The translations under genes were made by a program, and so were the position numbers. Below, one piece after another: positions 1 to 64,000 of a stretch of 64,000 bases of DNA (position 1 is its first letter; each line of letters starts with the position of its first letter). Source of the stretch: Cerasicoccus sp. TK19100 (lineage in GTDB: Bacteria > Verrucomicrobiota > Verrucomicrobiia > Opitutales > Cerasicoccaceae); assembly GCF_027257155.1 (NCBI RefSeq), contig NZ_JAPWDU010000003.1:558001-622000 (forward strand). The letters run 5' to 3'. The notes under the pieces are model-generated. The model ran no database searches. It was not told the DNA's origin and was given only the letters and a program-made list of their open reading frames with translations.

Positions 1-111
1 GACCGCGTGCTTGCCACCAAGTGGCAGGAAGAGCTGGCCGCCGAACGCCAGAAAATCAAAGAAGAAGCCGAGCGCCGCAAGGCCGCGCGCGAAGCCGCGA
101 ACAAAAAATAA
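1..111 (+). CDS. C-terminal end of an unidentified protein (5' truncated by window)
   Basis: The first 36 codons read open from base 1 to a TAA at 109-111 and give a highly charged helical tail rich in Lys, Glu, Arg and Ala, ending EAANKK. The composition suggests a coiled-coil or nucleic-acid-contacting tail, but no family can be named from so short a piece. It converges on clpP, with a hairpin immediately after the stop codon. Confidence 0.6.
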   Translation, partial: DRVLATKWQEELAAERQKIKEEAERRKAAREAANKK

Positions 112-131
112 GGCGTGGATTGCTCCACGCC
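112..131 (-). terminator. Hairpin terminator downstream of clpP
   Basis: Perfect 8-bp stem GGCGTGGA/TCCACGCC with a TTGC loop, lying between two convergent genes. Read on the minus strand the stem is followed by TTATTTTTTG, a usable U-tract for clpP. On the plus strand no T-run follows, so it is assigned mainly to the minus strand. Confidence 0.6.
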
Positions 132-159
132 TCATTGGGATAAAATTTAATTCGCCGGC

Positions 160-780
160 TTAGAGCGGGCCTTCGAAGATCGCGTCGGCCAAGCCGTATT
201 CGATGGACTGTTGGGCGTTGAGATAGAAGTCGCGGTCGGTGTCCTTGCGAATTTTCTCGATGGATTGGCCGGAGGCACGGGCGAGGATGCTGTTGAGCTC
301 TTCGCGGAGCTTTTCCATCTCCTCGGCCTGGATGTTGATATCGACTGCGGGAGCGACGATGCGGCCCATGATCAGCGGCTGGTGGATGAGCACGCGGGCG
401 TGCGGGAACACGAAGCGACGGCCCTTGGTGCCACCGGACAGCAGAATGCTGCCCATCGAAGCGGCCATGCCGTGGACGATGCAGCTGATCGGCGAGCTGA
501 TGATCTGCATGGTGTCATAGACAGCCATGCCTGCGGTGATCGAGCCGCCGGGGCTATTGATGTAAAACTTGATCTCCTCGCCGGGTTTCTCGGCCTCGAG
601 GTAGAGCATTTTTTCCATGATGGTCTTCATGGACTCATCATTGACTTCGCCCCAGAGAAAAATCTTCCGCTCCTCGAGGAATTTTTTTTCCATCTGCAGC
701 TGGATGCCGCCCTTACCGGCGTCTTTGCTCTTCTCGTCGTCGCAGTCAAAAAGTGGAGTTTTCGCTTTGGATTCGATCAT
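160..780 (-). CDS. clpP: ATP-dependent Clp protease proteolytic subunit
   Basis: Serine peptidase subunit of the cytoplasmic Clp protease, forming the barrel that degrades proteins unfolded by ClpX or ClpA. The 206-residue product is normal length. The Ser-His-Asp triad is visible: Ser108 in AASMGS, His133 in LIHQP, and Asp184 in TDRDF, aligned with the E. coli triad Asp by the downstream EYGLAD pattern. The oxyanion glycines in NSPGGSITAG are also present. The reading frame is open 27 codons further upstream, but that extension is unlike ClpP; MIESKAK at 780 is preferred although its ribosome-binding site is weak. A clp ATPase gene is not adjacent. Confidence 0.96.
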   Translation of the reverse strand: MIESKAKTPLFDCDDEKSKDAGKGGIQLQMEKKFLEERKIFLWGEVNDESMKTIMEKMLYLEAEKPGEEIKFYINSPGGSITAGMAVYDTMQIISSPISCIVHGMAASMGSILLSGGTKGRRFVFPHARVLIHQPLIMGRIVAPAVDINIQAEEMEKLREELNSILARASGQSIEKIRKDTDRDFYLNAQQSIEYGLADAIFEGPL

Positions 781-853
781 GATGGGTAATGTGATGCGGA
801 AAGCGCAGAATTTCCAATCAAAAAGGTGTTTTGCGGGTAAGTCTCTCGACCAT

Positions 854-879
854 CGTAGCATAGGCGTCCCGCCTGTGCC
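854..879 (+). repeat. REP family 1 palindrome
   Basis: A 26-nt copy of an imperfect palindrome with core TAGGCGTCCCGCCT. Six more copies occur in this window (1540-1565, 1592-1617, 20147-20172, 20205-20230, 24899-24924, 25061-25086), all intergenic. This copy lies between clpP and the RAYT remnant, and is inverted relative to the two copies on the other side of that remnant. Confidence 0.85.
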
Positions 880-887
880 TTAAATCA

Positions 888-1496
888 TCACTTATCTTCA
901 AGTTTTTCATCAATCCGATCAGTGCCGATCGCATCTTCCGCTAAATCGAGTCCCGCCTTGTTGGGATTCTCCAAAATGTATTCGCGGTAGTGCCGCAACT
1001 CAGCTTCATCCCGAATAATTCGACTGTAAGATTCACTCTGCCACACCGCGCCAGCACGTTCGGACGGCCGATTCAATCGCTTTGCCGTGAAGGATTTCCA
1101 TGAGTGAAGAATGTCCGATAGCGCATGGTTGATGAAGGGAAGCACGATCAGATGCACATGATTCGGCATGATCACCCAATGATCGAGATGGTAGCGTTTG
1201 CCATCGAAATGCTTCCGCGCGTTGGCGACGGTTTCAATCGCTGGCCTTTCGGAAAGCAGGCAACTGCCCATGCCAGCGTCGAGCCAGGTTTCCAAACGGG
1301 CGGGGAAACGCTCATCATAGGCGGCCTGCTGCTGGTCGGTGGTGGGTTGACCATGCTGTGCTAACCAGAGATCGCGTTCTTCGCGCCATTGCCGGAGTTT
1401 GGCGGCTGGGATGGAGTCAGCTAGCCGAAAGGTGACGAAATAGAGGGCGTCGTCCTGCCGTCATTGAGGAAGGTTGCGATGGGTCGTTTCCAGTTC
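888..1496 (-). pseudogene. REP-associated tyrosine transposase (RAYT), nonsense-broken
   Basis: The reading frame encodes a Y1/HUH-type transposase of the RAYT class, which nicks REP palindromes as single-stranded DNA. The metal-binding HxH lies in WVIMPNHVHLIV, and the family's ALYFVTFRLADS and WLDAGMGSCLL segments are present. The conserved N-terminal pattern reads HRNLPQ, then TGA at 1461-1463, then RQDDALYF. Family members have Trp at that position (LPHWRQ), so a TGG-to-TGA change has broken the gene. No ATG, GTG or TTG follows in frame until a TTG at 1295, inside the conserved domain. Inverted REP family 1 copies flank it, the usual arrangement for a RAYT and its substrate. Function is probably lost. 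Confidence 0.85.
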
Positions 1497-1539
1497 CTAG
1501 TGTGGATTAAAGAACACCGTTATGGAAATGATGGATTAG

Positions 1540-1617
1540 GGCACAGGCGGGAAGCCTATGCTACGGGCGTGCGTTGGTTAGTTGGATTTGGGGCACAGGC
1601 GGGACGCCTATGCTACG
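1540..1617 (-). repeat. Two REP family 1 copies upstream of the RAYT remnant
   Basis: Copies at 1540-1565 and 1592-1617 in the same orientation, opposite to the copy at 854. The first carries GGGAAGCC where the others have GGGACGCC. The second ends 10 nt before the sufT stop codon. Confidence 0.85.
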
Positions 1618-1626
1618 GCGCTTTTG

Positions 1627-2184
1627 CTAGATCAGGCCCAGCTCCATTTTGCCCTCTTCGGTGATCATGTCTTGGGTCCAGGGTGGGTCCCAGACGATGT
1701 CCACTTGGGCGGAGGTGACGCCGGGCACCGACTCGACGCGGCCTTTGGCGTCTTCGGCGATGGCCGGGCCCATGCCGCAGCCGGGCGCGGTGAGCGTCAT
1801 TTGCACGGAAACATGGTATTGGCTGGCCTCTTCCATGACTTCCATGGAGTAAACCAGGCCCAGGTCGACGATGTTGACCGGGATTTCCGGGTCGTAAACA
1901 GATTTGAGTGCATCCCAGACGGCTTCGTCCGAGGGCGGTCCCTCGTGGTCGTCGCCGCCAGCCGCGGCTTCGGTCTTGGCGGAGTCGGGTGTTTCCTCGC
2001 CAAGGGCGTCGGCGTCGGTCCCGAGAATGCGGAACATGCCGTAATCGCAGACGACGGTAAAGTTGCCGCCGAGGCGGTGCGTGATGTCGACTTTGGAGCC
2101 GCTGGGCAGGGTGACCTTGTCACCGGCCGGGATGACCGTGGCTTCGACGTCGCGGGAGAGAACTCGCTGGTTGTTGGCGCTCAT
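1627..2184 (-). CDS. sufT: SufT-type iron-sulfur cluster assembly factor (MIP18/DUF59)
   Basis: 185-residue protein with an N-terminal extension of about 85 residues and a C-terminal MIP18/DUF59 domain ([20 protein letters not shown] through the conserved TAPGCGMG cysteine segment). This is the SufT long form, an auxiliary factor for Fe-S cluster maturation whose exact reaction is unsettled. Its ATG overlaps the stop codon of the upstream mscS-like gene by four bases (2181-2184), indicating translational coupling. It is unlinked from the sufCBD operon 4 kb away, although SufT genes are often in suf operons. Confidence 0.88.
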
Positions 2185-4064
2185 GATTGGGAATTTTCTG
2201 ATTCTGGCTTTGGCTCAGGGGCGGCAGCCTCGATTTGAGGAAAGGGCGCCACCTTTTCACCCGCAAGATGAATCGTTTGCGTCGGAAATGCAAACTCGAT
2301 GCCCGCTTCGGCGAAGCGACGCATGATTTCCTCGTTCACGCGCTGGCTGAACTCCATGAAATCCCAATACAGGGGCGGGTGGAACCAGTACATCATCAGG
2401 ATGTTGAGCGAGTCGGCGTTGAATTCGTTAAAGAACACCCGGGGCGGAAAGTCCGGTTGGTTAATGCGTTCATTGGGGTGCTCCTGACTCTCGCCAGGCG
2501 CTTCCCCCTCGGGCAAGGCCAGGATTTCGCGGATGATCTGGACTGCGAGCGGGATTTTCTCCTGTGGCGTGTCGTAGGTGATGGTTATGCTCGACACGCG
2601 GCGGATGTAGGGGCGCATGCCGATGTTTTCAATGGAGGCATCGGCGACTCTCTCGTTGGGGATCGTGGTTACGTGGCCGTTGAGCAGGCGAATCTTGGTC
2701 GAGCGCAGGCCGATCTCTTCGACGGATCCGTCAGCACCCTCTATTTTAACGCGCTGCCCTACGCGGAAGGGCTTATCGAGCAAGATCATCAAGCCGCCAA
2801 AAATATTGCGCAGCATGCTTTGGGCGGCGAGCGCGATGGCCAGACCCGTTACGCCGGCACCCGCGATCACGGTGGCCAGGGAGAAGCCGACGTGCTGCAG
2901 GCCTTTGATTAATATCGCCAGGCAAATGATGATGCTGACGATGCGAATGCCGATACGCATCAGATGAGAATCGAAGCTTTGGTAACGGTAGCGTTCTGCT
3001 TTGACGGCGAGGTCGGCCACCAGCGTGCCAATCATGTAGGTGATGATAATGGCAGAAATCAGGATGATCGAATAAGCCACATAAACGACCACCTGGAACA
3101 CATCTCCAGTGATAAAAATTTTGTCGTCGATCAGGTCGTAGGCAAAATAACAAATTCCGATCGCGTAGGCTGGGATGATGAGGTGAATCGCGTGGCGTGC
3201 GGTGGGTGCCATTTTCCTACTAATGCGGCTAATGATGAGCTGCATTAGCCAAACGGATAGCCCGGCCAGGACGATGACAATGAACATTGAAGCCCACTGC
3301 CAGACGGTCTGCTCGTAGAAATCCAATAGTGCCCAGTCCGGCAGGTTATCAATCCACTCCGACGGGATAACCGGGTTGGGCGTCAGGAAAAAATAGTAAT
3401 AGAAATCTTCCGCAGCCTTGGTCTTGTAGGGCATGTCACGGATTTCGTTGAAGAGTGGTTTCACCTCTTCGATAGTTTCCTGGCTGAAGACGTAGTGGCC
3501 CTCCTCATCGCCGCTATCGACGCGGATGATTTCAAACGGCATTTCCGGCAATTGCCACCGCGCCGGGAAACCGTTCTTAATCGCCTGTTGCATGATGCGC
3601 TCGTCGGGAATTTTGTCGATGGGTGGCAGGCCGACGCGGTCGATCACTTCACGCAAATAGATCGCACTGGCCGAGGCGTAGTCGGCACGGAGGGACGGTG
3701 CGATGTTGCGCAAATCAAAGAAGTCCTGCATCTGCCCGAAGAGATGGAATACTTCCACGCGATCTTGGGGAGAATAGTTCTCGCTGGAGATCAAGTCATG
3801 AAAGCGCTGCGTCATTTTCATGAAGCTGATCATGGTGTCGCGCGGGCTGCTGGTGTTGGCCGGGTGCAGTTGGTAGGCTTCGCTTAAATGTTCGTCATCG
3901 GTGGCGGAGAGCTCGCTCAGGAGATCGAGGATTTCAGTCGGATCTTCGTAGGGAGTGACCGGGTTGTAATCCTCTTCTTGTGCCAGCAATAGCGCGGGCT
4001 GGGCAATGATGAGGCAAATGATCAATGCCAATAGTTTATGCGGCTGCATGATGGCGCTTAGCAT
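2181..4064 (-). CDS. MscS-family mechanosensitive ion channel
   Basis: Large membrane channel of the small-conductance mechanosensitive family, expected to release solutes on hypo-osmotic shock. The start at 4064 is chosen because AAGGTGA lies about 11 nt upstream and a signal peptide follows directly (hydrophobic [19 protein letters not shown]). The product is about 627 residues: a periplasmic domain of roughly 230 residues, several membrane segments, then the MscS pore and beta domain. The pore helix is glycine/alanine-rich ([18 protein letters not shown]) and is followed by [15 protein letters not shown]. The C-terminal tail is charged and proline-rich. An upstream in-frame extension to 4298 is unlikely to be translated. 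Its stop codon overlaps the sufT start. Confidence 0.9.
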
Positions 4065-4381
4065 CGTAGAATGTTTCACCTTGCTCAATGCTCTATTTGC
4101 TCTGTTGGGTGTCATGGCTGTCTGGGGGTGTCGCCCTTGATTTGTGGAAACGGTGCGGGGTTGGATTACCCGAACGCCAAGCTGGCAGCCCAGAAAGATG
4201 AATAACCAATAATAGTCCGCAGTAACATGCGGCTCATTGTGTGATAATTCTCCGACTGGCCAAGCCCGAATGAGCCCTTGACCCTGCTTTGGCGACAAAA
4301 TGGCGCGTGGTCTCGTCGCGAAGATATCGCTGGTGAATCGGGAATTGAAACCTGAAGCGCGTGCGGTCGTAATGGCTGCCC
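4065..4381. other. Divergent intergenic region, mscS / lacI-type regulator
   Basis: 317 nt between divergent genes, so both promoters should lie here. No clear palindromic operator, repeat or RNA structure was seen. Confidence 0.4.
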
Positions 4382-5377
4382 ATGAGGGTCTCCATGCGGC
4401 AGATAGCCAAGCAGCTTGGCGTCAGCATCGCCACGGTGTCGCGTGCGCTTAATCACGACCCGCGGGTGAAGCCGGAGACGCGTGAGCGCATCGAGCGGCT
4501 GGCGGAAGAGCTCGGCTATGAGCCCGATCCGGCGCTGTCGGCGCTCAATGCCTACCGCCACGAGTCGCAGCGCCATGCCTTTCGCGGAACGCTGGCTTGG
4601 CTGACGAATTACCCGGAGCCCGAGGGCTGGCGCAGCGTCCCGACGAGTGTGCGCCTGCACGACCACCTAAAAGACCTCGCCCCCAAGCGCGGCTACAACC
4701 TGGATGAATTTTGGCTGAACGCCGATGAGATGCCCGCGCGCCGATTGGACCAGGTGCTGCGCTCCCGGGGCGTGCGCGGCATATTTCTGTCCTCACTGCC
4801 GGTCGGCGTGAACGAAATCATGTTCCCATGGGAGGGCTACAGTGTCGTCTCTCTCAGCGAGACCGTGCAGCGCCCGCAAACCCACAGCATTCAAAAGAGC
4901 ACGTATTTCGACGTGCGGCGCTGTGTGCGTCGGCTGGTCGAGGCGGGTTATCGCCGGCCAATTCTGGCTGTGCACGATCGCTTCCACCGTGGGATGCAGG
5001 GCGTTCACCAAGGCGCGTTTTACGCCGCGACCCAGGAGTATCTGGGCTACGATTGCCCCTGCCACGTAGCTCCGATAGCCGAGTTTCATCAGCGCGTGGA
5101 GGGCTGGGCGAGAGATTTCCAAGCGGATTGTCTGCTCAGCTCGCTCGCTCCGCCAGTGGATTACGAGTCGCACCGCATTCCGTGGATCGGCTTTACGGGA
5201 GATCTGCATCCCAGCCATCAGGCCGCCATCGTGCACGATTTCCGCAACCTCGCCAAGGCAGCGCTGGATATCATGGTGGTGAAAATCCAGCATTCCGAGT
5301 TTGGCCTGCCGGAGGCACCGCTCATCCTGCGTATCGCGGGTAAGTGGACCGAAAATGGCCTGCAACGCCGGAGCTAG
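4382..5377 (+). CDS. LacI/GalR-family transcriptional regulator
   Basis: 331-residue DNA-binding protein. The N-terminal helix-turn-helix MRQIAKQLGVSIATVSRALN followed by DPRVKPETRERI is typical of LacI/GalR proteins, including the hinge-side ELGYEPDPA segment. The rest (about residues 65-325) should be a periplasmic-binding-protein-like effector domain, but it is divergent and no ligand can be inferred. Its own upstream region and the PEP-CTERM gene downstream are possible targets; neither shows a clear palindromic operator. Confidence 0.88.
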   Translation: MRVSMRQIAKQLGVSIATVSRALNHDPRVKPETRERIERLAEELGYEPDPALSALNAYRHESQRHAFRGTLAWLTNYPEPEGWRSVPTSVRLHDHLKDLAPKRGYNLDEFWLNADEMPARRLDQVLRSRGVRGIFLSSLPVGVNEIMFPWEGYSVVSLSETVQRPQTHSIQKSTYFDVRRCVRRLVEAGYRRPILAVHDRFHRGMQGVHQGAFYAATQEYLGYDCPCHVAPIAEFHQRVEGWARDFQADCLLSSLAPPVDYESHRIPWIGFTGDLHPSHQAAIVHDFRNLAKAALDIMVVKIQHSEFGLPEAPLILRIAGKWTENGLQRRS

Positions 5378-5536
5378 CGGCCTTTTCTGCCCAAAATGTT
5401 ACAGTTTGCATAATCGGGCGCGGGACTTTCCGGCGCTCATGGGTTTGGATGTGTGTATTGAGCCGTTCGTGGAAGTCACCTCCAGTCGACCGTCAGCCGA
5501 CGGCTCATGTTTCAATCCTCAACATCCCCAAGCACA

Positions 5537-6286
5537 ATGTTTACACTTAAGCAAATCTCGGGCGTCGCGCTTACTTTGGCCGCGTCTTTCAGCCTCCAAG
5601 CCGTCGTGATCTTCCAAGAGGATTTTAACGGAACACCCGGCTCGAACCTCGATGGCACGACGCCGACAATCACTACTGGTGGCGCGACCTGGAATGCCAA
5701 TCCGGTTTTTGACGCCGATGGTTCCGTGGCCGATACGGCCGACGGCGGGGCCTGGCTGGCTTTCGCTCCGCAGGCCGGCGAGATTTATCAACTCACGGCA
5801 AGCTTCGATGTCACCGGCGGCGGCACGAACTGGCTGAGTCTGGGCTTTGCCGACACCACTGCCGACCAGCGCGCGGTGATTACGGGCTACACTTCCTATT
5901 TGCAGCGCAACAACGCCAACGTGGTAACCTTTACCGGCTTGGGCGTCTCGGCGGGCCGCATTGATTACGACGGCGTGCTGAGCAATGCCAACGTAACCGT
6001 CACCATGGTGCTGGATGCGACGGATGCCTCTTCGTCGAACTGGACAGTGTCGATCTTCGCCGAAGACTCATTGGGCAACACCGTCTCACGCCCGGCCTCC
6101 TTGGTGGGCAGCGGCAACTACGACGACATTTCCGCCGTTGGTTTCAGCGTCAACGAAGGTGCGTCCGCGCAAATCTCCAGCTTCGAGCTGAGCACAATTC
6201 CCGAGCCGCAGACGACTGCCCTGATGCTCGGCGCGCTGGCCATGGGCGTATTGCTCGTGATGCGTCGTCGCCAGAGTGGTCGCTAA
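5537..6286 (+). CDS. PEP-CTERM sorting domain protein
   Basis: About 249 residues, exported. A signal peptide (MFTLKQISG then ALTLAASFSLQAVV) precedes a beta-rich, concanavalin-like or NPGS-type extracellular domain of unknown ligand. The C-terminus is a PEP-CTERM tail: IPEPQ, a hydrophobic helix, then MRRRQ. Such tails are recognised by an exosortase, which is not encoded in this window. The start at 5537 is chosen over an in-frame ATG at 5507 because it begins the signal peptide. A strong terminator follows at 6314. Confidence 0.88.
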   Translation: MFTLKQISGVALTLAASFSLQAVVIFQEDFNGTPGSNLDGTTPTITTGGATWNANPVFDADGSVADTADGGAWLAFAPQAGEIYQLTASFDVTGGGTNWLSLGFADTTADQRAVITGYTSYLQRNNANVVTFTGLGVSAGRIDYDGVLSNANVTVTMVLDATDASSSNWTVSIFAEDSLGNTVSRPASLVGSGNYDDISAVGFSVNEGASAQISSFELSTIPEPQTTALMLGALAMGVLLVMRRRQSGR

Positions 6287-6313
6287 CGGACTCCGTTCAA
6301 AGCAAAGCATTTC

Positions 6314-6346
6314 AGCAGAAGCGGTGTTCGCCGCTTCTGCTTTTTT
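6314..6346 (+). terminator. Rho-independent terminator of the PEP-CTERM gene
   Basis: Perfect 11-bp stem AGCAGAAGCGG/CCGCTTCTGCT with a 6-nt loop, then TTTTT. It lies between the convergent PEP-CTERM gene and sufD and has a T-run only on the plus strand. Confidence 0.9.
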
Positions 6347-6371
6347 GTAGGAATTTCAAGCCGCCCACTGC

Positions 6372-7703
6372 CTAGCTGGCGAACTTCTTTTGGACGAGCT
6401 TGCGGACGTTTTCGCGGAGCTCTTCGTTGCTGATTTTTTCGATGATTTCCTCAAAGAAACCAAAGACCAGCAGCTGGTAGGCGGTCTCGCGGGGGATGCC
6501 GCGCGCCATCAGATAGAAGAGCTCGTTTTCGTCGACCTGGCCGGTGGTGGCACCGTGGGAGCACTTCACGTCGTTGGCCTCGATCTCCAGGCCGGGAAGG
6601 CTGTTGGCCTCGGCGGTTTTGGAGAGCAGCAGGTTGCGATTGGTTTGATACGCGTCGGTCTGCTGAGCGTCCTTGGCGACCTTGATCAGGCCGGAGAAAA
6701 TCGTGCGCGAGTCGTCGAGCAGCGCGTTCTTAAAGAGCAGGTCGCTCACGGCGTTGGGCGCTTCGTGGATTTGCAGCGTGCGTTGGTCAAACTCCTGCTC
6801 GTCGCGGCCAATGGTCAGGCCATACATTTTGACATCGGCGCCGGGGCCCACGATGCGGGTGTGGTTCTGCAAACGCGCATACTTAGAGCCGAGGTTGACG
6901 GCGATGGTCTTCACCTGGCTGTCGCGGTTGGCGATGTTGGCCTCCAGTTGAACGGAGAGGCATTCCTCGTTGAAATTCTGAACGATCTTGCGGAAGACCT
7001 GGGCACCCTGGCCGGCGTAGATCGTGCCGACGCCGCAGGAGAGGGTGGAGCAGCAACCTTCGTCGAGGCTGCCGTAGTAATCCACAAAGTCGACCTTGGC
7101 GTTGTCTTCAGCCACGAGCAAGGTGTGCGGGAAAATGGCTTCGTTGCAATCAGCTGACCAGTAGTAGGCGCAAAGCGGCTTTTCGATTTCCACGCCCTTG
7201 GGGACGTAGAGGAAACTGCCGCCGTGGAAGAACGCGTTGTGCAGTGCCAGCAGCTTTTCCGAGCCGAGTAGATTCTCCTCTTCGAGGAAATACTTTTTAA
7301 CTAGCTCCGGGTGCTCCAGTACCGCTCGCTGGAGCGGCATCCAGATGACGCCCTTGCTGGCGAGCTCTTCGCTGACGCCCTGGAACTCCAGCAGGTAGTT
7401 GTCGCCAAAGACGAGCTTGCCAGCGTAGTTGCTGACGATGTTGCTGCGCTCAATGGCGTCGGCTTTCTTGGCTTCACTGGGCTCCTGCGCCGGGCGGTAG
7501 CCCTCGAGCTTGAGCTTGCGAATGTCCGTAAAGCGGTAGCGCTCGTCGCTGCGGGTGGGCATCGGCAGCTCTTGAAAGCGCGTCCAGTTTTCTTCCTTGA
7601 GCTCCTGCACCCAGGGCGCGTTCAACCAGAAGGCATCCAGGTGGTGGCGGAAGTTTTCCTCGGTGAATTTTTCGGTGTCAGGTGTGGTCGTGACGACAGA
7701 CAT
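6372..7703 (-). CDS. sufD: Fe-S cluster assembly protein SufD
   Basis: 443-residue scaffold subunit of the cytoplasmic SufBCD complex, in which nascent Fe-S clusters are built. The right-handed beta-helix core and the C-terminal SufBD signature with the conserved His in VKCSHGATTGQ are visible, followed by ELFYLMARGI. It is the last gene of the minus-strand suf operon, about 100 nt after sufB, with a long imperfect hairpin in the gap. Slightly longer than E. coli SufD (423). Confidence 0.95.
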   Translation of the reverse strand: MSVVTTTPDTEKFTEENFRHHLDAFWLNAPWVQELKEENWTRFQELPMPTRSDERYRFTDIRKLKLEGYRPAQEPSEAKKADAIERSNIVSNYAGKLVFGDNYLLEFQGVSEELASKGVIWMPLQRAVLEHPELVKKYFLEEENLLGSEKLLALHNAFFHGGSFLYVPKGVEIEKPLCAYYWSADCNEAIFPHTLLVAEDNAKVDFVDYYGSLDEGCCSTLSCGVGTIYAGQGAQVFRKIVQNFNEECLSVQLEANIANRDSQVKTIAVNLGSKYARLQNHTRIVGPGADVKMYGLTIGRDEQEFDQRTLQIHEAPNAVSDLLFKNALLDDSRTIFSGLIKVAKDAQQTDAYQTNRNLLLSKTAEANSLPGLEIEANDVKCSHGATTGQVDENELFYLMARGIPRETAYQLLVFGFFEEIIEKISNEELRENVRKLVQKKFAS

Positions 7704-7724
7704 GGTCTTTTTATTCTAAAAAGT

Positions 7725-7796
7725 GTGCTTTGGTTTTTGGTTCTTAGTGCTTGGTTGGTAGCTCAACATAGAACTAAGAACCAAGCACCAGAGCAC
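7725..7796. repeat. Long imperfect inverted repeat between sufB and sufD
   Basis: Two 26-nt arms, 7725-7750 and 7771-7796, are complementary at 22 of 26 positions around a 20-nt loop. The word TTGGTTCTTAG in the stem recurs as its complement upstream of the fur-like gene's end (11374-11396). It may attenuate, process or stabilise the sufB-sufD message. Confidence 0.7.
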
Positions 7797-7804
7797 AGTT
7801 GGCG

Positions 7805-9214
7805 TTAGCCAACCGAGCCTTCCATTTCCAGGTCGATCAGGCGCTTCAGCTCGACGGAGTATTCCATCGGGAATTCGCGGGCGAGGTCGTTGATGAAGCC
7901 GTTGACCGCGAGCGACATCGCTTCGCCCTCTTCGAGGCCGCGCTGCTGCATGTAGAAGATCTGCTCGGCGCTGACCTTGGAGACGCTGGCCTCGTGCTGG
8001 ACGGAGTTGTGGTCGCCGCGGACGGTGATCGCCGGGTAGGTGTCGGTGCGCGAGTTGGTGTTGATGAGCAACGCGTCGCACTCGGTGTTGTTCTTGCAGT
8101 TGGACAGCCGCTTGGGAATGTGGACCTGGCCGCGGTAGGTGCTGCGGCCTTCGCCGATGGAGATCGACTTCGAAATGACGTTCGAGGTCGTGTTCGAGGC
8201 GGCGTGGATCATCTTCGCGCCGGTGTCTTGGTGCTGACCGTCGTTGGCCAATGCGATGGAAATGACTTCACCGCGGGCGCGCTCGCCCTTGAGCACGACG
8301 CCGGGGTATTTCATCGTCAGGCGGCTGCCGATGTTGCAGTCGATCCAGCGGATCTCGGCATCTTCCTCGGCCATGCCACGCTTGGTGACGAGGTTGAAGA
8401 CGTTGTTGGACCAGTTTTGCACGGTGATGTATTGGATCTTCGCACCCTTGAGGGCAACGAGCTCCACGACGGCCGAGTGCAGGGTGGCGGTCTCAAACTT
8501 CGGTGCGGTGCAGCCCTCCATGTAGGTGACTTCCGAGCCCTCGTCGGCGATGATCAGCGTGCGCTCGAACTGGCCGAAGTTTTCCGCGTTGATGCGGAAG
8601 TAGGCCTGCAGCGGTTGCGCTACCTTCACGCCCTTGGGCACGTAGATGAAGCTGCCGCCGGAGAAGCAGGCGCTGTTCAGCGCGGAGAACTTGTTGTCGC
8701 CGATCGGGATGACCTTGCCGAAGAATTTCTTGAAAATTTCGGGGTGCTCGTGGAGGCCTTCATGGGGGCCGACAAAGATCACGCCGAGCTTTTCCATCTC
8801 CTCCTTCATGCGGGAGTAGGCGGCCTCGGAGTCGAACTGTGCTTCCACGCCAGCGAGGAAGGCGCGCTCCTGCTCGGGGATGCCCAGGCGCTCGAAGGTT
8901 TCCTTAACGTCGTCCGGCACGTCGTCCCAGGTGCGGGATGGCTTTTGCCCCTTGGAGAGGTAGTAGCGGACGTCCTCGAACTTGATGGAGTCGAGGTCTT
9001 TGCTCGCCCAGTGGGTCGGCATGGGCTTGTCCTGAAAGATCTTCAGCGCCTTGTGGCGAAACTCGTTTACCCACGCTTCCTCGCCCTTGACCTTGGAAAT
9101 GTAGTCAATGGTGTCGGGCGAGAGGCCGATGCCGGCGTCGTAGGCGTAATCTTCGGCATAGGAGAAATCTCCCTTGCTGCGGTCGATGTTAATTTCTGGT
9201 GCTTCGGTGCTCAT
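7805..9214 (-). CDS. sufB: Fe-S cluster assembly protein SufB
   Basis: 469-residue core scaffold of the SufBCD complex. The SufB hallmark segments are present: the N-terminal [19 protein letters not shown], the catalytic-loop cysteine in [32 protein letters not shown], and the C-terminal [13 protein letters not shown]. Cys in the ECDALL loop corresponds to the sulfur-accepting Cys405 region of E. coli SufB. In this operon sufB is separated from sufC by two non-suf genes, which is unusual because sufC normally abuts sufB or sufD. Confidence 0.97.
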
Positions 9215-9261
9215 GGCTGAAATAAGTTGGAAAGTTCGAAGGTTGGTGGGTTCGAAGGTGG

Positions 9262-10029
9262 TTATTCGGTGGTGCCAGCATTGGCTGGTTTTTTAGGCAT
9301 GACGCGGCGGCGAACCATTTGCGGTTGTTTATTCTCCAGCCTGTCGATCACGGCCTTGGCAGCGCCTTCGGCGGAGGCCGGGTTCTGCCCGGTGATCAGG
9401 TTGCCGTCGACAATGACATTGGGCTCGAAGTTTTTCACGCGGACGTATTTGCCGCCCAGCTCGACGATTTTGTCTTCGAGCAGAAATGGCATTTCGTCGG
9501 TCAGGCCAACGGCGTCCTCTTCGGCATTGGAGAAGCCGGTCACTTCGCTGCCGGCGAAAATCCAGTTGCCGTAGTCGTCAGTCGCGGTGAGTAGGCCAGC
9601 GGGGCCGTGGCAAACCGCGGCAACGGGCTTACCCACGCCGTAGTGCTGCACGACAATCATGCTGACCTCCATATTGTTGGCCAAGTCGAACATCGGGCCG
9701 TGCCCACCGGGGATGAACACGGCGTCGAAGTCGTTGCCAACCACGTCGTCGAGCTTCAGGGTGCTGGCGAACAAGGCCTGGGCCTGCTCGTCGGCCTGGT
9801 AGCGCTTGACGGATTCCGTGACGCCGCGGCCTTCGAGGCTACGCGGGTCGATGGGCATCGCGCCACCCTCGGGGGAGGCGACCACCACTTCGTAACCCGC
9901 GTCGACAAACGCATAGTACGGCGTGGTGACTTCCTCCAGCCAGGCACCGGTAGGCTTATCACTGCCATCTCCCATCGTCCCCATGCTGGTGACGATGAAC
10001 AGGATGATCATCTGGACGGTTTCGGTCAT
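9262..10029 (-). CDS. DJ-1/PfpI (type 1 glutamine amidotransferase-like) protein
   Basis: 255-residue member of the DJ-1/PfpI/Hsp31 superfamily. The nucleophile elbow [11 protein letters not shown] supplies the active cysteine; [12 protein letters not shown] and VVASPEGG supply the conserved glycine-rich loop and acidic residue. Members act as glyoxalase/deglycase-type enzymes or redox-responsive chaperones; the substrate here is unknown. An oxidative-stress role would fit its place inside the suf operon. Its start overlaps the stop of the upstream four-helix-bundle gene by four bases (10026-10029), so the two are translationally coupled. The last 25 residues are a basic tail. Confidence 0.88.
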
Positions 10030-10475
10030 GAAAGGTTCGTAATGTTCGTACGTTCGTAAAGTTCGAAAGGTTGTTCGGGTTCGCTGGTTTGAAATTTAGC
10101 ACCGCGAAAATCTGTATTCCGCAGATACTTGATGAGGCCGTTGATGCGGACCTCGGTCATCGAAGCATCGTTGTAGATATTCTCGAATTGTGCTTGGCCG
10201 ATGTGCCCCACGTCCAGCAAGACGTAGAGTTGGCTTTTAACTTCAGCCAGGGAGCCGCGAGCGATGTGCAGGAAGTTTAGAAATTCCTTTACCCCGCCAC
10301 GGGCAAATCCTTCGGCAATGTTAGACATTACCGAAACGCTGCTGCGCTGAATTTGATCTCGCAGTCCGTAATCTTTAGCGGCACTACCCTGATTGGTAGC
10401 CGTATAGACATTACGAGTCAGCGTCCGGGCTTTCTGCCAGGCGTCAATCTCCTCGAATGTCGTCCACGTTGCCAT
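10026..10475 (-). CDS. Four helix bundle protein (S23/IVS type)
   Basis: 149-residue protein of the family first found inside 23S rRNA intervening sequences. The family pattern is clear: the AWQKARTL start, YGLRDQIQRSSVSVMSNIAEGFARG, then FLHIARGSLAEVKSQL. Members are small pentameric helical bundles of uncertain function. The location between sufC and the DJ-1 gene, coupled to the latter, is atypical. Short repeated words (TTCGAAC, TTCGTAA) lie on both sides, consistent with insertion into an ancestral sufC-sufB spacer. Confidence 0.9.
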   Translation of the reverse strand: MATWTTFEEIDAWQKARTLTRNVYTATNQGSAAKDYGLRDQIQRSSVSVMSNIAEGFARGGVKEFLNFLHIARGSLAEVKSQLYVLLDVGHIGQAQFENIYNDASMTEVRINGLIKYLRNTDFRGAKFQTSEPEQPFELYERTNITNLS

Positions 10476-10521
10476 AACTTTACGAACCTACGAACATTTC
10501 AAACTTTCGAACCTTACGCCG
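10476..10521. repeat. TTCGAAC-word spacer between sufC and the four-helix gene
   Basis: The 46-nt spacer is made almost wholly of overlapping variants of ACTTTACGAAC, ACGAACATTTC and TTTCGAACC. The same words fill the gaps at 9222-9252, 10033-10076, 11283-11335 and 15047-15141. Confidence 0.6.
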
Positions 10522-11280
10522 CTACGCAGTAGCGCCGGCAAACTCCTCCTTCACCCAATCGTAGCCCTTGGCTTCCATTTCGAGGGCCAGGCTCTTGTCG
10601 CCGGTTTTGACGATGCGTCCGTCCCACATAATGTGGACCACGTCTGGCACGATGTAGTCGAGCAGGCGTTGGTAGTGGGTGATGACGAGGAAGCCACGGT
10701 CGGGAGAACGCATGTTGTTAACGCCCTCGGCGACGACCTTCAGCGCGTCGATGTCGAGGCCAGAGTCGGTCTCGTCCATGATGACATACTTCGGGTCGAG
10801 CATCTTCATCTGCAAAATTTCGCAGCGTTTCTTTTCACCGCCGGAGAAGCCGTCGTTGACGGAGCGGGCGGAGAAGCTGCGGTCGATTTTTAGCTCGTCC
10901 ATGATGGCGCGAAGCTGCTTGTAATACTCGGTGGCGACGATTTTTTCGCCCTCTTCCAGGCGTGCCTGCAGGGCCGCGCGGATGAAGTTGGCGATGGTCA
11001 CGCCGGGAATTTCCACCGGATACTGGAAGGCGATGAACAGGCCGAGGCGGGCAATTTCGTCTGGCTCCATGCCGACGATGTTTTCGCCGTCGAGCAGGGC
11101 CTGACCGCTAGTGATATCATAGTCTTCGTGACCGGCGAGGGCCTTGGCCAGGGTGCTCTTACCCGTGCCGTTGGGGCCCATGATCGCATGGACTTCGCCT
11201 GCGGGCACTTCCAGGGAGAAGTCGCGCAGGATCTGCTTTTCGCCGATGTTGACGTTGAGGTTCTGGATTTCGAGTGACAT
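10522..11280 (-). CDS. sufC: Fe-S cluster assembly ATPase SufC
   Basis: ABC-type ATPase of the cytoplasmic SufBCD complex, about 252 residues. Walker A is GPNGTGKST, the signature is [12 protein letters not shown], and Walker B with the SufC-specific extension is [14 protein letters not shown]. The start MSLEIQNLN at 11280 is chosen; an upstream in-frame extension of 32 codons comes from the repetitive spacer. It is the first suf structural gene after the Fur-like regulator. Confidence 0.97.
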
Positions 11281-11407
11281 GATTTGTAAAGGTTCGAAAC
11301 GTTGGAATGTTCGAAAGGTTGGAAAGTTGGGAGGTGTGGAAGTTGTTTCGATAATTTTCAGTTGGACGGTAACCAAGAACTAAGAACCAAGAACAAGGGC
11401 ACTGTCA
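11281..11407. repeat. Repetitive spacer between fur-like gene and sufC
   Basis: Contains tandem-like TTCGAAA/GTTGGAA words (11288-11335), followed by an AACCAAGAACTAAGAACC block (11373-11397) related to the stem of the sufB-sufD hairpin. No gene. Confidence 0.6.
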
Positions 11408-11854
11408 TTATAAGGAATTGGTATCCAGATCTTGAGGGGCGTATCCGGTGAAGGTCAGCTTGACCTTGTTGGCCTCGAAGCCCTTTGGGAGGATTTGCGA
11501 AACCATGCTGCGGAAGTTCTCGGGGAGCAGGATGTCGTAAACGCGGCCATTGGCCTCGTCGAGAAAATGGGCGTGCTCGCCGTCGTTGGGGCAAAAGCGG
11601 CTCGGCTCGCGCTCGTAGTTTAGCTTTTTGACGAGGTTGCAATCGACGAGGGTTTCTAAGCAATTATAGACGGTGGCCAAGGAAATCGTGGGCATGACTT
11701 CCTTAGCGCGCGCGTAGACTTCGTCGGCCGTGGGGTGGTCGCGCCGCTTGAGTAGCACTGCATAGATTTGCTCGCGCTGACGCGTTGACCGCAAGCCACT
11801 GCTGGCAAGCGCGTCATCAAGGTGGGCCTTGGCTGCGTCGGTTAAATTAATCAT
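11408..11854 (-). CDS. Fur/PerR-family regulator, likely regulator of the suf operon
   Basis: 148-residue winged-helix metalloregulator. The DNA-binding part is well preserved (RQREQIYAVLLKRRDHPTAD and ISLATVYNCLETLVD). In the C-terminal half EHAHFLDEANGRVYDI replaces the canonical HHHHLIC-CG pattern: the His-x-His is kept, but neither structural CxxC zinc pair is present. It may therefore sense iron, haem or peroxide by a non-standard site. It is the first gene of the suf operon and lies just below a perfect palindrome (11871-11885), suggesting autoregulated control of Fe-S biogenesis. Confidence 0.85.
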   Translation of the reverse strand: MINLTDAAKAHLDDALASSGLRSTRQREQIYAVLLKRRDHPTADEVYARAKEVMPTISLATVYNCLETLVDCNLVKKLNYEREPSRFCPNDGEHAHFLDEANGRVYDILLPENFRSMVSQILPKGFEANKVKLTFTGYAPQDLDTNSL

Positions 11855-11870
11855 AATCTTGTAGGCTAAA

Positions 11871-11885
11871 TTGGAATGATTCCAA
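11871..11885. promoter_or_regulatory. Fur-box-like palindrome upstream of the suf operon
   Basis: Perfect 7-1-7 inverted repeat TTGGAATGATTCCAA, 16 nt before the fur-like start codon, in an AT-rich stretch. A second half-site ATTCCAA lies at 11914-11920. Its size and symmetry fit Fur-superfamily operators, so it is a good candidate for autoregulation. Confidence 0.65.
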
Positions 11886-12067
11886 AAATCAATCTTATTT
11901 GAGAACTAATTTCATTCCAAATAGCGGATTTTCAACCGCGGGTTCCGAAAATATCGTAAATAAATCTAATCGGGTGAAATATTCATTCTCAATTACCCTT
12001 CACATGGTAATATAGCCTTGAAATTGTAACCATGCATCTTAGTCTTTTCCTCTCCAGTCTTCGTTAA

Positions 12068-13099
12068 ATGAAAATATCCCCCTATCTTGCTTTCCTGGCA
12101 GCGTCTTCGCTTGCCATCACCGCCAATGCCGCAACCACGGATCCCATGGGTGGAATGGTTATTCCGGTTAAAGGTGAATCGGATACGCGTATTAGCGTGC
12201 CATTCAGCCGAGCGGTGACTTTCGAGGGGCGCATTGATTCGATTTCTGGCTCAACGCTCACCATTCTGGGCAGCCCTAGCTGGGATGACGGAGAATTCCT
12301 CTACGGCGACGCGGATTCCAGCGATCCCGCCAACACCTACTATGCGGTGTTTCTAACGGGTGCCAAAGAAGGGCTGGCCCTTGAAATCACAGCCAATGAC
12401 GCAAACTCCATCACCGTAGCCTTGGGCGATGAAGACCTGACCGGCGTCACGTCCGAATCGGCAGATGGCTCAGGCAATGGCGACATCATTCAAATTGTCC
12501 CTTACTGGACCCCCGCAACATTGTTCTCCGGAACGACTGTGCCGGAGGGTTCAATATTGTATCGCTACATTAATTCTGGTAATGCTGTTAATCGCTCAGC
12601 CGCTGATGTATTAACCTATTTTGATGGTTATGGCTGGTACGATAATGGTGGTAATTTATCTGATGATGATACTCTGGATATTGCCGAAGGCGTTATCATA
12701 CGTACACCAGCTGGAAGCTCTGATTTTGATCTGATTCTTTCGGGTGCCGTGCCAATGTTTAAAACACGCTACATTTTCTCTACGGATGATTCCGGGCAAT
12801 CCAATGATATTATTTTCAGTGTTTATACTCCTGTAGATGTATCAATCGGGGATTCGGGGCTTGGTGGTGTAGCTGATCAAGCAATACTCTACGCCTACAA
12901 CAATGACAGTGCAGACTATAATAAATCTGCATCATCTGTTTTGACTTATTTTGAAGGCTACGGTTGGTATGACAATGGTGGGAATCTAGTTGATAACACC
13001 TTTCAATTGGAGCCTGGCCAAAACTACATTCTGCGTAAGCCTGGAACCGTATCAAATGATTCTTTTGTTTGGTCCTACTTGCCATCCTATCTCGAATAA
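12068..13099 (+). CDS. TIGR02597-type secreted protein
   Basis: 343-residue exported protein beginning with a signal peptide (MKISPYLAFLAASSLAITANA). The order PMGGMVIPVKG near the mature N-terminus, then two domains each carrying TYF(D/E)GYGWYDNGGNL (about residues 187 and 299), matches the verrucomicrobial family TIGR02597, whose function is unknown and whose genes usually sit beside PEP-CTERM genes, as here. The two GYGWYDNGG copies indicate an internal duplication. Codon usage turns AT-richer from about 12540 onward compared with neighbours. Confidence 0.85.
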   Translation: MKISPYLAFLAASSLAITANAATTDPMGGMVIPVKGESDTRISVPFSRAVTFEGRIDSISGSTLTILGSPSWDDGEFLYGDADSSDPANTYYAVFLTGAKEGLALEITANDANSITVALGDEDLTGVTSESADGSGNGDIIQIVPYWTPATLFSGTTVPEGSILYRYINSGNAVNRSAADVLTYFDGYGWYDNGGNLSDDDTLDIAEGVIIRTPAGSSDFDLILSGAVPMFKTRYIFSTDDSGQSNDIIFSVYTPVDVSIGDSGLGGVADQAILYAYNNDSADYNKSASSVLTYFEGYGWYDNGGNLVDNTFQLEPGQNYILRKPGTVSNDSFVWSYLPSYLE

Positions 13100-13131
13100 C
13101 CTTACGTGCACTACTTTATACCTACACTTTT

Positions 13132-13755
13132 ATGAAATTTAAATATGTACTGTTAATTTGCTCGGTAGCTAGCTCTAGTTTGCTTGCTACTACGTCGTTC
13201 CAGATTAATCAAAATGGTTTTACTGATTCAATAGGAGGTAGTGCAACTCCTGGGATGTCATGGGGTCTGCTGTTTGATGTTAACGGTGATGGTCTGACTT
13301 TAGGTTTGTATGATCCTTTTGATATTACCTCAAATTATGTAGAGCTCACCGCAAATGGTCTAGCTACCGGCGATGTTTTTATTTTCAGCGGAGATGCGTC
13401 ATCCACAACGCCACCAACGACTCTTAACTTTGGACCGAATCAAGGTCGCGTTACTGGAATTGAAAATGTGCTTTACACCGGTCCTAATGGCTCGCCCGCT
13501 CTAAGTGATAGCCAACTAACTTCTTCGTTTGGAGTTATGTGGTTTCCATCTAACACTGCAGTAGCTGGATCTACTTACGGCTATGCAACTAATGTCGAAA
13601 TGAATGGCATTCCTGCAGATGGCGAAAACTTTTCAACGACTACAGCAATCGCTCCGCTCGACCCTTTGTATACGGTTGTTCCGGAGCCCAGTACTTACGC
13701 AATGCTTCTAGGTGTCGCGATTCTGGGCTTCGCGGTGTGCCGCCGCCATCGTTAG
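13132..13755 (+). CDS. PEP-CTERM sorting domain protein
   Basis: About 207 residues: a signal peptide (MKFKYVLLICSVASSSLLA), a compact beta-rich domain (SWGLLFDVNGDG and similar turns), then a VPEPSTYAMLL tail with a hydrophobic helix and the CRRHR end. The start at 13132 is preferred because it begins the signal peptide. It lies 32 nt after the TIGR02597 gene and is probably co-transcribed with it; that pairing is a recurring arrangement in Verrucomicrobia. A terminator follows at 13777. Confidence 0.88.
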   Translation: MKFKYVLLICSVASSSLLATTSFQINQNGFTDSIGGSATPGMSWGLLFDVNGDGLTLGLYDPFDITSNYVELTANGLATGDVFIFSGDASSTTPPTTLNFGPNQGRVTGIENVLYTGPNGSPALSDSQLTSSFGVMWFPSNTAVAGSTYGYATNVEMNGIPADGENFSTTTAIAPLDPLYTVVPEPSTYAMLLGVAILGFAVCRRHR

Positions 13756-13776
13756 TGTCTGTGAGACTTCTTTACC

Positions 13777-13804
13777 GAGCCTTCCTCCACCGTGGGGAAG
13801 GCTC
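13777..13804 (+). terminator. Hairpin terminator after the TIGR02597/PEP-CTERM pair
   Basis: Perfect 9-bp stem GAGCCTTCC/GGAAGGCTC with a 10-nt loop, followed by TTCT. It marks the end of the two-gene unit and lies 16 nt before the next ATG. Confidence 0.7.
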
Positions 13805-13820
13805 TTCTGTATGTTGAGCT

Positions 13821-14633
13821 ATGAATTTCTACCGTCAGATTCTTACTGCCTCCAGCTTCATCGCCACATTTTCGTGGTTAGGGGCAATTGGCGTCTACAC
13901 ACAAGGATTACATGAAATCTCAGAGAATGCATCAACGGTAAATCAGAATCGGTCTAAAGTGAGTTCGGATGTTCGGTCATTAATTCTAAAGCACCGAAAG
14001 GCTATGTTTGGCCAGCGCGACTCGGATGCGATTGTAGCTTTTCGTATGGATGGAATTTACGAGTTTGGTGGGGAAAGATATCCATTCGTAGTGCGGAAAA
14101 TGAGGCCGCAATTATTCCGTCTGGAATTAACAACGCCAAACGGGATAATGATTCAGGGTTATGATGGCTCTCGTGGCTGGTTGACGCCGATTGGTGCTGA
14201 TCCGTTGAAGGGTAGTCAATGGATGGACCGACATGGTGATTCGTCAATGCAGCGGGATGCAGTTTTGTTCAACTATTTGATAGAGCAGGGCAGTGATTCG
14301 ATTAAAATGGATCCGCTCACGAATGATGCGGGTGTGCCCGGTGTTAAGGTCACGCTGCCCAATGGGGGTTTGGTCAATTACTGGTTGAACCCGGAGACGA
14401 TGCTTGTGCAGCGGGAGATGAAGACGGACTTTGAGGATGGGGCGGTAAAGTTTCGAACGATTGAGCTGTCGGACTATCGCGAAATTGATGGCGTGCAAAT
14501 CGCTCACCGCGCCGTGGGCTATGTGAGCGGGGAGCTGGAGTCGGTGATGAATCTTGAGCAATTTGAGTTTGTCGATGGTTTTGACGAGGCGATTTTTCAG
14601 TTTCCCGGTGCACCAAAACTCGAGGCTGACTAG
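13821..14633 (+). CDS. LolA-like exported protein of unknown function
   Basis: 270 residues with an N-terminal hydrophobic segment (FIATFSWLGAIGVY) that serves as signal peptide or anchor. The mature part has the alternating beta pattern of the LolA/LolB lipoprotein-carrier fold (VVRKMRPQLFRLELTTPNG, GYDGSRGWLTP, VKVTLPNGGLVNYWLNPETM, YREIDGVQIAHR). That fold assignment comes from pattern, not a definite motif. It follows the PEP-CTERM pair in the same direction but behind a terminator, so it likely has its own promoter. Confidence 0.65.
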   Translation: MNFYRQILTASSFIATFSWLGAIGVYTQGLHEISENASTVNQNRSKVSSDVRSLILKHRKAMFGQRDSDAIVAFRMDGIYEFGGERYPFVVRKMRPQLFRLELTTPNGIMIQGYDGSRGWLTPIGADPLKGSQWMDRHGDSSMQRDAVLFNYLIEQGSDSIKMDPLTNDAGVPGVKVTLPNGGLVNYWLNPETMLVQREMKTDFEDGAVKFRTIELSDYREIDGVQIAHRAVGYVSGELESVMNLEQFEFVDGFDEAIFQFPGAPKLEAD

Positions 14634-14653
14634 TTTTTCTTTGCCTTGTTTTA

Positions 14654-15046
14654 ATGGCTACTTATCCAAGCTTTATGGACATCGAAATTTTCCCGAATCC
14701 CGCCCCTGGGCGTAACTATGTCATCCAGCACGTGGCGGAGGAATTTACTTCGCTTTGCCCGAAGACTGGCCACCCCGACTTTGGCACCATTGTGCTTACG
14801 TTTGTGCCCGATGCGACTTGCGTGGAGCTCAAGGCCTACAAGCTGTATCTGCAGGATTTCCGCACTAAGGGCATCTTCTTTGAAGCGGCTTCTAACTCCA
14901 TTTTCGACGAGATGTATAACCTGCTCCAGCCCCGCTGGATGCGGCTTGAGGCGATCTGGCGCGGTCGTGGCGGTATCCGCTCGAACGTCATCGTGGAAAA
15001 CGCCAAGGAAGACTACGAAGGCCCGATCCCGCCGTATTTTGAGTAA
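14654..15046 (+). CDS. queF: preQ0 reductase (NADPH-dependent 7-cyano-7-deazaguanine reductase)
   Basis: 130-residue type I (unimodular) QueF that reduces preQ0 to preQ1 in queuosine biosynthesis in the cytoplasm. The active-site cysteine lies in FTSLCPKTGHPDFG, with the catalytic Asp in the same motif. The NADPH-binding QueF signature is VELKAYKLYLQDFR. Length matches type I enzymes. It lies 20 nt after the LolA-like gene and converges on queE. Confidence 0.96.
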   Translation: MATYPSFMDIEIFPNPAPGRNYVIQHVAEEFTSLCPKTGHPDFGTIVLTFVPDATCVELKAYKLYLQDFRTKGIFFEAASNSIFDEMYNLLQPRWMRLEAIWRGRGGIRSNVIVENAKEDYEGPIPPYFE

Positions 15047-15141
15047 TGTTCGAAAGGTTTGAAATGTTCGAAGGTTCGTAAAGTTTGCTACCAAACTACC
15101 AACTTTTCGAACCCTACTAACTTACGAACATTTCGAACCTC
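15047..15141. repeat. TTCGAAC-word fold-back spacer between queF and queE
   Basis: 95-nt gap between convergent genes built from TTCGAAA/TTCGTAA words on the left and their complements (TTTCGAACC, TTACGAAC) on the right, so it can fold into a long irregular hairpin. It may serve as a bidirectional terminator. The words match those in the suf operon spacers. Confidence 0.6.
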
Positions 15142-15810
15142 TTAAAGAACGCGATACAGCTTGTGCATTTGCCAGCCGGCGCGGAAGGGGGTGCCGCGGA
15201 GGCGGACGGTTTCTGCAATCAGGGCGAGGATGTCCGGGTTGTCGCGTTGATCCCACTCCGGGTGCAGCCAGACGTGGCGGTCGGTGCGGGTTAGCTCGTT
15301 GCCGAGCTTGTCTTCCCAGTAGCGGATGCTGTCGGCGTTTTCGATGATCAGCTTCAGCTCATTGGCGCGCTGGATCAGCTCGGGCAGTGGGTCTTTGTAA
15401 ACCTTGGGGCTCACGGTGACCCAGTCGAAATCCCCTTGCAGGGGAAAGGTGCCGCTGGTCTCGATGTGCACCGGAAGCCCGGCGGCATGCAGACCGTCTG
15501 TGAGCGGGCGCAGGTCGTGCACGGCGGGCTCGCCCCCGGTGATGACCACGAAGTCCGGCCGCCCGCTGCTGGCGAGGTCGACCAGTTCGCTGGCCGTCAT
15601 TTTGGGCACATTGTTGGGGCGGTGCTCCGGGTGCCAGGTGTTGGCGGAGTCGCACCAGGGGCAGCGCACCGGGCAGCCATAGGTCCGGATGAAGTAGGCC
15701 GATCTACCCGCATGTACCCCCTCTCCCTGAAACGTATGGAAGTGCTCCACTAGGGGGTATCGTCGATTGCGCGCTTGTAAATCGTATGTCATAATTATCT
15801 TTACAGCCAT
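15142..15810 (-). CDS. queE: 7-carboxy-7-deazaguanine synthase (radical SAM)
   Basis: 222-residue radical SAM enzyme converting 6-carboxytetrahydropterin to 7-carboxy-7-deazaguanine, second of the preQ0-forming steps. The cluster-binding motif is CPVRCPWC (CX3CX2C), preceded by the QueE-type TFQGEGVHAG. The SAM-contacting ITGGEPAVHDL follows. Another possible start is MTYDLQ at 15792. A weak hairpin (AGGGG...CCCCT) overlaps the start region, but no recognisable preQ1 riboswitch was found. Confidence 0.94.
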   Translation of the reverse strand: MAVKIIMTYDLQARNRRYPLVEHFHTFQGEGVHAGRSAYFIRTYGCPVRCPWCDSANTWHPEHRPNNVPKMTASELVDLASSGRPDFVVITGGEPAVHDLRPLTDGLHAAGLPVHIETSGTFPLQGDFDWVTVSPKVYKDPLPELIQRANELKLIIENADSIRYWEDKLGNELTRTDRHVWLHPEWDQRDNPDILALIAETVRLRGTPFRAGWQMHKLYRVL

Positions 15811-15864
15811 AGGGGTTCGACATTCTATTACGATATACCCCTATAATATTCCTCAATTCTCTCG

Positions 15865-16362
15865 ATGACTCTACCTCAGCTTAAGAAATTTTTAAAAACC
15901 GCTACCAAGCAGGATCGTTGGTGGGTGGCTGTCGGCGAAAATGTGTTGGACGAAACGCAGACGATGTCGGAGATCAAGGCCCTCAGCGAAAAGTATCCCG
16001 ACTGGGAGATCTGCATGCTGCACGAATCGCAGACCGACAAAGACGGCGAATGGATTCTGCTGACCGAGGAAGAGGTGGAGGGCGAGCATAACCCGTTCCG
16101 CCCGGCTGGCCCGATCGAGACGATGCTTGGCGAAATGTCTAAGCTCAAGGCCGACTTGGCCGACGCCCACCGCATCGTCGACATCCTCCGCGAGTTTACC
16201 ACCTTTAACGATCAATACACCGCGCGCAAGGAGGAGCTCGAAGAACGCGAGCGCTATTTGCAGGAGTCGGAAGACGCCTTGATGGAGAAAGCGCAGCACC
16301 TTGAAGAGCTGCGTGTGGAGCTCGAGCACAAGCAGGAAAAAGCGGCGGCTCGCGCTCGCTAA
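15865..16362 (+). CDS. Hypothetical coiled-coil protein
   Basis: 165 residues, soluble, no signal peptide. The N-terminal 70 residues form a small mixed domain (WWVAVGENVLDE, EICMLHESQTDKDGEWILL). From about residue 90 a long charged coiled coil follows (LKADLADAHRIVDIL, EELEERERYLQESEDAL) and the end is basic (KAAARAR). No family recognised. It is inserted between queE and queD on the opposite strand, ends 4 nt from the queD stop, and is likely independent of the que genes. Confidence 0.7.
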   Translation: MTLPQLKKFLKTATKQDRWWVAVGENVLDETQTMSEIKALSEKYPDWEICMLHESQTDKDGEWILLTEEEVEGEHNPFRPAGPIETMLGEMSKLKADLADAHRIVDILREFTTFNDQYTARKEELEERERYLQESEDALMEKAQHLEELRVELEHKQEKAAARAR

Positions 16363-16366
16363 CAGG

Positions 16367-16807
16367 CTACTGTTTGGCGGGCGGCGCATACGTGGCAGCG
16401 TTTTTACTGTCTTCCTCGATCTCAACTTGGGCGACCCACACGCGGCCGCCGGTGTGTTCGCGCACGAGTGCGTTGAAGACCTCGTAAACATGGATCGCCA
16501 GGCCTTCGTTGGAGCAGTCGTCAACCACGTAGACCTTCCATGCTTCCGGTGCGGCGTTGACGAGTTGGTCGAGCAGCGGGTCGTCCTTGTGGAACACACA
16601 GGCGTGGTCGAGGTTGTCGTTGATCCAGTCTTTGAGGAAGCCCAGCTTGCCGTAGTCGACGACAAAGCCATTCACGTCTCGCTCGGTGCAGGCGAAGGTG
16701 ACCGTGATTGACCAGTTGTGCCCATGGATGAACGAGCAATGCCCGTCGTGAAACGGCTGACGGTGGCCAAAAGGCACGTCGTGGTATGTCTTGCGGCAAG
16801 TGATCAT
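16367..16807 (-). CDS. queD: 6-carboxytetrahydropterin synthase
   Basis: 146-residue QueD/PTPS-family enzyme that converts dihydroneopterin triphosphate to 6-carboxytetrahydropterin. The catalytic Cys and zinc histidines are visible in [11 protein letters not shown], the substrate-pocket [15 protein letters not shown] and [11 protein letters not shown] follow, and the Glu in [10 protein letters not shown] is in the expected place. Its start overlaps the queC stop by four bases (16804-16807), so queC and queD are translationally coupled. Confidence 0.92.
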
Positions 16808-17508
16808 GAAAGCCTCCAGAATTGTGCGACGAGTTCCTCGACGCTCGGGGCGTCGGCCTCGTAGGGCGTCGGGTCGTCGACTTCTGCCAGATAAAATGCC
16901 TCGCGCCGCTCGATGCAGGTGCCGCAGCGGCCACAGTGCTTTTCGCCGCCCTCGTAGCAGGACCAGGTGTCGGCAAAGGGGATGCCCAGCTCGCTGCCGC
17001 GCTTGGCGATGTCGGCCTTGGTCCAGTCCACAAATGGCCGGTAGAGCTTCACGGCGTGCCAGTCGGCCAGTTGGATAGCGGCATCGAGCGCGTCGGCGAA
17101 TTCGCGTCGGCAGTCCGGATAAATGGCGTGGTCACCCGAGTGCGCGGCGTAGGCGACGTTGTCGGCCTTTTGGCTGATCGCCCAGCCTGCGGCGACGGAC
17201 AGCATGATCATGTTGCGGTTGGGCACGACGGTGGCCTTCATCGTGGCCTCGGTGTAGTGCCCTTTGGGGACGGCGGTGTTGGGATCCGTCAGGCTGTTGT
17301 CGCCCAGCAGCGGGGCCAGCGTGCGCAGATCGGCCTCACGGTGCTCGATGCCCAGCGCGGCGCAGTTTTTGCGGGCGCAGTCGATCTCGCGGGCATGGCG
17401 TTGACCATAGTTCACGCTCAGCGCGGCGATCTCAGTGCCGGCGGCGTGCAGGTGGTAAAGGAGAACCGTGGAATCCAGGCCTCCGGAATAAATAATGACA
17501 GATTTCAT
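16804..17508 (-). CDS. queC: 7-cyano-7-deazaguanine synthase
   Basis: About 234-residue ATP-dependent enzyme making preQ0 from 7-carboxy-7-deazaguanine and ammonia. The PP-loop SGGLDST is near the start ([14 protein letters not shown]), and the zinc site is the four-cysteine cluster [15 protein letters not shown]. The start at 17508 is chosen; the frame is open 31 codons upstream but that part has no family similarity. First gene of a queC-queD operon; queE lies further along the same strand. Confidence 0.95.
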
Positions 17509-17836
17509 GGCGCATTCAGTTACGTTGCCTTCGTTGGCGACCCCTGGGAATGGCTTAGCAGGGAGATGGCCAATGTGAGGCGCGGCGCGGCCAATGTCCA
17601 TCGAAAAGCCCCGCGGCAGTGAATACTTCGCCCGATTCCGTCCTTCACTTTATCGGTGAACAAGTCTTGCGCCCGCGGGTCCCAACGTCTTACCTACGGC
17701 CTTTCCAATTCCTTGCACACCACGAATTTCAATTGCTTGAACTACCGCTACACGATGCCTGATCAGGCCCGCCGCGCAGCAAACGCGTTGGCCCGCCGAT
17801 GGAAGAACCGGTAGTTGAGCGCCCAATAAAATACCC
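17509..17836. other. Divergent intergenic region, queC / SDR-fusion gene
   Basis: 328 nt between divergent genes. Searched by eye for a preQ1 riboswitch pattern upstream of queC and none was found. No repeats or clear promoters were recognised. Confidence 0.4.
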
Positions 17837-19537
17837 ATGGATATAGCACTTGTGACCGGCGCCGAGCGCGGCATTGGCCTGCAGATCGCCCGGAAGTTAA
17901 TTGAACTAGGATTTCGCGTTTACGGATTCGCTCAGGACTTTTCCAAATGTCCCTTTGAGCATCCGGACTTCATCGGCGTCAACTGCGACCTTACCGCGCG
18001 CAGCGAGCTCGAGAGCGCCTTTGCGCAAATCCAGGAGCGCGACCCAATGGTCAACGTGGTCGTCAACGCCGCCCGCTACACGCCGGCTGAGTCCTTTGAG
18101 GCGACACCGCTCGAAGAGCTGGAATACGCGCTCCAGACCGAGCTGCTAAGCGCCGTTTACCTGACGCGCCTCGCCTTGCCGTCGCTGATCAAATACCACG
18201 GCTACGTGATCAACATCGCCTGGAACGGCCAGGGCAACGCCGCAAGCGTCACCTCCGCCGCTGGTCAGGGTGGGTTGCATCTCTTTGGCCAGCAGCTGTT
18301 TGAGGAAGTGCGCGACACTGGCGTCAAGGTCAGCACGCTTTACCCGCAGCCCAATGCTGGCGAGGCCGATCCCAAGGCGCGCGTCCAAATGGAGCCGCAA
18401 AGCGCGATCGAAAACGCCCTCTTTGCGCAGGCCGTGGAAACGGTTCTCCGCTTTAAGGAGAACAACTGCGTCAGCCAGATCGTCATCCGACCGCAGGGCA
18501 CGCGCGAGGAGCCCAAGATCCCGGTCGCCGTTTCCCCGCTGCCCAAGGCCGCACACAAGGTCGTGCTGCCCGAGCGCAAGAATTACCCCGTCGAGCCCGA
18601 GCTCATTTACACGCCGCCGCGTCAACGCCCCGCCGACGCCCCGCCCCCAGGCGAGGACGACGATTGGGACGATGATGATGAATGGGAAGAGGACGACGAG
18701 CTCGACGAGCTGCTTGAAGAATCGCGCCGCCTGATGAAAAAGCAGAAGGAAGAGGCGCGCAAGCAGCTCGACCGCACCCGCGAGCGCAAGCAGAAGCAAA
18801 AGGACCGCGGCCGCGACAACCGGGGCCGTGATCAACGGCAGCAGGACAAGTCTGAAGGCTCCCAGGACGACGATCAGCAGACCGGCGATCAGTCCGGCGG
18901 TCAGCCAAACCAAAACGAAGACGACCAAGAGGACGGCAACAAGAAGCGCCGTCGCCGCCGTCGCCGTGGAGGCCGCAACCGCCGTAATCGCGACGGCCAG
19001 GAAGGCAATCAGCAAGGTGGAGACCAGGGCGGAGATCAGTCGCGTGGTGATAACCAACAGCGCGGCGACCAGTCCCGCGGGCGTCACCAGGATCGCCAGC
19101 GCGGCGATAATCGCGAAGGCGGCAAGCCGCAGGGCGACCAGCCCAAGCGCGACGACAACCGATCGCGCGAAAGCAACCAACCGCGCCACGATCAAAAGCC
19201 CCGCGAGTCTGATCAACCGCGCCAACCGCGCTCCCCCAGTGAGCTGGTGAAGCCGAAGTCTTCCGACGCCCCTAAGCCATCTTCCGAGCAATCTAAGCCA
19301 TCTGGCGACAACTCTTCTGCTGAAAAGCCCAAGCCGTCTGCCGAAAAATCTTCGGAAGACAAACCGAAGCCAGCGAAGAAGGCCGCCAAGAAAGCGGCGA
19401 AAAAAGCAGTCAAAAAGGCCGCTAAAAAAGCGACCAAGAAGGCTGCGAAGAAAGCCACTAAAAAGGCCACGAAGAAGGCAGCGAAGAAAGCCGTGAAAAA
19501 AGCGGCTAAGAAGAGCGCTGAGCCGGCTGAGTCTTAA
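17837..19537 (+). CDS. Degenerate SDR fused to disordered, RNase E-like and histone H1-like tail
   Basis: 566 residues in four parts. Residues 1-235 are a short-chain dehydrogenase fold with the dinucleotide motif TGAERGIG (7-14) and NAAR (77-80), but the catalytic YxxxK expected near 145-155 is absent (AAGQGGLHLFGQQLF), so it is probably a binding rather than an oxidoreductase domain. Residues 272-296 are strongly acidic (DDDWDDDDEWEEDDE). Residues 297-465 are Arg/Gly/Asp/Gln-rich with an eight-residue basic run after GNKK, like RNA-binding tails of RNase E. Residues 513-560 are KKAAKKA repeats like histone H1 or Hc1. The tail suggests nucleic-acid binding or condensate formation. The frame is continuous, so this is not a join of two genes. 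Confidence 0.8.
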   Translation: MDIALVTGAERGIGLQIARKLIELGFRVYGFAQDFSKCPFEHPDFIGVNCDLTARSELESAFAQIQERDPMVNVVVNAARYTPAESFEATPLEELEYALQTELLSAVYLTRLALPSLIKYHGYVINIAWNGQGNAASVTSAAGQGGLHLFGQQLFEEVRDTGVKVSTLYPQPNAGEADPKARVQMEPQSAIENALFAQAVETVLRFKENNCVSQIVIRPQGTREEPKIPVAVSPLPKAAHKVVLPERKNYPVEPELIYTPPRQRPADAPPPGEDDDWDDDDEWEEDDELDELLEESRRLMKKQKEEARKQLDRTRERKQKQKDRGRDNRGRDQRQQDKSEGSQDDDQQTGDQSGGQPNQNEDDQEDGNKKRRRRRRRGGRNRRNRDGQEGNQQGGDQGGDQSRGDNQQRGDQSRGRHQDRQRGDNREGGKPQGDQPKRDDNRSRESNQPRHDQKPRESDQPRQPRSPSELVKPKSSDAPKPSSEQSKPSGDNSSAEKPKPSAEKSSEDKPKPAKKAAKKAAKKAVKKAAKKATKKAAKKATKKATKKAAKKAVKKAAKKSAEPAES

Positions 19538-19603
19538 TCAGGCTCGCCAAGTGGCAATAGAGGGGTTATGCGTTTGGGCGCGTAACCCACACCACTATTT
19601 GCC

Positions 19604-20128
19604 ATGAAGAAAGCTCACCTTGTTTCGCTTGCTGCGGGCGCATTGCTCGCCGTTCACGCCTTTGCTTTGGACAAGACTTTGGTCCAGGCCGAAGCCAATC
19701 ATTGGGAGACCAAGGAAGGCGGGGGCTGGGGTGATTATCCGGCTGCACTCGCCATCGATGGCGAGGTATCGGGGAAGTCCTCTTGGCGCGGCGAGATGCA
19801 GCCTGGCGTTGAGGGCGCTTTGGATCAGCCGCCGACGATCACCTTCACTTTCCCCGAGCCGGTCACGCTCGACGGCGTGACGATTATTTTCCTCAAGCAC
19901 TTCGAGCGCCAATACACCATCGATATCCTCGGTGCCGCCAGTGACACCGCCGAGTGGAAGATGCTCGAAAAGGGCGCGAAGAATCCCGGCGAGGGCGAAA
20001 ACGAAACCGTCTTCGACTTCAAGCCCACCAAGCTCAAGAAGCTCCAAATCGTCGGCCACGGCAACAGTGACCAAAAGTTCGGCGACTGGACGAACATTAT
20101 TGAAATCTACTTCAACGAGCCAGCGTAG
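19604..20128 (+). CDS. Exported discoidin (F5/8 type C)-like domain protein
   Basis: 174 residues: a signal peptide (MKKAHLVSLAAGALLAVHAFA) followed by one domain of about 150 residues with the galactose-binding-like jelly-roll pattern of discoidin domains (AALAIDGEVSGKSSWRGE, PPTITFTFPEPVTLDGVTI, ending in a paired strand WTNIIEIYFN). Such domains bind carbohydrates or surfaces; the ligand here is unknown. It converges on the MetE-like gene, with an inverted REP pair between them. Confidence 0.75.
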   Translation: MKKAHLVSLAAGALLAVHAFALDKTLVQAEANHWETKEGGGWGDYPAALAIDGEVSGKSSWRGEMQPGVEGALDQPPTITFTFPEPVTLDGVTIIFLKHFERQYTIDILGAASDTAEWKMLEKGAKNPGEGENETVFDFKPTKLKKLQIVGHGNSDQKFGDWTNIIEIYFNEPA

Positions 20129-20146
20129 CGCGCAGGCAGCGCTTGT

Positions 20147-20230
20147 CGTAGCATAGGCGTCTCGCCTGTGCCTGATTCGATCACTTTTTTAAATCGTTGA
20201 ATGGGGCACAGGCGAGACGCCTATGCTACA
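20147..20230. repeat. Inverted REP family 1 pair between convergent genes
   Basis: Copies at 20147-20172 (plus) and 20205-20230 (minus), 32 nt apart, can form one long hairpin. Both carry GTCTCGCC in place of GTCCCGCC. It lies between the stops at 20128 and 20238 and could act as a bidirectional transcript end. Confidence 0.85.
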
Positions 20231-20237
20231 TCTACGA

Positions 20238-21260
20238 CTACCGGCCCAGGAACTTATCCCGGCCCGCGACGAGGGCTTCGATTTTCCGGTCAGCGACGGA
20301 GCGCTTGAGCATCCAGAAACCGCAGTCTGGGTGGACCCATTTTACGCGGCCGGGGCCGAGGGCTTGGACCGCCTTGTCGATGCGGCTGGCGACTTCGTCC
20401 GCCGTTTCAACGTGGTTGACCTTGATGTCGATCACGCCGATGCCGATGGCAATGTGCTCGCCGACTTCCTTGAGCGCGTCGAGGTCGGAGTCTGGCCGGT
20501 GCGCCAGCTCCAGCACGACGTGGTCCGTGTGCAGGCCATTGAGAAAGTCCACGAGCGGCTTCCAGGCACCGGACTGAATCGTCTGGCCGCCGTAGTTGCC
20601 AAAGCAGAAATGGACGGCCTTTTGCGCCGTGACTTTGTCGAGAATACGGTTGATCGCGGCCTGCGCGAGCGGGGCCTTGTCGGGCGCGCCGGGGACGTTG
20701 GCTTCGTCGACTTGCACGCAGGCACAGGGCAGGTCGGCGACTTGCTCAGCCAAGGCGTCGGCAATGGCCAGGGTCAGGTCGTCGAGGTTGCCGTAATGGT
20801 TGTCCAGCAGCGTGCGCGCGAGCATGAACGGGCTCGTCAACGTGAACTTCAGTGGTCCGCCGGCCACGGACGCCGAGCGCGAACAGGCTTCGTAAAGATC
20901 AAGCACACCTTCGGTGATGGGGCCTTCGACCACCGCGGCCGGCTTGCGGCGAAAGGACATCTCCTGCTTGGCGCGGAAGGCGGTGCCGTCACTGCGGCCC
21001 ACCTCGGAGCGGATGCCGCCCAGGCGCGAAACGAAGTATTCAATCATCCCGTTGGTGTCGGGGTGGCTCGGGTCGTAGCGGTAGAGCTCGCCATCGGTCG
21101 GCAGGTCGATGCCGGCGCGCTTTTGCGTGTTGATCACGACCGAGGTCGCGTCGAGGACGGCCTGCTCGCTGGGTAGCGCGGCCAGCCAGTCAATCGGCGA
21201 ATACGACCCAACGGTTGTTGTGAGAATTTCGGGTGAGGTGGGTAACGACGGGGTGGTCAT
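20238..21260 (-). CDS. Cobalamin-independent methionine synthase II-like protein
   Basis: 340 residues similar to the C-terminal catalytic barrel of MetE (COG0620 type). Visible features: an N-terminal TTTVGSYSP (the MetE-type TxVGS), a substrate region TDGELYR, CACVQVDEAN (the VDEP-like acidic site), the HFCFGNYGG segment, and HPDCGFW, whose Cys is a zinc ligand. It lacks the N-terminal folate half of full MetE, as do archaeal-type and MesD-like core enzymes, so the methyl donor is uncertain; it may not make methionine from methyl-folate. Confidence 0.82.
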   Translation of the reverse strand: MTTPSLPTSPEILTTTVGSYSPIDWLAALPSEQAVLDATSVVINTQKRAGIDLPTDGELYRYDPSHPDTNGMIEYFVSRLGGIRSEVGRSDGTAFRAKQEMSFRRKPAAVVEGPITEGVLDLYEACSRSASVAGGPLKFTLTSPFMLARTLLDNHYGNLDDLTLAIADALAEQVADLPCACVQVDEANVPGAPDKAPLAQAAINRILDKVTAQKAVHFCFGNYGGQTIQSGAWKPLVDFLNGLHTDHVVLELAHRPDSDLDALKEVGEHIAIGIGVIDIKVNHVETADEVASRIDKAVQALGPGRVKWVHPDCGFWMLKRSVADRKIEALVAGRDKFLGR

Positions 21261-21299
21261 ACGTGTTATGAAAACATGCGCTCGCGCTTAATGCACGCC

Positions 21300-22616
21300 T
21301 TAACTGCGCGGCAGGCGGTAGGTGATCTCGTCTTCCTGGCCGCCCTTTTTGATGGTCAGGGTGATCTCGTCACCGTCGGCGTGGTTCATCTTAAACCACG
21401 TCAGGAACTCGCGGGTGTTCATGTCCTCGCGCATGCCGTTGACGGCAACGATTTCCGCGTTGGGCGTCAGGCCAGCCTTGGTCGCGGGGTGGTTGGGCTT
21501 GCCCTTGGTGAAGGCCTTGAGCGAGAGCGAGCCCTTGCCCTGGTTAGGCCCCTTGAGCGGGAAAAAGCCCGGGCTCGGGCCGATGGGGCCGTCGTAGATC
21601 GACTTGCGCCAGTAGTTTTTCGTTTCCTTCCAGTTCTCGTCGGTTTGCAGGACGGCTTGTGCAGGCTGACCGTTGCGATTGTAGTAAACGGCGATCGTGG
21701 CCGGGCCATTGCTGGCGCGGTGGAGCGCCCCGCGAAAATCGGTGCTGCTGAAAAGTTTACGGCCATCGGCGACCATGATCACATCGCCCTTTTGCAGGCC
21801 GGCCTTGTCGGCAACGCCGCCCGGGGTCACCTCGGTTACGAGCAGGCCTTCGTCGATGTCGAGCTTCATGCCGACGTTTTCCGGGAAGGGCCAGTCGTAG
21901 AAATCGGTGGCTTTGTTGAAGTCCGGGCTGGCCATTTTTTCCGAGCGGATGATGTCGTTGACCTGGTGGCAATGCAGGCAGGGCTGGCTTTTAAGACCAG
22001 GGCGTTCGCGCAGGTAGCTGCTGGCTCCGGGGAAGTCATACGGGGTGACGGGGCGGCCGCTCAGATTGGGAATTTCGCCATCGATGTTCCACTGCGGGCG
22101 ACGCGGATCGTAGTGGTGGGCGAGCACGCGCTCCATGGCATTGGCCAGGCCGTCCTCGCTGATCCGCGTCTGGTCGGAGACTTCGTCTTTGCCGCCATAG
22201 ACGCCGTAGATCTGGCCGTCGGGCGAGAGGAAGTAGCCCCACCAGGACATGTCGAGGTCCTGGAACTCGCGCACTTTGAAGACACGCTCATCGAGGTATT
22301 TGGCGTCGGTGATGCGGGCTGTGACGAACTGCTTGTAGAGCGGGGTCAGCGTGTTGCTGCCGCGCAGGACCACGGCGTCAAACCACGAGCATTGGTCGCA
22401 GGGCGGGCAGCGAAAGGTAACGAACAGCGGGCGGTTTTCGCGCTTGGCCTCGGCAAAAGCGGCGTCGAGATCGTCGCGCCACTCGACGTTTTGCTGGTAA
22501 GGGGCGGGCACGGTCCCCTCGTTCGGGCCCATGACTTGACGCCAGTCCGTGGCGGCAAACGAAGTGACCGCGACCAGGCTTACGGCGAAGGATAAAAAGC
22601 GACTACGAAGGCTCAT
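21300..22616 (-). CDS. Exported thioredoxin-fold protein with CxxCH haem site and PDZ domains
   Basis: 438 residues. A signal peptide (FLSFAVSLVAVTSFA) leads to a thioredoxin-like domain at about residues 45-165 with FRCPPCDQCSWFD where the CxxC would lie. A single c-type haem motif PCLHCH is at about 212-217. A PDZ domain follows (LLVTEVTPGGVADKAGLQKGDVI), then a second PDZ-like unit near the C-terminus (HPATKAGLTPNAEIVAVNG). The combination suggests periplasmic redox sensing, or a cytochrome-linked thiol relay with peptide-binding modules. Expressed divergently from mutL. Confidence 0.82.
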   Translation of the reverse strand: MSLRSRFLSFAVSLVAVTSFAATDWRQVMGPNEGTVPAPYQQNVEWRDDLDAAFAEAKRENRPLFVTFRCPPCDQCSWFDAVVLRGSNTLTPLYKQFVTARITDAKYLDERVFKVREFQDLDMSWWGYFLSPDGQIYGVYGGKDEVSDQTRISEDGLANAMERVLAHHYDPRRPQWNIDGEIPNLSGRPVTPYDFPGASSYLRERPGLKSQPCLHCHQVNDIIRSEKMASPDFNKATDFYDWPFPENVGMKLDIDEGLLVTEVTPGGVADKAGLQKGDVIMVADGRKLFSSTDFRGALHRASNGPATIAVYYNRNGQPAQAVLQTDENWKETKNYWRKSIYDGPIGPSPGFFPLKGPNQGKGSLSLKAFTKGKPNHPATKAGLTPNAEIVAVNGMREDMNTREFLTWFKMNHADGDEITLTIKKGGQEDEITYRLPRS

Positions 22617-22847
22617 CAGTAAACGGGGTAAAGGTGGATTGGATCAGTAATCAACCGATGAATATAACCTCAGCTAATCCGTCTGCAAGCCGCATCCTAT
22701 CATGATATGCAGTCTCACTGCTTCCAGAGTAGGTCTCAGTTTCGAATGGGTCCGTAGCCCATCTTGGGCAGGGTGGTGCGGCTCATGGAACATCCGCCCG
22801 CGATAGAAAAATTGCATCCGAAGCTTGAGGCGGGGGCGGCGATTTCC

Positions 22848-24860
22848 ATGATGGGTAGCTTGTCCAACACCATCGACAGTTCCACGGCACCGCAGATCCG
22901 CGTGCTGCCCGACCGCGTCATTAACCAGATCGCGGCGGGCGAAGTCATCGAGCGCCCGGCGGCGGTGGTCAAGGAGCTCGTGGAAAACTCACTCGACGCC
23001 GGCGCGACACGGGTCGAGGTGGAGTTCCGCCACGGCGGCAAGAGCTACATCCGCATCGAAGACAACGGCTGCGGCATGGCACCCGACGCCGCGCTGCTCG
23101 CCATGGAGCGCCACGCCACGAGCAAGCTCCGTGAGGCCGAAGACCTGCATAAAATCACCAGCCTGGGCTTTCGCGGCGAGGCCCTGCCGTCCATTGCCAG
23201 CGTGAGCCGGTTCACCCTGAAGACCCGTCCTGCCGACCGCGAGCACGGCACGGAAATTTTCATTAACGGCGGCAAGTTCATCCACCAGCGGGAGTGCGGC
23301 ATGCCGCCGGGTACGCGCATCGAGGTGGCGCATTTGTTCAACAGCGTGCCTGCGCGCCGGAAGTTTTTAAAGACCGACAACACCGAGGCCGCGCACATCA
23401 TCCACCTCGTGCGACTGCTCGCCGTGGCGCGGCCGGAGACGGCGTTCACGCTGATTGAGGACGGGCGCACGGTGTTTCAATCCCCCGAATGCCCGACGAT
23501 GAAGGACCGCGTCGCGGAGATTTGGGGACGGCAACTGGCCGGGCAACTCGTGGAGCTCCCGGAGGTCTCAGGCAACAGCGGTCTGCGGCTCAAGGGGCTG
23601 ATCGGCCAGCCAGGCGTCGGCCGCACCACGCGCAAGGAAATGATCGCCCTCGTCAACGGGCGCGCGGTGGACAGCCGCACGCTGAACTACGCGCTGATCG
23701 AGGGCTACCACACGCACATTCCCAAGGGACGGTTCCCGCTGGCGTTTCTCTTTCTCGAAATCGACCCCGCCGCGATCGATGTCAACATCCACCCGGCTAA
23801 GCGCGAGGTGCGCTTTCGCGACGAGGGTGGGGTGAGGCGCTTCGTGCTCAACGCCGTGCAAGACCGCCTGCGCGAACTGGCCACCTTTGAACTGAAAAAA
23901 TCCGTGCCCGAGGAGCCGGTGGATGACGCCGCGCGCACCGCCAAAGAGCAGCTCGCCAAAGCCAGTTTGCCGAAGCCGGCGATTACTCCGCCTGCGCCTG
24001 AACCACCCGTCAAACCGCCGGCGCCCTCCAGCTACCCGCGCACGAAGCCCAAGCCTGTTTCAGAAGATTTTCGCGCGAAATACGTCGCCAAGGAATCGCC
24101 CGCCAAGCCGGTCGCGAAGAAGCCGCTGCCCGACGAGCCCGCAAATGCTGAGCTGTCGACGTCCGCTTCGTCGACACCGCAGTCCCCCGCAAGACCGCCT
24201 TCGGTTAAAGCCGAGTCCGCTCCAATAGAAACGCCCGAATCCGAAGCACCGCTAGCACCCACACCCGAGCCCAAGGCCACGCGTTTCAAGTGGCGTTTTC
24301 TCGGCCGGTTCAAGGTGGACTTCGCGCTCTTTGAGACCGAGACCGCGCTCACTCTGGTGCGCCTGCGCGCCGCGCATGAGCGCATTTGGTATGAGCGCAT
24401 TGCGGGTTACTTTGCATCGCAAAGTCAGGCACGGCAGCAGTTGCTCTTTCCCGTGCCGTTGGAGTTCGAGCCGCGCACGGCAGCCGTGATTCAGGACCAC
24501 CTGGACTGGATCGATGAGCATGGCTTTACGCTGGAGGAATTTGGCCGCAACTTCTACCGGCTCGAAGCGCACCCGGACTGGTTGCCCGAGGCGCAGGCGG
24601 AATCCTTTTTGCGCGACATGATCGACCGTCTGCTCGCGGGCGAGATCGACCCCAAGCGCACGCAGCTTGCCCACGAGGCCCTGGCCAAGATCGCCGCCAC
24701 CCGCGCGATCCGCTACGATGACAACCTGCCCGATGCCGCGATCGAGCACCTCGTCGAGCAGCTCCTCGAATGCCGCCAACCCTTGTCCTGTCCCCGCGGT
24801 CGCCCCACGATCGTCGAGCTCTCCGCCAACGAAATGCGCAAGCGCTTCGGGCTGGGTTGA
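22848..24860 (+). CDS. mutL: DNA mismatch repair protein MutL
   Basis: About 670 residues; cytoplasmic matchmaker of mismatch repair. The N-terminal GHKL ATPase has IAAGEVIERPAAVVKELVEN, DNGCGM and GFRGEAL. A proline-rich linker of about 150 residues leads to the C-terminal dimerisation domain. In that domain the endonuclease motif DQHA(X)2E is replaced by LRAAHER and the CPHGRP motif reads CPRGRP, so nicking activity is probably lost. Methionines at 22848 and 22851 are the likely starts; an earlier ATG at 22764 adds a segment not typical of MutL. mutS is not in the window. Confidence 0.95.
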   Translation: MMGSLSNTIDSSTAPQIRVLPDRVINQIAAGEVIERPAAVVKELVENSLDAGATRVEVEFRHGGKSYIRIEDNGCGMAPDAALLAMERHATSKLREAEDLHKITSLGFRGEALPSIASVSRFTLKTRPADREHGTEIFINGGKFIHQRECGMPPGTRIEVAHLFNSVPARRKFLKTDNTEAAHIIHLVRLLAVARPETAFTLIEDGRTVFQSPECPTMKDRVAEIWGRQLAGQLVELPEVSGNSGLRLKGLIGQPGVGRTTRKEMIALVNGRAVDSRTLNYALIEGYHTHIPKGRFPLAFLFLEIDPAAIDVNIHPAKREVRFRDEGGVRRFVLNAVQDRLRELATFELKKSVPEEPVDDAARTAKEQLAKASLPKPAITPPAPEPPVKPPAPSSYPRTKPKPVSEDFRAKYVAKESPAKPVAKKPLPDEPANAELSTSASSTPQSPARPPSVKAESAPIETPESEAPLAPTPEPKATRFKWRFLGRFKVDFALFETETALTLVRLRAAHERIWYERIAGYFASQSQARQQLLFPVPLEFEPRTAAVIQDHLDWIDEHGFTLEEFGRNFYRLEAHPDWLPEAQAESFLRDMIDRLLAGEIDPKRTQLAHEALAKIAATRAIRYDDNLPDAAIEHLVEQLLECRQPLSCPRGRPTIVELSANEMRKRFGLG

Positions 24861-24898
24861 GGGAAGGGAAAAAAATAAAGGAAAAGGGCGGGACTTAT

Positions 24899-25086
24899 CG
24901 TAGCATAGGCGTCCCGCCTGTGCCCCAATCTATGACATGTCCACGTCGCGCTGTAGGGCTCGCGCTTGCGCGATGCCGCATCCTGCTGGTCGTGAGGCAA
25001 TGGCGGCGTCGCGCAAGCGCGAGCCCTACATGATGACGCAACTTTAAGGTGATGGTATTGAGCACAGGCGAGACGCCTATGCTACG
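24899..25086. repeat. Nested REP cluster: family 1 pair enclosing a family 3 pair
   Basis: Outer inverted pair of REP family 1 (24899-24924 and 25061-25086) encloses an inner inverted pair of another palindrome, family 3, with core GGCTCGCGCTTGCGCGA (24952-24977 and 25005-25030). The whole lies between the convergent stops of mutL and the next gene. A second family 3 pair is at 44845-44925. Confidence 0.85.
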
Positions 25087-25099
25087 TTAGGTCCGCGCT

Positions 25100-25897
25100 T
25101 TAGCGGCGGCGGTAGATCACGCAGACGATGCCGAGCAGGCCGACCAGCAGCGCGTAGGTGGACGGCTCGGGGATGGCCGCCACGCTCAGGCGAACGTCGT
25201 CAAAGAATGCTTGGTTTGCGACGGACGTCGTGCCGCCGCCGGTGCTGCCGACTTGTCCGTAGGCGGCGACAACCACGCCGATATTACCCGAGCGCAGCAG
25301 GTCGGCGGCGACGATGGTATAGTTGAAAGACATGTCGCCGAAGGTGCCGCTGTCGATACCCGTTGGCGGTGCGGTAATCTCACCTGAGTTGGCCACGGTG
25401 TTGCCCCGCAAGGTGCCATCAATCAACGAGCCGGACGCCAAGCCATCGGTCAGACCGAAGAAGGACTGGTCCGACCAACTGGGGCCAGCCGTGCGGTCAC
25501 CCACGGAGACGGTTAAAGTCAACACATCGCCGACGCTCAGGCTGGACCACGCCGTTCCCGAGACTTGCCCAATGCTAGCACCGGACATCAGGCTCATCAC
25601 CTGGCTGCCATCGGGAGGCGTCAAATCCTTGAAGCCGACGGCGGTTTGCTCTCCAGAGCTCGCGTTGAGGTTTTGCGTGGTAATCACCGTCCACCCCGTC
25701 CAGGGGCCGACGTCATCAAAGGCACCAGCGTTAAACGCTCCCCCGCTATCGGGATTCACTTGGGCCTCGAAGCTGTTGTTCGAAATGGGAATCGCTTGCG
25801 CCTGGAGCGTCACGTTGGAAAGGCCGAAGGCACCCAGGGCGAGCACGGTAACACAGGTAAGTTTCTGAGGCAGGGGGAAGTGGTGCGATAATTTCAT
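25100..25897 (-). CDS. PEP-CTERM sorting domain protein
   Basis: About 265 residues. The start MKLSHHFPLPQ leads into a signal peptide (VLALGAFGLSNVTLQAQA). The extracellular part resembles the carbohydrate-binding, jelly-roll-like domains common in these proteins (NSFEAQVNP, GWTVITTQN, QAFFDDVRL). The tail is IPEPSTYALL, a hydrophobic helix, and YRRR. The upstream region shares a 53-nt element with the beta-helix gene at 27235, and an AraC regulator gene lies between the two. Confidence 0.88.
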   Translation of the reverse strand: MKLSHHFPLPQKLTCVTVLALGAFGLSNVTLQAQAIPISNNSFEAQVNPDSGGAFNAGAFDDVGPWTGWTVITTQNLNASSGEQTAVGFKDLTPPDGSQVMSLMSGASIGQVSGTAWSSLSVGDVLTLTVSVGDRTAGPSWSDQSFFGLTDGLASGSLIDGTLRGNTVANSGEITAPPTGIDSGTFGDMSFNYTIVAADLLRSGNIGVVVAAYGQVGSTGGGTTSVANQAFFDDVRLSVAAIPEPSTYALLVGLLGIVCVIYRRR

Positions 25898-25945
25898 GTT
25901 CTCTGGAGTTAGGGTTAACGAGTTTGATTCTAGACGACACATGAC

Positions 25946-25998
25946 TTAGCGCAAACGATCGGTATTGCACAAAGCCATCCCGGGCTTGCACTTTTTCA
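25946..25998 (-). promoter_or_regulatory. 53-nt upstream element shared with the beta-helix gene
   Basis: Matches 30265-30317 at 41 of 53 positions without gaps. Both copies contain two direct TTGCA words spaced exactly 21 bp (25965 and 25986 here), a spacing typical of tandem AraC-family half-sites, plus a TTAGCGCAA word 19 bp before the first. Candidate binding site for the AraC regulator encoded at 26067. This copy ends about 50 nt upstream of the start codon. Confidence 0.6.
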
Positions 25999-26066
25999 AC
26001 CTGCGTTGCGCAGTCGCATCTGCTGGCGCGGTGCGCAACGGCGGTTAATTTCCCCCGCGCAACCGC

Positions 26067-27083
26067 TTAACCCTGCGTCGCCATTTTGCCAGTCCGCCGA
26101 AACTCGCTGGGGCTGATGCCTTCCTTGAGCTTGAACTGCCGCGAGAAGAAAGCCGGGCTTTGGTAGCCCACTTGAATGGCCACCTCTTTGAGGGAGCGGT
26201 CGGAATTGGCCAAGAGATCCTTGGCTCGCCGAATGCGCAAATCGGTGATGTATTCCTTCGGCGGCTTGCCGACGACTTTGGTGAAGATGCGGGTAAAGTG
26301 GTTGATGCCGTAGCCGGCCGTTTTTGCCAGGGCTTCCACGGTGGGCGTGCTCTGGTTGTCGTCCTCAATCGTGCAAAGGATATTCTGGATAATTTGTCGG
26401 TGCCGCAGGCTGACGCCCGAGCGGTAAGGCGTCTGCTCATGCTCGGCCTGATAAAGAAACTCCAGCACCAGGGACTTAAACAGATTGTCCGCGAGTGATC
26501 CCAGAAAGCCGTCTGGCGTCTCGGCCGGTATTCTCAGGTTGGTGAAGAGCGGCGCGGATTCCCAAAAGCGAAACTTCATATCCACATCCCAATAGCCGGC
26601 GACGTAGCGACGCTCCGGGGGCAGTTTCTTGCCGCGCTGCTCGTTGAACATTTCCCAATGCAGCTCCTGAATGCGGCGCAGCATGCTGTCGAACAGCATC
26701 TCTCGCGTGCGGGCCAACGTCGTGGGTAAGGCATCCGGAAAGAGCTCCGTGACCGGTGAGCCTTCGTCATCCAGAACTTGAAAAGAGATGTGGGTAATGC
26801 AGGCCGGGTCCTCCAAGTCCTGCCAGCTTTCGTAGCGGCTATCGGCTTTGAGAAAAAGCAGTGACCCGCTGTTGAAGCGTATCGCCTCTGCACCTTCTTT
26901 TTGGATGTAGCCAACGCCGCGCCACACGTGCCAGATTTCGTTATGCTCCATGGTGCGCGGTTTGTTCCAAACCGGGTCGTTGCGCTGCCCCGGAATGCCG
27001 CGCCGACTGCCCAGCTGCAATAATCGAAAATGACAACGATGAAGTAAATCCGCAGAGGGGTAGCCTTTGGATTGACCTTTCAT
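26067..27083 (-). CDS. AraC-family transcriptional regulator
   Basis: About 338 residues. The N-terminal half is a cupin-like ligand domain (IWHVWRGVGYIQKEG, FNSGSLLFLKA). The C-terminal 100 residues are the double helix-turn-helix of AraC/XylS proteins (VEALAKTAGYGINHFTRIF, KDLLANSDRSLKEVAIQVGY, then the SPAFFSRQFKLKEGISPSEFR signature). Ligand unknown, probably a sugar given the polysaccharide-related neighbours. It lies between the two genes that share a 53-nt upstream element and is the obvious candidate to bind it. Confidence 0.9.
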   Translation of the reverse strand: MKGQSKGYPSADLLHRCHFRLLQLGSRRGIPGQRNDPVWNKPRTMEHNEIWHVWRGVGYIQKEGAEAIRFNSGSLLFLKADSRYESWQDLEDPACITHISFQVLDDEGSPVTELFPDALPTTLARTREMLFDSMLRRIQELHWEMFNEQRGKKLPPERRYVAGYWDVDMKFRFWESAPLFTNLRIPAETPDGFLGSLADNLFKSLVLEFLYQAEHEQTPYRSGVSLRHRQIIQNILCTIEDDNQSTPTVEALAKTAGYGINHFTRIFTKVVGKPPKEYITDLRIRRAKDLLANSDRSLKEVAIQVGYQSPAFFSRQFKLKEGISPSEFRRTGKMATQG

Positions 27084-27179
27084 GTTAGGACTCAAGCAGG
27101 TCTTTGGCGCGGAATCAATATCGGATCGTATGGAGCGCTATTGCCTACTGATTGAAACGCATGGCGCTCTAGGCACGAT

Positions 27180-27208
27180 AAAGCCCCCGCTGGGTTGGCG
27201 GGGGCTTT
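27180..27208 (-). terminator. Terminator of the beta-helix gene
   Basis: Perfect 11-bp stem AAAGCCCCCGC/GCGGGGGCTTT with a 7-nt loop, 27 nt past the stop codon. On the minus strand the stem ends in TTTATC; on the plus strand in TTTGAGG, so the minus assignment is slightly better. Confidence 0.75.
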
Positions 27209-27234
27209 GAGGAGTGTGGATTATTTTTCGAGGG

Positions 27235-30141
27235 CTATGGCGCAAAGCTAACCACATCGACCTGGAAGTTATCGAAGTTGGTCCGGTTGTGAACTTGCGG
27301 GCAATCATCATGAACGCCGATGCCGCCAGCGGTGAACGTGCTTAGCGCCGTAGGATCGGTATCCGTGTAGCTGAAGTCGACCGAGCCGTCATCATCGGCG
27401 TCGACTTCGATCGTGATGCCGGTCCCATTCTGCCGAACGGTAACGAAGTATTCGCGCGCTCCATTGTGAGGTAATTCAATGTCGGAGTCGGTGGCCAGAA
27501 TGGTTTGCACGCCGTTCATGATTCGGATGAGGCGTCCATTGTCGCGGCTGATATCCAGCCAGTAGGCATTGTCTTCGTCGATGGTAAGCACCGTGACCCC
27601 GCTGCCAATGGCGACATAGGCGTTCTTCGCGAGGAAGTATAAGTCATACTCTGCCCAATCGGCGCCTTGCTCGGTGATTAGCCACGAGATGCGCGTCTCG
27701 CCGTTGGCGCCTTTGGGTGAGAACAAGGCGTTGCGGTCAGGCCCGTTGGTATAGATTACCTCGTTGAGGTGATCATCGTAGCCGCTCGGGCGATACCAAC
27801 TGAGGCCTTGCGTCGCGACATCGTTGAGCCAGGGGTCGACATCCTTGTAATGGCCATCCTCGAAATCGTCGACGAAGGTCGTCTTCAAGTCATTGTAGAT
27901 GATGGGCAAGGGTTCCGCCGCCGGTGAATTGCCGGGCTCTTCCCAAGCGCCGATGTCGGGGCGTAGGTCGATCAACGTGCCGGCCAAGTCTTCGCCGGGA
28001 AGTATGGTTGGCGCGTACTCGTAGGTGCCAGCATTGATCGCGGGGCTCGTGGATTCCAGTGCGCCGTCGAAGTCTGCTGCGTTCACGAGTTCGTAATCGA
28101 CGCCCACCTGAGTGAAGCGTCCGAAGGCGCGCCGACCATCCACACCTTTTGGTGATTGAACTGGATTCTTAAGTAAGATGTTCCAATCGAGAATATCGAT
28201 CTCGGCTCCTGGATCCACGCCAATCTCAACCAGGTTGTTGTTATAGATTTGCACGCCGGTGGATTCCCCAATGCGCACCTTGTGGTTATCCAAGTGCCAA
28301 CGCCCGAAATCGCGGCCTTCGGGAAAGTATGCGATCGTATTATGGCGGAAGATGAGGCCATCCGTTGCGGCTGCATTGTTGAACAAATTAGCGTTGGTCG
28401 GGCCGAACACGTTGTATTCGAAGGTGATGTTTTTATTACGCAAGGTTGATTCGTAATAGTTGTTGAACTGCACGCCTTGGGATTCGACATCGAACAGCAC
28501 GTTATAGCGGAATACGACGCCGTTGTTCTCCATGCCTGGGGAACCATCGCCTTGGATGAAGATGTGAATCAAGTCGCAGTGGAATGACGGAACCCCTTCG
28601 CCGTCGGCCGCGCCGTCATCAAAGCGACAGATGATATTGTCCTCGACCAACGAATTCCACCAACCGGCTACCCGTATTCCGTCGTGGGTGCCGTCGTGGA
28701 TGTAATTGCCGCGCACGGTAATATCATGTCCGCTTCCACCAATGCCGGTGCCGGTATTGGTGATTTCACAACCTTCAATGGTGATGTCTTTGCCAGTTTG
28801 GAAAGAGACTGCTGCTTTCTTCAACGCTTCTACTGATCCGTTATGGGGAGGTAATCGCTCAATCAGGCAATTGTAGAGGCCCCAGTGCTGGCCACCTTTA
28901 CTATCCCAGCCATCTCGTATTATCAGGCCTTCGAGCCGCAGGTATGCCTTGTAGCCGCCAATCCGCCCCTGGCCGCCGGAATCGGTGGGCCCCAGGATTG
29001 TGAATCTTCCAATTTCAGGTGCGGCACCTGGGGCGGGCTTGATCGTCACCCAGTCGTTGAAGAGGTCGCCATTTTTATACAGGCTAAAGTTTCCGTAATG
29101 GCCGTCCTGCAACGCGATGGTCTCGCCTCCAACGGCGACGTTGTTGAGCACATACTGCAAGGTCTGGTAGGGGTTGCCCACGGAGCCATCCCCCGTAGTG
29201 TCGCTGCCGTTATTGATGTCCACATACAAGGCCGACTCGACGGAGTTCGCACTAATCGCATAAATGACGGCCTCGCGCTGCTGCCAGTTATCACTGTCGT
29301 GGATTGCCAGGGTGAAGCCGATCAGCTCCTTGGTGTCATCGAGCGCAAGGGGATCGTCAAAGGTCCACAGCGTGGCTGTGACATCGCGAATCAGGGAATA
29401 GTTGCCGGCTTGCGACCAGAGCTTGTCCATGGTCAGGGCGGCGACGATGTCTGGGTTGTCGGGTGTGCCACCGGAGTTGGCTTCAGGGAAACCGGTTTCG
29501 CTGGAGGTCTTGGGCGTGCCGGGTGATTCGTAGATTAACTGCGAGTCCACACCGCCGAAGCCGTCATCGTAATCGGCATAGATGTAGACTTTGCGATTGT
29601 TGCCGGAGACCAGGAAATTACAGCTATCGTAATGCCCCTGCTGAGCCACCGGCAGATCGATGGAGGTGATTGTCCCGGGGTTGCCCGTGCTACCGGAGTG
29701 GGGACGAAAGACGCGGACGACATTCGATGCTACCGGCAGGCTAGGGGTGGTTCCAACTGACGGCTGCACGAATCCACCGACTGGCTCGGCATCGCGCATG
29801 GTGCTCAGTTGAAAGTCGCCGTAGCTGGTCGTCACGACGCCGTTGGCGGGGAGGCCGGAGGTTGCTTGGTCATCCCAGCAATAGAGTCGGCCAAAGTCCG
29901 TGCCGAAGGTGTGCTCGCCAAAGATGTTTGGAACCATGCGGGCACCCTTGTTCCAATCGCCGGGCGGGTCGTAGAGGTAGGCGTGATCGGCTTCGGCCGT
30001 GGAGATGTAGCCGTCGTAGTTGTAGCCAACGGTCAGATCCAGCGGGATCACTTCAGCAATCAGGGAAGCTGCACCAGCGCACAGCGAAGCCACGAGGGCC
30101 AGTCCGGTTTTCCATCCGGAAACGGGGGTATTTTTAGACAT
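27235..30141 (-). CDS. Secreted right-handed parallel beta-helix protein
   Basis: About 968 residues starting MSKNTPVSGWKTG with a signal peptide ending near AASLIAE. An N-terminal domain of about 270 residues contains a large repeated-strand fold. From YVDINNGSDTTGDGSVGNPYQ a pectate-lyase-like beta-helix begins, with right-handed repeat rungs (ITIEGCEITNTGTGIGG, HDITVRGNYIHDGTHDGI, ITFEYNVFGPTN). The C-terminal 230 residues are a concanavalin-like jelly roll. This suggests a polysaccharide-binding or lyase enzyme; no catalytic residues could be assigned. No PEP-CTERM or secretion tail is seen. Confidence 0.82.
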   Translation of the reverse strand: MSKNTPVSGWKTGLALVASLCAGAASLIAEVIPLDLTVGYNYDGYISTAEADHAYLYDPPGDWNKGARMVPNIFGEHTFGTDFGRLYCWDDQATSGLPANGVVTTSYGDFQLSTMRDAEPVGGFVQPSVGTTPSLPVASNVVRVFRPHSGSTGNPGTITSIDLPVAQQGHYDSCNFLVSGNNRKVYIYADYDDGFGGVDSQLIYESPGTPKTSSETGFPEANSGGTPDNPDIVAALTMDKLWSQAGNYSLIRDVTATLWTFDDPLALDDTKELIGFTLAIHDSDNWQQREAVIYAISANSVESALYVDINNGSDTTGDGSVGNPYQTLQYVLNNVAVGGETIALQDGHYGNFSLYKNGDLFNDWVTIKPAPGAAPEIGRFTILGPTDSGGQGRIGGYKAYLRLEGLIIRDGWDSKGGQHWGLYNCLIERLPPHNGSVEALKKAAVSFQTGKDITIEGCEITNTGTGIGGSGHDITVRGNYIHDGTHDGIRVAGWWNSLVEDNIICRFDDGAADGEGVPSFHCDLIHIFIQGDGSPGMENNGVVFRYNVLFDVESQGVQFNNYYESTLRNKNITFEYNVFGPTNANLFNNAAATDGLIFRHNTIAYFPEGRDFGRWHLDNHKVRIGESTGVQIYNNNLVEIGVDPGAEIDILDWNILLKNPVQSPKGVDGRRAFGRFTQVGVDYELVNAADFDGALESTSPAINAGTYEYAPTILPGEDLAGTLIDLRPDIGAWEEPGNSPAAEPLPIIYNDLKTTFVDDFEDGHYKDVDPWLNDVATQGLSWYRPSGYDDHLNEVIYTNGPDRNALFSPKGANGETRISWLITEQGADWAEYDLYFLAKNAYVAIGSGVTVLTIDEDNAYWLDISRDNGRLIRIMNGVQTILATDSDIELPHNGAREYFVTVRQNGTGITIEVDADDDGSVDFSYTDTDPTALSTFTAGGIGVHDDCPQVHNRTNFDNFQVDVVSFAP

Positions 30142-30264
30142 ATTGGGATGGGGGTTGAGGGGGAGCGAAAGCGAATCACGAATCATCACGGCATTGCCTG
30201 CCTGGGATTTTGTCATGCTTTCAAGGATGAAGGGATACGAGCCTGATCCTAAGCTAGCCTCAGG

Positions 30265-30317
30265 TTAGCGCAATCCATAGCCCTTGCATAACCCCACCTC
30301 TGGCTTGCACTTTTTCA
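30265..30317 (-). promoter_or_regulatory. 53-nt upstream element of the beta-helix gene
   Basis: Partner of the element at 25946-25998, with TTGCA words at 30284 and 30305 (21 bp apart) and TTAGCGCAA at 30265. It lies about 125 nt upstream of the start codon, further than in the other gene. Confidence 0.6.
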
Positions 30318-30418
30318 CTCGCCGCCTGCCCGAAGCACCAGCCCACCAACGCTTCTACGTCAAACCACGTCTCGCTGACTTTGCGCTCGGGCGAACGGAC
30401 ATTCAACTTTCAGTAAAT

Positions 30419-30660
30419 TTGCCCCAATGGGGCTACGCAACCATCGCCCAGGGTTAGCTTGAGGCCGCAGAGCGGCTGAACGCCTACCTTGGGAATAACA
30501 AATACGCAAATTGCTATCCCAACGGGATTGCGTAAAACGACAGCTTGCGCAGCCCCGTTGGGGCAGGGAGATAACCGAGCATCCAGTTTCCCAGGGTGGC
30601 GCTTCCCGCAAGCGGTTCGCTTTAACCCTGGGCTATTGATGCGTAGCCCCGTTGGGGCAG
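30419..30660. repeat. Composite palindromic repeat block A
   Basis: No gene here. Outer inverted repeats TGCCCCAATGGGGCTACGCA (30420-30439) and TGCGTAGCCCCGTTGGGGCA (30640-30659) enclose another copy at 30546-30565, a palindrome CCCAACGGGA, and a CCCAGGGT/ACCCTGGG hairpin at 30592-30631. This resembles dispersed non-coding repeats that yield spurious short peptides in Planctomycetes-Verrucomicrobia genomes. Confidence 0.7.
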
Positions 30661-30760
30661 TTTTTGCAGCGATCAAGATACAAAATCAATGTCCGTTGAT
30701 CCTAGGGCTAACGGATATTTAGAAGCATGAATCACCCTCCAGTTAGATTATCATAAATAC

Positions 30761-30987
30761 TTAAGATGAGCACCAAAGGTGCGAACTCATCCTAGCCTAG
30801 GGTCAGCGTAAGTCGCAGGGCGACTGGAGCGCAGCCCTAGGTATTGTGGTCAACCAGCAGCCTAAGCCCTGAAGGGGCGACTTCAAGAGGCCGTGCTTAC
30901 AGCACTCCAACAACACAATGTTGATTATTCCTAGGGCTGCGCTTCGTCGCTTCGCTCCTTGCTGACCCTAGGCTAGGATGAGCCCGC
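30761..30987. repeat. Composite palindromic repeat block B
   Basis: 27-nt inverted arms 30781-30807 and 30961-30987 (core CCTAGCCTAGGGTCAGC and its complement) match at 25 of 27 positions. A nested pair GCGCAGCCCTAGG / CCTAGGGCTGCGC lies at 30829-30841 and 30930-30942. No gene. AATGTCCGTT words occur on both sides (30689, 31005) and inverted at 30394. Confidence 0.7.
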
Positions 30988-31040
30988 GCCCTTGGCGCTA
31001 GAATGAATGTCCGTTAGCCCAAGAATAGGCCTACCGGATC

Positions 31041-31223
31041 TTTTCCGAAAGGCTACTGCGGCTTTTTCAAAAAGCCCTATGCTTCTTTTCCGAAAAGCCT
31101 ACTGCTTCTTTTTGAAAAAGCCCTATGCTATGTTTCTCCAACAACACCACTGTTATTGCCTCAACATAAGCAGTGTTGTTGACCCAACACCACTACTGTT
31201 GTTTTCGAAAAGCCTCATTAGGC
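31041..31223. repeat. Degenerate 22-24 nt tandem repeat array C
   Basis: Four units alternate TTTTCCGAAA(A/G)GCCTACTGC and TTTTTGAAAAAGCCCTATGC types, followed by ACAACACCACTGTTAT-type inverted words and a closing TTTTCGAAAAGCC. Each unit is a short palindrome. Non-coding, downstream of the PEP-CTERM gene at 31256. Confidence 0.6.
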
Positions 31224-31255
31224 TTTATTGCATCACCCGCGGCGGGGAATTCGAC

Positions 31256-31903
31256 TTACCCGCGGCGACGGCGAACCATTACGGCCAGCAGGGCGGTTGC
31301 CCCCAGCAGCGCGGCCACGGTAGACGGCTCGGGGACGGCGGTCAGCGTGATGTTGTCGAAGCGTGGGTTTTCGACGCCGCTGTTGAAATCCGTGAGAATG
31401 GTGAACTGTGTCAGGTCACCCAAGAGGTTCGCAAACTCAACGCTAGTCGGCGCAATTCCGGTGGTGTCGACCAGCCAGCCGGCTCCCGCTGTGAGATCAA
31501 TGACCGTCGTCGACCACTCTCCGAGCGTTGGCGAGCTGAGGTCATAGCGAATCGTCATGCCGTTGCCCGTTAGCTCCACGTCATCGTTGAAGTTGGTCGG
31601 CGAGCTGAGGTTGTCGGTTTGCCAATCAAAGGACAAGGTCCCGCCCACGTAGGCCGACCGATCGCCGAGAAATTTCGCGGGCGCGCTCATGCGGTCAACC
31701 CCGCCATTGGCGGCCTCATCGTAGAGGATATTCCCGCCTGGGTTGCCGCCAGTCGCTTGCCATAGCACTTGCGAGGCGCTGTCGCCATTACTCTGCATCC
31801 AGCCATCCGCATCGGTATCGAACGTGCTGGAAATTGAAATCGCATGCCCATGAACGCCGGCCAACGCAAGGCCCGCGGAAAAGAGAAGTCCGTGTAATTT
31901 CAT
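31256..31903 (-). CDS. PEP-CTERM sorting domain protein
   Basis: About 215 residues starting MKLHGLLFSAGLALAGVHGHA (signal peptide). The mature part has a jelly-roll pattern (STFDTDADGWMQSNGDS, GGTLSFDWQTDN, NPRFDNITLTA) as in laminin-G or carbohydrate-binding-like PEP-CTERM proteins. The tail is VPEPSTVAALLGATALLAVM then VRRRRG. The upstream in-frame ATG at 31972 is unlikely. The gene is flanked by repeat block C. Confidence 0.87.
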   Translation of the reverse strand: MKLHGLLFSAGLALAGVHGHAISISSTFDTDADGWMQSNGDSASQVLWQATGGNPGGNILYDEAANGGVDRMSAPAKFLGDRSAYVGGTLSFDWQTDNLSSPTNFNDDVELTGNGMTIRYDLSSPTLGEWSTTVIDLTAGAGWLVDTTGIAPTSVEFANLLGDLTQFTILTDFNSGVENPRFDNITLTAVPEPSTVAALLGATALLAVMVRRRRG

Positions 31904-32110
31904 CGCTGTAGTAGTAATTGAATGAATTTCGTAGTCGTGACTACCCCTACCAGCTAAGCGCGCATTCGCCAAGCGTAAACCACGTCCCGCTCGGCTGTTG
32001 CCAGAACAATTCTACCGGTTGTTGTTTCGCTGGAGAGCGATGGCCTCTCATCACCAAGCGGTGCTTAGGCTGCTTAGCAATGAGAGACCGCGTCGAGAAA
32101 CCTCGTCTAT

Positions 32111-35100
32111 TTATCGGCTGGCGTTTAACCTCAGGAAGACGGTGGGCAGCTGGCTTTGCGGCTTGTCCAAGGCGTAGGTGCGCCGCTCCAATGTCGCGGA
32201 TACCGGGCTGGTTTCCAGAAGAATTGGGTTGGCGTCGACGCTGCCCCAATTTTGCAGATTGGTGGCCACTTCGATGTTGAGCGTGCTGCCGAGCAAGTCG
32301 ACCGGCCACAGGATCTGGAACGTCGGGTAAGTTTCGCCGGGCTCAAAGCCAGAGCTGGGATATTGCGTGTTGAGGCTGGTGCCCGTTTGCAGCACGGCGG
32401 GCTCAGTCAAATTCAGCAAATCGCTTTGGGCGGGATTCAGCCCGTAGAGGAACTCCAACAGGTTGGAGATTGAATCCAAGTCCGGGTCATCCGACGGGCT
32501 ACGTTGGCCAGCTGGGAGTGACGCGACGAAGGCATCAAAGGCGTCAGGCTCCGTGCTGTTATCGGTGAAGACGCGCACGAGTCCAGTTTGGCGTGTTTCG
32601 CGGAACGAGGAATTCGTCTCACTGGAAATGTAGTAAATGCCGCCTTCCGGATCAATCACACCAAAGCCGATAGGGTGATGGTTCACGACGCCAAAGTTAC
32701 GGAATGCAAAGCCATCGCTCGCATCGTAAGTCGGATCAAAGGTGCCATCCGGATTCAGGCGCACGTGGCCCATCGCTTGATTGCTTCCATAAGCTTCAAA
32801 CTCTCCGTAGACGTAAACACGTCCCTGGCTGTCCGTTACCATGCCATAGACATCGTCTTCAAACTGAGTGCCCGCCACATTGAAGCTCAAATCCCGGGTG
32901 CCATCAGGCAAGAGACGGCGGACCTCACGATTACCCGAAACACTCCGGTAGTAGATGGTGCCATCGGCGGCGATGTGGTCGATGGTATCGCTTAGCAAAG
33001 TTTCCCTGAAGGTTTCATGGGCAAAAGTGTTGTCCAAGGTGCCGTCCGAATTGAGACGCCGCCAGTTCACGAATTCATCGTTGGGGAATCGTCCTGACAC
33101 GCTGATGTAGACTTTCCCACCTGGGGCCGCTACGATTTTGTTGCCAACGGGCGGGAAGTTAGTGCTGGAATTCTTAATGCCGAAACCTAAATCGGACACG
33201 AAGTTACCCGCATAGTCGAACAGGGCAATGGGCGGCATCGGCACGCCGTCGAGCTCGGTCCCGCTCGCCAGCGCCAGGATGTAGCCGACGCCCGGCAACT
33301 CGGCAGCTCCGTTAATTCGTATTGTCGTGCTTTCGAATACCACGGGGGTGAAGGCGGGATCATTCGCCAGTGTATCGAGATCATAGCGGGCCAGCGTAAA
33401 CTCCCCCCAGCCCATCAGGCGTCCCTGCGAATCGATGAAGCCGTTGCGTATGCGGCTGTCACCGGCACCGGTGCGTGTGGCCAGCGTTGCACCATTGCGA
33501 TCGAATACGTGCATGCGCGGCGCTTCGATTTGCACAACGCGGCTACCGGGTGCCATCACCGCGACGCCACGTATCGGGTTCACCGTTTGGCGGAAGCTGA
33601 CGTCCTGGTTGCCAGGCCCGCTGGGAATGACTTGGATGTTGATCGAATTTTCCAACTCAACATTTCGGTCGTCACCGGTTACCGTCAGGTTCAAGTTGCC
33701 ACTTTCCGTTGGGAAGAAGCTCAGGTCGGGCAAGGTGGCGCCCGGAACTGGCTCTCCGTTGAATGTCCACTGGTAGTTAATGTTGGGACCGACCGCATAG
33801 GCCGATACGTTCAGGGATAGCCCGACATTCGCAAACAGACTCGAAAATTGCTTGGATGGATCGTCCACCATTCGCGTTTCCAAGCTGAGGTCCAGGGAGT
33901 TCAGCGGGCGGCGGTAAAGACGATTCTGCCCATCAACATTCGCCAGGGCAAAGAGATGCGTGCCATTGGGCTCAAGCCAGTAGGCATTGACGCTTCCGGG
34001 CAAGCCAGTGGTGTCCAGGTCCTGCCAGGTCAATCCCTCGGAGGCGGAGAACTTAAAATTACTACCGGAGGCCGCAAACAGGTGATTGCCGTTGCTGCGG
34101 ATATCAGTCCCGAGCCCGCTACTTGGCCCCTCGTTTTGGCGCCAGGTTTCACCATTATCAGTGCTCGTGTAAACGCCAGCGTCGGTCGTGATGGCGCCTG
34201 AAGTTGAGATCGCGATCGTATTGTTAATTTGCGCCAGTTCGCCCACCGAGCTGGCCGGAACGCCCGAGTAGCTCCAGCTACTGCCGGAATCGCTCGACTC
34301 GTAAACTCCACTTTGGGCGCCAGCCAGGATCGATAAAAACAGTTTGCCATTCCGGGCGGCTACGGTGTCTCCATGAAAAAATGTGCCGACGCCAGGTAAG
34401 GACATTGCGGGCAGCCCATTGTTGCTGGCCTGCCAAGTGACGCCATCCGTTGAAATATAGGATCCGGCATAGATGCTGGATGCGATGTAGGTTCCCGTGG
34501 TCGCGTCATAAGCAATATCTTCAACGCTGTCGCTAATCACACTGTCGGGCAGGTTGAGCTGGGAAGCTTGTGACCAACTGGACTGGCCGTTCTGAATGCG
34601 GTGCAGCGGCGTATAGCCATTGTTGCCAGTCACGCTGTCCGTAGCCGTTCCCACGTAGATAAAGTTGTTGGCCTTCTCCACGAATCGCAGCGCTGCGAGG
34701 TCCAAGTCGTAAGACTGGCCCGAGACATCGTTCGCGAACGCAAAGGAGTCTCCGTTGTTATCACTCCGGTAGATTCCGGTAGCCCCAAGCAGGTAAATGG
34801 TGGAGCCATCGGCCAGCATTGGCCCGATCACACTGTCAGAAATGTCGCCGGGCACATTCACCGTAATGTCGATCCACTCGGATGGATTGCCAGTAATATA
34901 CGGGCTTACCACGGCTGCGTCCGAATCAACGCTGCCGCTGGCATTCGTCGCGCGCACCCAGTAGCTCTGCGCTACTGCGCCAATGGTGACCGAAAGCGTA
35001 TTCGACGTAGCGCCCGAGACGGCGTCACTGTCATCGCCGGATTCACCCCGATACCATTGAAAAGTCTGCCCGCTGCCATCTACTTGCACGGAGAGGGACA

Positions 35101-35572
35101 CGCTGTTGCCTTCGTTTCCGGCAACTGATGTCGGCTGCTGGGTAATGGCGAAGTCCACACTACTGCCTGCCTCGGCGTCTTCTACTGAGTAGCTGCCCTG
35201 CCACGAGCCCCAGCTACTAGAAGAAACGCCATTTCGCACAGATCCGGTGTACGATGACTGACCAGGCAGAATTGTTACTTTGACGATAGCTGTCTCACCA
35301 ACACCAATGACACCTGCATGGACAGCGACCGACGCTAGACCGGAATCGTCTGTGTAGATGTCTGTGCCATAGACGCCACTGTAGGAATTACCCGTAACTT
35401 GGAAGTAGAATACCGCATTATTTTGTCCGCGATATGCCGTCATGCTGTAGGGCGTTGGCGTCGTCAACACTGCCCCTGGCGGTAGCGATGCAAATGAAGG
35501 GAGCGCCATCAACGCTCCAAATAAAAGTAACCAGCACGAACGAATGAGGCAGTTTAAACAGTGGTAGGACAT
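32111..35572 (-). CDS. Large secreted beta-propeller/Ig-like protein
   Basis: About 1154 residues from MSYHCLNCLIRSC with a signal peptide (LLLFGALMALPSFA). An N-terminal domain to about residue 140 is followed by an Ig-like unit (ITQQPTSVAGNEGNSVSLSV), then sialidase-type Asp-box repeats (YRSDNNGDSF, YESSDSGSSW, YTSTDNGETW), a second Ig-like domain, and delta-60-type repeats (NGFIDSQGRLMGWGEF, TDSQGRVYVYGEFEAY, LNPDGTFDPTYD). The C-terminus has a short calcium-like DDPDLDSISNLLEFLYGLNP unit and ends VFLRLNASR, common in verrucomicrobial secreted proteins. No sortase or PEP tail. Function unknown; probably an adhesive or carbohydrate-interacting surface protein. Confidence 0.8.
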   Translation of the reverse strand: MSYHCLNCLIRSCWLLLFGALMALPSFASLPPGAVLTTPTPYSMTAYRGQNNAVFYFQVTGNSYSGVYGTDIYTDDSGLASVAVHAGVIGVGETAIVKVTILPGQSSYTGSVRNGVSSSSWGSWQGSYSVEDAEAGSSVDFAITQQPTSVAGNEGNSVSLSVQVDGSGQTFQWYRGESGDDSDAVSGATSNTLSVTIGAVAQSYWVRATNASGSVDSDAAVVSPYITGNPSEWIDITVNVPGDISDSVIGPMLADGSTIYLLGATGIYRSDNNGDSFAFANDVSGQSYDLDLAALRFVEKANNFIYVGTATDSVTGNNGYTPLHRIQNGQSSWSQASQLNLPDSVISDSVEDIAYDATTGTYIASSIYAGSYISTDGVTWQASNNGLPAMSLPGVGTFFHGDTVAARNGKLFLSILAGAQSGVYESSDSGSSWSYSGVPASSVGELAQINNTIAISTSGAITTDAGVYTSTDNGETWRQNEGPSSGLGTDIRSNGNHLFAASGSNFKFSASEGLTWQDLDTTGLPGSVNAYWLEPNGTHLFALANVDGQNRLYRRPLNSLDLSLETRMVDDPSKQFSSLFANVGLSLNVSAYAVGPNINYQWTFNGEPVPGATLPDLSFFPTESGNLNLTVTGDDRNVELENSINIQVIPSGPGNQDVSFRQTVNPIRGVAVMAPGSRVVQIEAPRMHVFDRNGATLATRTGAGDSRIRNGFIDSQGRLMGWGEFTLARYDLDTLANDPAFTPVVFESTTIRINGAAELPGVGYILALASGTELDGVPMPPIALFDYAGNFVSDLGFGIKNSSTNFPPVGNKIVAAPGGKVYISVSGRFPNDEFVNWRRLNSDGTLDNTFAHETFRETLLSDTIDHIAADGTIYYRSVSGNREVRRLLPDGTRDLSFNVAGTQFEDDVYGMVTDSQGRVYVYGEFEAYGSNQAMGHVRLNPDGTFDPTYDASDGFAFRNFGVVNHHPIGFGVIDPEGGIYYISSETNSSFRETRQTGLVRVFTDNSTEPDAFDAFVASLPAGQRSPSDDPDLDSISNLLEFLYGLNPAQSDLLNLTEPAVLQTGTSLNTQYPSSGFEPGETYPTFQILWPVDLLGSTLNIEVATNLQNWGSVDANPILLETSPVSATLERRTYALDKPQSQLPTVFLRLNASR

Positions 35573-35770
35573 AATGTGTGTAGGAGAACTGTGGGTGAAA
35601 TATAGCACATGCGTAAGGCACAAAGTCGTATGAGTTGTAAGCGGCTACTAGTATTCCACGTAAGACGAAATACCCTGCTCATAAACCCCTTTTGGTCAAT
35701 AAAAACAACCAGTGTGCATACTGATATTGGTCATTGGTGGCCATTCGCTCCAAGCAGGCAAACGCAGATT

Positions 35771-35943
35771 TTAAACATCTGGCCCTTGCCCACCATCACT
35801 CCGGCTTAGCCCCCGCTTCAGTACCTCTTCAATCTGCTCTAGCTCAATCAAGTCGTCAGCGTCAGCGTCGCGGGCTCCTTCTTTACGACGTTGGGCGTCG
35901 AAGGTTTCGTAGCGATCTTCGGCGAGGGTGTGGGCTTCGTGGC
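35771..35943 (-). pseudogene. RhuM-family C-terminal remnant (left copy)
   Basis: Encodes TLAEDRYETFDAQRRKE and DLIELEQIEEVLKRG, the C-terminal end of the RhuM virulence-associated family. It matches the remnant at 40304-40705 in direct orientation, including exact shared stretches of 22 nt (35824-35845 with 40333-40354) and 21 nt (35892-35912 with 40401-40421). Homology stops near 35943, where an IS110 transposase tail begins, suggesting the gene was cut by that element. Non-functional. Confidence 0.75.
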
Positions 35944-35944
35944 T

Positions 35945-36089
35945 GCGCGCACAACCAAACACTGCGAGCGCTTTACCTACGGCTCATCGAAAACAGCAAA
36001 CCGAAGAAAGTGCCCCTAACCGGCTCATGCGTAAGCTCATCTTCATGCTCAACGCCATCATCAAAAACCCAAACTATAAAATAGCATGA
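35945..36089 (+). pseudogene. IS110-family transposase C-terminal remnant, frameshifted
   Basis: One frame reads LYLRLIENSKPKKVPLTG and a second reads MRKLIFMLNAIIKNPNYKIA followed by TGA at 36087-36089. Together they match the conserved end of IS110-type (DEDD) transposases (KPKKVAL then MRKLL..LNA), with one frameshift around 36025. Only the last 45-50 codons remain. Marks a past insertion at the edge of the accessory region. Confidence 0.7.
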
Positions 36090-36187
36090 GCTCGAATAAA
36101 GACAGTTGCTCCAGCGATTATATCACCATCGGCCACGGCGAGACATCCCCATCGGTTACGCCAGTACAACCCAATGTGATGACACTA

Positions 36188-36347
36188 CAGATCCTCATGT
36201 GTTGATGCAACAGATCGTAATGTGTTGATGTAACAGATCGTAATGTGTGCTTAAAAACGATCCTAATGCTTTTCCCAAAACGATGGTAATGCGTTTCTTA
36301 AAATGATCCTAATGCTTTTTGAAAAACGATGGGGATCGTTTTTACGG
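36188..36347. repeat. Degenerate 23-bp tandem array, seven units
   Basis: Units of 23-24 nt such as CAGATCGTAATGTGTTGATG, CGATCCTAATGCTTTTCCCA and CGATGGTAATGCGTTTCTTA drift gradually from the first to the last. No open frame. The surrounding stretch 36090-36495 has no gene. Style and period resemble array C at 31041, although the sequences differ. Confidence 0.7.
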
Positions 36348-36495
36348 AAAGATGCCTAGGGGGCTGGACGTAGAAGTGGCGATCATGTCGCTTTGCCTGT
36401 CCAACGATTAATTAACCACGAAGCGCGCGAAGACCGCCCAACCCCTCAAAAATAAGGGGCCAAATAAATCGCTAAACCCACTCTCGAATAGGGTA

Positions 36496-37407
36496 ATGAC
36501 TTCAATGATCGTTCGGGGCATTTTCTCTGTCATTTTCATTGGTCCGCTGTTGGGGCTCTTAGTCTGGTTCTTCTGGCAGATGCGGAAGTTCAAGCGAAGC
36601 GCGCGCCCGTTTTCCAAGGAGACCTCGCGCCCACCGGGCGAAAGCCTGCGCCGCGAAATCATGGCGCTGGATGAAAAGATGGTGGAGTGTTTCATCTGGC
36701 CGGTATTCGCCGCACTCGTTGGCGTGGGTCTCTGGTTCATGCCCCAACCATCACCAACGACCGAAATGCCTCCTCTCTGGAAGACGTTGGTTAGCATTTT
36801 GGGAATTGGTACTGTCGCAATCGCGGCGCTTTGGAATGCCGCCCGCTTGCGCGAATATCTGGAACGCTACCGCAATCTGAGCCTCGGGTTCGACGGCGAG
36901 CGCCACGTCGGCCAGGCGCTCAATCGGCAAATGCGGCGACCGGAAGTAAACTGCGTTTACCACGACTTTGTTTTCGAGCACGCGGGTAAGAAGTTCAACA
37001 TCGACCACGTCGTCGCCGGGCCGGGCGGGGTGTTCGTCATCGAGACGAAGACGCGCCGGAAACCCCTCGACGCCAATCAGAAAAAACAACACAAGGTCGC
37101 CTACGACGGCGCGCGCCTCAAGTTCCCCCATGGCAGCACCGAGGAGCCCATCGCGCAAGCCGAGGCCAACGCCCGCTTCTTCCAGGAATGGCTAACCGGC
37201 CAGCTCGGCCACGCCATCACCGTCACCCCGATCATCGTCATCCCCGGTTGGTGGATCGACTACCAAAACCAGGGCCGCGGCCCCGCCGTCATCAACGACG
37301 CCATGATCAAAAGCTACGCCTTCCACTCCAACAACCCCCTCGAACCCATCACCCTCAACCGCATCGACGCCGCCCTCTGGCGCGAGAACGCGGAGTCGTT
37401 GAATTAG
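36496..37407 (+). CDS. Membrane-anchored NERD-domain nuclease-like protein
   Basis: 303 residues. Two N-terminal membrane segments (IFSVIFIGPLLGLLVWFFW, and about 75-115 with LVSILGIGTVAIAALW) place the rest in the cytoplasm. A NERD (nuclease-related) domain spans about 130-265: GFDGERHVGQAL, then YHDFVFEHAGKKFNIDHVVAG with the catalytic-type Asp, and VFVIETKTRRK with the Glu-x-Lys of restriction-enzyme folds. NERD proteins are associated with phage defence, DNA processing and plasmids. GC content is like the chromosome, unlike the helicase that follows. Confidence 0.85.
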   Translation: MTSMIVRGIFSVIFIGPLLGLLVWFFWQMRKFKRSARPFSKETSRPPGESLRREIMALDEKMVECFIWPVFAALVGVGLWFMPQPSPTTEMPPLWKTLVSILGIGTVAIAALWNAARLREYLERYRNLSLGFDGERHVGQALNRQMRRPEVNCVYHDFVFEHAGKKFNIDHVVAGPGGVFVIETKTRRKPLDANQKKQHKVAYDGARLKFPHGSTEEPIAQAEANARFFQEWLTGQLGHAITVTPIIVIPGWWIDYQNQGRGPAVINDAMIKSYAFHSNNPLEPITLNRIDAALWRENAESLN

Positions 37408-37456
37408 TTCTGGGAGATAAACTTTTTTATCGTGATTTGTAATGATATATAAACGA

Positions 37457-37487
37457 TTGACTATGGCACCAGTGAGCAGGATATTAT
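37457..37487 (+). promoter_or_regulatory. Candidate promoter of the helicase operon
   Basis: TTGACT (37457-37462) and TATTAT (37482-37487) separated by 19 bp, in a locally AT-rich stretch 57 nt before the helicase ATG. The spacing is longer than the ideal 17, so this is tentative. It suggests the helicase and its partner are transcribed apart from the NERD gene. Confidence 0.35.
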
Positions 37488-37543
37488 AGTGGCTTTGCGT
37501 ATCTCTTATTGTAAATTTAACTGATTACTCTTTACCATTAATT

Positions 37544-39562
37544 ATGCCTTCGAGCTTTTTTTATCTTGGTGCAGAAAAAACGCAAGAGAATGAATTTATT
37601 CTCAACGGCTTTGCTCAATATGCAGAGCAGAATAATCTGCAGACTTACATTATAGACAGGCCTCTAGGGGAGGACAGATATACCTATGGATATGAAAAGT
37701 CTTTTCTCTTACTAATTCCAAAGCATAAAATTACATTTATTAACTATGGACCGCAATCCATAGACTTCGACGATTACATAGAAGACTTCTTGGAAGACCT
37801 TGGGTCTATATCTGACAAATTCAGGTATAAAGAGTTTATTGGACGGCCTAGAAAATGGCGTAGCGAACTAGTAGCCGATTTTCAGGTTGATTCCACTTCT
37901 TTTGATCCTGAATGTATAATATCCCAAATAGCGTTAACGGAAGGAGAAAAGCAACGTAGCATTGAATTGATAATCTCACTGCTTACGGGAAGCATTAATG
38001 ACATATCTAAGCTTCAAAGGGATATGCCGGAGGCGATACTTGATAAGTTGAAGCAAAAGATACTGCTATTCGATGGTGAGCAAACTCGATTCATTTATGA
38101 TGTTCCAGTGGGTAATGAAGTCATAATACAAGGATTATCAGGAACTGGAAAAACCGAGCTTCTGTTACATAAGCTAAAGGAAATATATACAGCTGATAGT
38201 GAAAGCAGGATTATTTTTACTTGCCATAACAAGATTCTGGCATCGAATTTGAGACAACGTATACCTGAGTTTTTCAACTTCATGAAAGTTGAGGAGCAAA
38301 TAGAATGGGATCATAGACTTTGGTGTATTAGCGCTTGGGGTTCTAGCTATGATAGGAATAGCGGAACGTATAGGTATATTTGTGATAAGTATAACCTGAG
38401 TTTTAACAGGTTCAGCTACACGTATTCATTTGACGACGCCTGTACGCAAGCAATTGCTGAACTAAGTAAAATTGACGGTTTTGATTTCGCATTCGACTAT
38501 GCCTTGATTGATGAGAGTCAAGATTTCCCAGAATCTTTCTTTGAATTAATGAAGCTGGTTACCGCTAAAACAGTATACAGAGCAGGGGATATCTTTCAGA
38601 GTATTTTTGATACAGACATAATAAGTGAAATAGCTCCAGATTTCCTGCTGAGTAAATGCTACAGAACTGATCCCAGAACTCTAATGTTTGCCCATGCGTT
38701 AGGTATGGGTTTGTTTGAGAAAGACAAGCTTCGATGGCTAGAGGACCCAGAATGGCAAGCATGTGGGTACGTTGTAAACAAGGATCCTGCTGATAATAAC
38801 TATACGCTTACGCGAGAACCCCTAAGGCGATTTGAAGACCTTGTTGAAGAAGGAGATTCCAGCGTGGAGATCGTGGAAGACGATCTACTTCTCGCAGCAG
38901 ATTTTGAGTCTGAAATTATCAGTCTACTAGTGCAAATCGTATCTGAGCACCCGACCGTCCAGCCGGATGATATTGCGGTCATATTTATCGATAGAGCTAA
39001 ATACACTTATAATGTTGGTGACAGGTTGTCTATTTCGGTTCCTGAAAGAATGGGCTGGCGCGTAAATAAAGCTTACGAAAGCAAGAGGAAGTCAAAGGGT
39101 GCGTTGTTCGTTAGTAACAAGAACAATGTGAAAGGTCTAGAGTTCCCCTTCGTAATATGTGTCACCCAGAACGTACTTAATACTAGAAGCTACAGAAATG
39201 CTCTCTACATGATGATGACTAGATCCTTCTTGAAGTCATTTCTAATTATATCTAAGCAAAATAATGAGGAGTTTATCGATGCTATAGGTGGCGGATTGGA
39301 ATCAATTAATGAGACCGGAAGTCTTATATTCAAAGAACCCACGCAAGCAGAAAAATCAAAAATTAAAACTACAATACTGCAAGCAGATAAGCATACGTCG
39401 TTCTATGATTATGTATACGAAATATTTGATGAATTTGGAGTCGAAACTAAATATCGAAGCAGATTATACAAGACTGTCGAATCCTTGTTGGGGCCAAAGT
39501 TTGACCATGACTCTATATACGAAGTTATAGCATTTAGCTACTCAAGAATTCAAGAAGGATAG
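37544..39562 (+). CDS. Superfamily 1 (UvrD/Rep-like) helicase, AT-rich
   Basis: 672 residues. Walker A is GLSGTGKT (197-204), Walker B is DESQD (323-327). Later motifs are KCYRTDP (371-377), the motif V-like NNVKGLEFPFVI, and the motif VI-like RNALYMMMTRS. The first 190 residues form an N-terminal domain of unknown type (KHKITFINYGPQSIDFDD); it could be a degenerate nuclease or a regulatory domain. Base composition is far more AT-rich than its surroundings, indicating recent transfer. The downstream 222-aa gene starts 4 nt after its stop, with a good ribosome-binding site inside the helicase end. Likely a defence or DNA-processing helicase. Confidence 0.85.
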   Translation: MPSSFFYLGAEKTQENEFILNGFAQYAEQNNLQTYIIDRPLGEDRYTYGYEKSFLLLIPKHKITFINYGPQSIDFDDYIEDFLEDLGSISDKFRYKEFIGRPRKWRSELVADFQVDSTSFDPECIISQIALTEGEKQRSIELIISLLTGSINDISKLQRDMPEAILDKLKQKILLFDGEQTRFIYDVPVGNEVIIQGLSGTGKTELLLHKLKEIYTADSESRIIFTCHNKILASNLRQRIPEFFNFMKVEEQIEWDHRLWCISAWGSSYDRNSGTYRYICDKYNLSFNRFSYTYSFDDACTQAIAELSKIDGFDFAFDYALIDESQDFPESFFELMKLVTAKTVYRAGDIFQSIFDTDIISEIAPDFLLSKCYRTDPRTLMFAHALGMGLFEKDKLRWLEDPEWQACGYVVNKDPADNNYTLTREPLRRFEDLVEEGDSSVEIVEDDLLLAADFESEIISLLVQIVSEHPTVQPDDIAVIFIDRAKYTYNVGDRLSISVPERMGWRVNKAYESKRKSKGALFVSNKNNVKGLEFPFVICVTQNVLNTRSYRNALYMMMTRSFLKSFLIISKQNNEEFIDAIGGGLESINETGSLIFKEPTQAEKSKIKTTILQADKHTSFYDYVYEIFDEFGVETKYRSRLYKTVESLLGPKFDHDSIYEVIAFSYSRIQEG

Positions 39563-39566
39563 CCAA

Positions 39567-40235
39567 GTGAAGCGATTCAACTTTAATTTATCGGAGATTG
39601 AAGCGAATTATCTCCAGAAGTCATCAATTAGAAGCAAGGAAACATCCATACAGTTTCTCATTGAGTCAATTAAGCTCATGGCTGTTAAGAAGCCTAGCGC
39701 GCACATTACAACCTCCTCACGCATATCATTGATCGTTTCAAATATGAGCAGGCTGTTTTTCAGTCACGGAAACAAAATAGTAAGCGTTAATATTCCATTC
39801 TACATATATCAAGGCGAAGATGGTTACTTACACTTTGAATCAAAGGCAATTGGCGAAGTAACACCATTTCTCACGTCCCTAGCGCTTTCAATTGTAAGTA
39901 GTAGTCATTTTGGGAAGTGGAACTCCATTTGGGATTACATTGATTTATTTGATCTTCATGACGATCAATCTGATACAAGAACCGAGCAATTTCTTATGGA
40001 TTTCAATAATTTCTTCTTTAATTTAATGTGCACGGAAGATGGCTACTTGAGATACGATTACGATAACGACCCCGACCGAGTTGATCCAGAATATCACCCA
40101 GAGCATCACATAGACATATTTTACTCCACTAGTAATACTTTCAAGGTTGGGCTTCGTGGTGCTTTGAACTGTGAAGATGTCATATCAATATTGGACATTG
40201 AATCCAAATGCCACTTCATCCTTCCACCAAATTGA
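39567..40235 (+). CDS. Unrecognised 222-residue partner of the helicase
   Basis: 222 residues beginning at a GTG with AGAAGG just upstream, 4 nt after the helicase stop, so tightly coupled. No signal peptide or membrane segment. The N-terminal 50 residues are helical and charged (MKRFNFNLSEIEANYLQKSS); the middle has alternating strands (IVSVNIPFYIYQGEDGYLHF); an acidic, His-rich stretch follows (YDNDPDRVDPEYHPEHHIDI). No family recognised. AT-rich like the helicase. Possible roles are effector, sensor or helicase adaptor; nothing in the sequence selects between them. Confidence 0.8.
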   Translation: MKRFNFNLSEIEANYLQKSSIRSKETSIQFLIESIKLMAVKKPSAHITTSSRISLIVSNMSRLFFSHGNKIVSVNIPFYIYQGEDGYLHFESKAIGEVTPFLTSLALSIVSSSHFGKWNSIWDYIDLFDLHDDQSDTRTEQFLMDFNNFFFNLMCTEDGYLRYDYDNDPDRVDPEYHPEHHIDIFYSTSNTFKVGLRGALNCEDVISILDIESKCHFILPPN

Positions 40236-40303
40236 ACATAGCCCGCCGGAAGGAACAACACGTGATCAAACGTAGATCTCAAACATCCGCCCCTAACCCA
40301 GCA

Positions 40304-40705
40304 TCACTCCGGCTTCGGCCGCTGCTTCAATCCCTCTTCAATCTGCTCTAGCTCCATTAAGTCCTCGGCGTTGGCGGCGAGGACTTCTTGTTGGCGGCGG
40401 TGGGCGTCGAAGGTTTCGTAGTGGTCTTCGGCGAGTGTGCGGGCTTCCTCGGCGGTCAGGGAACCTAGGCGGTCAAGGACGGGGCGCTCGTTGAATTCGA
40501 GGAGGCGGTCGACATTGCGGTGCCAATAATCGAGGGTGAGGTCTTGGCGCTGTTTGGCGCGTAGCTCGGCCTGCTCCAGGAAGATCACTACGAGGCGGTT
40601 GAGCATATCGATCTCGTCGATGGTGAATTGGGTGGCCGCGCGTGGGGCTATTGGTGTGAAATTGACTTGGGTGCGTGGTGCGAGTTTGGGGTGAGGGCTA
40701 GTCAA
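40304..40705 (-). pseudogene. RhuM-family C-terminal remnant (right copy)
   Basis: Encodes the C-terminal 110 residues of RhuM-family proteins (DEIDMLNRLVVIFLEQAELR, DYWHRNVDRLLEFNE, LTAEEARTLAEDHYETFDAH, EDLMELEQIEEGL). Full-length family members are roughly 330 residues. The frame starts only at a TTG at 40705, a stop lies four codons before that, and a REP array begins at 40721, so the N-terminal two thirds are gone. Directly repeated with the shorter remnant at 35771. Confidence 0.8.
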
Positions 40706-40720
40706 ATAATCTGGTCAAGT

Positions 40721-41027
40721 GGAGGGCGACGCTCCGTCGTCGCCGTTTTCAGATGCATGGGGCGGCGACGACGGAGCGTCGCCCTCCAGTGGGTTTTGAG
40801 ATGGATGAGGCGGCGACGACGGAGCGTCGCCCTCCAGTGGGTTTTCAGATGGATGGGGCGGCGACAATGGAGCGTCGCCCTCCAGTGGGTTTTGAGATGG
40901 ATGAGGCGGCGACGACGGAGCGTCGCCCTCCAGTGGGTTTTGAGATGGAGGAGGCGGCGACGACGGAGCGTCGCCCTCCAGTGGGTTTTGAGATGCATAG
41001 GGCGGCGACGACGGAGCGTCGCCCTCC
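40721..41027. repeat. REP family 2 tandem array, 48-bp period
   Basis: One inverted copy (40721-40744) followed by six direct copies of a 24-nt palindrome with core GGCGACGACGGAGCGTCGCC, starting at 40764, 40812, 40860, 40908, 40956 and 41004, exactly 48 bp apart. The 24-nt spacers are nearly identical too. A decayed copy is at 41072-41095. Adjacent to the RAYT gene at 41107. Confidence 0.92.
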
Positions 41028-41106
41028 AAGATAAACGGAGGGTTGTCTTCCAAGGTTGGTTGAGGGGAGGCGGCGATGATGGAGTGTTGTGCTTTAGGTG
41101 GCGCCG

Positions 41107-41586
41107 CTAGTCGTGCCAGAACAATACATTCAGCTCACCCTGAAATGGCCAATTTTCTGGTGAGTCGACCAAGCCATGGCGCACGGGATTGTTTCTCACA
41201 TAGAGCCACTTTGCGGAATAGCTTTCGCCGGAGCGCAATTGGCGGTCCCATCCGTCCATCTGCCAGATTGGCTGATCCTCCTTGGCTGGCCATTGGCGGG
41301 ATGCGGTTGATTTCCAGTAGGCGACCCATTTCTTCAGCGGAAGGTGATCGACACGCGCTGGCGAACAAAACAGATGAATGTGGTCCGGCATGATGACATA
41401 GCGTCCAACCCGCCAATGGTCAGCCTCTTGCCAGCATTGCCTTAAGCGTTCGTGAGCGGCATGGTTTGCCAGAATTGGTTTTCGCTGAGCGGTGCAGACG
41501 GTCAGGAAGATGATATTTGCCCGATTGAATTGATCATAAATGGGCTGCCGGGCTGGGCGTTTTCGATCTGGGAGAGGTTCCGCCAT
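41107..41586 (-). CDS. REP-associated tyrosine transposase (RAYT), apparently intact
   Basis: 159-residue Y1/HUH transposase. The HxH metal site is in YVIMPDHIHLFCSP; the candidate nucleophile Tyr is in ESYSAKWLYVRNNPVRHGLV, a segment typical of RAYTs. It has no frameshift or nonsense codon, unlike the copy at 888. The gene is flanked by two tandem arrays of REP family 2, which are presumably its substrates. RAYTs are single-copy domesticated transposases whose cellular role is debated. Confidence 0.92.
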   Translation of the reverse strand: MAEPLPDRKRPARQPIYDQFNRANIIFLTVCTAQRKPILANHAAHERLRQCWQEADHWRVGRYVIMPDHIHLFCSPARVDHLPLKKWVAYWKSTASRQWPAKEDQPIWQMDGWDRQLRSGESYSAKWLYVRNNPVRHGLVDSPENWPFQGELNVLFWHD

Positions 41587-41642
41587 TGAGCGACTGAGTG
41601 TTAGGTTTTCTCATCCGATGCACAACACTATTGACCAATATT

Positions 41643-41848
41643 GGAGGGCGACGCTCCGTCGTCGCCGCCGTTGCTGAGCGGTGATTTTCAACGGTGATTA
41701 ATCAACCAAACTAACGTTCGGCGACGACAGAGCGTCGCCCTCCAGAGGTTCAACGGCGATGACAGAGCATCGCCCTCCTCAGATGCAGCGGCGACGACGG
41801 AGCATCACACTCCAGAGGTTCAGCGGCGACGACGGAGCGTCGCCCTCC
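41643..41848. repeat. REP family 2 tandem array, 35-bp period
   Basis: One inverted copy (41643-41666), then four direct copies starting at 41720, 41755, 41790 and 41825, exactly 35 bp apart. Some carry point changes (GACAGAGCATC, GGAGCATCACAC). The last ends 6 nt before the symporter stop codon. Confidence 0.9.
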
Positions 41849-41854
41849 AGGGGG

Positions 41855-43351
41855 CTAGGTGTTCTTACTTTGCGATGCAAAGCGACTACCACCCCAGATG
41901 ATGCCGAGGTTAATCAACACTGCCCAGAGGCCGGCGTGGATGCCCAGGGGTTTGGCGATGACGGCGTCGGGCCAGTAGGCGTGGCCGATGTGGAAGAACA
42001 AGACGATTGCTATGCCCGCGATGAGGCCAGCGAACACGGCGCGGCTATTTACCTTGCGGAAGTGGATGCCGCAGAGGAGGGCGGGGGCGGTTTGGGCGAG
42101 CAGCTCGACCTTGATCTGGATCAGCGCCCAGATGCTTTGGGGGAGGTTGATTGAGAGCAGCACGCAGGCGATCATGACGCCGGTGGAGATTACTTTGCCC
42201 AGCAAAGTAAGTTGCTTTTGGTCGTTGGTTTTGAGGAGGGGGCGGAAGAGGTCTTGCGTGGCCGAGGAGGCGATGGCCAGCAGCACGCTGTCGGCGGTGG
42301 ACATGATGGCGGCCACGACGGCGGCGATGAACACATACACGACCCACTTGGCCGCCGGGTGCGTGGCGGCGTAGTCGTTGAGCACGAGCATGGTGATGCC
42401 CTCGCTGCCGGCTTTGTCGAGGCCGGGGTGCGCGATGTTGCCGAGCAGGCCGATCGCAACCATGAGCAGCGTCGTGACCAGCGGCATAAACACCATGACC
42501 TGCAGCGAGCGGCGGAGCACCTTGGGGCTTTTCGCGGCGTAGATGCGCTGGATGGCCTGCGGGTAAAGCGAGAAGCCGAGCGAAACAATGATCGCCGTGG
42601 AGACCCACGTCAGGCAGCCGCCGAAGTCGAGCGGCTGCCAGAAAGTCGGGCGGACTTCCTGCAGGCGCTCGGCGGCGCCGGTTAGCCCGCCGAGGTTGGA
42701 GAGCGTGGCGGTGAAAATGATTGTGCAGCCGAGGAGCAACAGGATGCCTTGCAAAACATCCGTCCACGCGACGCTGCGCAGCCCGCCGAGGGTTTCGTAG
42801 ATCAGGATGATTATAGCCAGGATCACGATGCCTTGCGCGGGGGAAAGGTAGTCGCCCGCGACGACGGCCGTCATTTGGCCCATGGCCTTGAGGTTGGTGA
42901 TCATGAAGTTGCCCAGCGCGACGATGCCCGAGATGGCGATGGCGGTCGTGAGCCAGCGGTGCTGATAGCGGCGTTGGATGTAGTCGCCCAGCGTGATGAA
43001 GTCGTGCTCGCGGGAGAGCTTTTGCAGCTTGGGCGCGTAGAGCAGGTAAAAGCCGATGCCGGCCATCATGAAGGGCAGGCTGACCAGGTAGGCAAAGCCG
43101 TTGCGATACGCCGCGCCGGCAAAACCGATGAGCGTGTTGCCGCTGTATTGCGTGGCGTAAAGGGTGAGCAGCAGGACGACAAAGCCCAGGCTCCGGCCGC
43201 CGAGAAAGAAGTCCCCCAGCGAGTTTTCCTTGCGGGCAAAACGGCCCGCCACACCAATCGCGATCATGATGCCCAGGTAAACCGCGATTACCGCGATGCC
43301 GCCGGGCCCGAGATTGGAGGGGGTTTCCGAAGCGGCCGCGAGGGGGATCAT
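41855..43351 (-). CDS. Sodium:solute symporter (SSS family)
   Basis: About 498 residues with 13 predicted membrane segments typical of the SSS fold. Family features include FFLGGRSLGFVVLLLTLYAT, QYSGNTLIGFAGAAYRNGFA and GDYIQRRY. The substrate is probably an organic acid, amino acid or sugar; none can be named. The start MIPLAAASE at 43351 overlaps the stop codon of a 68-residue membrane protein by four bases (43348-43351), the arrangement seen for SSS transporters with a small second subunit. Confidence 0.93.
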   Translation of the reverse strand: MIPLAAASETPSNLGPGGIAVIAVYLGIMIAIGVAGRFARKENSLGDFFLGGRSLGFVVLLLTLYATQYSGNTLIGFAGAAYRNGFAYLVSLPFMMAGIGFYLLYAPKLQKLSREHDFITLGDYIQRRYQHRWLTTAIAISGIVALGNFMITNLKAMGQMTAVVAGDYLSPAQGIVILAIIILIYETLGGLRSVAWTDVLQGILLLLGCTIIFTATLSNLGGLTGAAERLQEVRPTFWQPLDFGGCLTWVSTAIIVSLGFSLYPQAIQRIYAAKSPKVLRRSLQVMVFMPLVTTLLMVAIGLLGNIAHPGLDKAGSEGITMLVLNDYAATHPAAKWVVYVFIAAVVAAIMSTADSVLLAIASSATQDLFRPLLKTNDQKQLTLLGKVISTGVMIACVLLSINLPQSIWALIQIKVELLAQTAPALLCGIHFRKVNSRAVFAGLIAGIAIVLFFHIGHAYWPDAVIAKPLGIHAGLWAVLINLGIIWGGSRFASQSKNT

Positions 43352-43554
43352 TGGCCGTCCTCCGTGTTGGCGCATTTATCCCAGCAGCGTGCGTAGGACA
43401 CCGCTACGAACACCGCGTAACCCGCGGACATGGCAATCGTATAAACCGCCCACAGCGGCAGACCGGCAACGGTGGTTTCGCGTCCGCCCAGGAGGAAAAC
43501 CCACGGGGCGGTCAGGGTAATGATGATGAGATGGCCGAGGAGATAACGGAGCAT
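43348..43554 (-). CDS. Small membrane subunit of the SSS symporter (DUF997/DUF485-like)
   Basis: 68 residues with two membrane segments (LLGHLIIITLTAPWVFLL and PLWAVYTIAMSAGYAVFVAV) joined by a short loop. It precedes and overlaps the symporter gene, like YhdT before PanF. The short cytosolic end RCWDKCANTEDGQ has two cysteines. Probably stabilises the transporter. Confidence 0.8.
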   Translation of the reverse strand: MLRYLLGHLIIITLTAPWVFLLGGRETTVAGLPLWAVYTIAMSAGYAVFVAVSYARCWDKCANTEDGQ

Positions 43555-43650
43555 GGAAGGCAGTGTTTAAAACGGGAGAAGCGTCACGCTGACACCTTGC
43601 CGCCCATCGTGCAAAGCGATTTTCGAATGCGGGGGTGGGGACATGAAAAA

Positions 43651-43671
43651 GGCAACGCGCGGTGCGTTGCC
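43651..43671 (-). terminator. Hairpin terminator, minus strand
   Basis: 8-bp stem GGCAACGC/GCGTTGCC around a 5-nt loop, followed on the minus strand by TTTTTCATG. It lies in the 440-nt gene-free gap 43555-43994 and would stop transcripts coming from the zinc peptidase gene before the symporter operon. Confidence 0.65.
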
Positions 43672-43712
43672 TTGGGTGGTGGTGGTGTTTGAGAGAGGTT
43701 GGCAGTGAAAAA

Positions 43713-43852
43713 GGTAGCGCGGAGCGTCCCCGCTCCGCAAGCCACCGCTGTTTGAAATGTCAGTTCGTTGAATCGGTTTAGCGCAAGGCGCGTTGCGTGA
43801 ACCTTATAATGCTTTACCTCAATCCTTGCGGACCGAGACGGTCCGCGCTACC
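43713..43852. repeat. Inverted REP family 4 pair
   Basis: GGTAGCGCGGAGCGTCCCCG... at 43713-43740 and its partner at 43826-43852 (core CCGAGACGGTCCGCGCTACC) form an inverted pair about 85 nt apart. A further CAGGCTCCGCCCTACC word is at 43919-43934. The rest of this gap holds no gene. Confidence 0.7.
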
Positions 43853-43994
43853 TGAGAGTCGTCGAATAGGGCCACTCTAACGTGGCGGCTTGCCTGGAGA
43901 TCGCCGCTGAGCGGGACAGGCTCCGCCCTACCTTTGGTGAGTTGGATTGGCAATTTGCACAATGTGCAAATCTATCGGTCCAGCCGGAGGCTGG

Positions 43995-44660
43995 TTAGTC
44001 GCGGGAGAGGGCGAAGAGGTAGAGCAAGTTGGCGAGGCTGCTGACGAAGGCGGCGACGTAGGTCATGCCGGCGGCGTTGAGCGTCTTGACCACGCCGGGC
44101 ATTTCGTCTTGACCGACGATGCCGAGTTTGGCGAGTTGCACGCGGGCGCGCTTGCTGGCGTCGAACTCCACGGGCAGGGTGACGAGCTGGAACACGGTGA
44201 GCACCGCGTAGCAGAGGACACCGAGTTTGATCAGCCCAAGGGCACCGAAGAACATACCACCAAGGATCACAAACGGCAGCGCTTGCGAAGCGATGGTGGT
44301 GAGCGGGATCAGGCTCATGCGGGCCTGCAATGCTTTGTAGCCCACCTTGTGCTGAATGGCGTGGCCGGCTTCGTGTGCGGCGACGCCGACAGCGGCCAAG
44401 CTGTAGCCACGATAGTTTTCGCGGGAGAGGGCCAGGCGCTTGTTGGCCGGGTCGTAGTGGTCGGTGAGGTGTCCGGGCACTTCAACGATGTCCACGTCGT
44501 AGATGCCGGCGTTGCGCATGACGGCGTCGGCGGCTTCGCGTCCGGTGATACGGCTACGGGTTGGCACGCGCTTCCATTGGTTGTAAGCGCTGCTGACCCG
44601 GTGCTGGGCCCAGAAGCCCAGGATCATGGTTGGTACGATAAGAAGTAAAAAGAGTCCCAT
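43995..44660 (-). CDS. Zinc metallopeptidase, YugP-like membrane protein
   Basis: 221 residues. The zinc motif HEAGHAIQH (HExxH-type) sits after an N-terminal membrane anchor (LFLLLIVPTMILGFW). Two to three more membrane segments follow (LPFVILGGMFFGALG, LGVLCYAVLTVFQLVTL). This matches the Zn_peptidase_2/YugP family, membrane enzymes of unknown substrate, about 220-230 residues long. Confidence 0.9.
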   Translation of the reverse strand: MGLFLLLIVPTMILGFWAQHRVSSAYNQWKRVPTRSRITGREAADAVMRNAGIYDVDIVEVPGHLTDHYDPANKRLALSRENYRGYSLAAVGVAAHEAGHAIQHKVGYKALQARMSLIPLTTIASQALPFVILGGMFFGALGLIKLGVLCYAVLTVFQLVTLPVEFDASKRARVQLAKLGIVGQDEMPGVVKTLNAAGMTYVAAFVSSLANLLYLFALSRD

Positions 44661-44844
44661 AGTTGTTAATTGGTTGGTAAGGGATTAGCAGGGTTGGTTC
44701 CAGCTATTCCATGGGGCAACCATTACCGGATTTAGCCTGAATGCAAGCGGCGTCGGTCGGTTTTCGATGGAACTCGTTCGGCCACTGGGCAGCGTAACGG
44801 TGGCGCAAAATGACTCAGGGATGAGACATTTTTGCGCGCAGTGA

Positions 44845-44925
44845 TGTAGGGCTCGCGATCGCGCGATGCCATTACCGCTCAAGACGCGCCACCTCATGCG
44901 GCGTCGCGCAAGCGCGAGCCCTACA
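44845..44925. repeat. Inverted REP family 3 pair
   Basis: Copies at 44845-44870 and 44900-44925 with core GGCTCGCG(A/C)T(C/T)GCGCGA. Same family as the inner pair at 24952-25030. They lie between the zinc peptidase start and the stop of the large secreted protein. The remaining bases of the gap 44661-44954 hold no gene. Confidence 0.8.
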
Positions 44926-44954
44926 TTAGGCAGAATGCTAAGAATGATTGTTCG

Positions 44955-47900
44955 CTAACGGATCGCGATGAGGCGCACAAACTGGACTTTGACGCCGGTG
45001 TCCGCTGCGCGGACGGTGATAGTCTCCATCCCAGCTTCCGGCGTGTCGGCCTCCACGGAGACTTGGTAATTCTCGTCCAGCGGATCGATGCTGGTCCAGC
45101 TGTCGGGAGCCAGGTCGGGCGAGACTTCGAGCATCAGTGTGACGTCGTCACGGCCAGGCTTACGCGTCATGGTGTAGAGGTAGCCCTCAGCCTCATCGAG
45201 GTAAAAGCGTGGCGCACTGGGGTGATTGGCATGGTTGACCAACGGGTCGAGACCGAGCGCGTATTTAATGATATTGGGCAGGCCGTCGCCCATCGGGTTG
45301 GCGTCATCCGCCGCGTCGCCCGTGGACTCATCCGTGCCGAAGTATTGCTGACGCCAGATGGTGATGGTCTCCGTTTCGCCCCCGGGCGTGCCGACCGTCA
45401 GGATCAACTTTGGCGGCGCAGTACTGCTGTCTGAAGCATGGAAAGTCATGTAGTAATTGGCAGTCGAGTGAAGCGCATCGGGCTTCACGGTGAGGAAAAC
45501 GTATTTCTGACCCGTGGTTCCGAGCTCTTGCTGAAGCCAGGTCAGCAGCTCGCCGTCTTCGGTGGTTGCGATGCCGTTGTCGTTAACCTGGCCCGCCTGG
45601 ATGGGGAACCAGTCGTCCACGAGCAGCGTACCGGGATCGGTGTAATCGGTGGCGATGGTGGTCGCGCTGTTGGCGTCCGAGCGGGCGCCATACAGATCGG
45701 CATTAGATAAGTGTCGCACCCAGCTCGCGGCTTCGCCCTCCTGCGTGAGGATTAGCTCTGCGGCTAGGATGGTGTCGCCTTCCAAATCCGGAATCCAAAA
45801 TGGCATGACAATGCCCTGGCTTTCGTCACTGCCTCTGGAGCCAATGCGCACCGTAGCATTGCCGTACCACCCCGAAGTTTCGCCAGCGGAATACCATGCC
45901 TGATCCAGCGTATCGGGATTCAATTCGATGCGTAGGCCAGCCAGCGCATCGAGCACTTCGATGACATCGACCTGGGTATCGGTGTGGCTGCCGCCAGGCC
46001 CGGTTGCGGTGAGCGCAACGGTGTAGTTGCCCGCAGTGTCGTAGGTGTGGGTGACCGAAGTTTCGGTGGTGGCGAGGGTATTGCCATCGCCAAAGTCCCA
46101 CGAACGGCTGGAAATCGCGCCGGTGGATTCATCGGTGAAGGTGACCTCCAGCGGCTGTCGGCCTGACACCGGAAATGCGGTAAACGACGCCACGGGAGCC
46201 GGAGGCGGAGGCGGCGGGGGCGGCGGGTCAAAGCCTTCGGTCCCGGCCGTTTGGATGATCAGCTTGGGCCGCACGGAAGACGTGGCATGCCGGTTCATCA
46301 CGCGCGCCCAGTTTTGCCAGGAAACCGAGGTCTCGGAGTGCAGGCGCACGGTCATGAGCTTGCTGGGATCGTTAAGCAGGATTTCGTAAACCATGTAGGA
46401 CACATCGATGGTCACGGTGCCGCCCGGCACGGGGAACTGGTCCGCCGCTTCACTGGGGATCGCCTCGTTGATGTCCGGCATCGTGTCATAGGTGATGGTG
46501 GTTTCATCCCAATCGTCGTCGCTGTTCACGCCCAGCGCCGCTTCGATCACCACATTGCTGCCGGTGACGTTGGAGTCGTCGATGCTCAGCACGAGCTTGG
46601 CGCTGACGAAGTTGACGTTTTGCTCCACGGACGAGAGGTCAAAGCGCAAGTAGCCCATATAGCCATCAGCGACATGGAGAGCCGGTTCGTATGAGCGGGA
46701 GGTGTAGCTGGTGCTGTTCTCGCGGACATATGCGCTGGCCTCCGCCTCGACGACTTGCACATCGAGCCCGACCACAGTCAGGCTAAAAGATTCCTGCGCG
46801 CTTTCGCCCAGCGCGTCCGTCGCTTCCACGGTAAAGTCGAAGTCGCCGATCTCGGTTGGCTTGCCGCTGAGCACGCCGCGCGTTGACAGGGTGAGCCCGG
46901 CGGGGAGGCTGCCGCTAACGACTTGCCAGGTGTAGAGCGGGTTGCCGCCAGTGGCTTCGAGGGCGGCGTAGTAGTCGGTGTCCCAGTTTGCCTCGGGCAG
47001 GATGGCAGCCGTTACGACGACGTCGGCAAGCGTCGCGTCGAGGTCGATGCTTTGCTCAGCGGCCAGGCTGGAGTTGTAATACGTGCCGCCGCCGCTTGCT
47101 TCCAGGCGAACTGCCTTCACCTGATAATACCACGCGCCGCTTGAGACGGAGTCGTCCACATAGCTGGTTCCGGCGATGGGCGCGGTGGTTAAACGCGTGA
47201 AGGGGCCATCCGCGCTAGCGGAACGGTAAACATGATAACCGATAACCTGCGGCTCGCCAGCGGGCGCGGTGGACGCACTCCACGAAAGCGTTGGGTTCGA
47301 CGAACCGGTGACTTGCAAATCCGTGGGCGGTGGAAACATGAACAAGCGCAAGGCCGGGTCGCCCATGTGGTTCATGAACATCGGCGAATTGGCATTGTTG
47401 TAGATGGTGCCACTTGCCCGGTTGCTCATGCTGGCGCGCATCATGTCGCCCGCATTGCCGCCCATGCCGAAGCGGTGATAGAGGAAGTTGACGTCCCAAT
47501 TGAAAAGGGCGATGGACCACGTGTAGCTGAGGGTGAAGTTGTCCTCTGCGAGGCGACTGGACATGGCGTTTTGGCTACTCGTCACTGTGGACTCAAACCA
47601 ATAGCCCCAGTGGCTCTGCATGCCGGTCCAGAAGACTGCCTGGCTGCCATTGCTGATCCCGGGGCCACCGTTGCCCTTGAAGTAGAATAGGTAAGGATTG
47701 CCCTGGGCGGTGTAGGCAGCGTCGGCGTCCAGATTGTCCGGGACGTTGGGCAGCTCGCTGGAACGCGTGAAGTCCATATTCTCCATGCCGACGACGCCAG
47801 GCATGGAGCCCATGAATTCATGCGCCAAGGCGCCAAAGCCGGAGCGGTGAACAGCGCGGCGCCCCGGGCGGAAGTCGGGGCTCGCCGTCTTGTAGCGGTG

Positions 47901-49016
47901 CAGCTTGTTGAAGTAGTTGCGCAGCGAGGCATACTCGGCGCCGATCTGGTTGGAGAAGTCGATGCGGCCAAAGCCGAGCTCGAGGTTTTTATTGGGGCCG
48001 CCGACCTGGCTCATCTGGTCAGGGTCGAACTTATTGTCTCCGGGCACATTGATTCTTCCCTGGCTGATGGCGGTGCTCAGGCTGCTGCTGTAGGAGCTAA
48101 GATTGCTGCCGGTATCGGTCCAAACGCCGTCCATGTCCGCATAGTAGGCGTCGGCGCCAGCGGAGTGCCGGTTGCCGTGACCATCGGGGCCGATGTACCC
48201 GACGCCGCTGCGCGCGACCGCGACTTTACCCACGATGGACACGTTTTTCACTTCGCCCGGGTGGTCATTGTAAATCTGGATAATCTGGTTGCGAATATTG
48301 ATGTGCTCGTCCGGGTAAGGCGCGCCAGGGACGCCATTGGCGTCGTTGGGGCCGGTGCCGTTGGAGGTGTAGTCGGCGGCGCGCGGTGTGGTGATTTCGT
48401 GCACCAGCCAACCATCGCGTTTGAGGTCTTCCTTGTATTGGCCGTATTCCTCGGGCAGCTCGGTTAACACGTCTTCGGCGACCACGATCACGATGCGCCC
48501 CTTGGCGTCGGTGCGGTCCACGTTGATGCCGGCAATCACGTTGCCATGGGCATACTTCAGGTAAAGGCTTACGTTGTCATCGACGATTTCAGTGGGATAG
48601 ACGCCGTATTCGTAGGCCACGCCGGGCGTTACATTGCTGTCCGTCCAAGTGGTGACTGTATCGCCGATGGTCACGGAGCCAATCGCGGCGCCCCAGCTCA
48701 ATGCGTCAGGATCTTTGCGAAAAATGTCGTAGGTTCCGCTGAGGTCGGTGTCATAAACACTGGAGCTGCCGAACCCGGGCGATGAGTCCGGCGATGAATA
48801 AAACTTGAGCGTAATTTCCGCCGGGTCTTCGCTGACCACGGCCTCCATCGGCACCGTGATTACTCGGCTGGGTTCGTACTGCGTGCCGAAGTGGTTGGCG
48901 GGCGGCGTCCAGTCGCCCGTGCCCGGATAGTTCCACAGTGCATGTGCGACGGGGGCTAGGATTAGGGATAAAGTTAGGCTGCTCCAAAGCAGACCGAAGG
49001 CTCGCTTACGATTCAT
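44955..49016 (-). CDS. Giant multidomain secreted protein with C25-like, DNRLRE and PKD modules
   Basis: About 1353 residues from MNRKRAFGLLWSS (signal peptide SLTLSLILAPVAHA). Order: a region of about 500 residues resembling the gingipain (C25) peptidase fold (GRIVIVVAEDVLTELPEEYG, GHGNRHSAGADAYYADMDG), though a complete catalytic pair could not be assigned; a fibronectin-like unit; a putative-Ig domain (SGSLPAGLTLSTRGVLSG); a DNRLRE unit (LRFDLSSVEQNVNF); a proline run; a PKD domain (SRSWDFGDGNTLATTE); another DNRLRE-like domain; and a C-terminal segment ending FVRLIAIR. Probably cell-surface and polymer-interacting. The start at 49016 is chosen because it begins the signal peptide. Confidence 0.8.
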   Translation of the reverse strand: MNRKRAFGLLWSSLTLSLILAPVAHALWNYPGTGDWTPPANHFGTQYEPSRVITVPMEAVVSEDPAEITLKFYSSPDSSPGFGSSSVYDTDLSGTYDIFRKDPDALSWGAAIGSVTIGDTVTTWTDSNVTPGVAYEYGVYPTEIVDDNVSLYLKYAHGNVIAGINVDRTDAKGRIVIVVAEDVLTELPEEYGQYKEDLKRDGWLVHEITTPRAADYTSNGTGPNDANGVPGAPYPDEHINIRNQIIQIYNDHPGEVKNVSIVGKVAVARSGVGYIGPDGHGNRHSAGADAYYADMDGVWTDTGSNLSSYSSSLSTAISQGRINVPGDNKFDPDQMSQVGGPNKNLELGFGRIDFSNQIGAEYASLRNYFNKLHRYKTASPDFRPGRRAVHRSGFGALAHEFMGSMPGVVGMENMDFTRSSELPNVPDNLDADAAYTAQGNPYLFYFKGNGGPGISNGSQAVFWTGMQSHWGYWFESTVTSSQNAMSSRLAEDNFTLSYTWSIALFNWDVNFLYHRFGMGGNAGDMMRASMSNRASGTIYNNANSPMFMNHMGDPALRLFMFPPPTDLQVTGSSNPTLSWSASTAPAGEPQVIGYHVYRSASADGPFTRLTTAPIAGTSYVDDSVSSGAWYYQVKAVRLEASGGGTYYNSSLAAEQSIDLDATLADVVVTAAILPEANWDTDYYAALEATGGNPLYTWQVVSGSLPAGLTLSTRGVLSGKPTEIGDFDFTVEATDALGESAQESFSLTVVGLDVQVVEAEASAYVRENSTSYTSRSYEPALHVADGYMGYLRFDLSSVEQNVNFVSAKLVLSIDDSNVTGSNVVIEAALGVNSDDDWDETTITYDTMPDINEAIPSEAADQFPVPGGTVTIDVSYMVYEILLNDPSKLMTVRLHSETSVSWQNWARVMNRHATSSVRPKLIIQTAGTEGFDPPPPPPPPPAPVASFTAFPVSGRQPLEVTFTDESTGAISSRSWDFGDGNTLATTETSVTHTYDTAGNYTVALTATGPGGSHTDTQVDVIEVLDALAGLRIELNPDTLDQAWYSAGETSGWYGNATVRIGSRGSDESQGIVMPFWIPDLEGDTILAAELILTQEGEAASWVRHLSNADLYGARSDANSATTIATDYTDPGTLLVDDWFPIQAGQVNDNGIATTEDGELLTWLQQELGTTGQKYVFLTVKPDALHSTANYYMTFHASDSSTAPPKLILTVGTPGGETETITIWRQQYFGTDESTGDAADDANPMGDGLPNIIKYALGLDPLVNHANHPSAPRFYLDEAEGYLYTMTRKPGRDDVTLMLEVSPDLAPDSWTSIDPLDENYQVSVEADTPEAGMETITVRAADTGVKVQFVRLIAIR

Positions 49017-49276
49017 CAAAGGGTGGGGTTGTTGGGCGTTGCGGCGTGTCGTAGGTTTTTCTCGCCGACAAGGATTACATGGATAAGAGGCACAACCTAA
49101 ATTGTTATTCCTGCCAAGGCAAGCCTTTGATTGAGGTCTTTTGTCACGGACATAGCCTGCGGTGTCAACCCGCTGGACATGGGTAAGCACGGGCAAAGGT
49201 TGCGGGCAGGGTGATACGCCACCACATGCCGAACCATGCAGTCACCGAATGGGTGGAGACTGTCGACTGGGTGCCG

Positions 49277-51418
49277 CTACACCTCTTGCAGCAGGCCAGC
49301 GCGTCGGAGGAGGGCGTCGGAGTCCGGGTCGCGTCCCATGAAGTCGCGGAAGAGTTTTTCGGGTGGTTCGCTGTCGCCCTTGGAGAGGATGCAATCGCGG
49401 AAGGCGCGGCCGGTTTCGCGGTTGAGCACGCCTTCTTCTTTAAAGCGCGTGAAGCAATCGGCCTCCAGCACCTCGGCCCATTTGTAGGAATAGTAGCCGC
49501 AGGCGTAGCCGGTGGGTCCGGAGAACAGGTGGCCAAAGCGGCGCACGATGGAGGGCGGCTTGGTGGCGTATTGCGCGGAGTAGCCGTCGAGGATTTCATC
49601 GATCAGCGCATCGAGGTCGCGGTCGGCGGCGTCGTTGGCGTGATTGATATGGAGGTCCAGGTCGAGCTTGCCAAAGGAGAGTTGGCGCATGGTAGCGTTG
49701 CCCTGCATGTAGTTGCGCGCGGCGAGCATCTTGGCGAACAGGTCGTCAGGGATGGTCTCGTCGTTGGCGTAATGTCGGGCGAAGAGGTCGAGTGCCTCGC
49801 GTTCCCAGCACCAGTTTTCCATGATCTGTGAGGGCAGTTCGACGAAGTCCCAGGCGACGTTGGTGCCGTTGAGTGAGCGGATTTCCACCTTGCCGAGCAG
49901 GTGGTGGAGCAGGTGGCCGAACTCGTGGAAAATAGTCTCCACCTCGCGGTGCGTCATGAGCGCGGGCTTATTTCCGGTGGGCTTGGTCATGTTGCCCGCC
50001 ATGAGGCCGAGATGCGGGCGGAAGCCCTTCTTGGTCGGGCCGCCAGTGCGCAGGGCGTTCATCCAGGCACCGGCGCGCTTGCTCTCGCGGGGGAACCAGT
50101 CGGCGTAGAAGGAGCCGAGGTGCGTCTCGTCCTCATCGAGCAGGTCGTAGAAGCGCACGTCAGGGTGCCAGACTTCGATTGGGTCGAGGTCGCCGGGCTC
50201 GTCGGCGTGCTTTTCTTCGCCGGTTTTGGGGTCGCGGTAGAAGGTGCTACGTTTGACAATGCTCACGCCGAAGAGGCGCTCGGTCAGCGCGAAGAGGCCG
50301 TCGATCACGTGGTGAATCGGGAAGTAGGGGCGCAGCTCTTCTTCGTCAAAAGAGAACTCGGCCTGGCGACGCTTTTCAGCCCAGTAAGTAGTGTCCCACG
50401 GTTCCATTAGCTCGTCGGGCGCGCTGCCGGTTTGGCCGGACTTAAAGACGCGCAGTTCAGCCATCTCTTCGCGGAAGGGGGCCTCTACTTTGTCATGCAA
50501 AGTTTCAATGAACTCCAGTGCGGCCTTTCCGTTTTTAACCATGCGCTGGGCCAGGGTCAGTTCGGCAAAGTCCTTGCGGTCGAGCAGCTCGGCTTTGCGC
50601 TGGCGGAGCTTTAAAATCTTGCCGATCAGCGGCGTGTTGTCGTGGCCTTCGGTGTGGCCGATCTTGCTGCTGGCCTCCCATACTTTGCGACGCAAAGCTT
50701 CGTTACTGCAATACTGCATAACGGGCAGGTAGGACGGCATGTGCAGGGTGATACGCCATTTCGGCGAGGCTTCATCGCCATGGCCCTTGGCGGCGGCGTC
50801 TTCCTTCATCGCCTCTTTGGCGCTTTCGGGGATGCCGGTCAGCTCGGCCTCGTCGTCCACGATCAGCTCCCACGCGTTGGTGGAGTCCAGGACGTTCTCG
50901 GAATACTTTTGCGTGAGCTGGGAGAGCTCGGTGGAGAGCTTTTCAAACTCCTCGCGGCGGTCGTTGTGAAGATCCGCGCCGTGGTCCTTAAAGCTGCGCA
51001 GGGTGTCCTCAACGAGGCGCTGATGGACGGGCGGCATTTGTTTAATCTCTGGCTTTTCGGCGACGGTCTTGATCACCTGCCACAGCTTTTCGTTGAGGTA
51101 GATGCGGGTGGAGAACTCGGTGACCTTCGGCAGCATGGCGTTGTAGGCCTTGCGGATTTCCGGCCCCTCGCAAACGGAGGAAAGGTGGTCGGCGTAGCCC
51201 CAGGCGCGGTAAAGCTCCTCCACGGCATCTTCGAGCGCGAGAATGGTCGACTCATACGTGGCGGCCTCGGAGTCCTGGCTGGCAATGGCGTCTACATTTT
51301 GCTGCGCCTTGGACATGGCCAAGGTGATGTCGGCCTCAATCGCGGCCGGTTCGAGGCTGCTCCAAGCAACGTGGAAAGACGGGTCAAGAAAGGGGTGCGG
51401 CTGTGGTTCTTCGCTCAT
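49277..51418 (-). CDS. M3-family oligopeptidase (oligopeptidase A-like)
   Basis: 713-residue cytosolic zinc metallopeptidase. The zinc motif is HEFGH in ETIFHEFGHLLHHLL, with the downstream Glu in LPSQIMENWCWE. The substrate-clamping helices of the M3 fold are visible throughout. Similar to PrlC/OpdA (about 680 residues), which degrades short peptides including cleaved signal peptides. Transcribed divergently from the enoyl reductase-like gene. Confidence 0.95.
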   Translation of the reverse strand: MSEEPQPHPFLDPSFHVAWSSLEPAAIEADITLAMSKAQQNVDAIASQDSEAATYESTILALEDAVEELYRAWGYADHLSSVCEGPEIRKAYNAMLPKVTEFSTRIYLNEKLWQVIKTVAEKPEIKQMPPVHQRLVEDTLRSFKDHGADLHNDRREEFEKLSTELSQLTQKYSENVLDSTNAWELIVDDEAELTGIPESAKEAMKEDAAAKGHGDEASPKWRITLHMPSYLPVMQYCSNEALRRKVWEASSKIGHTEGHDNTPLIGKILKLRQRKAELLDRKDFAELTLAQRMVKNGKAALEFIETLHDKVEAPFREEMAELRVFKSGQTGSAPDELMEPWDTTYWAEKRRQAEFSFDEEELRPYFPIHHVIDGLFALTERLFGVSIVKRSTFYRDPKTGEEKHADEPGDLDPIEVWHPDVRFYDLLDEDETHLGSFYADWFPRESKRAGAWMNALRTGGPTKKGFRPHLGLMAGNMTKPTGNKPALMTHREVETIFHEFGHLLHHLLGKVEIRSLNGTNVAWDFVELPSQIMENWCWEREALDLFARHYANDETIPDDLFAKMLAARNYMQGNATMRQLSFGKLDLDLHINHANDAADRDLDALIDEILDGYSAQYATKPPSIVRRFGHLFSGPTGYACGYYSYKWAEVLEADCFTRFKEEGVLNRETGRAFRDCILSKGDSEPPEKLFRDFMGRDPDSDALLRRAGLLQEV

Positions 51419-51569
51419 TCCCTACTGATCGCCGAGAGCGGGCGTAAAGTCAATTGCCTATGCGGGTTGAGGAGTTGAGGAGCTTCTGGTCGGATTCAAT
51501 GTTCATTATAGCTGCTGGCTAATGCAAAATGCCCTTTGCGTTTTGGGTGACCTTGGATTCATTGAATGT

Positions 51570-52565
51570 ATGGAAATCCAAGCCCTGCGATATCATGAGC
51601 ACGGCGCGCCTGGCGACGTGCTGAAACTGGAAACGATCGACTGCGCTCAGCCTGGCCAAGGCGAGGCTTTGGTGGCGCTGCGTGCGGCGGTGCTGCATCC
51701 GTCGGACCTCGGTATCATCGGCGGAAGCTATGGCAAGCTACGTGAGCTGCCTGGTGTGGCGGGCCGTGAAGGCGTGGGCGAAGTGCTGGCCGTAGGCGAG
51801 GGCGTGGCGCGCCTCAGCATGGGCGACCTAGTCCGCATGCCGGAGGAAAGCGTGCTCGTGGACGCCGTGTGTGCCGACGCGGATGCCTTTGAGAAAGCGC
51901 CGCGAGACCTGGCTCCGGAGCTGGCAGCCATGGCGTTTATCAATCCGCCGACGGCGTATCGCTTGCTCAAGGATTTCGTGGACCTCAAGGCTGGCGACTG
52001 GGTTATTCAAAACGCGGCAAACTCCGCCGTTGGCCAGTGTGTGATCGGCTTGGCCAGGCACCTGGGCGTGCACACGATCAACCTGGTGCGCGACGTCGCC
52101 AAGTGGGAGGCCCCGCTCAAGGAGATGGGGGCCGACGTCGTCCTGGCCGATGGCGATGAATTTTACAAGCAGATCGAAGACGCTACCGGCGGCGAGAAGC
52201 CGGTGTTGGGCCTTAACTCAATTGGCGGTGAGAGCGTCATCAAAATGATTCGCTCCGTGGCGGACGAAGGTGTGGTCGTCACCTTTGGTGGCATGGTGGG
52301 CGACAAGGTGCGCTTCCCGACACGCAACCTGATCTTTAATGACGTTTGCCTGCGCGGTTTCTGGATGGATAAATGGAGCCGCAAGGCGAGCGCGGATCAG
52401 CGCGGCGCGATGCAGCACGAAGTCAACGAGCTAATGCGCCAGGGCGTCTTCCAGATGAGTATCGCCGGCAAGTATTCGCTGGCCGACGGCGTGGCTGCTT
52501 TTGAGGCTGCGCAAGCCGGTGGTCGCGATGGCAAGGTAATCATCACCGGGGACTTCACGCTGTAG
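51570..52565 (+). CDS. Zinc-free MDR reductase, MECR/ETR-like
   Basis: About 331 residues from MEIQALRYHEHG. Medium-chain dehydrogenase/reductase fold with the MECR/ETR hallmarks: PLY-like LRELPGVAGREGVGEV, the NPPTAYRLLKDFV segment that carries the catalytic Tyr in 2-enoyl thioester reductases, and the nucleotide-binding NAANSAVGQCVIGLARHLGV. Likely NADPH-dependent reductase of 2-enoyl thioesters; the exact substrate is not established. No zinc-ligand cysteines are seen. Confidence 0.85.
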   Translation: MEIQALRYHEHGAPGDVLKLETIDCAQPGQGEALVALRAAVLHPSDLGIIGGSYGKLRELPGVAGREGVGEVLAVGEGVARLSMGDLVRMPEESVLVDAVCADADAFEKAPRDLAPELAAMAFINPPTAYRLLKDFVDLKAGDWVIQNAANSAVGQCVIGLARHLGVHTINLVRDVAKWEAPLKEMGADVVLADGDEFYKQIEDATGGEKPVLGLNSIGGESVIKMIRSVADEGVVVTFGGMVGDKVRFPTRNLIFNDVCLRGFWMDKWSRKASADQRGAMQHEVNELMRQGVFQMSIAGKYSLADGVAAFEAAQAGGRDGKVIITGDFTL

Positions 52566-52652
52566 TTCCGGAGCGTTCGCTGCCGTTTTAAACACCGTGT
52601 AAATCACTTTTCTGATTGGCATGCGCGCGTTCTTCGTCATCCAAGGCATGGC

Positions 52653-55154
52653 ATGACGCAAGGGCCTTCGCTGAACAGCATTGACGTATCCCCGGACGGG
52701 GCGCCGCTGCATTGGCGTCTGCTGCTGCCGCCTAACCTGCCGCAGTGCGCGCCCAAGGACCGCATCCCGGTGAAGCTGGAGGCGGAAACCGGCGGCGAAA
52801 TTTACCCGCCTGAGCGTTTGCCGAAGCAGCCGTATTGGCCGGAGCCGCCGCATTTACTGGCGGCGATGCTCGTCGAGAGTTGGGCCAACGGCAAGGCACC
52901 GAGCATGATGCAGCTTACGCGCGACCAGTTGAGCCAGCTGCTGCAACCGCTGACCGGCGAGCCGTCGGTCTTTTCCTTTCGCAATCCCAAAGAGCCGATG
53001 CCCTGGGTCGATGGAAAACTGCCCGACGTGCACCCGCATTTGGTAGTCGAGGCCAAGGCACCGCCCAAGAAGGACACGCCCAAGCCAATGCCGCTGGCAC
53101 CAGAGAAAAGCCGCCGCGAGATGGAGCGCGATTTGACGCCGATGGTTGTCGATGGCTCTACGAATTATTTGGCCATTACGCTGCCCTCGCGCGAAAGTAT
53201 TGTTTACGACGAAGCCCTGGAATTGCTCAAAAGCCACAGCTTCAAACTGGAGCCCAGTAACCGCAAATGGTGGCTGCGCGACCGGCACAAGACCCTGCAA
53301 TTTCTGGCCGAACACTGGGACCGTTTAAAGAATCACTACCGCGCGAAGTTCACGCCGGCTTTCCGCAAATACACGAAGAAGCTCAAGCCGCTCGAAGCAC
53401 GCATTCATCTGCGCAAAGATGGCGACGATTTCGTGGCCGACGCCGAGCTGGCCGCGCCGGGTATCGAGGCTGGGCAGATCGCGCAGGCGCTCAATAAAGG
53501 CCAGCCATACCTGGAGACGCACAAGGGCGTGTTCCTGCTTGATCATGGTAAGCTGAACACGATGCAGGAGGCGCAGCGCCGCCTGACGGGTGATGCGGAT
53601 CGCCTGCTCACGCCACGCGTCACGAAGCGCATCACGACGGTCGAGGCCGCCGCGGTGAACCAGCAACTGGAGGCGTTGGACCTCGCCATCGAAGCGCCCG
53701 AGGAGTGGAAGCGCCGCAGCGGTGCGCTCAGTGATCTTTCCGCGCTGCAACCCCCGCCTGCGCCCGAGGCATTGCTCAAAATGCTGCGGCCGTATCAGGC
53801 GCTCGGCGCAGCGTGGCTCTGGCATTTGTATAATAACGACCTGGGCGGTATCCTGGCCGACGAAATGGGCCTGGGTAAAACCGTGCAGGCGCTAACGGTG
53901 CTTTCCGCGATTCATCAGGAAACGCAGAAGCCATGCCTGGTGGTTTGCCCGGCGGGTCTGGTGGAGAACTGGCGCCGCGAAGCCAAGAAGTTCGCGCCGG
54001 ACTTAAAAGTATTTGCGCACCACCGTGCGTCGCGTTTGGAGTCGGCGGAGCACGCGCTGCAATACGGCTTGGTGGTCACGTCTTACAACACCTTGGCGCG
54101 CGATGAGGAAATTTTCCATACCGCGCCGTTTGCCGCGGTCGTGGGGGATGAAGCGCAGCACGTGAAGAACCGCCAAACGCAAAACGCGAAAGCGCTGCGC
54201 GGCGTGCTGGCCAAGCGCCGCTTCTTGCTGACGGGCACGCCCGTGGAGAATTCGCTCGATGACCTCGCGGCCTTGTTTGAGTTCGTGCTCCCGGGCTACG
54301 TGCAACCGCCGCCAGCCGGTGCTTCGCGGGAAGAGCGCGAATGGCACGGCATGCGGATTAAGGACCGCGCGGCGCAATACATTTTGCGTCGTTCCAAGCG
54401 CGAGGTCGCACCCGAGTTGCCGGAGAAAATTGAGCAAGTATTCTATTGTGAGTTCAGTGACGAACAGGAAGCTTTGTATCGCAAAGTTGAGGAGTCGGCG
54501 CGCCGCGAAGTCTTTGAGCTGGAGATGGCGAACGCCTCGGAGGGTAAGCTCCGTGTGGCCGCCTTTAAGCAACTGCTGCGCATGCGCCAAGCGTGTATCG
54601 ACCCGCGACTCGTGGAGAAAGAAGCCGCCGATGCAATCGCATCGACAAAGCTCGACGCCTTCCGCGAACTGCTAGAAGAATCGATCGACGGCGGTCACCG
54701 CATGTTGGTGTTCTCGCAGTTTACCTCGGCACTGGCGCTACTGAAAGACGAGCTAGAAGCGCAGAAAATGCCGTATCTTTACCTCGATGGCTCGACGCCG
54801 AATCGCGCCGCACTCTGTGAGCAGTTTAACGAAGACGACTCGATCCCGGTGTTCCTGATCTCGCTGAAAGCGGGTGGCACGGGCTTGAATTTAACCGGCG
54901 CAGATACCGTGGTGCATTACGACCCATGGTGGAACCCGGCCGTCGAGGCGCAGGCAACCGACCGTGCGCACCGCATTGGCCAGTCGCGCACGGTGACGAG
55001 CTATAAGCTGATCGTGAGCAACTCCGTAGAAGAGCGTGTGCTCTCCATGCAGCGCCAGAAGGCGGCGCTGCTCAAAGACCTGTTTGAGGCCAGTGAAGCG
55101 GCCAATGCCAAGATCGGCTTTGCCGATATGAAGGCACTGATGGGCGAAGAGTAG
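52653..55154 (+). CDS. SNF2-family DNA-dependent ATPase/helicase
   Basis: 833 residues. A 310-residue N-terminal part, with charged, Pro/Lys-rich segments, is followed by the Swi2/Snf2 motor: LADEMGLGKTVQAL (Walker A), DEAQHVKN (motif II), LLTGTPVENSLDDL (motif III), MLVFSQFTSALALL (motif IV), and the C-terminal GGTGLNLTGADTVVHYDPWW and ATDRAHRIGQ. Such bacterial Snf2 proteins, often RapA-unrelated, act on DNA or transcription complexes. The ATG at 52653 is in an appropriate position for a short leader. No operon partner is evident. Confidence 0.93.
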   Translation: MTQGPSLNSIDVSPDGAPLHWRLLLPPNLPQCAPKDRIPVKLEAETGGEIYPPERLPKQPYWPEPPHLLAAMLVESWANGKAPSMMQLTRDQLSQLLQPLTGEPSVFSFRNPKEPMPWVDGKLPDVHPHLVVEAKAPPKKDTPKPMPLAPEKSRREMERDLTPMVVDGSTNYLAITLPSRESIVYDEALELLKSHSFKLEPSNRKWWLRDRHKTLQFLAEHWDRLKNHYRAKFTPAFRKYTKKLKPLEARIHLRKDGDDFVADAELAAPGIEAGQIAQALNKGQPYLETHKGVFLLDHGKLNTMQEAQRRLTGDADRLLTPRVTKRITTVEAAAVNQQLEALDLAIEAPEEWKRRSGALSDLSALQPPPAPEALLKMLRPYQALGAAWLWHLYNNDLGGILADEMGLGKTVQALTVLSAIHQETQKPCLVVCPAGLVENWRREAKKFAPDLKVFAHHRASRLESAEHALQYGLVVTSYNTLARDEEIFHTAPFAAVVGDEAQHVKNRQTQNAKALRGVLAKRRFLLTGTPVENSLDDLAALFEFVLPGYVQPPPAGASREEREWHGMRIKDRAAQYILRRSKREVAPELPEKIEQVFYCEFSDEQEALYRKVEESARREVFELEMANASEGKLRVAAFKQLLRMRQACIDPRLVEKEAADAIASTKLDAFRELLEESIDGGHRMLVFSQFTSALALLKDELEAQKMPYLYLDGSTPNRAALCEQFNEDDSIPVFLISLKAGGTGLNLTGADTVVHYDPWWNPAVEAQATDRAHRIGQSRTVTSYKLIVSNSVEERVLSMQRQKAALLKDLFEASEAANAKIGFADMKALMGEE

Positions 55155-55344
55155 CTTTGTGACGCATCGGTGGAGGTGGGTCGCTCACGCAGTTTTGATA
55201 TCGGGTGAATCCGTCATGCGACTGGGTTTTATACCGCAGATGAGTAAATGCGATTGAACCCGGTCCTGTAAAATATATGTTAGCACATTACTACCGCGAT
55301 GGTTCATCCATCATTGATTCTTACACTACTGTCTGGAGGTTTCC

Positions 55345-56772
55345 ATGTTCACACGCTCTCTTTTATGCGTATCGCTCATCTGTTCTAGTGCTGCTGTTGC
55401 ACAAAATACCTACGTAGAAACTTTTGAAGACCCGTCTTTTGACGCTTCGGTTTCGAACCCGAGTTGGAACAATTACGGAGGCACTATTACTCGGCAGACG
55501 GGCACGGTAAACGGTGTCTCGGCCAGCAGCGGCACTGCGTTTGGTCTGGTGCTGGATCCGGCGAACGATGGTGGTGTCTTCAGCCGGCTTGGTGGTTCGC
55601 AAACCGACTTTATGGACGGCTTCACGGTCTCACAGGATTTCTACGTGGACATGTCAGATCCGTTGATCAATAGCGGTAATTTTGGTGACTACTCCTACGA
55701 TTTGACCACCGCGACCAACGACACTTCGGAGGCCTACCAGCGCGATTTCTTTTTCAACGTGGCCAGCAGTGGCACGGGCGAAGTATGGGTGACGACGACG
55801 AACCAAACCTTCTTCGGGCCCTCGCCGGTAGACCGCTTTGACGACCGCGCAGTCATCAATTCATCGGGCTGGTACACGATGGAATGGCAGTTCACGAGTA
55901 ATGGCTCCAATGCGGCGCTAAACTCCATCATCCGCAACAGCGCGGGCAATTCAATATGGGCCTCGCAGGAGGTTAGCCCATTCCCCATTGCCACGACGGG
56001 CGGCCACCGCTACCTCTGGAATACCTTTGAAGACACGACCAACGGCCTCGCCTTGGACAGCTCTTTCTCGGAGGGAGTGGATATCATTACGCTGACCCCT
56101 TCTACCGTCGAGATCGTCGACGGCGGGAACGAAATTGGAAATCAGCTTTTCCTTATCGACGGCGCGCAGACCTCGGATGCGGTGTCGGTCGAGAATGTGA
56201 TGGGCGGGCAAACGACCCTCAAGCTCAACCCCGGTGCTGTGGTCACATCGGACGTCACGGTTAACGCAAATGGAATTTTGGCGGGCACGGGTGGCATCAT
56301 CGGTAGTGTGGCTATCCACGTGGACGCGATTCATGCGCCGGGCAGCTCACCCGGAGTGCAGACAATCACTGGAAGCTACGACAATGACGGCTCATTGGAA
56401 ATCGAAGTGGCAGGCCCCAACGGTGCCACCGGCACTTTCGCAAACCCGGTGTCCGGCGATTATGATCAGCTTTTTATAGATGGCGATGTGGAGATCACCG
56501 GAGACATCATTGCGATGCAGTTCGGCGGTTATGATTTCAGCATCAATGACCGGCTGGCCATTGTCTTGGCAACTGGCGAAATTACCTTTACCGGAAACGC
56601 CGACCTGTCTTCGCTGACGGGGTTGGCGAATGCACAAATCATCTTGGGCACCGAGGAGTTCGACGGGCAAACCTACAATGCATTGCTTATCATTCCCGAG
56701 CCGCGTGATTACGCGCTGTTGGCTTCGCTCGGTGTGCTGGGGGTGGTGTTCGTCGCCCGTCGCCGTAAGTAA
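55345..56772 (+). CDS. PEP-CTERM protein with beta-helix-like autotransporter-type repeat
   Basis: 475 residues. Signal peptide (SLLCVSLICSSAAVAQ), an N-terminal jelly-roll-like part, then a passenger-like region (TLKLNPGAVVTSDVTVNAN, SLEIEVAGPNGATG) similar to the passenger-associated repeats often followed by PEP-CTERM. Tail is IPEPRDYALLASLG, hydrophobic, then VARRRK; note IPEPRD rather than PEPS/T. Strictly non-enzymatic by appearance, probably a surface structure. A palindrome ACTTTGCATCGCAAAGT lies 18 nt past the stop. Confidence 0.86.
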   Translation: MFTRSLLCVSLICSSAAVAQNTYVETFEDPSFDASVSNPSWNNYGGTITRQTGTVNGVSASSGTAFGLVLDPANDGGVFSRLGGSQTDFMDGFTVSQDFYVDMSDPLINSGNFGDYSYDLTTATNDTSEAYQRDFFFNVASSGTGEVWVTTTNQTFFGPSPVDRFDDRAVINSSGWYTMEWQFTSNGSNAALNSIIRNSAGNSIWASQEVSPFPIATTGGHRYLWNTFEDTTNGLALDSSFSEGVDIITLTPSTVEIVDGGNEIGNQLFLIDGAQTSDAVSVENVMGGQTTLKLNPGAVVTSDVTVNANGILAGTGGIIGSVAIHVDAIHAPGSSPGVQTITGSYDNDGSLEIEVAGPNGATGTFANPVSGDYDQLFIDGDVEITGDIIAMQFGGYDFSINDRLAIVLATGEITFTGNADLSSLTGLANAQIILGTEEFDGQTYNALLIIPEPRDYALLASLGVLGVVFVARRRK

Positions 56773-56790
56773 GTCGCGGCTGGCGGCGAT

Positions 56791-56807
56791 ACTTTGCATC
56801 GCAAAGT
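56791..56807. repeat. Recurring 17-nt palindrome ACTTTGCATCGCAAAGT
   Basis: Identical to 24409-24425 inside mutL. Close relatives lie within coding regions at 41867-41883, 42192-42209, 50487-50503, 50682-50698 and 54472-54488. The usual form is CTTTG, 5-7 nt, CAAAG. Confidence 0.6.
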
Positions 56808-56909
56808 TAGCATGCCATGATTTAGCAGTATTGCACTGTCGACTTGCTTGAGGGCGTTATTCGTTCCAAAGCGTGGTAACGACAGAGCGTTGCGCTCCGG
56901 TGCGCAATG

Positions 56910-58373
56910 TTAGAGCAGCGGGCTGGCGAGGCGGACGATGTTTTCCAGAATGCGCTCCTGCTTCGGGCGCTGCGCCCAATCTGAGGCCTGGAGCTCTTCG
57001 CTTTGCAGGATGTATTGCCGCTGCTGGTAGCACAGGTGATCGCAGAAGGCGTGGTTGTAAACGAAGAGTGTGACCTCGTGGTTTAGCCACACGCTGCGCA
57101 TGTCGAAGTTAACCGAGCCAACGAGGCAGAATTCTTTATCGACGCTAATGGTCTTGGCGTGCAGCAGGCCAGCGTTGAAGCGCATGATGCGCACGCCCGC
57201 CTTCAGCAAGCTGTCGTAGTGCGAACGCGAAGCGTAGCGCACGAGCCAGGAATCATTATGCGCCGGCAGGATAATCGTTACCTCCACGCCGCGCGCCGCC
57301 GCTGTTCGCAGCGCGGTGTGCAGCGCATCATCGGGCACGAAGTAGGGCGTGGTAATGATCAGCTCTTCGCGCGCGCTGTATATTGTGGTGAGCAGCAGTT
57401 GGTAAATGGCGTCGGGGTAGAAGCCCGGCCCGGACGGCACCACCTGCACCATCGCGTTGCCCTTGGCCTCTTGGCGGACCACGCCGGTGTCCTCGTTGAG
57501 GTCGATTTGCCGGCCTTCGGTTTCCACATCCCAGTCAGCGAGAAAAGTTGTAGCCAGCACCTCGACGGCGGGTCCTTGCACGCGGACCATGAGGTCCACC
57601 CATTGGCCGACGCCAGCGTCCTGCTTGAAGTAGCGCGCATCGACGAGGTTGAGGCTGCCAGTGTAGGCGGTGTGGCCATCGATGAGGACGATCTTGCGGT
57701 GCAGGCGCAAATCCTGACGGCGGAAGATTGCGCGGAAAATTCCCGCCGGAAGCGCCTCGACAATTTCCACACCGGCCTTGCGTGCGCGTTTGCAGTTGGC
57801 GGACTTCAGGAAGTCTTTGCTGCCAACAGAGTCCAGTAGGACGCGGGTAATAACGCCGCGGCGACGCGCCTTGATGACGGCCTCCAGCACTTCGTCGGCC
57901 ACGCCGCCGTTGTGCCAGATGTAGAACTCCATGTAGAGTGTTTCTTCGGTGCGGTTGATGTCTTCAATGATTGCACGCAGCACGCCTTCGCAGTCATCGA
58001 GCAGCTCCAGCGAATTGCCGGGCAGGGTGGGCGTGCCCTCGGAGCGGGCAGCCAGGCGGTCCAGATATTTCGCGGCGTCCGGCGCGTTGGTCCAGTCGAC
58101 CTGATAGCCTTCGGACAGTGATTGAATCCACTGTTTGTAAGGATCGATCAGTTGGCGGATGCGGCGTTCGCGCCGTTTGCCGAGCCGCATTTCGCCCAAG
58201 AGCAAATATACGCCTACGCCGACATAGGGGAGGAGCAGCATAACGCTGACCCATGCCAGCGTAGCACCGATGTTGCGCCGCTTCATGATGATGCGAAAGC
58301 TAAACGTCAGCGAGAGCAGCCAATGAAATAAAATTGGCGAGAACAACCAGAAGCCTTCGGAATCTTGTGACAC
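56910..58373 (-). CDS. cls: Cardiolipin synthase (phospholipase D family)
   Basis: 487 residues. Two N-terminal membrane segments (LFHWLLSLTFSFRII, ATLAWVSVMLLLPYVGVGVY) are followed by two HKD motifs: HRKIVLIDGHTAYTGSLNL and HAKTISVDKEFCLVGSVNF. This is the ClsA architecture, which joins two phosphatidylglycerols into cardiolipin at the inner membrane. Length equals E. coli ClsA (486). Confidence 0.94.
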   Translation of the reverse strand: MSQDSEGFWLFSPILFHWLLSLTFSFRIIMKRRNIGATLAWVSVMLLLPYVGVGVYLLLGEMRLGKRRERRIRQLIDPYKQWIQSLSEGYQVDWTNAPDAAKYLDRLAARSEGTPTLPGNSLELLDDCEGVLRAIIEDINRTEETLYMEFYIWHNGGVADEVLEAVIKARRRGVITRVLLDSVGSKDFLKSANCKRARKAGVEIVEALPAGIFRAIFRRQDLRLHRKIVLIDGHTAYTGSLNLVDARYFKQDAGVGQWVDLMVRVQGPAVEVLATTFLADWDVETEGRQIDLNEDTGVVRQEAKGNAMVQVVPSGPGFYPDAIYQLLLTTIYSAREELIITTPYFVPDDALHTALRTAAARGVEVTIILPAHNDSWLVRYASRSHYDSLLKAGVRIMRFNAGLLHAKTISVDKEFCLVGSVNFDMRSVWLNHEVTLFVYNHAFCDHLCYQQRQYILQSEELQASDWAQRPKQERILENIVRLASPLL

Positions 58374-58439
58374 GCATTCAGTTAAAGCTCAACGTGATGT
58401 GATGGGAAGGCAAATCCTTGGGCTACCTTTGGGCTGGAG

Positions 58440-58637
58440 CTATGAGAGCTCGCGTTTGAATGTCGCTATTACCCACCTGGTGCTGCCGTAGGCTTCGTTG
58501 GTGTCAAAGACAGAGACGGCTTCCCAGCCCTCTTGCCCAGGGGCATTCATCTTTTGCTCCATGTCTTGCATGTCGACCTTGCCACCGAGAATGCCTTTTC
58601 CGTCAAACTTGATCACCTTGTATTCGAAGCGTTTCAT
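58440..58637 (-). CDS. DUF4177 domain protein
   Basis: 65 residues, MKRFEYKVIKFD to FKRELS. The pattern (YKV, then LNAxGxxGWEAVSV...) matches DUF4177, small proteins of unknown function. No signal peptide. The start has TATAGGAGGA upstream, a strong ribosome-binding site. Confidence 0.88.
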   Translation of the reverse strand: MKRFEYKVIKFDGKGILGGKVDMQDMEQKMNAPGQEGWEAVSVFDTNEAYGSTRWVIATFKRELS

Positions 58638-58715
58638 GAGCGCATTTTATTTTTTATAGGAGGATTTGGGAATTACAATTTTTGCCCCCATTTAGACTCA
58701 GTAGGATTCCATAAA

Positions 58716-58744
58716 AAAGCCCCGGCATTGCTGCGCGGGGCTTT
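58716..58744 (-). terminator. Terminator of the TonB receptor gene
   Basis: 9-bp stem AAAGCCCCG/CGGGGCTTT with an 11-nt loop; on the minus strand followed by TTTTAT. It lies 20 nt past the receptor's stop codon. Confidence 0.85.
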
Positions 58745-58764
58745 GGTGAAAACGGAGTCGCCTT

Positions 58765-60942
58765 TTAGAAGTTATACCGGGCACCTGCGTAGTAGGTGCG
58801 GCCGTCCAGGGGCTCGATGCCGCCCGTGCCACCGCGCACGCGGGAGTAGTATTTCTTGTCGAAAAGGTTGTTGATGCCGGCGAGGATGGTGAAGTCCTCA
58901 ATGGGCGTGAACTCGATGCTGAAATCCCAAACCTGGTAGGAGGGGATGGTCTGCGGGTTTGAGTTGGAGGCAACGGGCGTAGCGCTGCCGGAATTGGTGT
59001 TGGCGTCGTTCCAGTATTGGCTGCCGACGAACTGCGAGGTCAGGCCAATGCGCAGGTAATCGCGGTAGTCGAAGACACCACCGGTCTTGATCAGGTAGGT
59101 CGGTGCATAGCTGGGCTTGTTGCCGTTGAACTGGCCGCCGGTGAACTCTGCCTGCAGCAGTTGGGCGTTGGCAAAGAGCGAGAGCGCGCCGACTTCTTCG
59201 GAGAGCTTGGTGCCGTTTTGTGCATCGAGGAAGGCAAACAAGTCGGCATCCACTGCGGCTTCGATGCCGTAGTAGAGCGCGTCGCCCGCGTTGTTGACGA
59301 TGGTGTTGTTTGCGCCGACGTTGACGGTTTCGACGATGTTGGTGTTGTAGTCGACGAAGAGGCTGCCGTCGTAGCTGAACCACGAGCTGTAGCTGCCGCG
59401 GCTGCCGAGCTCACCCTGGTAATTGTAGGCTACTTCGTTAGTTGCCGTATTGACTCGTTTACTGGTGGGGTTGCCGATATCGCCATAGGTTTTGGGCGTG
59501 TAAGAGGTGGCGAAGCTGGTGTAGAGCTGCTTGGTGTCGTCGAGCTCGTAGGTGAGGCCGAGCGCACCCAGGGGCACGACCGAGGTGACGGTTTCGTCGA
59601 AAAGTGCACGCGTGATGGTGGGGTCAAAGTTGTATTCCTCCTTCGCGCTGATGGTCGGGATGTCCAGGCGGAAGGCGGGGATGACGGCCAGGTCACCAAA
59701 ACGGAAGATGTTTTCCACGAAGGCAGCGCCGTAAACCGTGGAGTTTGCCACATCGAAGACCGGTGTGCCTGTAGTGCCGGTGGCGAAACCGGTTTCGCGG
59801 GTGCGCGGCGCATCGGAGTAGTAGAAGGTGATGCCGGTGGCGAGGGTGTTGTCGCCGTCGGTGAAGTCCGTCTCGTAGTCCTTGCGGATGCGCGCATCGA
59901 GGCCGTAGAAGTTAAACTGGCGGTCGTCGATGTTGGTTGCAGTCGCTGCTATTGTGGAGCCTCCTTTGGCGCGGCGGGACAGGCGATCCTGGAAGCCGCC
60001 CCAGGTCTTCACTTCGATCAAGCCGTCTTCGATATCGCGAGTATAATAGATGGCCGGATAGTAGCGCTCGATCCAGACACGGTCGATCGGGCGGGTGGTG
60101 GTCTGCGGGTTGGCGTCCCACTCAGTGGGCGTCAAGCGGCCGGCTTCACCATTGCTGGAGCTGTAGGCGTCGAAGTCGAACTGGATGCGCTGGGCCTCGT
60201 CGATTTGATAGGCGACGGTTGCGCCACCGGTCAGCACGGCGTAGTCGGCATTGGCGCGGGCACCGTCGGCACCGGTCGCCTGGAAATCGGCTGCGTAGCC
60301 AAAGCGATCCTGCGTGCCGCTGGCCTCAAGGTAGGTCGAGTAGAAGCCGTAGCTGCCGCCAAAGGCTTGAATGCTGCCGCCGAACTCGGTGTCGGTGCGG
60401 GGTCCGGCGCTGACGTAGTTGATAACCGGGCCGGGCTGCGGGCCGTAAAGCAGCGAACCGCCGCCACGGATGATTTCCACGCGGGCGATGGACTCAATCG
60501 GCGGGACGTAGTATATGGTCGGGTAGCCGAACCAGTCGCTGTTTAGCGGGATGCCGTCCTTCATCGTCAGGATGGATGACGACTCGTGCGGGTCGCCAAT
60601 GCCACGGTAACTGATGTTGGCATGGGACGGCGTGGCCTGCTCGGACACGGTGATGCCCGGCGTGGTGATGAAGACCTGAGCGTAGTTGTTGTCGACGATC
60701 TCGGGAAGCTCTTCTAGGGCGACGTTGGTCGTCTTTTTCGCACCGATGATCTTCGTGCCCTGAACCTCAGGCAGGTAAAGCATCGCGTCGGGGATCACCG
60801 GTGAGTACATGTGGACCGGCTCCAGTTCTTGCACGGCCTCATCTGGTGCGACTTTTTCTTGCGCAGTGAGCATTGCGGGAGTGGCGGCCAACAGCAAAAG
60901 CGACGGCTTGCCGACTCGGGAGAGAGCGGATTTCAACAGCAT
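58765..60942 (-). CDS. TonB-dependent outer membrane receptor
   Basis: 725 residues. A signal peptide (LLLLAATPAMLTAQ) is followed by a plug domain (VALEELPEIVDNNYAQVFIT, VEIIRGGGSLLYGPQPGPVI) and a 22-strand barrel ending in the typical aromatic C-terminus RTYYAGARYNF. Similar in arrangement to FecA/siderophore-type receptors (RGIGDPHESSSILTMKDGIP). The substrate is probably an iron chelate; no TonB, ExbB or ExbD genes are adjacent. No N-terminal signalling domain of the FecA kind is seen. Confidence 0.93.
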   Translation of the reverse strand: MLLKSALSRVGKPSLLLLAATPAMLTAQEKVAPDEAVQELEPVHMYSPVIPDAMLYLPEVQGTKIIGAKKTTNVALEELPEIVDNNYAQVFITTPGITVSEQATPSHANISYRGIGDPHESSSILTMKDGIPLNSDWFGYPTIYYVPPIESIARVEIIRGGGSLLYGPQPGPVINYVSAGPRTDTEFGGSIQAFGGSYGFYSTYLEASGTQDRFGYAADFQATGADGARANADYAVLTGGATVAYQIDEAQRIQFDFDAYSSSNGEAGRLTPTEWDANPQTTTRPIDRVWIERYYPAIYYTRDIEDGLIEVKTWGGFQDRLSRRAKGGSTIAATATNIDDRQFNFYGLDARIRKDYETDFTDGDNTLATGITFYYSDAPRTRETGFATGTTGTPVFDVANSTVYGAAFVENIFRFGDLAVIPAFRLDIPTISAKEEYNFDPTITRALFDETVTSVVPLGALGLTYELDDTKQLYTSFATSYTPKTYGDIGNPTSKRVNTATNEVAYNYQGELGSRGSYSSWFSYDGSLFVDYNTNIVETVNVGANNTIVNNAGDALYYGIEAAVDADLFAFLDAQNGTKLSEEVGALSLFANAQLLQAEFTGGQFNGNKPSYAPTYLIKTGGVFDYRDYLRIGLTSQFVGSQYWNDANTNSGSATPVASNSNPQTIPSYQVWDFSIEFTPIEDFTILAGINNLFDKKYYSRVRGGTGGIEPLDGRTYYAGARYNF

Positions 60943-60986
60943 TGTCAGTATTTCTGGTCTAGGGTTTTTGACGGGAGGGGATATTT

Positions 60987-60997
60987 AGACTCAGTCT
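60987..60997. promoter_or_regulatory. Candidate operator AGACTCAGTCT before the TonB receptor
   Basis: Perfect 5-1-5 palindrome 45 nt upstream of the start codon, in an otherwise ordinary leader. The 13-nt ATTTAGACTCAGT containing half of it recurs at 58690-58702, beyond the gene's end. It does not fit a Fur box. Weak evidence. Confidence 0.25.
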
Positions 60998-61155
60998 TAT
61001 CACCTTCTCGAAGCGAACTACCCCACGCAAAAAGCCAGATGCGTCAACTAATTAAATGGGCTAATGTTGAGCAATCCTTGCAGCACTATCTTTCATCTCG
61101 ATTCGAGAAGCCCTATATTGATAGGGTTACAGGGTATAAGCCGCAGCTGGCTTCG

Positions 61156-62172
61156 TCAGGTCCCGTGTAGCTCGCGGCTCACCGGACCATCGTAAGCGAT
61201 TGAGGCTTTATAGGGCTCATGCCGACCGTTTTTTGCGGGCTCTGCGGTCTTGGCCAGCAGGGCGTCGATGGCCTCTTGGCTCATCGGCTGGAAGGATTGG
61301 GCGGCGGCCACATTTTGGTCGACCATGTCGTTGGTCGTCATGCCGCAGACGATGGTGCTTACCGGCTGCGACCACGCGAAATTCAGGCAATCCTGATAAG
61401 TAACGGCACCGGAGCGGAGCAGATTGCCGCCACCGCCGCCCATGGTTTTCATGGCGATCACGCCTGCCCCGCGGTCGACGATGTAAGGCACGGTGCCCTT
61501 GATGAAGCTATGATAGTGGGGGTCGAAGGGGTTGACCGGCATTTGCACGGCGTCCCACTCATAGCCGGCGACCATCATGTTGCTCAGCACTTCGGGATAC
61601 TTGTGGCCCGTGAACCCGATGAAGCGGACCTTGCCGTCTTGCTTGGCCTGATCGGCGGCGGCAATCGCGCCATCGTCACCAAAGATCCAGTCAATGTCCT
61701 GCTGATAGCCGATTTCGTGAAATTGCCACAGGTCGATGTGGTCGGTTTTTAGCCGCTTGAGCGAGGTCTCCAGCTGCTCCATGGCCTCGGCTTTGGTTTT
61801 GCGGCCGTGGTGCTTGGTCATCAGGAAAACTTTCTCGCGGTAGCCGTCTTGAAGCATCTGGCCCATGCGCTCCTCGGAGCGACCGCCGTGATAACACCAC
61901 GCGTTGTCCAGGAAAGTGACGCCTTTATCGATGGCGCGGCGGCCCAGCTTGATCGCGGTACGCTCGTTTTTTATTTGGCCAAAATGATGCCCGCCCAGGC
62001 CGAGCATCGCCACATCGACGCCGGTCTTGCCCAAGGGCCTTAGCGGCACGCCGCCATCGTTGGTGGGTGAATTCTCGGCGGCGGTTACCCACTGCGGTGC
62101 CATGGCACTGGCGGCGAGGGCGAGGGTCGATTGTTGGATGAAACGGCGGCGGGTCGTATGCTGGGAGCTCAT
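61156..62172 (-). CDS. Tat-exported aldo/keto reductase
   Basis: 338 residues. Twin-arginine signal (TTRRRFIQQSTLALAASA) suggests export folded to the periplasm, which is unusual for aldo/keto reductases. The fold features are there: GTGLFDNAWCY-like VTFLDNAWCYHGGRSEE (the catalytic-Tyr region), FLMTKHHGRKTKAEAM, and HIDLWQFHEIGY. Substrate unknown. No operon partners. Confidence 0.9.
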   Translation of the reverse strand: MSSQHTTRRRFIQQSTLALAASAMAPQWVTAAENSPTNDGGVPLRPLGKTGVDVAMLGLGGHHFGQIKNERTAIKLGRRAIDKGVTFLDNAWCYHGGRSEERMGQMLQDGYREKVFLMTKHHGRKTKAEAMEQLETSLKRLKTDHIDLWQFHEIGYQQDIDWIFGDDGAIAAADQAKQDGKVRFIGFTGHKYPEVLSNMMVAGYEWDAVQMPVNPFDPHYHSFIKGTVPYIVDRGAGVIAMKTMGGGGGNLLRSGAVTYQDCLNFAWSQPVSTIVCGMTTNDMVDQNVAAAQSFQPMSQEAIDALLAKTAEPAKNGRHEPYKASIAYDGPVSRELHGT

Positions 62173-62291
62173 GGCAAGGAACGGTTAAATGGAGTTGCGT
62201 CGCTGCCACCTTACCTACGTTGGTGACGACCTGCAAGTTAACTCGCCCGATTCCCACCGCTGCTCAGCAGGAGAATGATTGGTTTGCCCCG

Positions 62292-63077
62292 CTAAGCACG
62301 CTCGGCAAAAGGCGACCGGGTAAAGCCGAACGGTGCGCGGGTGGAGCTTTCCTTCTCCCACTCATAGATGCCAACGACGATCTCCATCGGTAGGCCGACG
62401 GCATCGGTTTGTGGCTCGCCGGGTAGGGAGCGCAGGCGGCGGGCCGAGCGCGCCATGATCGCCAGCGCCATGGCGTCGAGGATGTCGTCGCGGGCCACGT
62501 CTTTGCGCTGCGTGGAGTCCACCGCATAGTTGTAAAGATCGCGGGCGTGCGGATAGTGGCGTTCCAGAACCTTGAGCCGCCCTTGGAGCCCGGCCTTTTG
62601 CTTTTTGGAAATTTGCAGGGCTTTGCGGTTGTTCATCGCGGCAAAGGCCAGCTCGGGGTGCGCCTCGCGGACTCGGCCCACATAGTCGCGGTGGCGGCGC
62701 AGGATGTCGTCGAGCTGTTTGATCTTGGGCGCAATATTGAAGCTTTGGCGGCTGATTTTCTTGCCGATAATCGTCTCGCTCAGCGTGCAGGCATCTTCGT
62801 AAAAGCTGACATCGAGCACGCGCCGGGGCGGGGGCGGAAACACGCGGGAGCCGAGGCCTTTGCCCAGGAGTTTGCGCGCGATGACGTCGCATTCGCGGGT
62901 GGGCGTCATCGAGTCGGGCAGTCCGATGGGCATGTCGATCAGGATGGTATCGGCCGTCGGGTGCATGATCAGCGCGCGGTAAACGGTGTCGAACACGCCG
63001 ACGGAGCCGTTGCCGCGGTTGTCGATTTCGACCGCGATCCATCCGGCTTTACAGCCATCTATACCCACCGTGTGCAT
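62292..63077 (-). CDS. DUF429 domain protein (RNase H-like fold)
   Basis: 261 residues. Begins MHTVGIDGCKAGWIAVEID, an RNase H-like start with a conserved Asp; further DUF429 signatures are ILIDMPIGLPD and SRVFPPPPRRVLD, then DDILDAMALAIMA near the C-terminus. The family is a predicted nuclease of unknown role. The C-terminus is variable. Divergent from purE. Confidence 0.85.
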   Translation of the reverse strand: MHTVGIDGCKAGWIAVEIDNRGNGSVGVFDTVYRALIMHPTADTILIDMPIGLPDSMTPTRECDVIARKLLGKGLGSRVFPPPPRRVLDVSFYEDACTLSETIIGKKISRQSFNIAPKIKQLDDILRRHRDYVGRVREAHPELAFAAMNNRKALQISKKQKAGLQGRLKVLERHYPHARDLYNYAVDSTQRKDVARDDILDAMALAIMARSARRLRSLPGEPQTDAVGLPMEIVVGIYEWEKESSTRAPFGFTRSPFAERA

Positions 63078-63141
63078 CCTGAATTGACGTATGGTGTTCC
63101 TGCCCGTTGGATTAGCTGGAGGTAAAGTAACTTTTCACCAC

Positions 63142-63648
63142 ATGGCAACAACAAGTAATTCCACCCCGACAGTCGGCGTTATCATGGGCAGCGCGTCCGA
63201 CTGGGACACCATGCAACACGCGGCAGACACCCTCATCGAGCTGGGTGTGCCGTTTGAGAAAATGATCGTCAGCGCGCACCGCACGCCGGATCGCATGGTC
63301 GACTATGCCCGCAGCGCCGAAGGGCGCGGCATCCAGGTGATCATCGCCGGTGCCGGTGGAGCCGCCCACCTGCCGGGGATGACTGCTGCGCTCACGCACC
63401 TGCCGGTGCTCGGCGTGCCCGTCCAGAGCAAGGCGCTCAGTGGCGTGGACTCGTTGCTTTCGATCGTGCAAATGCCGGCCGGCATCCCGACGCCCACCTT
63501 GGCCATCGGCCGCGCAGGCGCGGTCAACGCCGCGCTATCGGCCGCCGCGATCCTGTCTTTGGCGGACAAGGAACTTCGCGACCGCCTTGTCGCTTACCGT
63601 GAGGGCCTCAAGGCCAAGGTTGAGGCCATGGAGCTGCCGGAGGAGTAA
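63142..63648 (+). CDS. purE: N5-carboxyaminoimidazole ribonucleotide mutase
   Basis: 168-residue class I PurE, converting N5-CAIR to CAIR in purine synthesis. The family pattern is clear: [23 protein letters not shown] (catalytic His), [14 protein letters not shown] and [19 protein letters not shown]. The start at 63142 (MATTSNS) is preferred over an upstream ATG at 63091. purK is not adjacent in this window. Confidence 0.96.
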
Positions 63649-63676
63649 GGCAGAGTCTGAACATACACTTTCGTTG

Positions 63677-64000
63677 CTAAAAGGGCAACGTGATGGCAAT
63701 CAGGCTGCCGTGTTCATGGATCAGCTCAATCGCATCGATCATCACGATGGCGGCAAAAAACCAGAATACTTCTCGCAGACCGCGTTCTAAGGCCGGCGTT
63801 GAAATGCGGATGTTTGGCTGGCCTTGGCGATAACCGCTAAATGCTGGCATCAGCCTTGGGGTGGATCGGCGGTAGTCCAGATACTCCTGACCAAAGAGAA
63901 GTGACAACCTAGCCTCTTCACTGCGAATGACGTAGGTGTAATATGCATTGAAAATGCAAGCCATGATCACCGTTAGCAACAGACTTTGTAGGGCAAGACA
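63677..64000 (-). CDS. Isoprenylcysteine methyltransferase/phospholipid methyltransferase-like (5' truncated by window)
   Basis: The 108 visible codons run open to the window end at 64000, so the N-terminus is missing. The YTYVIRSEEARLSLLFGQEYLDYRRSTPRLMP pattern is the C-terminal signature of ICMT/PEMT-type integral membrane methyltransferases. The end is hydrophobic (FWFFAAIVMIDAIELI). Substrate unknown. Confidence 0.78.
   Translation of the reverse strand, partial: CLALQSLLLTVIMACIFNAYYTYVIRSEEARLSLLFGQEYLDYRRSTPRLMPAFSGYRQGQPNIRISTPALERGLREVFWFFAAIVMIDAIELIHEHGSLIAITLPF

Follow-up and report, generated by a model that had tools for sequence, protein, structure and literature searches.

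The window analysed here, a stretch of 64,000 nucleotides (C3:558001-622000) from the 5.07-Mb, 13-contig genome of Cerasicoccus sp. TK19100, contains a gene for a REP-associated tyrosine transposase (RAYT or TnpAREP) with arrays of short palindromes (REPs) on both sides. Along the plus strand, the order is an inverted REP, six direct REPs spaced at 48 bp, the minus-strand RAYT gene, another inverted REP, and four direct REPs spaced at 35 bp. The first block opens with a lead REP (positions 40720 to 40745, plus strand), which has a GGAG tag at its plus-strand 5' end, followed by a 17-nt stretch (40746 to 40762) that recurs along the array, where it forms most of the 48-bp spacer, and by the six direct copies (40763 to 41028, minus strand; starts at 40763, 40811, 40859, 40907, 40955, and 41003), of which the one at 40859 is a varied copy. 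The RAYT gene (41107 to 41586, minus strand) encodes a protein of 159 aa; by its 3' end lies a degenerate extra REP (about 41067 to 41087, minus strand; family D2, 86% of 21 nt) that is absent from the preliminary description of this DNA. Upstream of the RAYT start are the lead REP of the second block (41642 to 41667, plus strand) and four direct copies (41719 to 41849, minus strand; starts at 41719, 41754, 41789, and 41824), the second with a compensated stem (GAT/ATC) and the third with a weakened one (6 of 7 pairs). TRF reports 5.9 copies of 48 bp (93% matches) and 3.8 copies of 35 bp (81%), and the two arrays, inverted lead copies, coordinates, and exact periods given in that description are confirmed. 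The symmetric layout that it also claimed does not hold: both blocks have the same orientation (>>>>< RAYT >>>>>>< on the RAYT strand), so that the arrangement on one side of the gene recurs on the other instead of being mirrored.

Both arrays begin with a REPIN, an inverted pair of REPs with the tags outside. In the 48-bp array, this REPIN consists of the lead REP, the first array copy, and, as its interior, the 17-nt stretch between them; the region (40720 to 40788) folds as a 27-bp hairpin (z, -10.5). The 48-bp unit is made up of the REPIN interior, the REP, and 5 nt, i.e., half a REPIN, which explains why only one inverted copy leads the array. Read along the RAYT strand, the array begins with T/GGAG, and all five internal junctions read CCCACT/GGAG. 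Mean identity is 0.86 for the interior and 0.97 for the REP, so that the earlier view of conserved spacers, with spacer plus REP as the amplified unit, stands for this array; the 35-bp array has two kinds of spacers. Since its REP stems have also diverged, the 35-bp array is probably older than the 48-bp one.

The gene product scores 93.2 bits against the NCBIfam model NF047646 (REP_Tyr_transpos, REP-associated tyrosine transposase; cut-off, 80) and 22.9 bits against Pfam Y1_Tnp, just under the cut-off of 23, while a PHROGs scan added nothing on this protein. Escherichia coli TnpAREP (4er8) is the sole match in a PDB sequence search at E ≤1. It also ranks first, with its REP hairpin, among the 979 Foldseek matches of an AlphaFold model (40 aligned sequences; mean pLDDT, 87.7), with an E value of 1e-8, ahead of ISDra2, IS608, and other IS200-type transposases. 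H69 and H71 of the H69-I70-H71 motif, Y129, and N133 are invariant in 40 RAYT sequences and supply the HUH, Tyr, and Asn residues. The family score and the best fold match thus uphold the earlier identification of a RAYT with its own REPs. The best named relative is the RAYT of Cerasicoccus maritimus (70% identical), from the same genus; only the RAYT and the REPs match between the two loci, and their surroundings differ, which gives no support for vertical descent of the locus.

A second, distant RAYT-like gene is found in the window at 888 to 1295 (minus strand; a 135-aa ORF, 31% identical over the match), and the hairpin search detected no repeated hairpins near it. A C-terminal fragment of a RhuM-family gene (40304 to 40705, minus strand; Pfam profile positions 173 to 251 of 252; PADLOC PDC-S05) has a reading frame that starts 15 bp from the 48-bp array, and its N-terminal part is absent among the ORFs listed there. 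The UvrD-like helicase encoded at 37544 to 39562 (plus strand) is matched by PADLOC as Helicase and as C3a187 NERD+UvrD and may be a defence gene. A CRISPR array was rejected because the 48-bp spacers repeat one sequence and no cas gene is present among the five ORFs scanned against Pfam (the RAYT and its four neighbours). An RNA family was ruled out by the absence of Rfam matches at gathering thresholds in 39500 to 43500, and a phage origin by the absence of matches among 50,697 phage records.

REP copies across genomes

The REP consists of TGGAG, a 7-bp stem (GGCGACG and CGTCGCC) around a 6-nt loop (CTCCGT), and a final G, as folded in the form of single-stranded DNA. Its 20-mer core, with up to 3 mismatches, occurs at 46 places in the 5.07-Mb genome, compared with 0 for the reversed-pattern control; the regular spacing excludes a chance origin of the arrays. 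The tagged pattern, with at most 1 mismatch, has 55 matches (47 of them exact; control, 0), 10 in this locus and 45 outside. That pattern contains GGAG and is therefore no test of the tag, but 23 copies of the tag-free core outside the locus carry GGAG in 19 cases, GGAA in 2, and GAAG and TGAG in 1 each. Among 21 distinct REP sequences, 97.3% of the stem cells are paired, a value partly imposed by the search pattern. In the three stem pairs that the pattern leaves free, 21 cells are changed on both sides, a number reached by 0 of 500 shuffles; two of the five covariation measures are no better than shuffles (both-side-changed pairs are as high in 172 of 500, and further pair types in 486 of 500).

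Among the 45 outside REPs, 30 form 15 inverted pairs, 13 with the tags outside and 2 with the tags inside, and the list of 55 matches contains no run of three direct REPs away from the RAYT. The RAYT is accordingly flanked by inverted REPs that are also dispersed in the genome, which is the arrangement of a REPtron. The arrays differ from the alternating tandem REPs of a BIME-2 in that six and four copies share one orientation, and at the foot of the stem, instead of the GTAG or GTGG of the GTAG REP superfamily, a caller that considers all 256 tetramers finds GGAG (12 copies here). The usual REP copy number is given as >100 (PMC2817692, consulted portion), and the 55 copies in this genome are fewer. 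Four contig ends (in C1, C9, and C10) are no more than about 300 bp from a REP; the assembly may therefore break at clusters of REPs, and the REP counts may be lower bounds.

Several related elements are found in the same genome (G000). A dispersed REP subfamily with a GGT/ACC stem is represented by GGAGGGCGGTGCTTCGTCACCGCC copies; hairpin scans of the five RAYT-like genes found detected no such REPs on their near flanks. Another RAYT (L034 1222-1821, contig C11) has flanking REPINs that share the CTCTGT loop but carry a GGAAC-type tag, and a pair of similar REPs surrounds a stretch without a RAYT match on contig C10 (L026 1501-2139).

The number of REPs follows the presence of the cognate RAYT in two comparisons, which ignore kinship and include several incomplete genomes. 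The first covers 12 genomes of g54, a genus in the same order, in which the REP belonging to that genus's RAYT was searched for with up to 2 mismatches. The four genomes with the cognate RAYT (92 to 100% identical to that of G242) contain 72, 58, 47, and 44 REPs, and the eight without an intact one contain 28, 13, 8, 2, 2, 1, 1, and 0. Among the latter, G133 has a broken cognate RAYT, G094 has a different RAYT, and in G234, with its 28 REPs, no cognate RAYT was found. In the 10 genomes of the window's family, 55 and 31 REPs are present where the RAYT was found and 14, 3, 1, and (in five genomes) 0 elsewhere, with a single control match, in the genome with 3 REPs. The C. maritimus RAYT has an internal stop, yet 31 REPs are present. 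The preliminary description had suggested a genome-wide count of the palindrome and had taken rarity elsewhere, or a distribution independent of the RAYT, as evidence against its being the substrate of this transposase; with 45 of 55 copies outside the locus and their number following the RAYT, neither is the case.

The GGAG tag and guide-linked residues

The GGAG tag, unremarked in the preliminary description, was surveyed with a caller that collects repeated hairpins near each RAYT and reports their most shared 5' tetramer. The order to which the window belongs (45 of 372 genomes with matches), its phylum (86 of 387; the loci are part of the matches listed, with 23 plus 60 new loci taken), and a scan of named genomes (80 loci kept) supplied the loci, together with four distant RAYT-like genes from the genome of the window itself; sampling is mainly of Verrucomicrobiota, other phyla being covered via the named-genome scan alone. 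The 232 loci gave GGAG in 86 cases, GTAG in 39, GTGG in 3, no call in 48, and other tetramers, including shifted GTAG, in the rest. For the tag, residue, tree, and flank counts, RAYTs 93% identical to an earlier one were dropped, which left 207 loci: 66 with GGAG, 41 with GTRG, 54 with another tetramer, and 46 with none. Many of the other tetramers are shifted GTAG (TGTA, TAGC) and some are shifted GGAG (TGGA, GAGG). At 200 random places in the window, the same caller never returned GGAG, GTAG, or GTGG, and a different tetramer came up 10 times. A T is found at position -1 of the tag in 147 of 225 GGAG upstream flanks and in 112 of 126 GTAG flanks; the 225 GGAG flanks include 63 with CT at -2/-1. 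Because a T precedes the tag in both classes, GGAG is in register with GTAG, with the second base changed. Two of the RAYT homologues (L234 1373-1969 and L240 2501-3091) have matches that span 597 and 591 bp, compared with the usual 460 bp or so, perhaps owing to an insertion.

RAYTs with GGAG and those with GTRG fall mostly into separate clades. A first tree of 65 RAYTs (64 from the order and 1 distant outgroup), with tags called from a choice of three and 8 further labels assigned manually, contains a supported GGAG clade of 34 (30 with GGAG and 4 without a call) and a second one of 6 (4 with GGAG and 2 without a call), the latter sister to 4 GTGG/GTAG RAYTs, some of which have almost the same palindrome as the second GGAG clade. 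Two tag changes suffice in this tree. A larger tree, of 106 rows with the guide columns masked, needs five changes, of which three are forced by supported branches and one rests on L141, whose tag call is probably wrong.

The tags named in the text of PMC3733652 are GTAG, GTGG, GYAG, GYRG, GTRG, and GTMG, and GGAG is absent from its main text and from those of PMC8266576 and PMC6006769 (as distinct from figures and supplements), as well as from word starts in the consulted portion of PMC2817692. In the literature searched, RAYT or RAYTs and GGAG do not co-occur as whole words, and papers with both "repetitive extragenic palindrom" and GGAG, among the matches listed and as far as their available text goes, deal with other topics (typing, markers, drug resistance). 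The automatic search in PMC6006769, in the portion consulted, used GTAG/GTGG tags and would therefore miss GGAG; surveys restricted in this way would overlook such REPs. Within the main texts searched, a GGAG guide of RAYTs is undescribed. What is new here is thus the GGAG guide and its protein counterpart; REPtrons and direct tandem REP arrays are already known.

The protein counterpart was sought by a column scan of 64 sequences from the order, and three columns were found to distinguish the two GGAG clades from the rest. At position 26, the others have Y (22 of 22 with a residue there), and the GGAG clades have I, V, Q, L, or F, and Y once. At position 115, H is found in 24 of 24 others, and mostly T or R, with V and S once each and H twice, in the GGAG clades; at position 116, V, L, or I (24 of 24) is matched by Q/E or F/Y. 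Swapping the sister clades yields 0 columns at the same level. Setting the largest clade (clade A) against all the rest yields four columns, compared with three for the guide split, so lineage alone can produce such columns and only the sister-swap control favours the guide. In the AlphaFold model, residue 26 opens strand beta1 (26 to 32), and residues 115 and 116 belong to beta4 (113 to 116). E. coli TnpAREP is reported to contact GTAG through regions that comprise beta1, the surroundings of beta4, and the C-terminal extremity (PMC8266576, in part). RAYT residue 115 aligns with H101 of 4er8, which is discussed among the guide residues in the consulted part of PMC6006769. The W94, Q95, D100, and R104 pattern of TnpA_Y1 subclasses 2.5 and 2.7 (same source) corresponds to W108, Q109, D114, and R118 here; among subclasses 2.1 to 2.8, none was assigned.

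A rule for position 116, derived from the order and fixed before the held-out result was known, holds for all 43 loci of the order. Of the held-out loci that could be scored, 59 of 63 (37 GGAG, 22 GTRG) agree with it; 1 more locus was unscorable. The held-out set comprises phylum genomes outside the order and loci from named contigs, a few of them Opitutales by title but <93% identical to the training RAYTs, and the residue test left out 100 of the 207 loci (46 without a tag call and 54 with another tetramer). Ranked by their held-out predictions, position 115 comes first (58 of 63), 116 second (57 of 63), 111 third, 113 fourth, and 26 fifth (46 of 59), against a median position of 0.57 and 39 of 64 for calling every locus GGAG. 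Inspection of one misfit, L141, shows GGAG REPs beside its RAYT, hence the doubt about its tag call; L209 is a genuine exception, a GGAG RAYT with Y26, H115, and L116, and L198 and L268 are exceptional GTAG RAYTs with R116 but H115. Kinship accounts for part of this fit. An independent-pairs test along supported branches provides three pairs, in which residue 116 goes the same way in one, the opposite way in none, and shows no difference in two; this is not significant, and significance is unreachable with only three pairs.

Judging from the sequences, the protein seems to have changed along with the guide. We lean slightly toward the view that a large RAYT clade in Verrucomicrobiota and allied phyla reads GGAG and that the change between GT[AG]G and GGAG has occurred at least twice, its two main cases affecting the same guide-facing positions (an aromatic residue to an aliphatic one in beta1, and His-aliphatic to Thr/Arg-Gln/Glu or to Arg/His-Phe/Tyr in beta4). 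If so, such switches in nature would reveal a residue code that an HUH nuclease uses to choose its guide tetranucleotide. E. coli TnpAREP is reported to tolerate no change of GTAG, and attempts to alter its cut site that way failed (PMC8266576, in part); a natural GGAG clade and a GTGG/GTAG sister acting on almost the same palindrome would make guide recognition testable by swapping two to three residues.

Origin of the tandem arrays

We interpret the locus, with a probability of roughly 0.8, as a REPtron in which a domesticated single-strand transposase is accompanied by its own REPs with a GGAG guide and predicted cutting at these elements, the arrays having grown later by slippage or unequal exchange. 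At the level of sequence, the identity of the gene, the REPs on both flanks, the dispersed copies, the stem covariation, and the register of GGAG with GTAG are established. The RAYT would bind the single-stranded REP hairpin, read GGAG through beta1 and beta4, and cut at the CT adjoining the tag, and it may have spread REPINs through the genome. Less firmly, the arrays could have arisen afterwards from one hairpin-rich REPIN per flank by replication slippage or unequal exchange; growth on each flank separately would make the differing periods two events, not a code.

The known REPtrons of E. coli, Stenotrophomonas, Marinomonas, and Pseudomonas likewise combine a REP-flanked HUH-Y1 nuclease gene with dispersed REPINs, and the REPs of Stenotrophomonas are similarly perfect palindromes directly behind a 5' tetranucleotide. 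One third of the RAYTs examined in PMC2817692 (in part) touch a BIME. The locus described here differs in its guide (GGAG, not GTAG or GTGG), in some residues of beta1 and beta4, and in having direct tandem REPs in place of alternating ones. Pseudomonas fluorescens SBW25 has direct REP arrays with even spacing, and three of its RAYTs each adjoin a REPIN cluster (PMC3116915); the consulted portion of that paper does not assign the plain direct arrays to RAYT loci, whereas here such arrays lie on both sides of the gene. The GTAG families, including GTAG-20 of Opitutus terrae (PMC3733652), resemble the present REPs as short tagged stem-loops in a verrucomicrobial relative, as singleton clusters repeated with flanking DNA, and in stems that vary with compensation.

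Tandem arrays are a recurrent secondary feature of the REPtron, and the earlier suggestion that they are unusual next to a RAYT is not supported, given both these precedents (PMC3116915, in part; PMC3733652) and a tally of 121 RAYT loci with tagged REPs, from which RAYTs 97% identical to an earlier one, including that of L038, had been dropped. At least three consecutive REPs of the same orientation occur on a flank in 23 of the 121 loci (31 flanks, not all evenly spaced), and 98 loci have no run of three. Alternating REP arrays are present on other flanks. Runs on both flanks are found in eight loci: L031 (this locus), L156, L157, L194, L223, L244, L279, and L281. The two periods differ also in L223 (36 and 45 to 46) and L279 (88 and 33).

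How such arrays grow can be followed at one orthologous site with alignable flanks in four genomes (L037, L038, L039, and L040), whose RAYTs are 92 to 100% identical to that of G242. The site has a single REPIN in L039 and 14.1 REP units of 61 bp in L038, where a higher-order period of 243 bp is matched at 98%, compared with 97% for the 61-bp unit; in L037 there are 7.1 units of 36 bp, 99% alike, each of which contains only half a REP, and in L040 the contig ends there. The 36-bp kind of unit is also found on the other flank, in 3.8 copies in L038 and 2.6 copies in L039. With one REPIN to 14 units at a single orthologous site, REP arrays come and go readily. That the L037 array grew although its units lack a complete hairpin points to slippage or unequal exchange.

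It is possible, and on the whole unlikely, that the RAYT itself makes the arrays by cutting at successive CT/GGAG sites, so that a circle of one REP plus spacer is released and re-inserted beside another REP and the period is the distance between cuts. The uniform CCCACT/GGAG junctions of the 48-bp array, its T/GGAG start at the RAYT-proximal end, the same CCCACT/GGAG junction in the 61-bp array of L038, and the T and CT that often precede GGAG (see above) would all fit such a process, as would the confinement of listed direct runs in the window's genome to the RAYT locus; moreover, cutting of REPs at CT is reported for other TnpAREPs (PMC8266576, in part). One RAYT cut per unit, however, would hardly yield the seven nearly identical half-REP units of L037, nor their counterparts on the other flank in L038 and L039, and it is the half-REP array that led us to rank this idea lower. 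The 243-bp period of L038 hints at the duplication of blocks, and direct arrays of three copies with an 82-bp period also occur on contigs without the RAYT (G151:C63 and G254:C203).

We consider it improbable that the arrays are selected for a host function, e.g., as a terminator or attenuator of the RAYT or as a gyrase site, that would set their spacing. Hairpins do lie directly upstream and downstream of the RAYT, and such roles of REPs and BIMEs are reported elsewhere (PMC2817692, in part; PMC3733652), but period and copy number vary between the flanks and between relatives, and no run of three is present in 98 of the 121 loci. The ORFs of 160 aa (plus strand) and 112 aa (minus strand) that cross the 48-bp array might suggest a coding tandem repeat of 16-residue units open on both strands, a reading we reject because any stop-free unit stays open when its length is a multiple of 3, the periods of 35 bp here and 61 bp in L038 are not such multiples, and the unit is the same palindrome that is dispersed in the genome. 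Tandem repeats of another kind, with a 23-bp period and differing units, are found in the window at 31039 to 31203 and 36173 to 36332.
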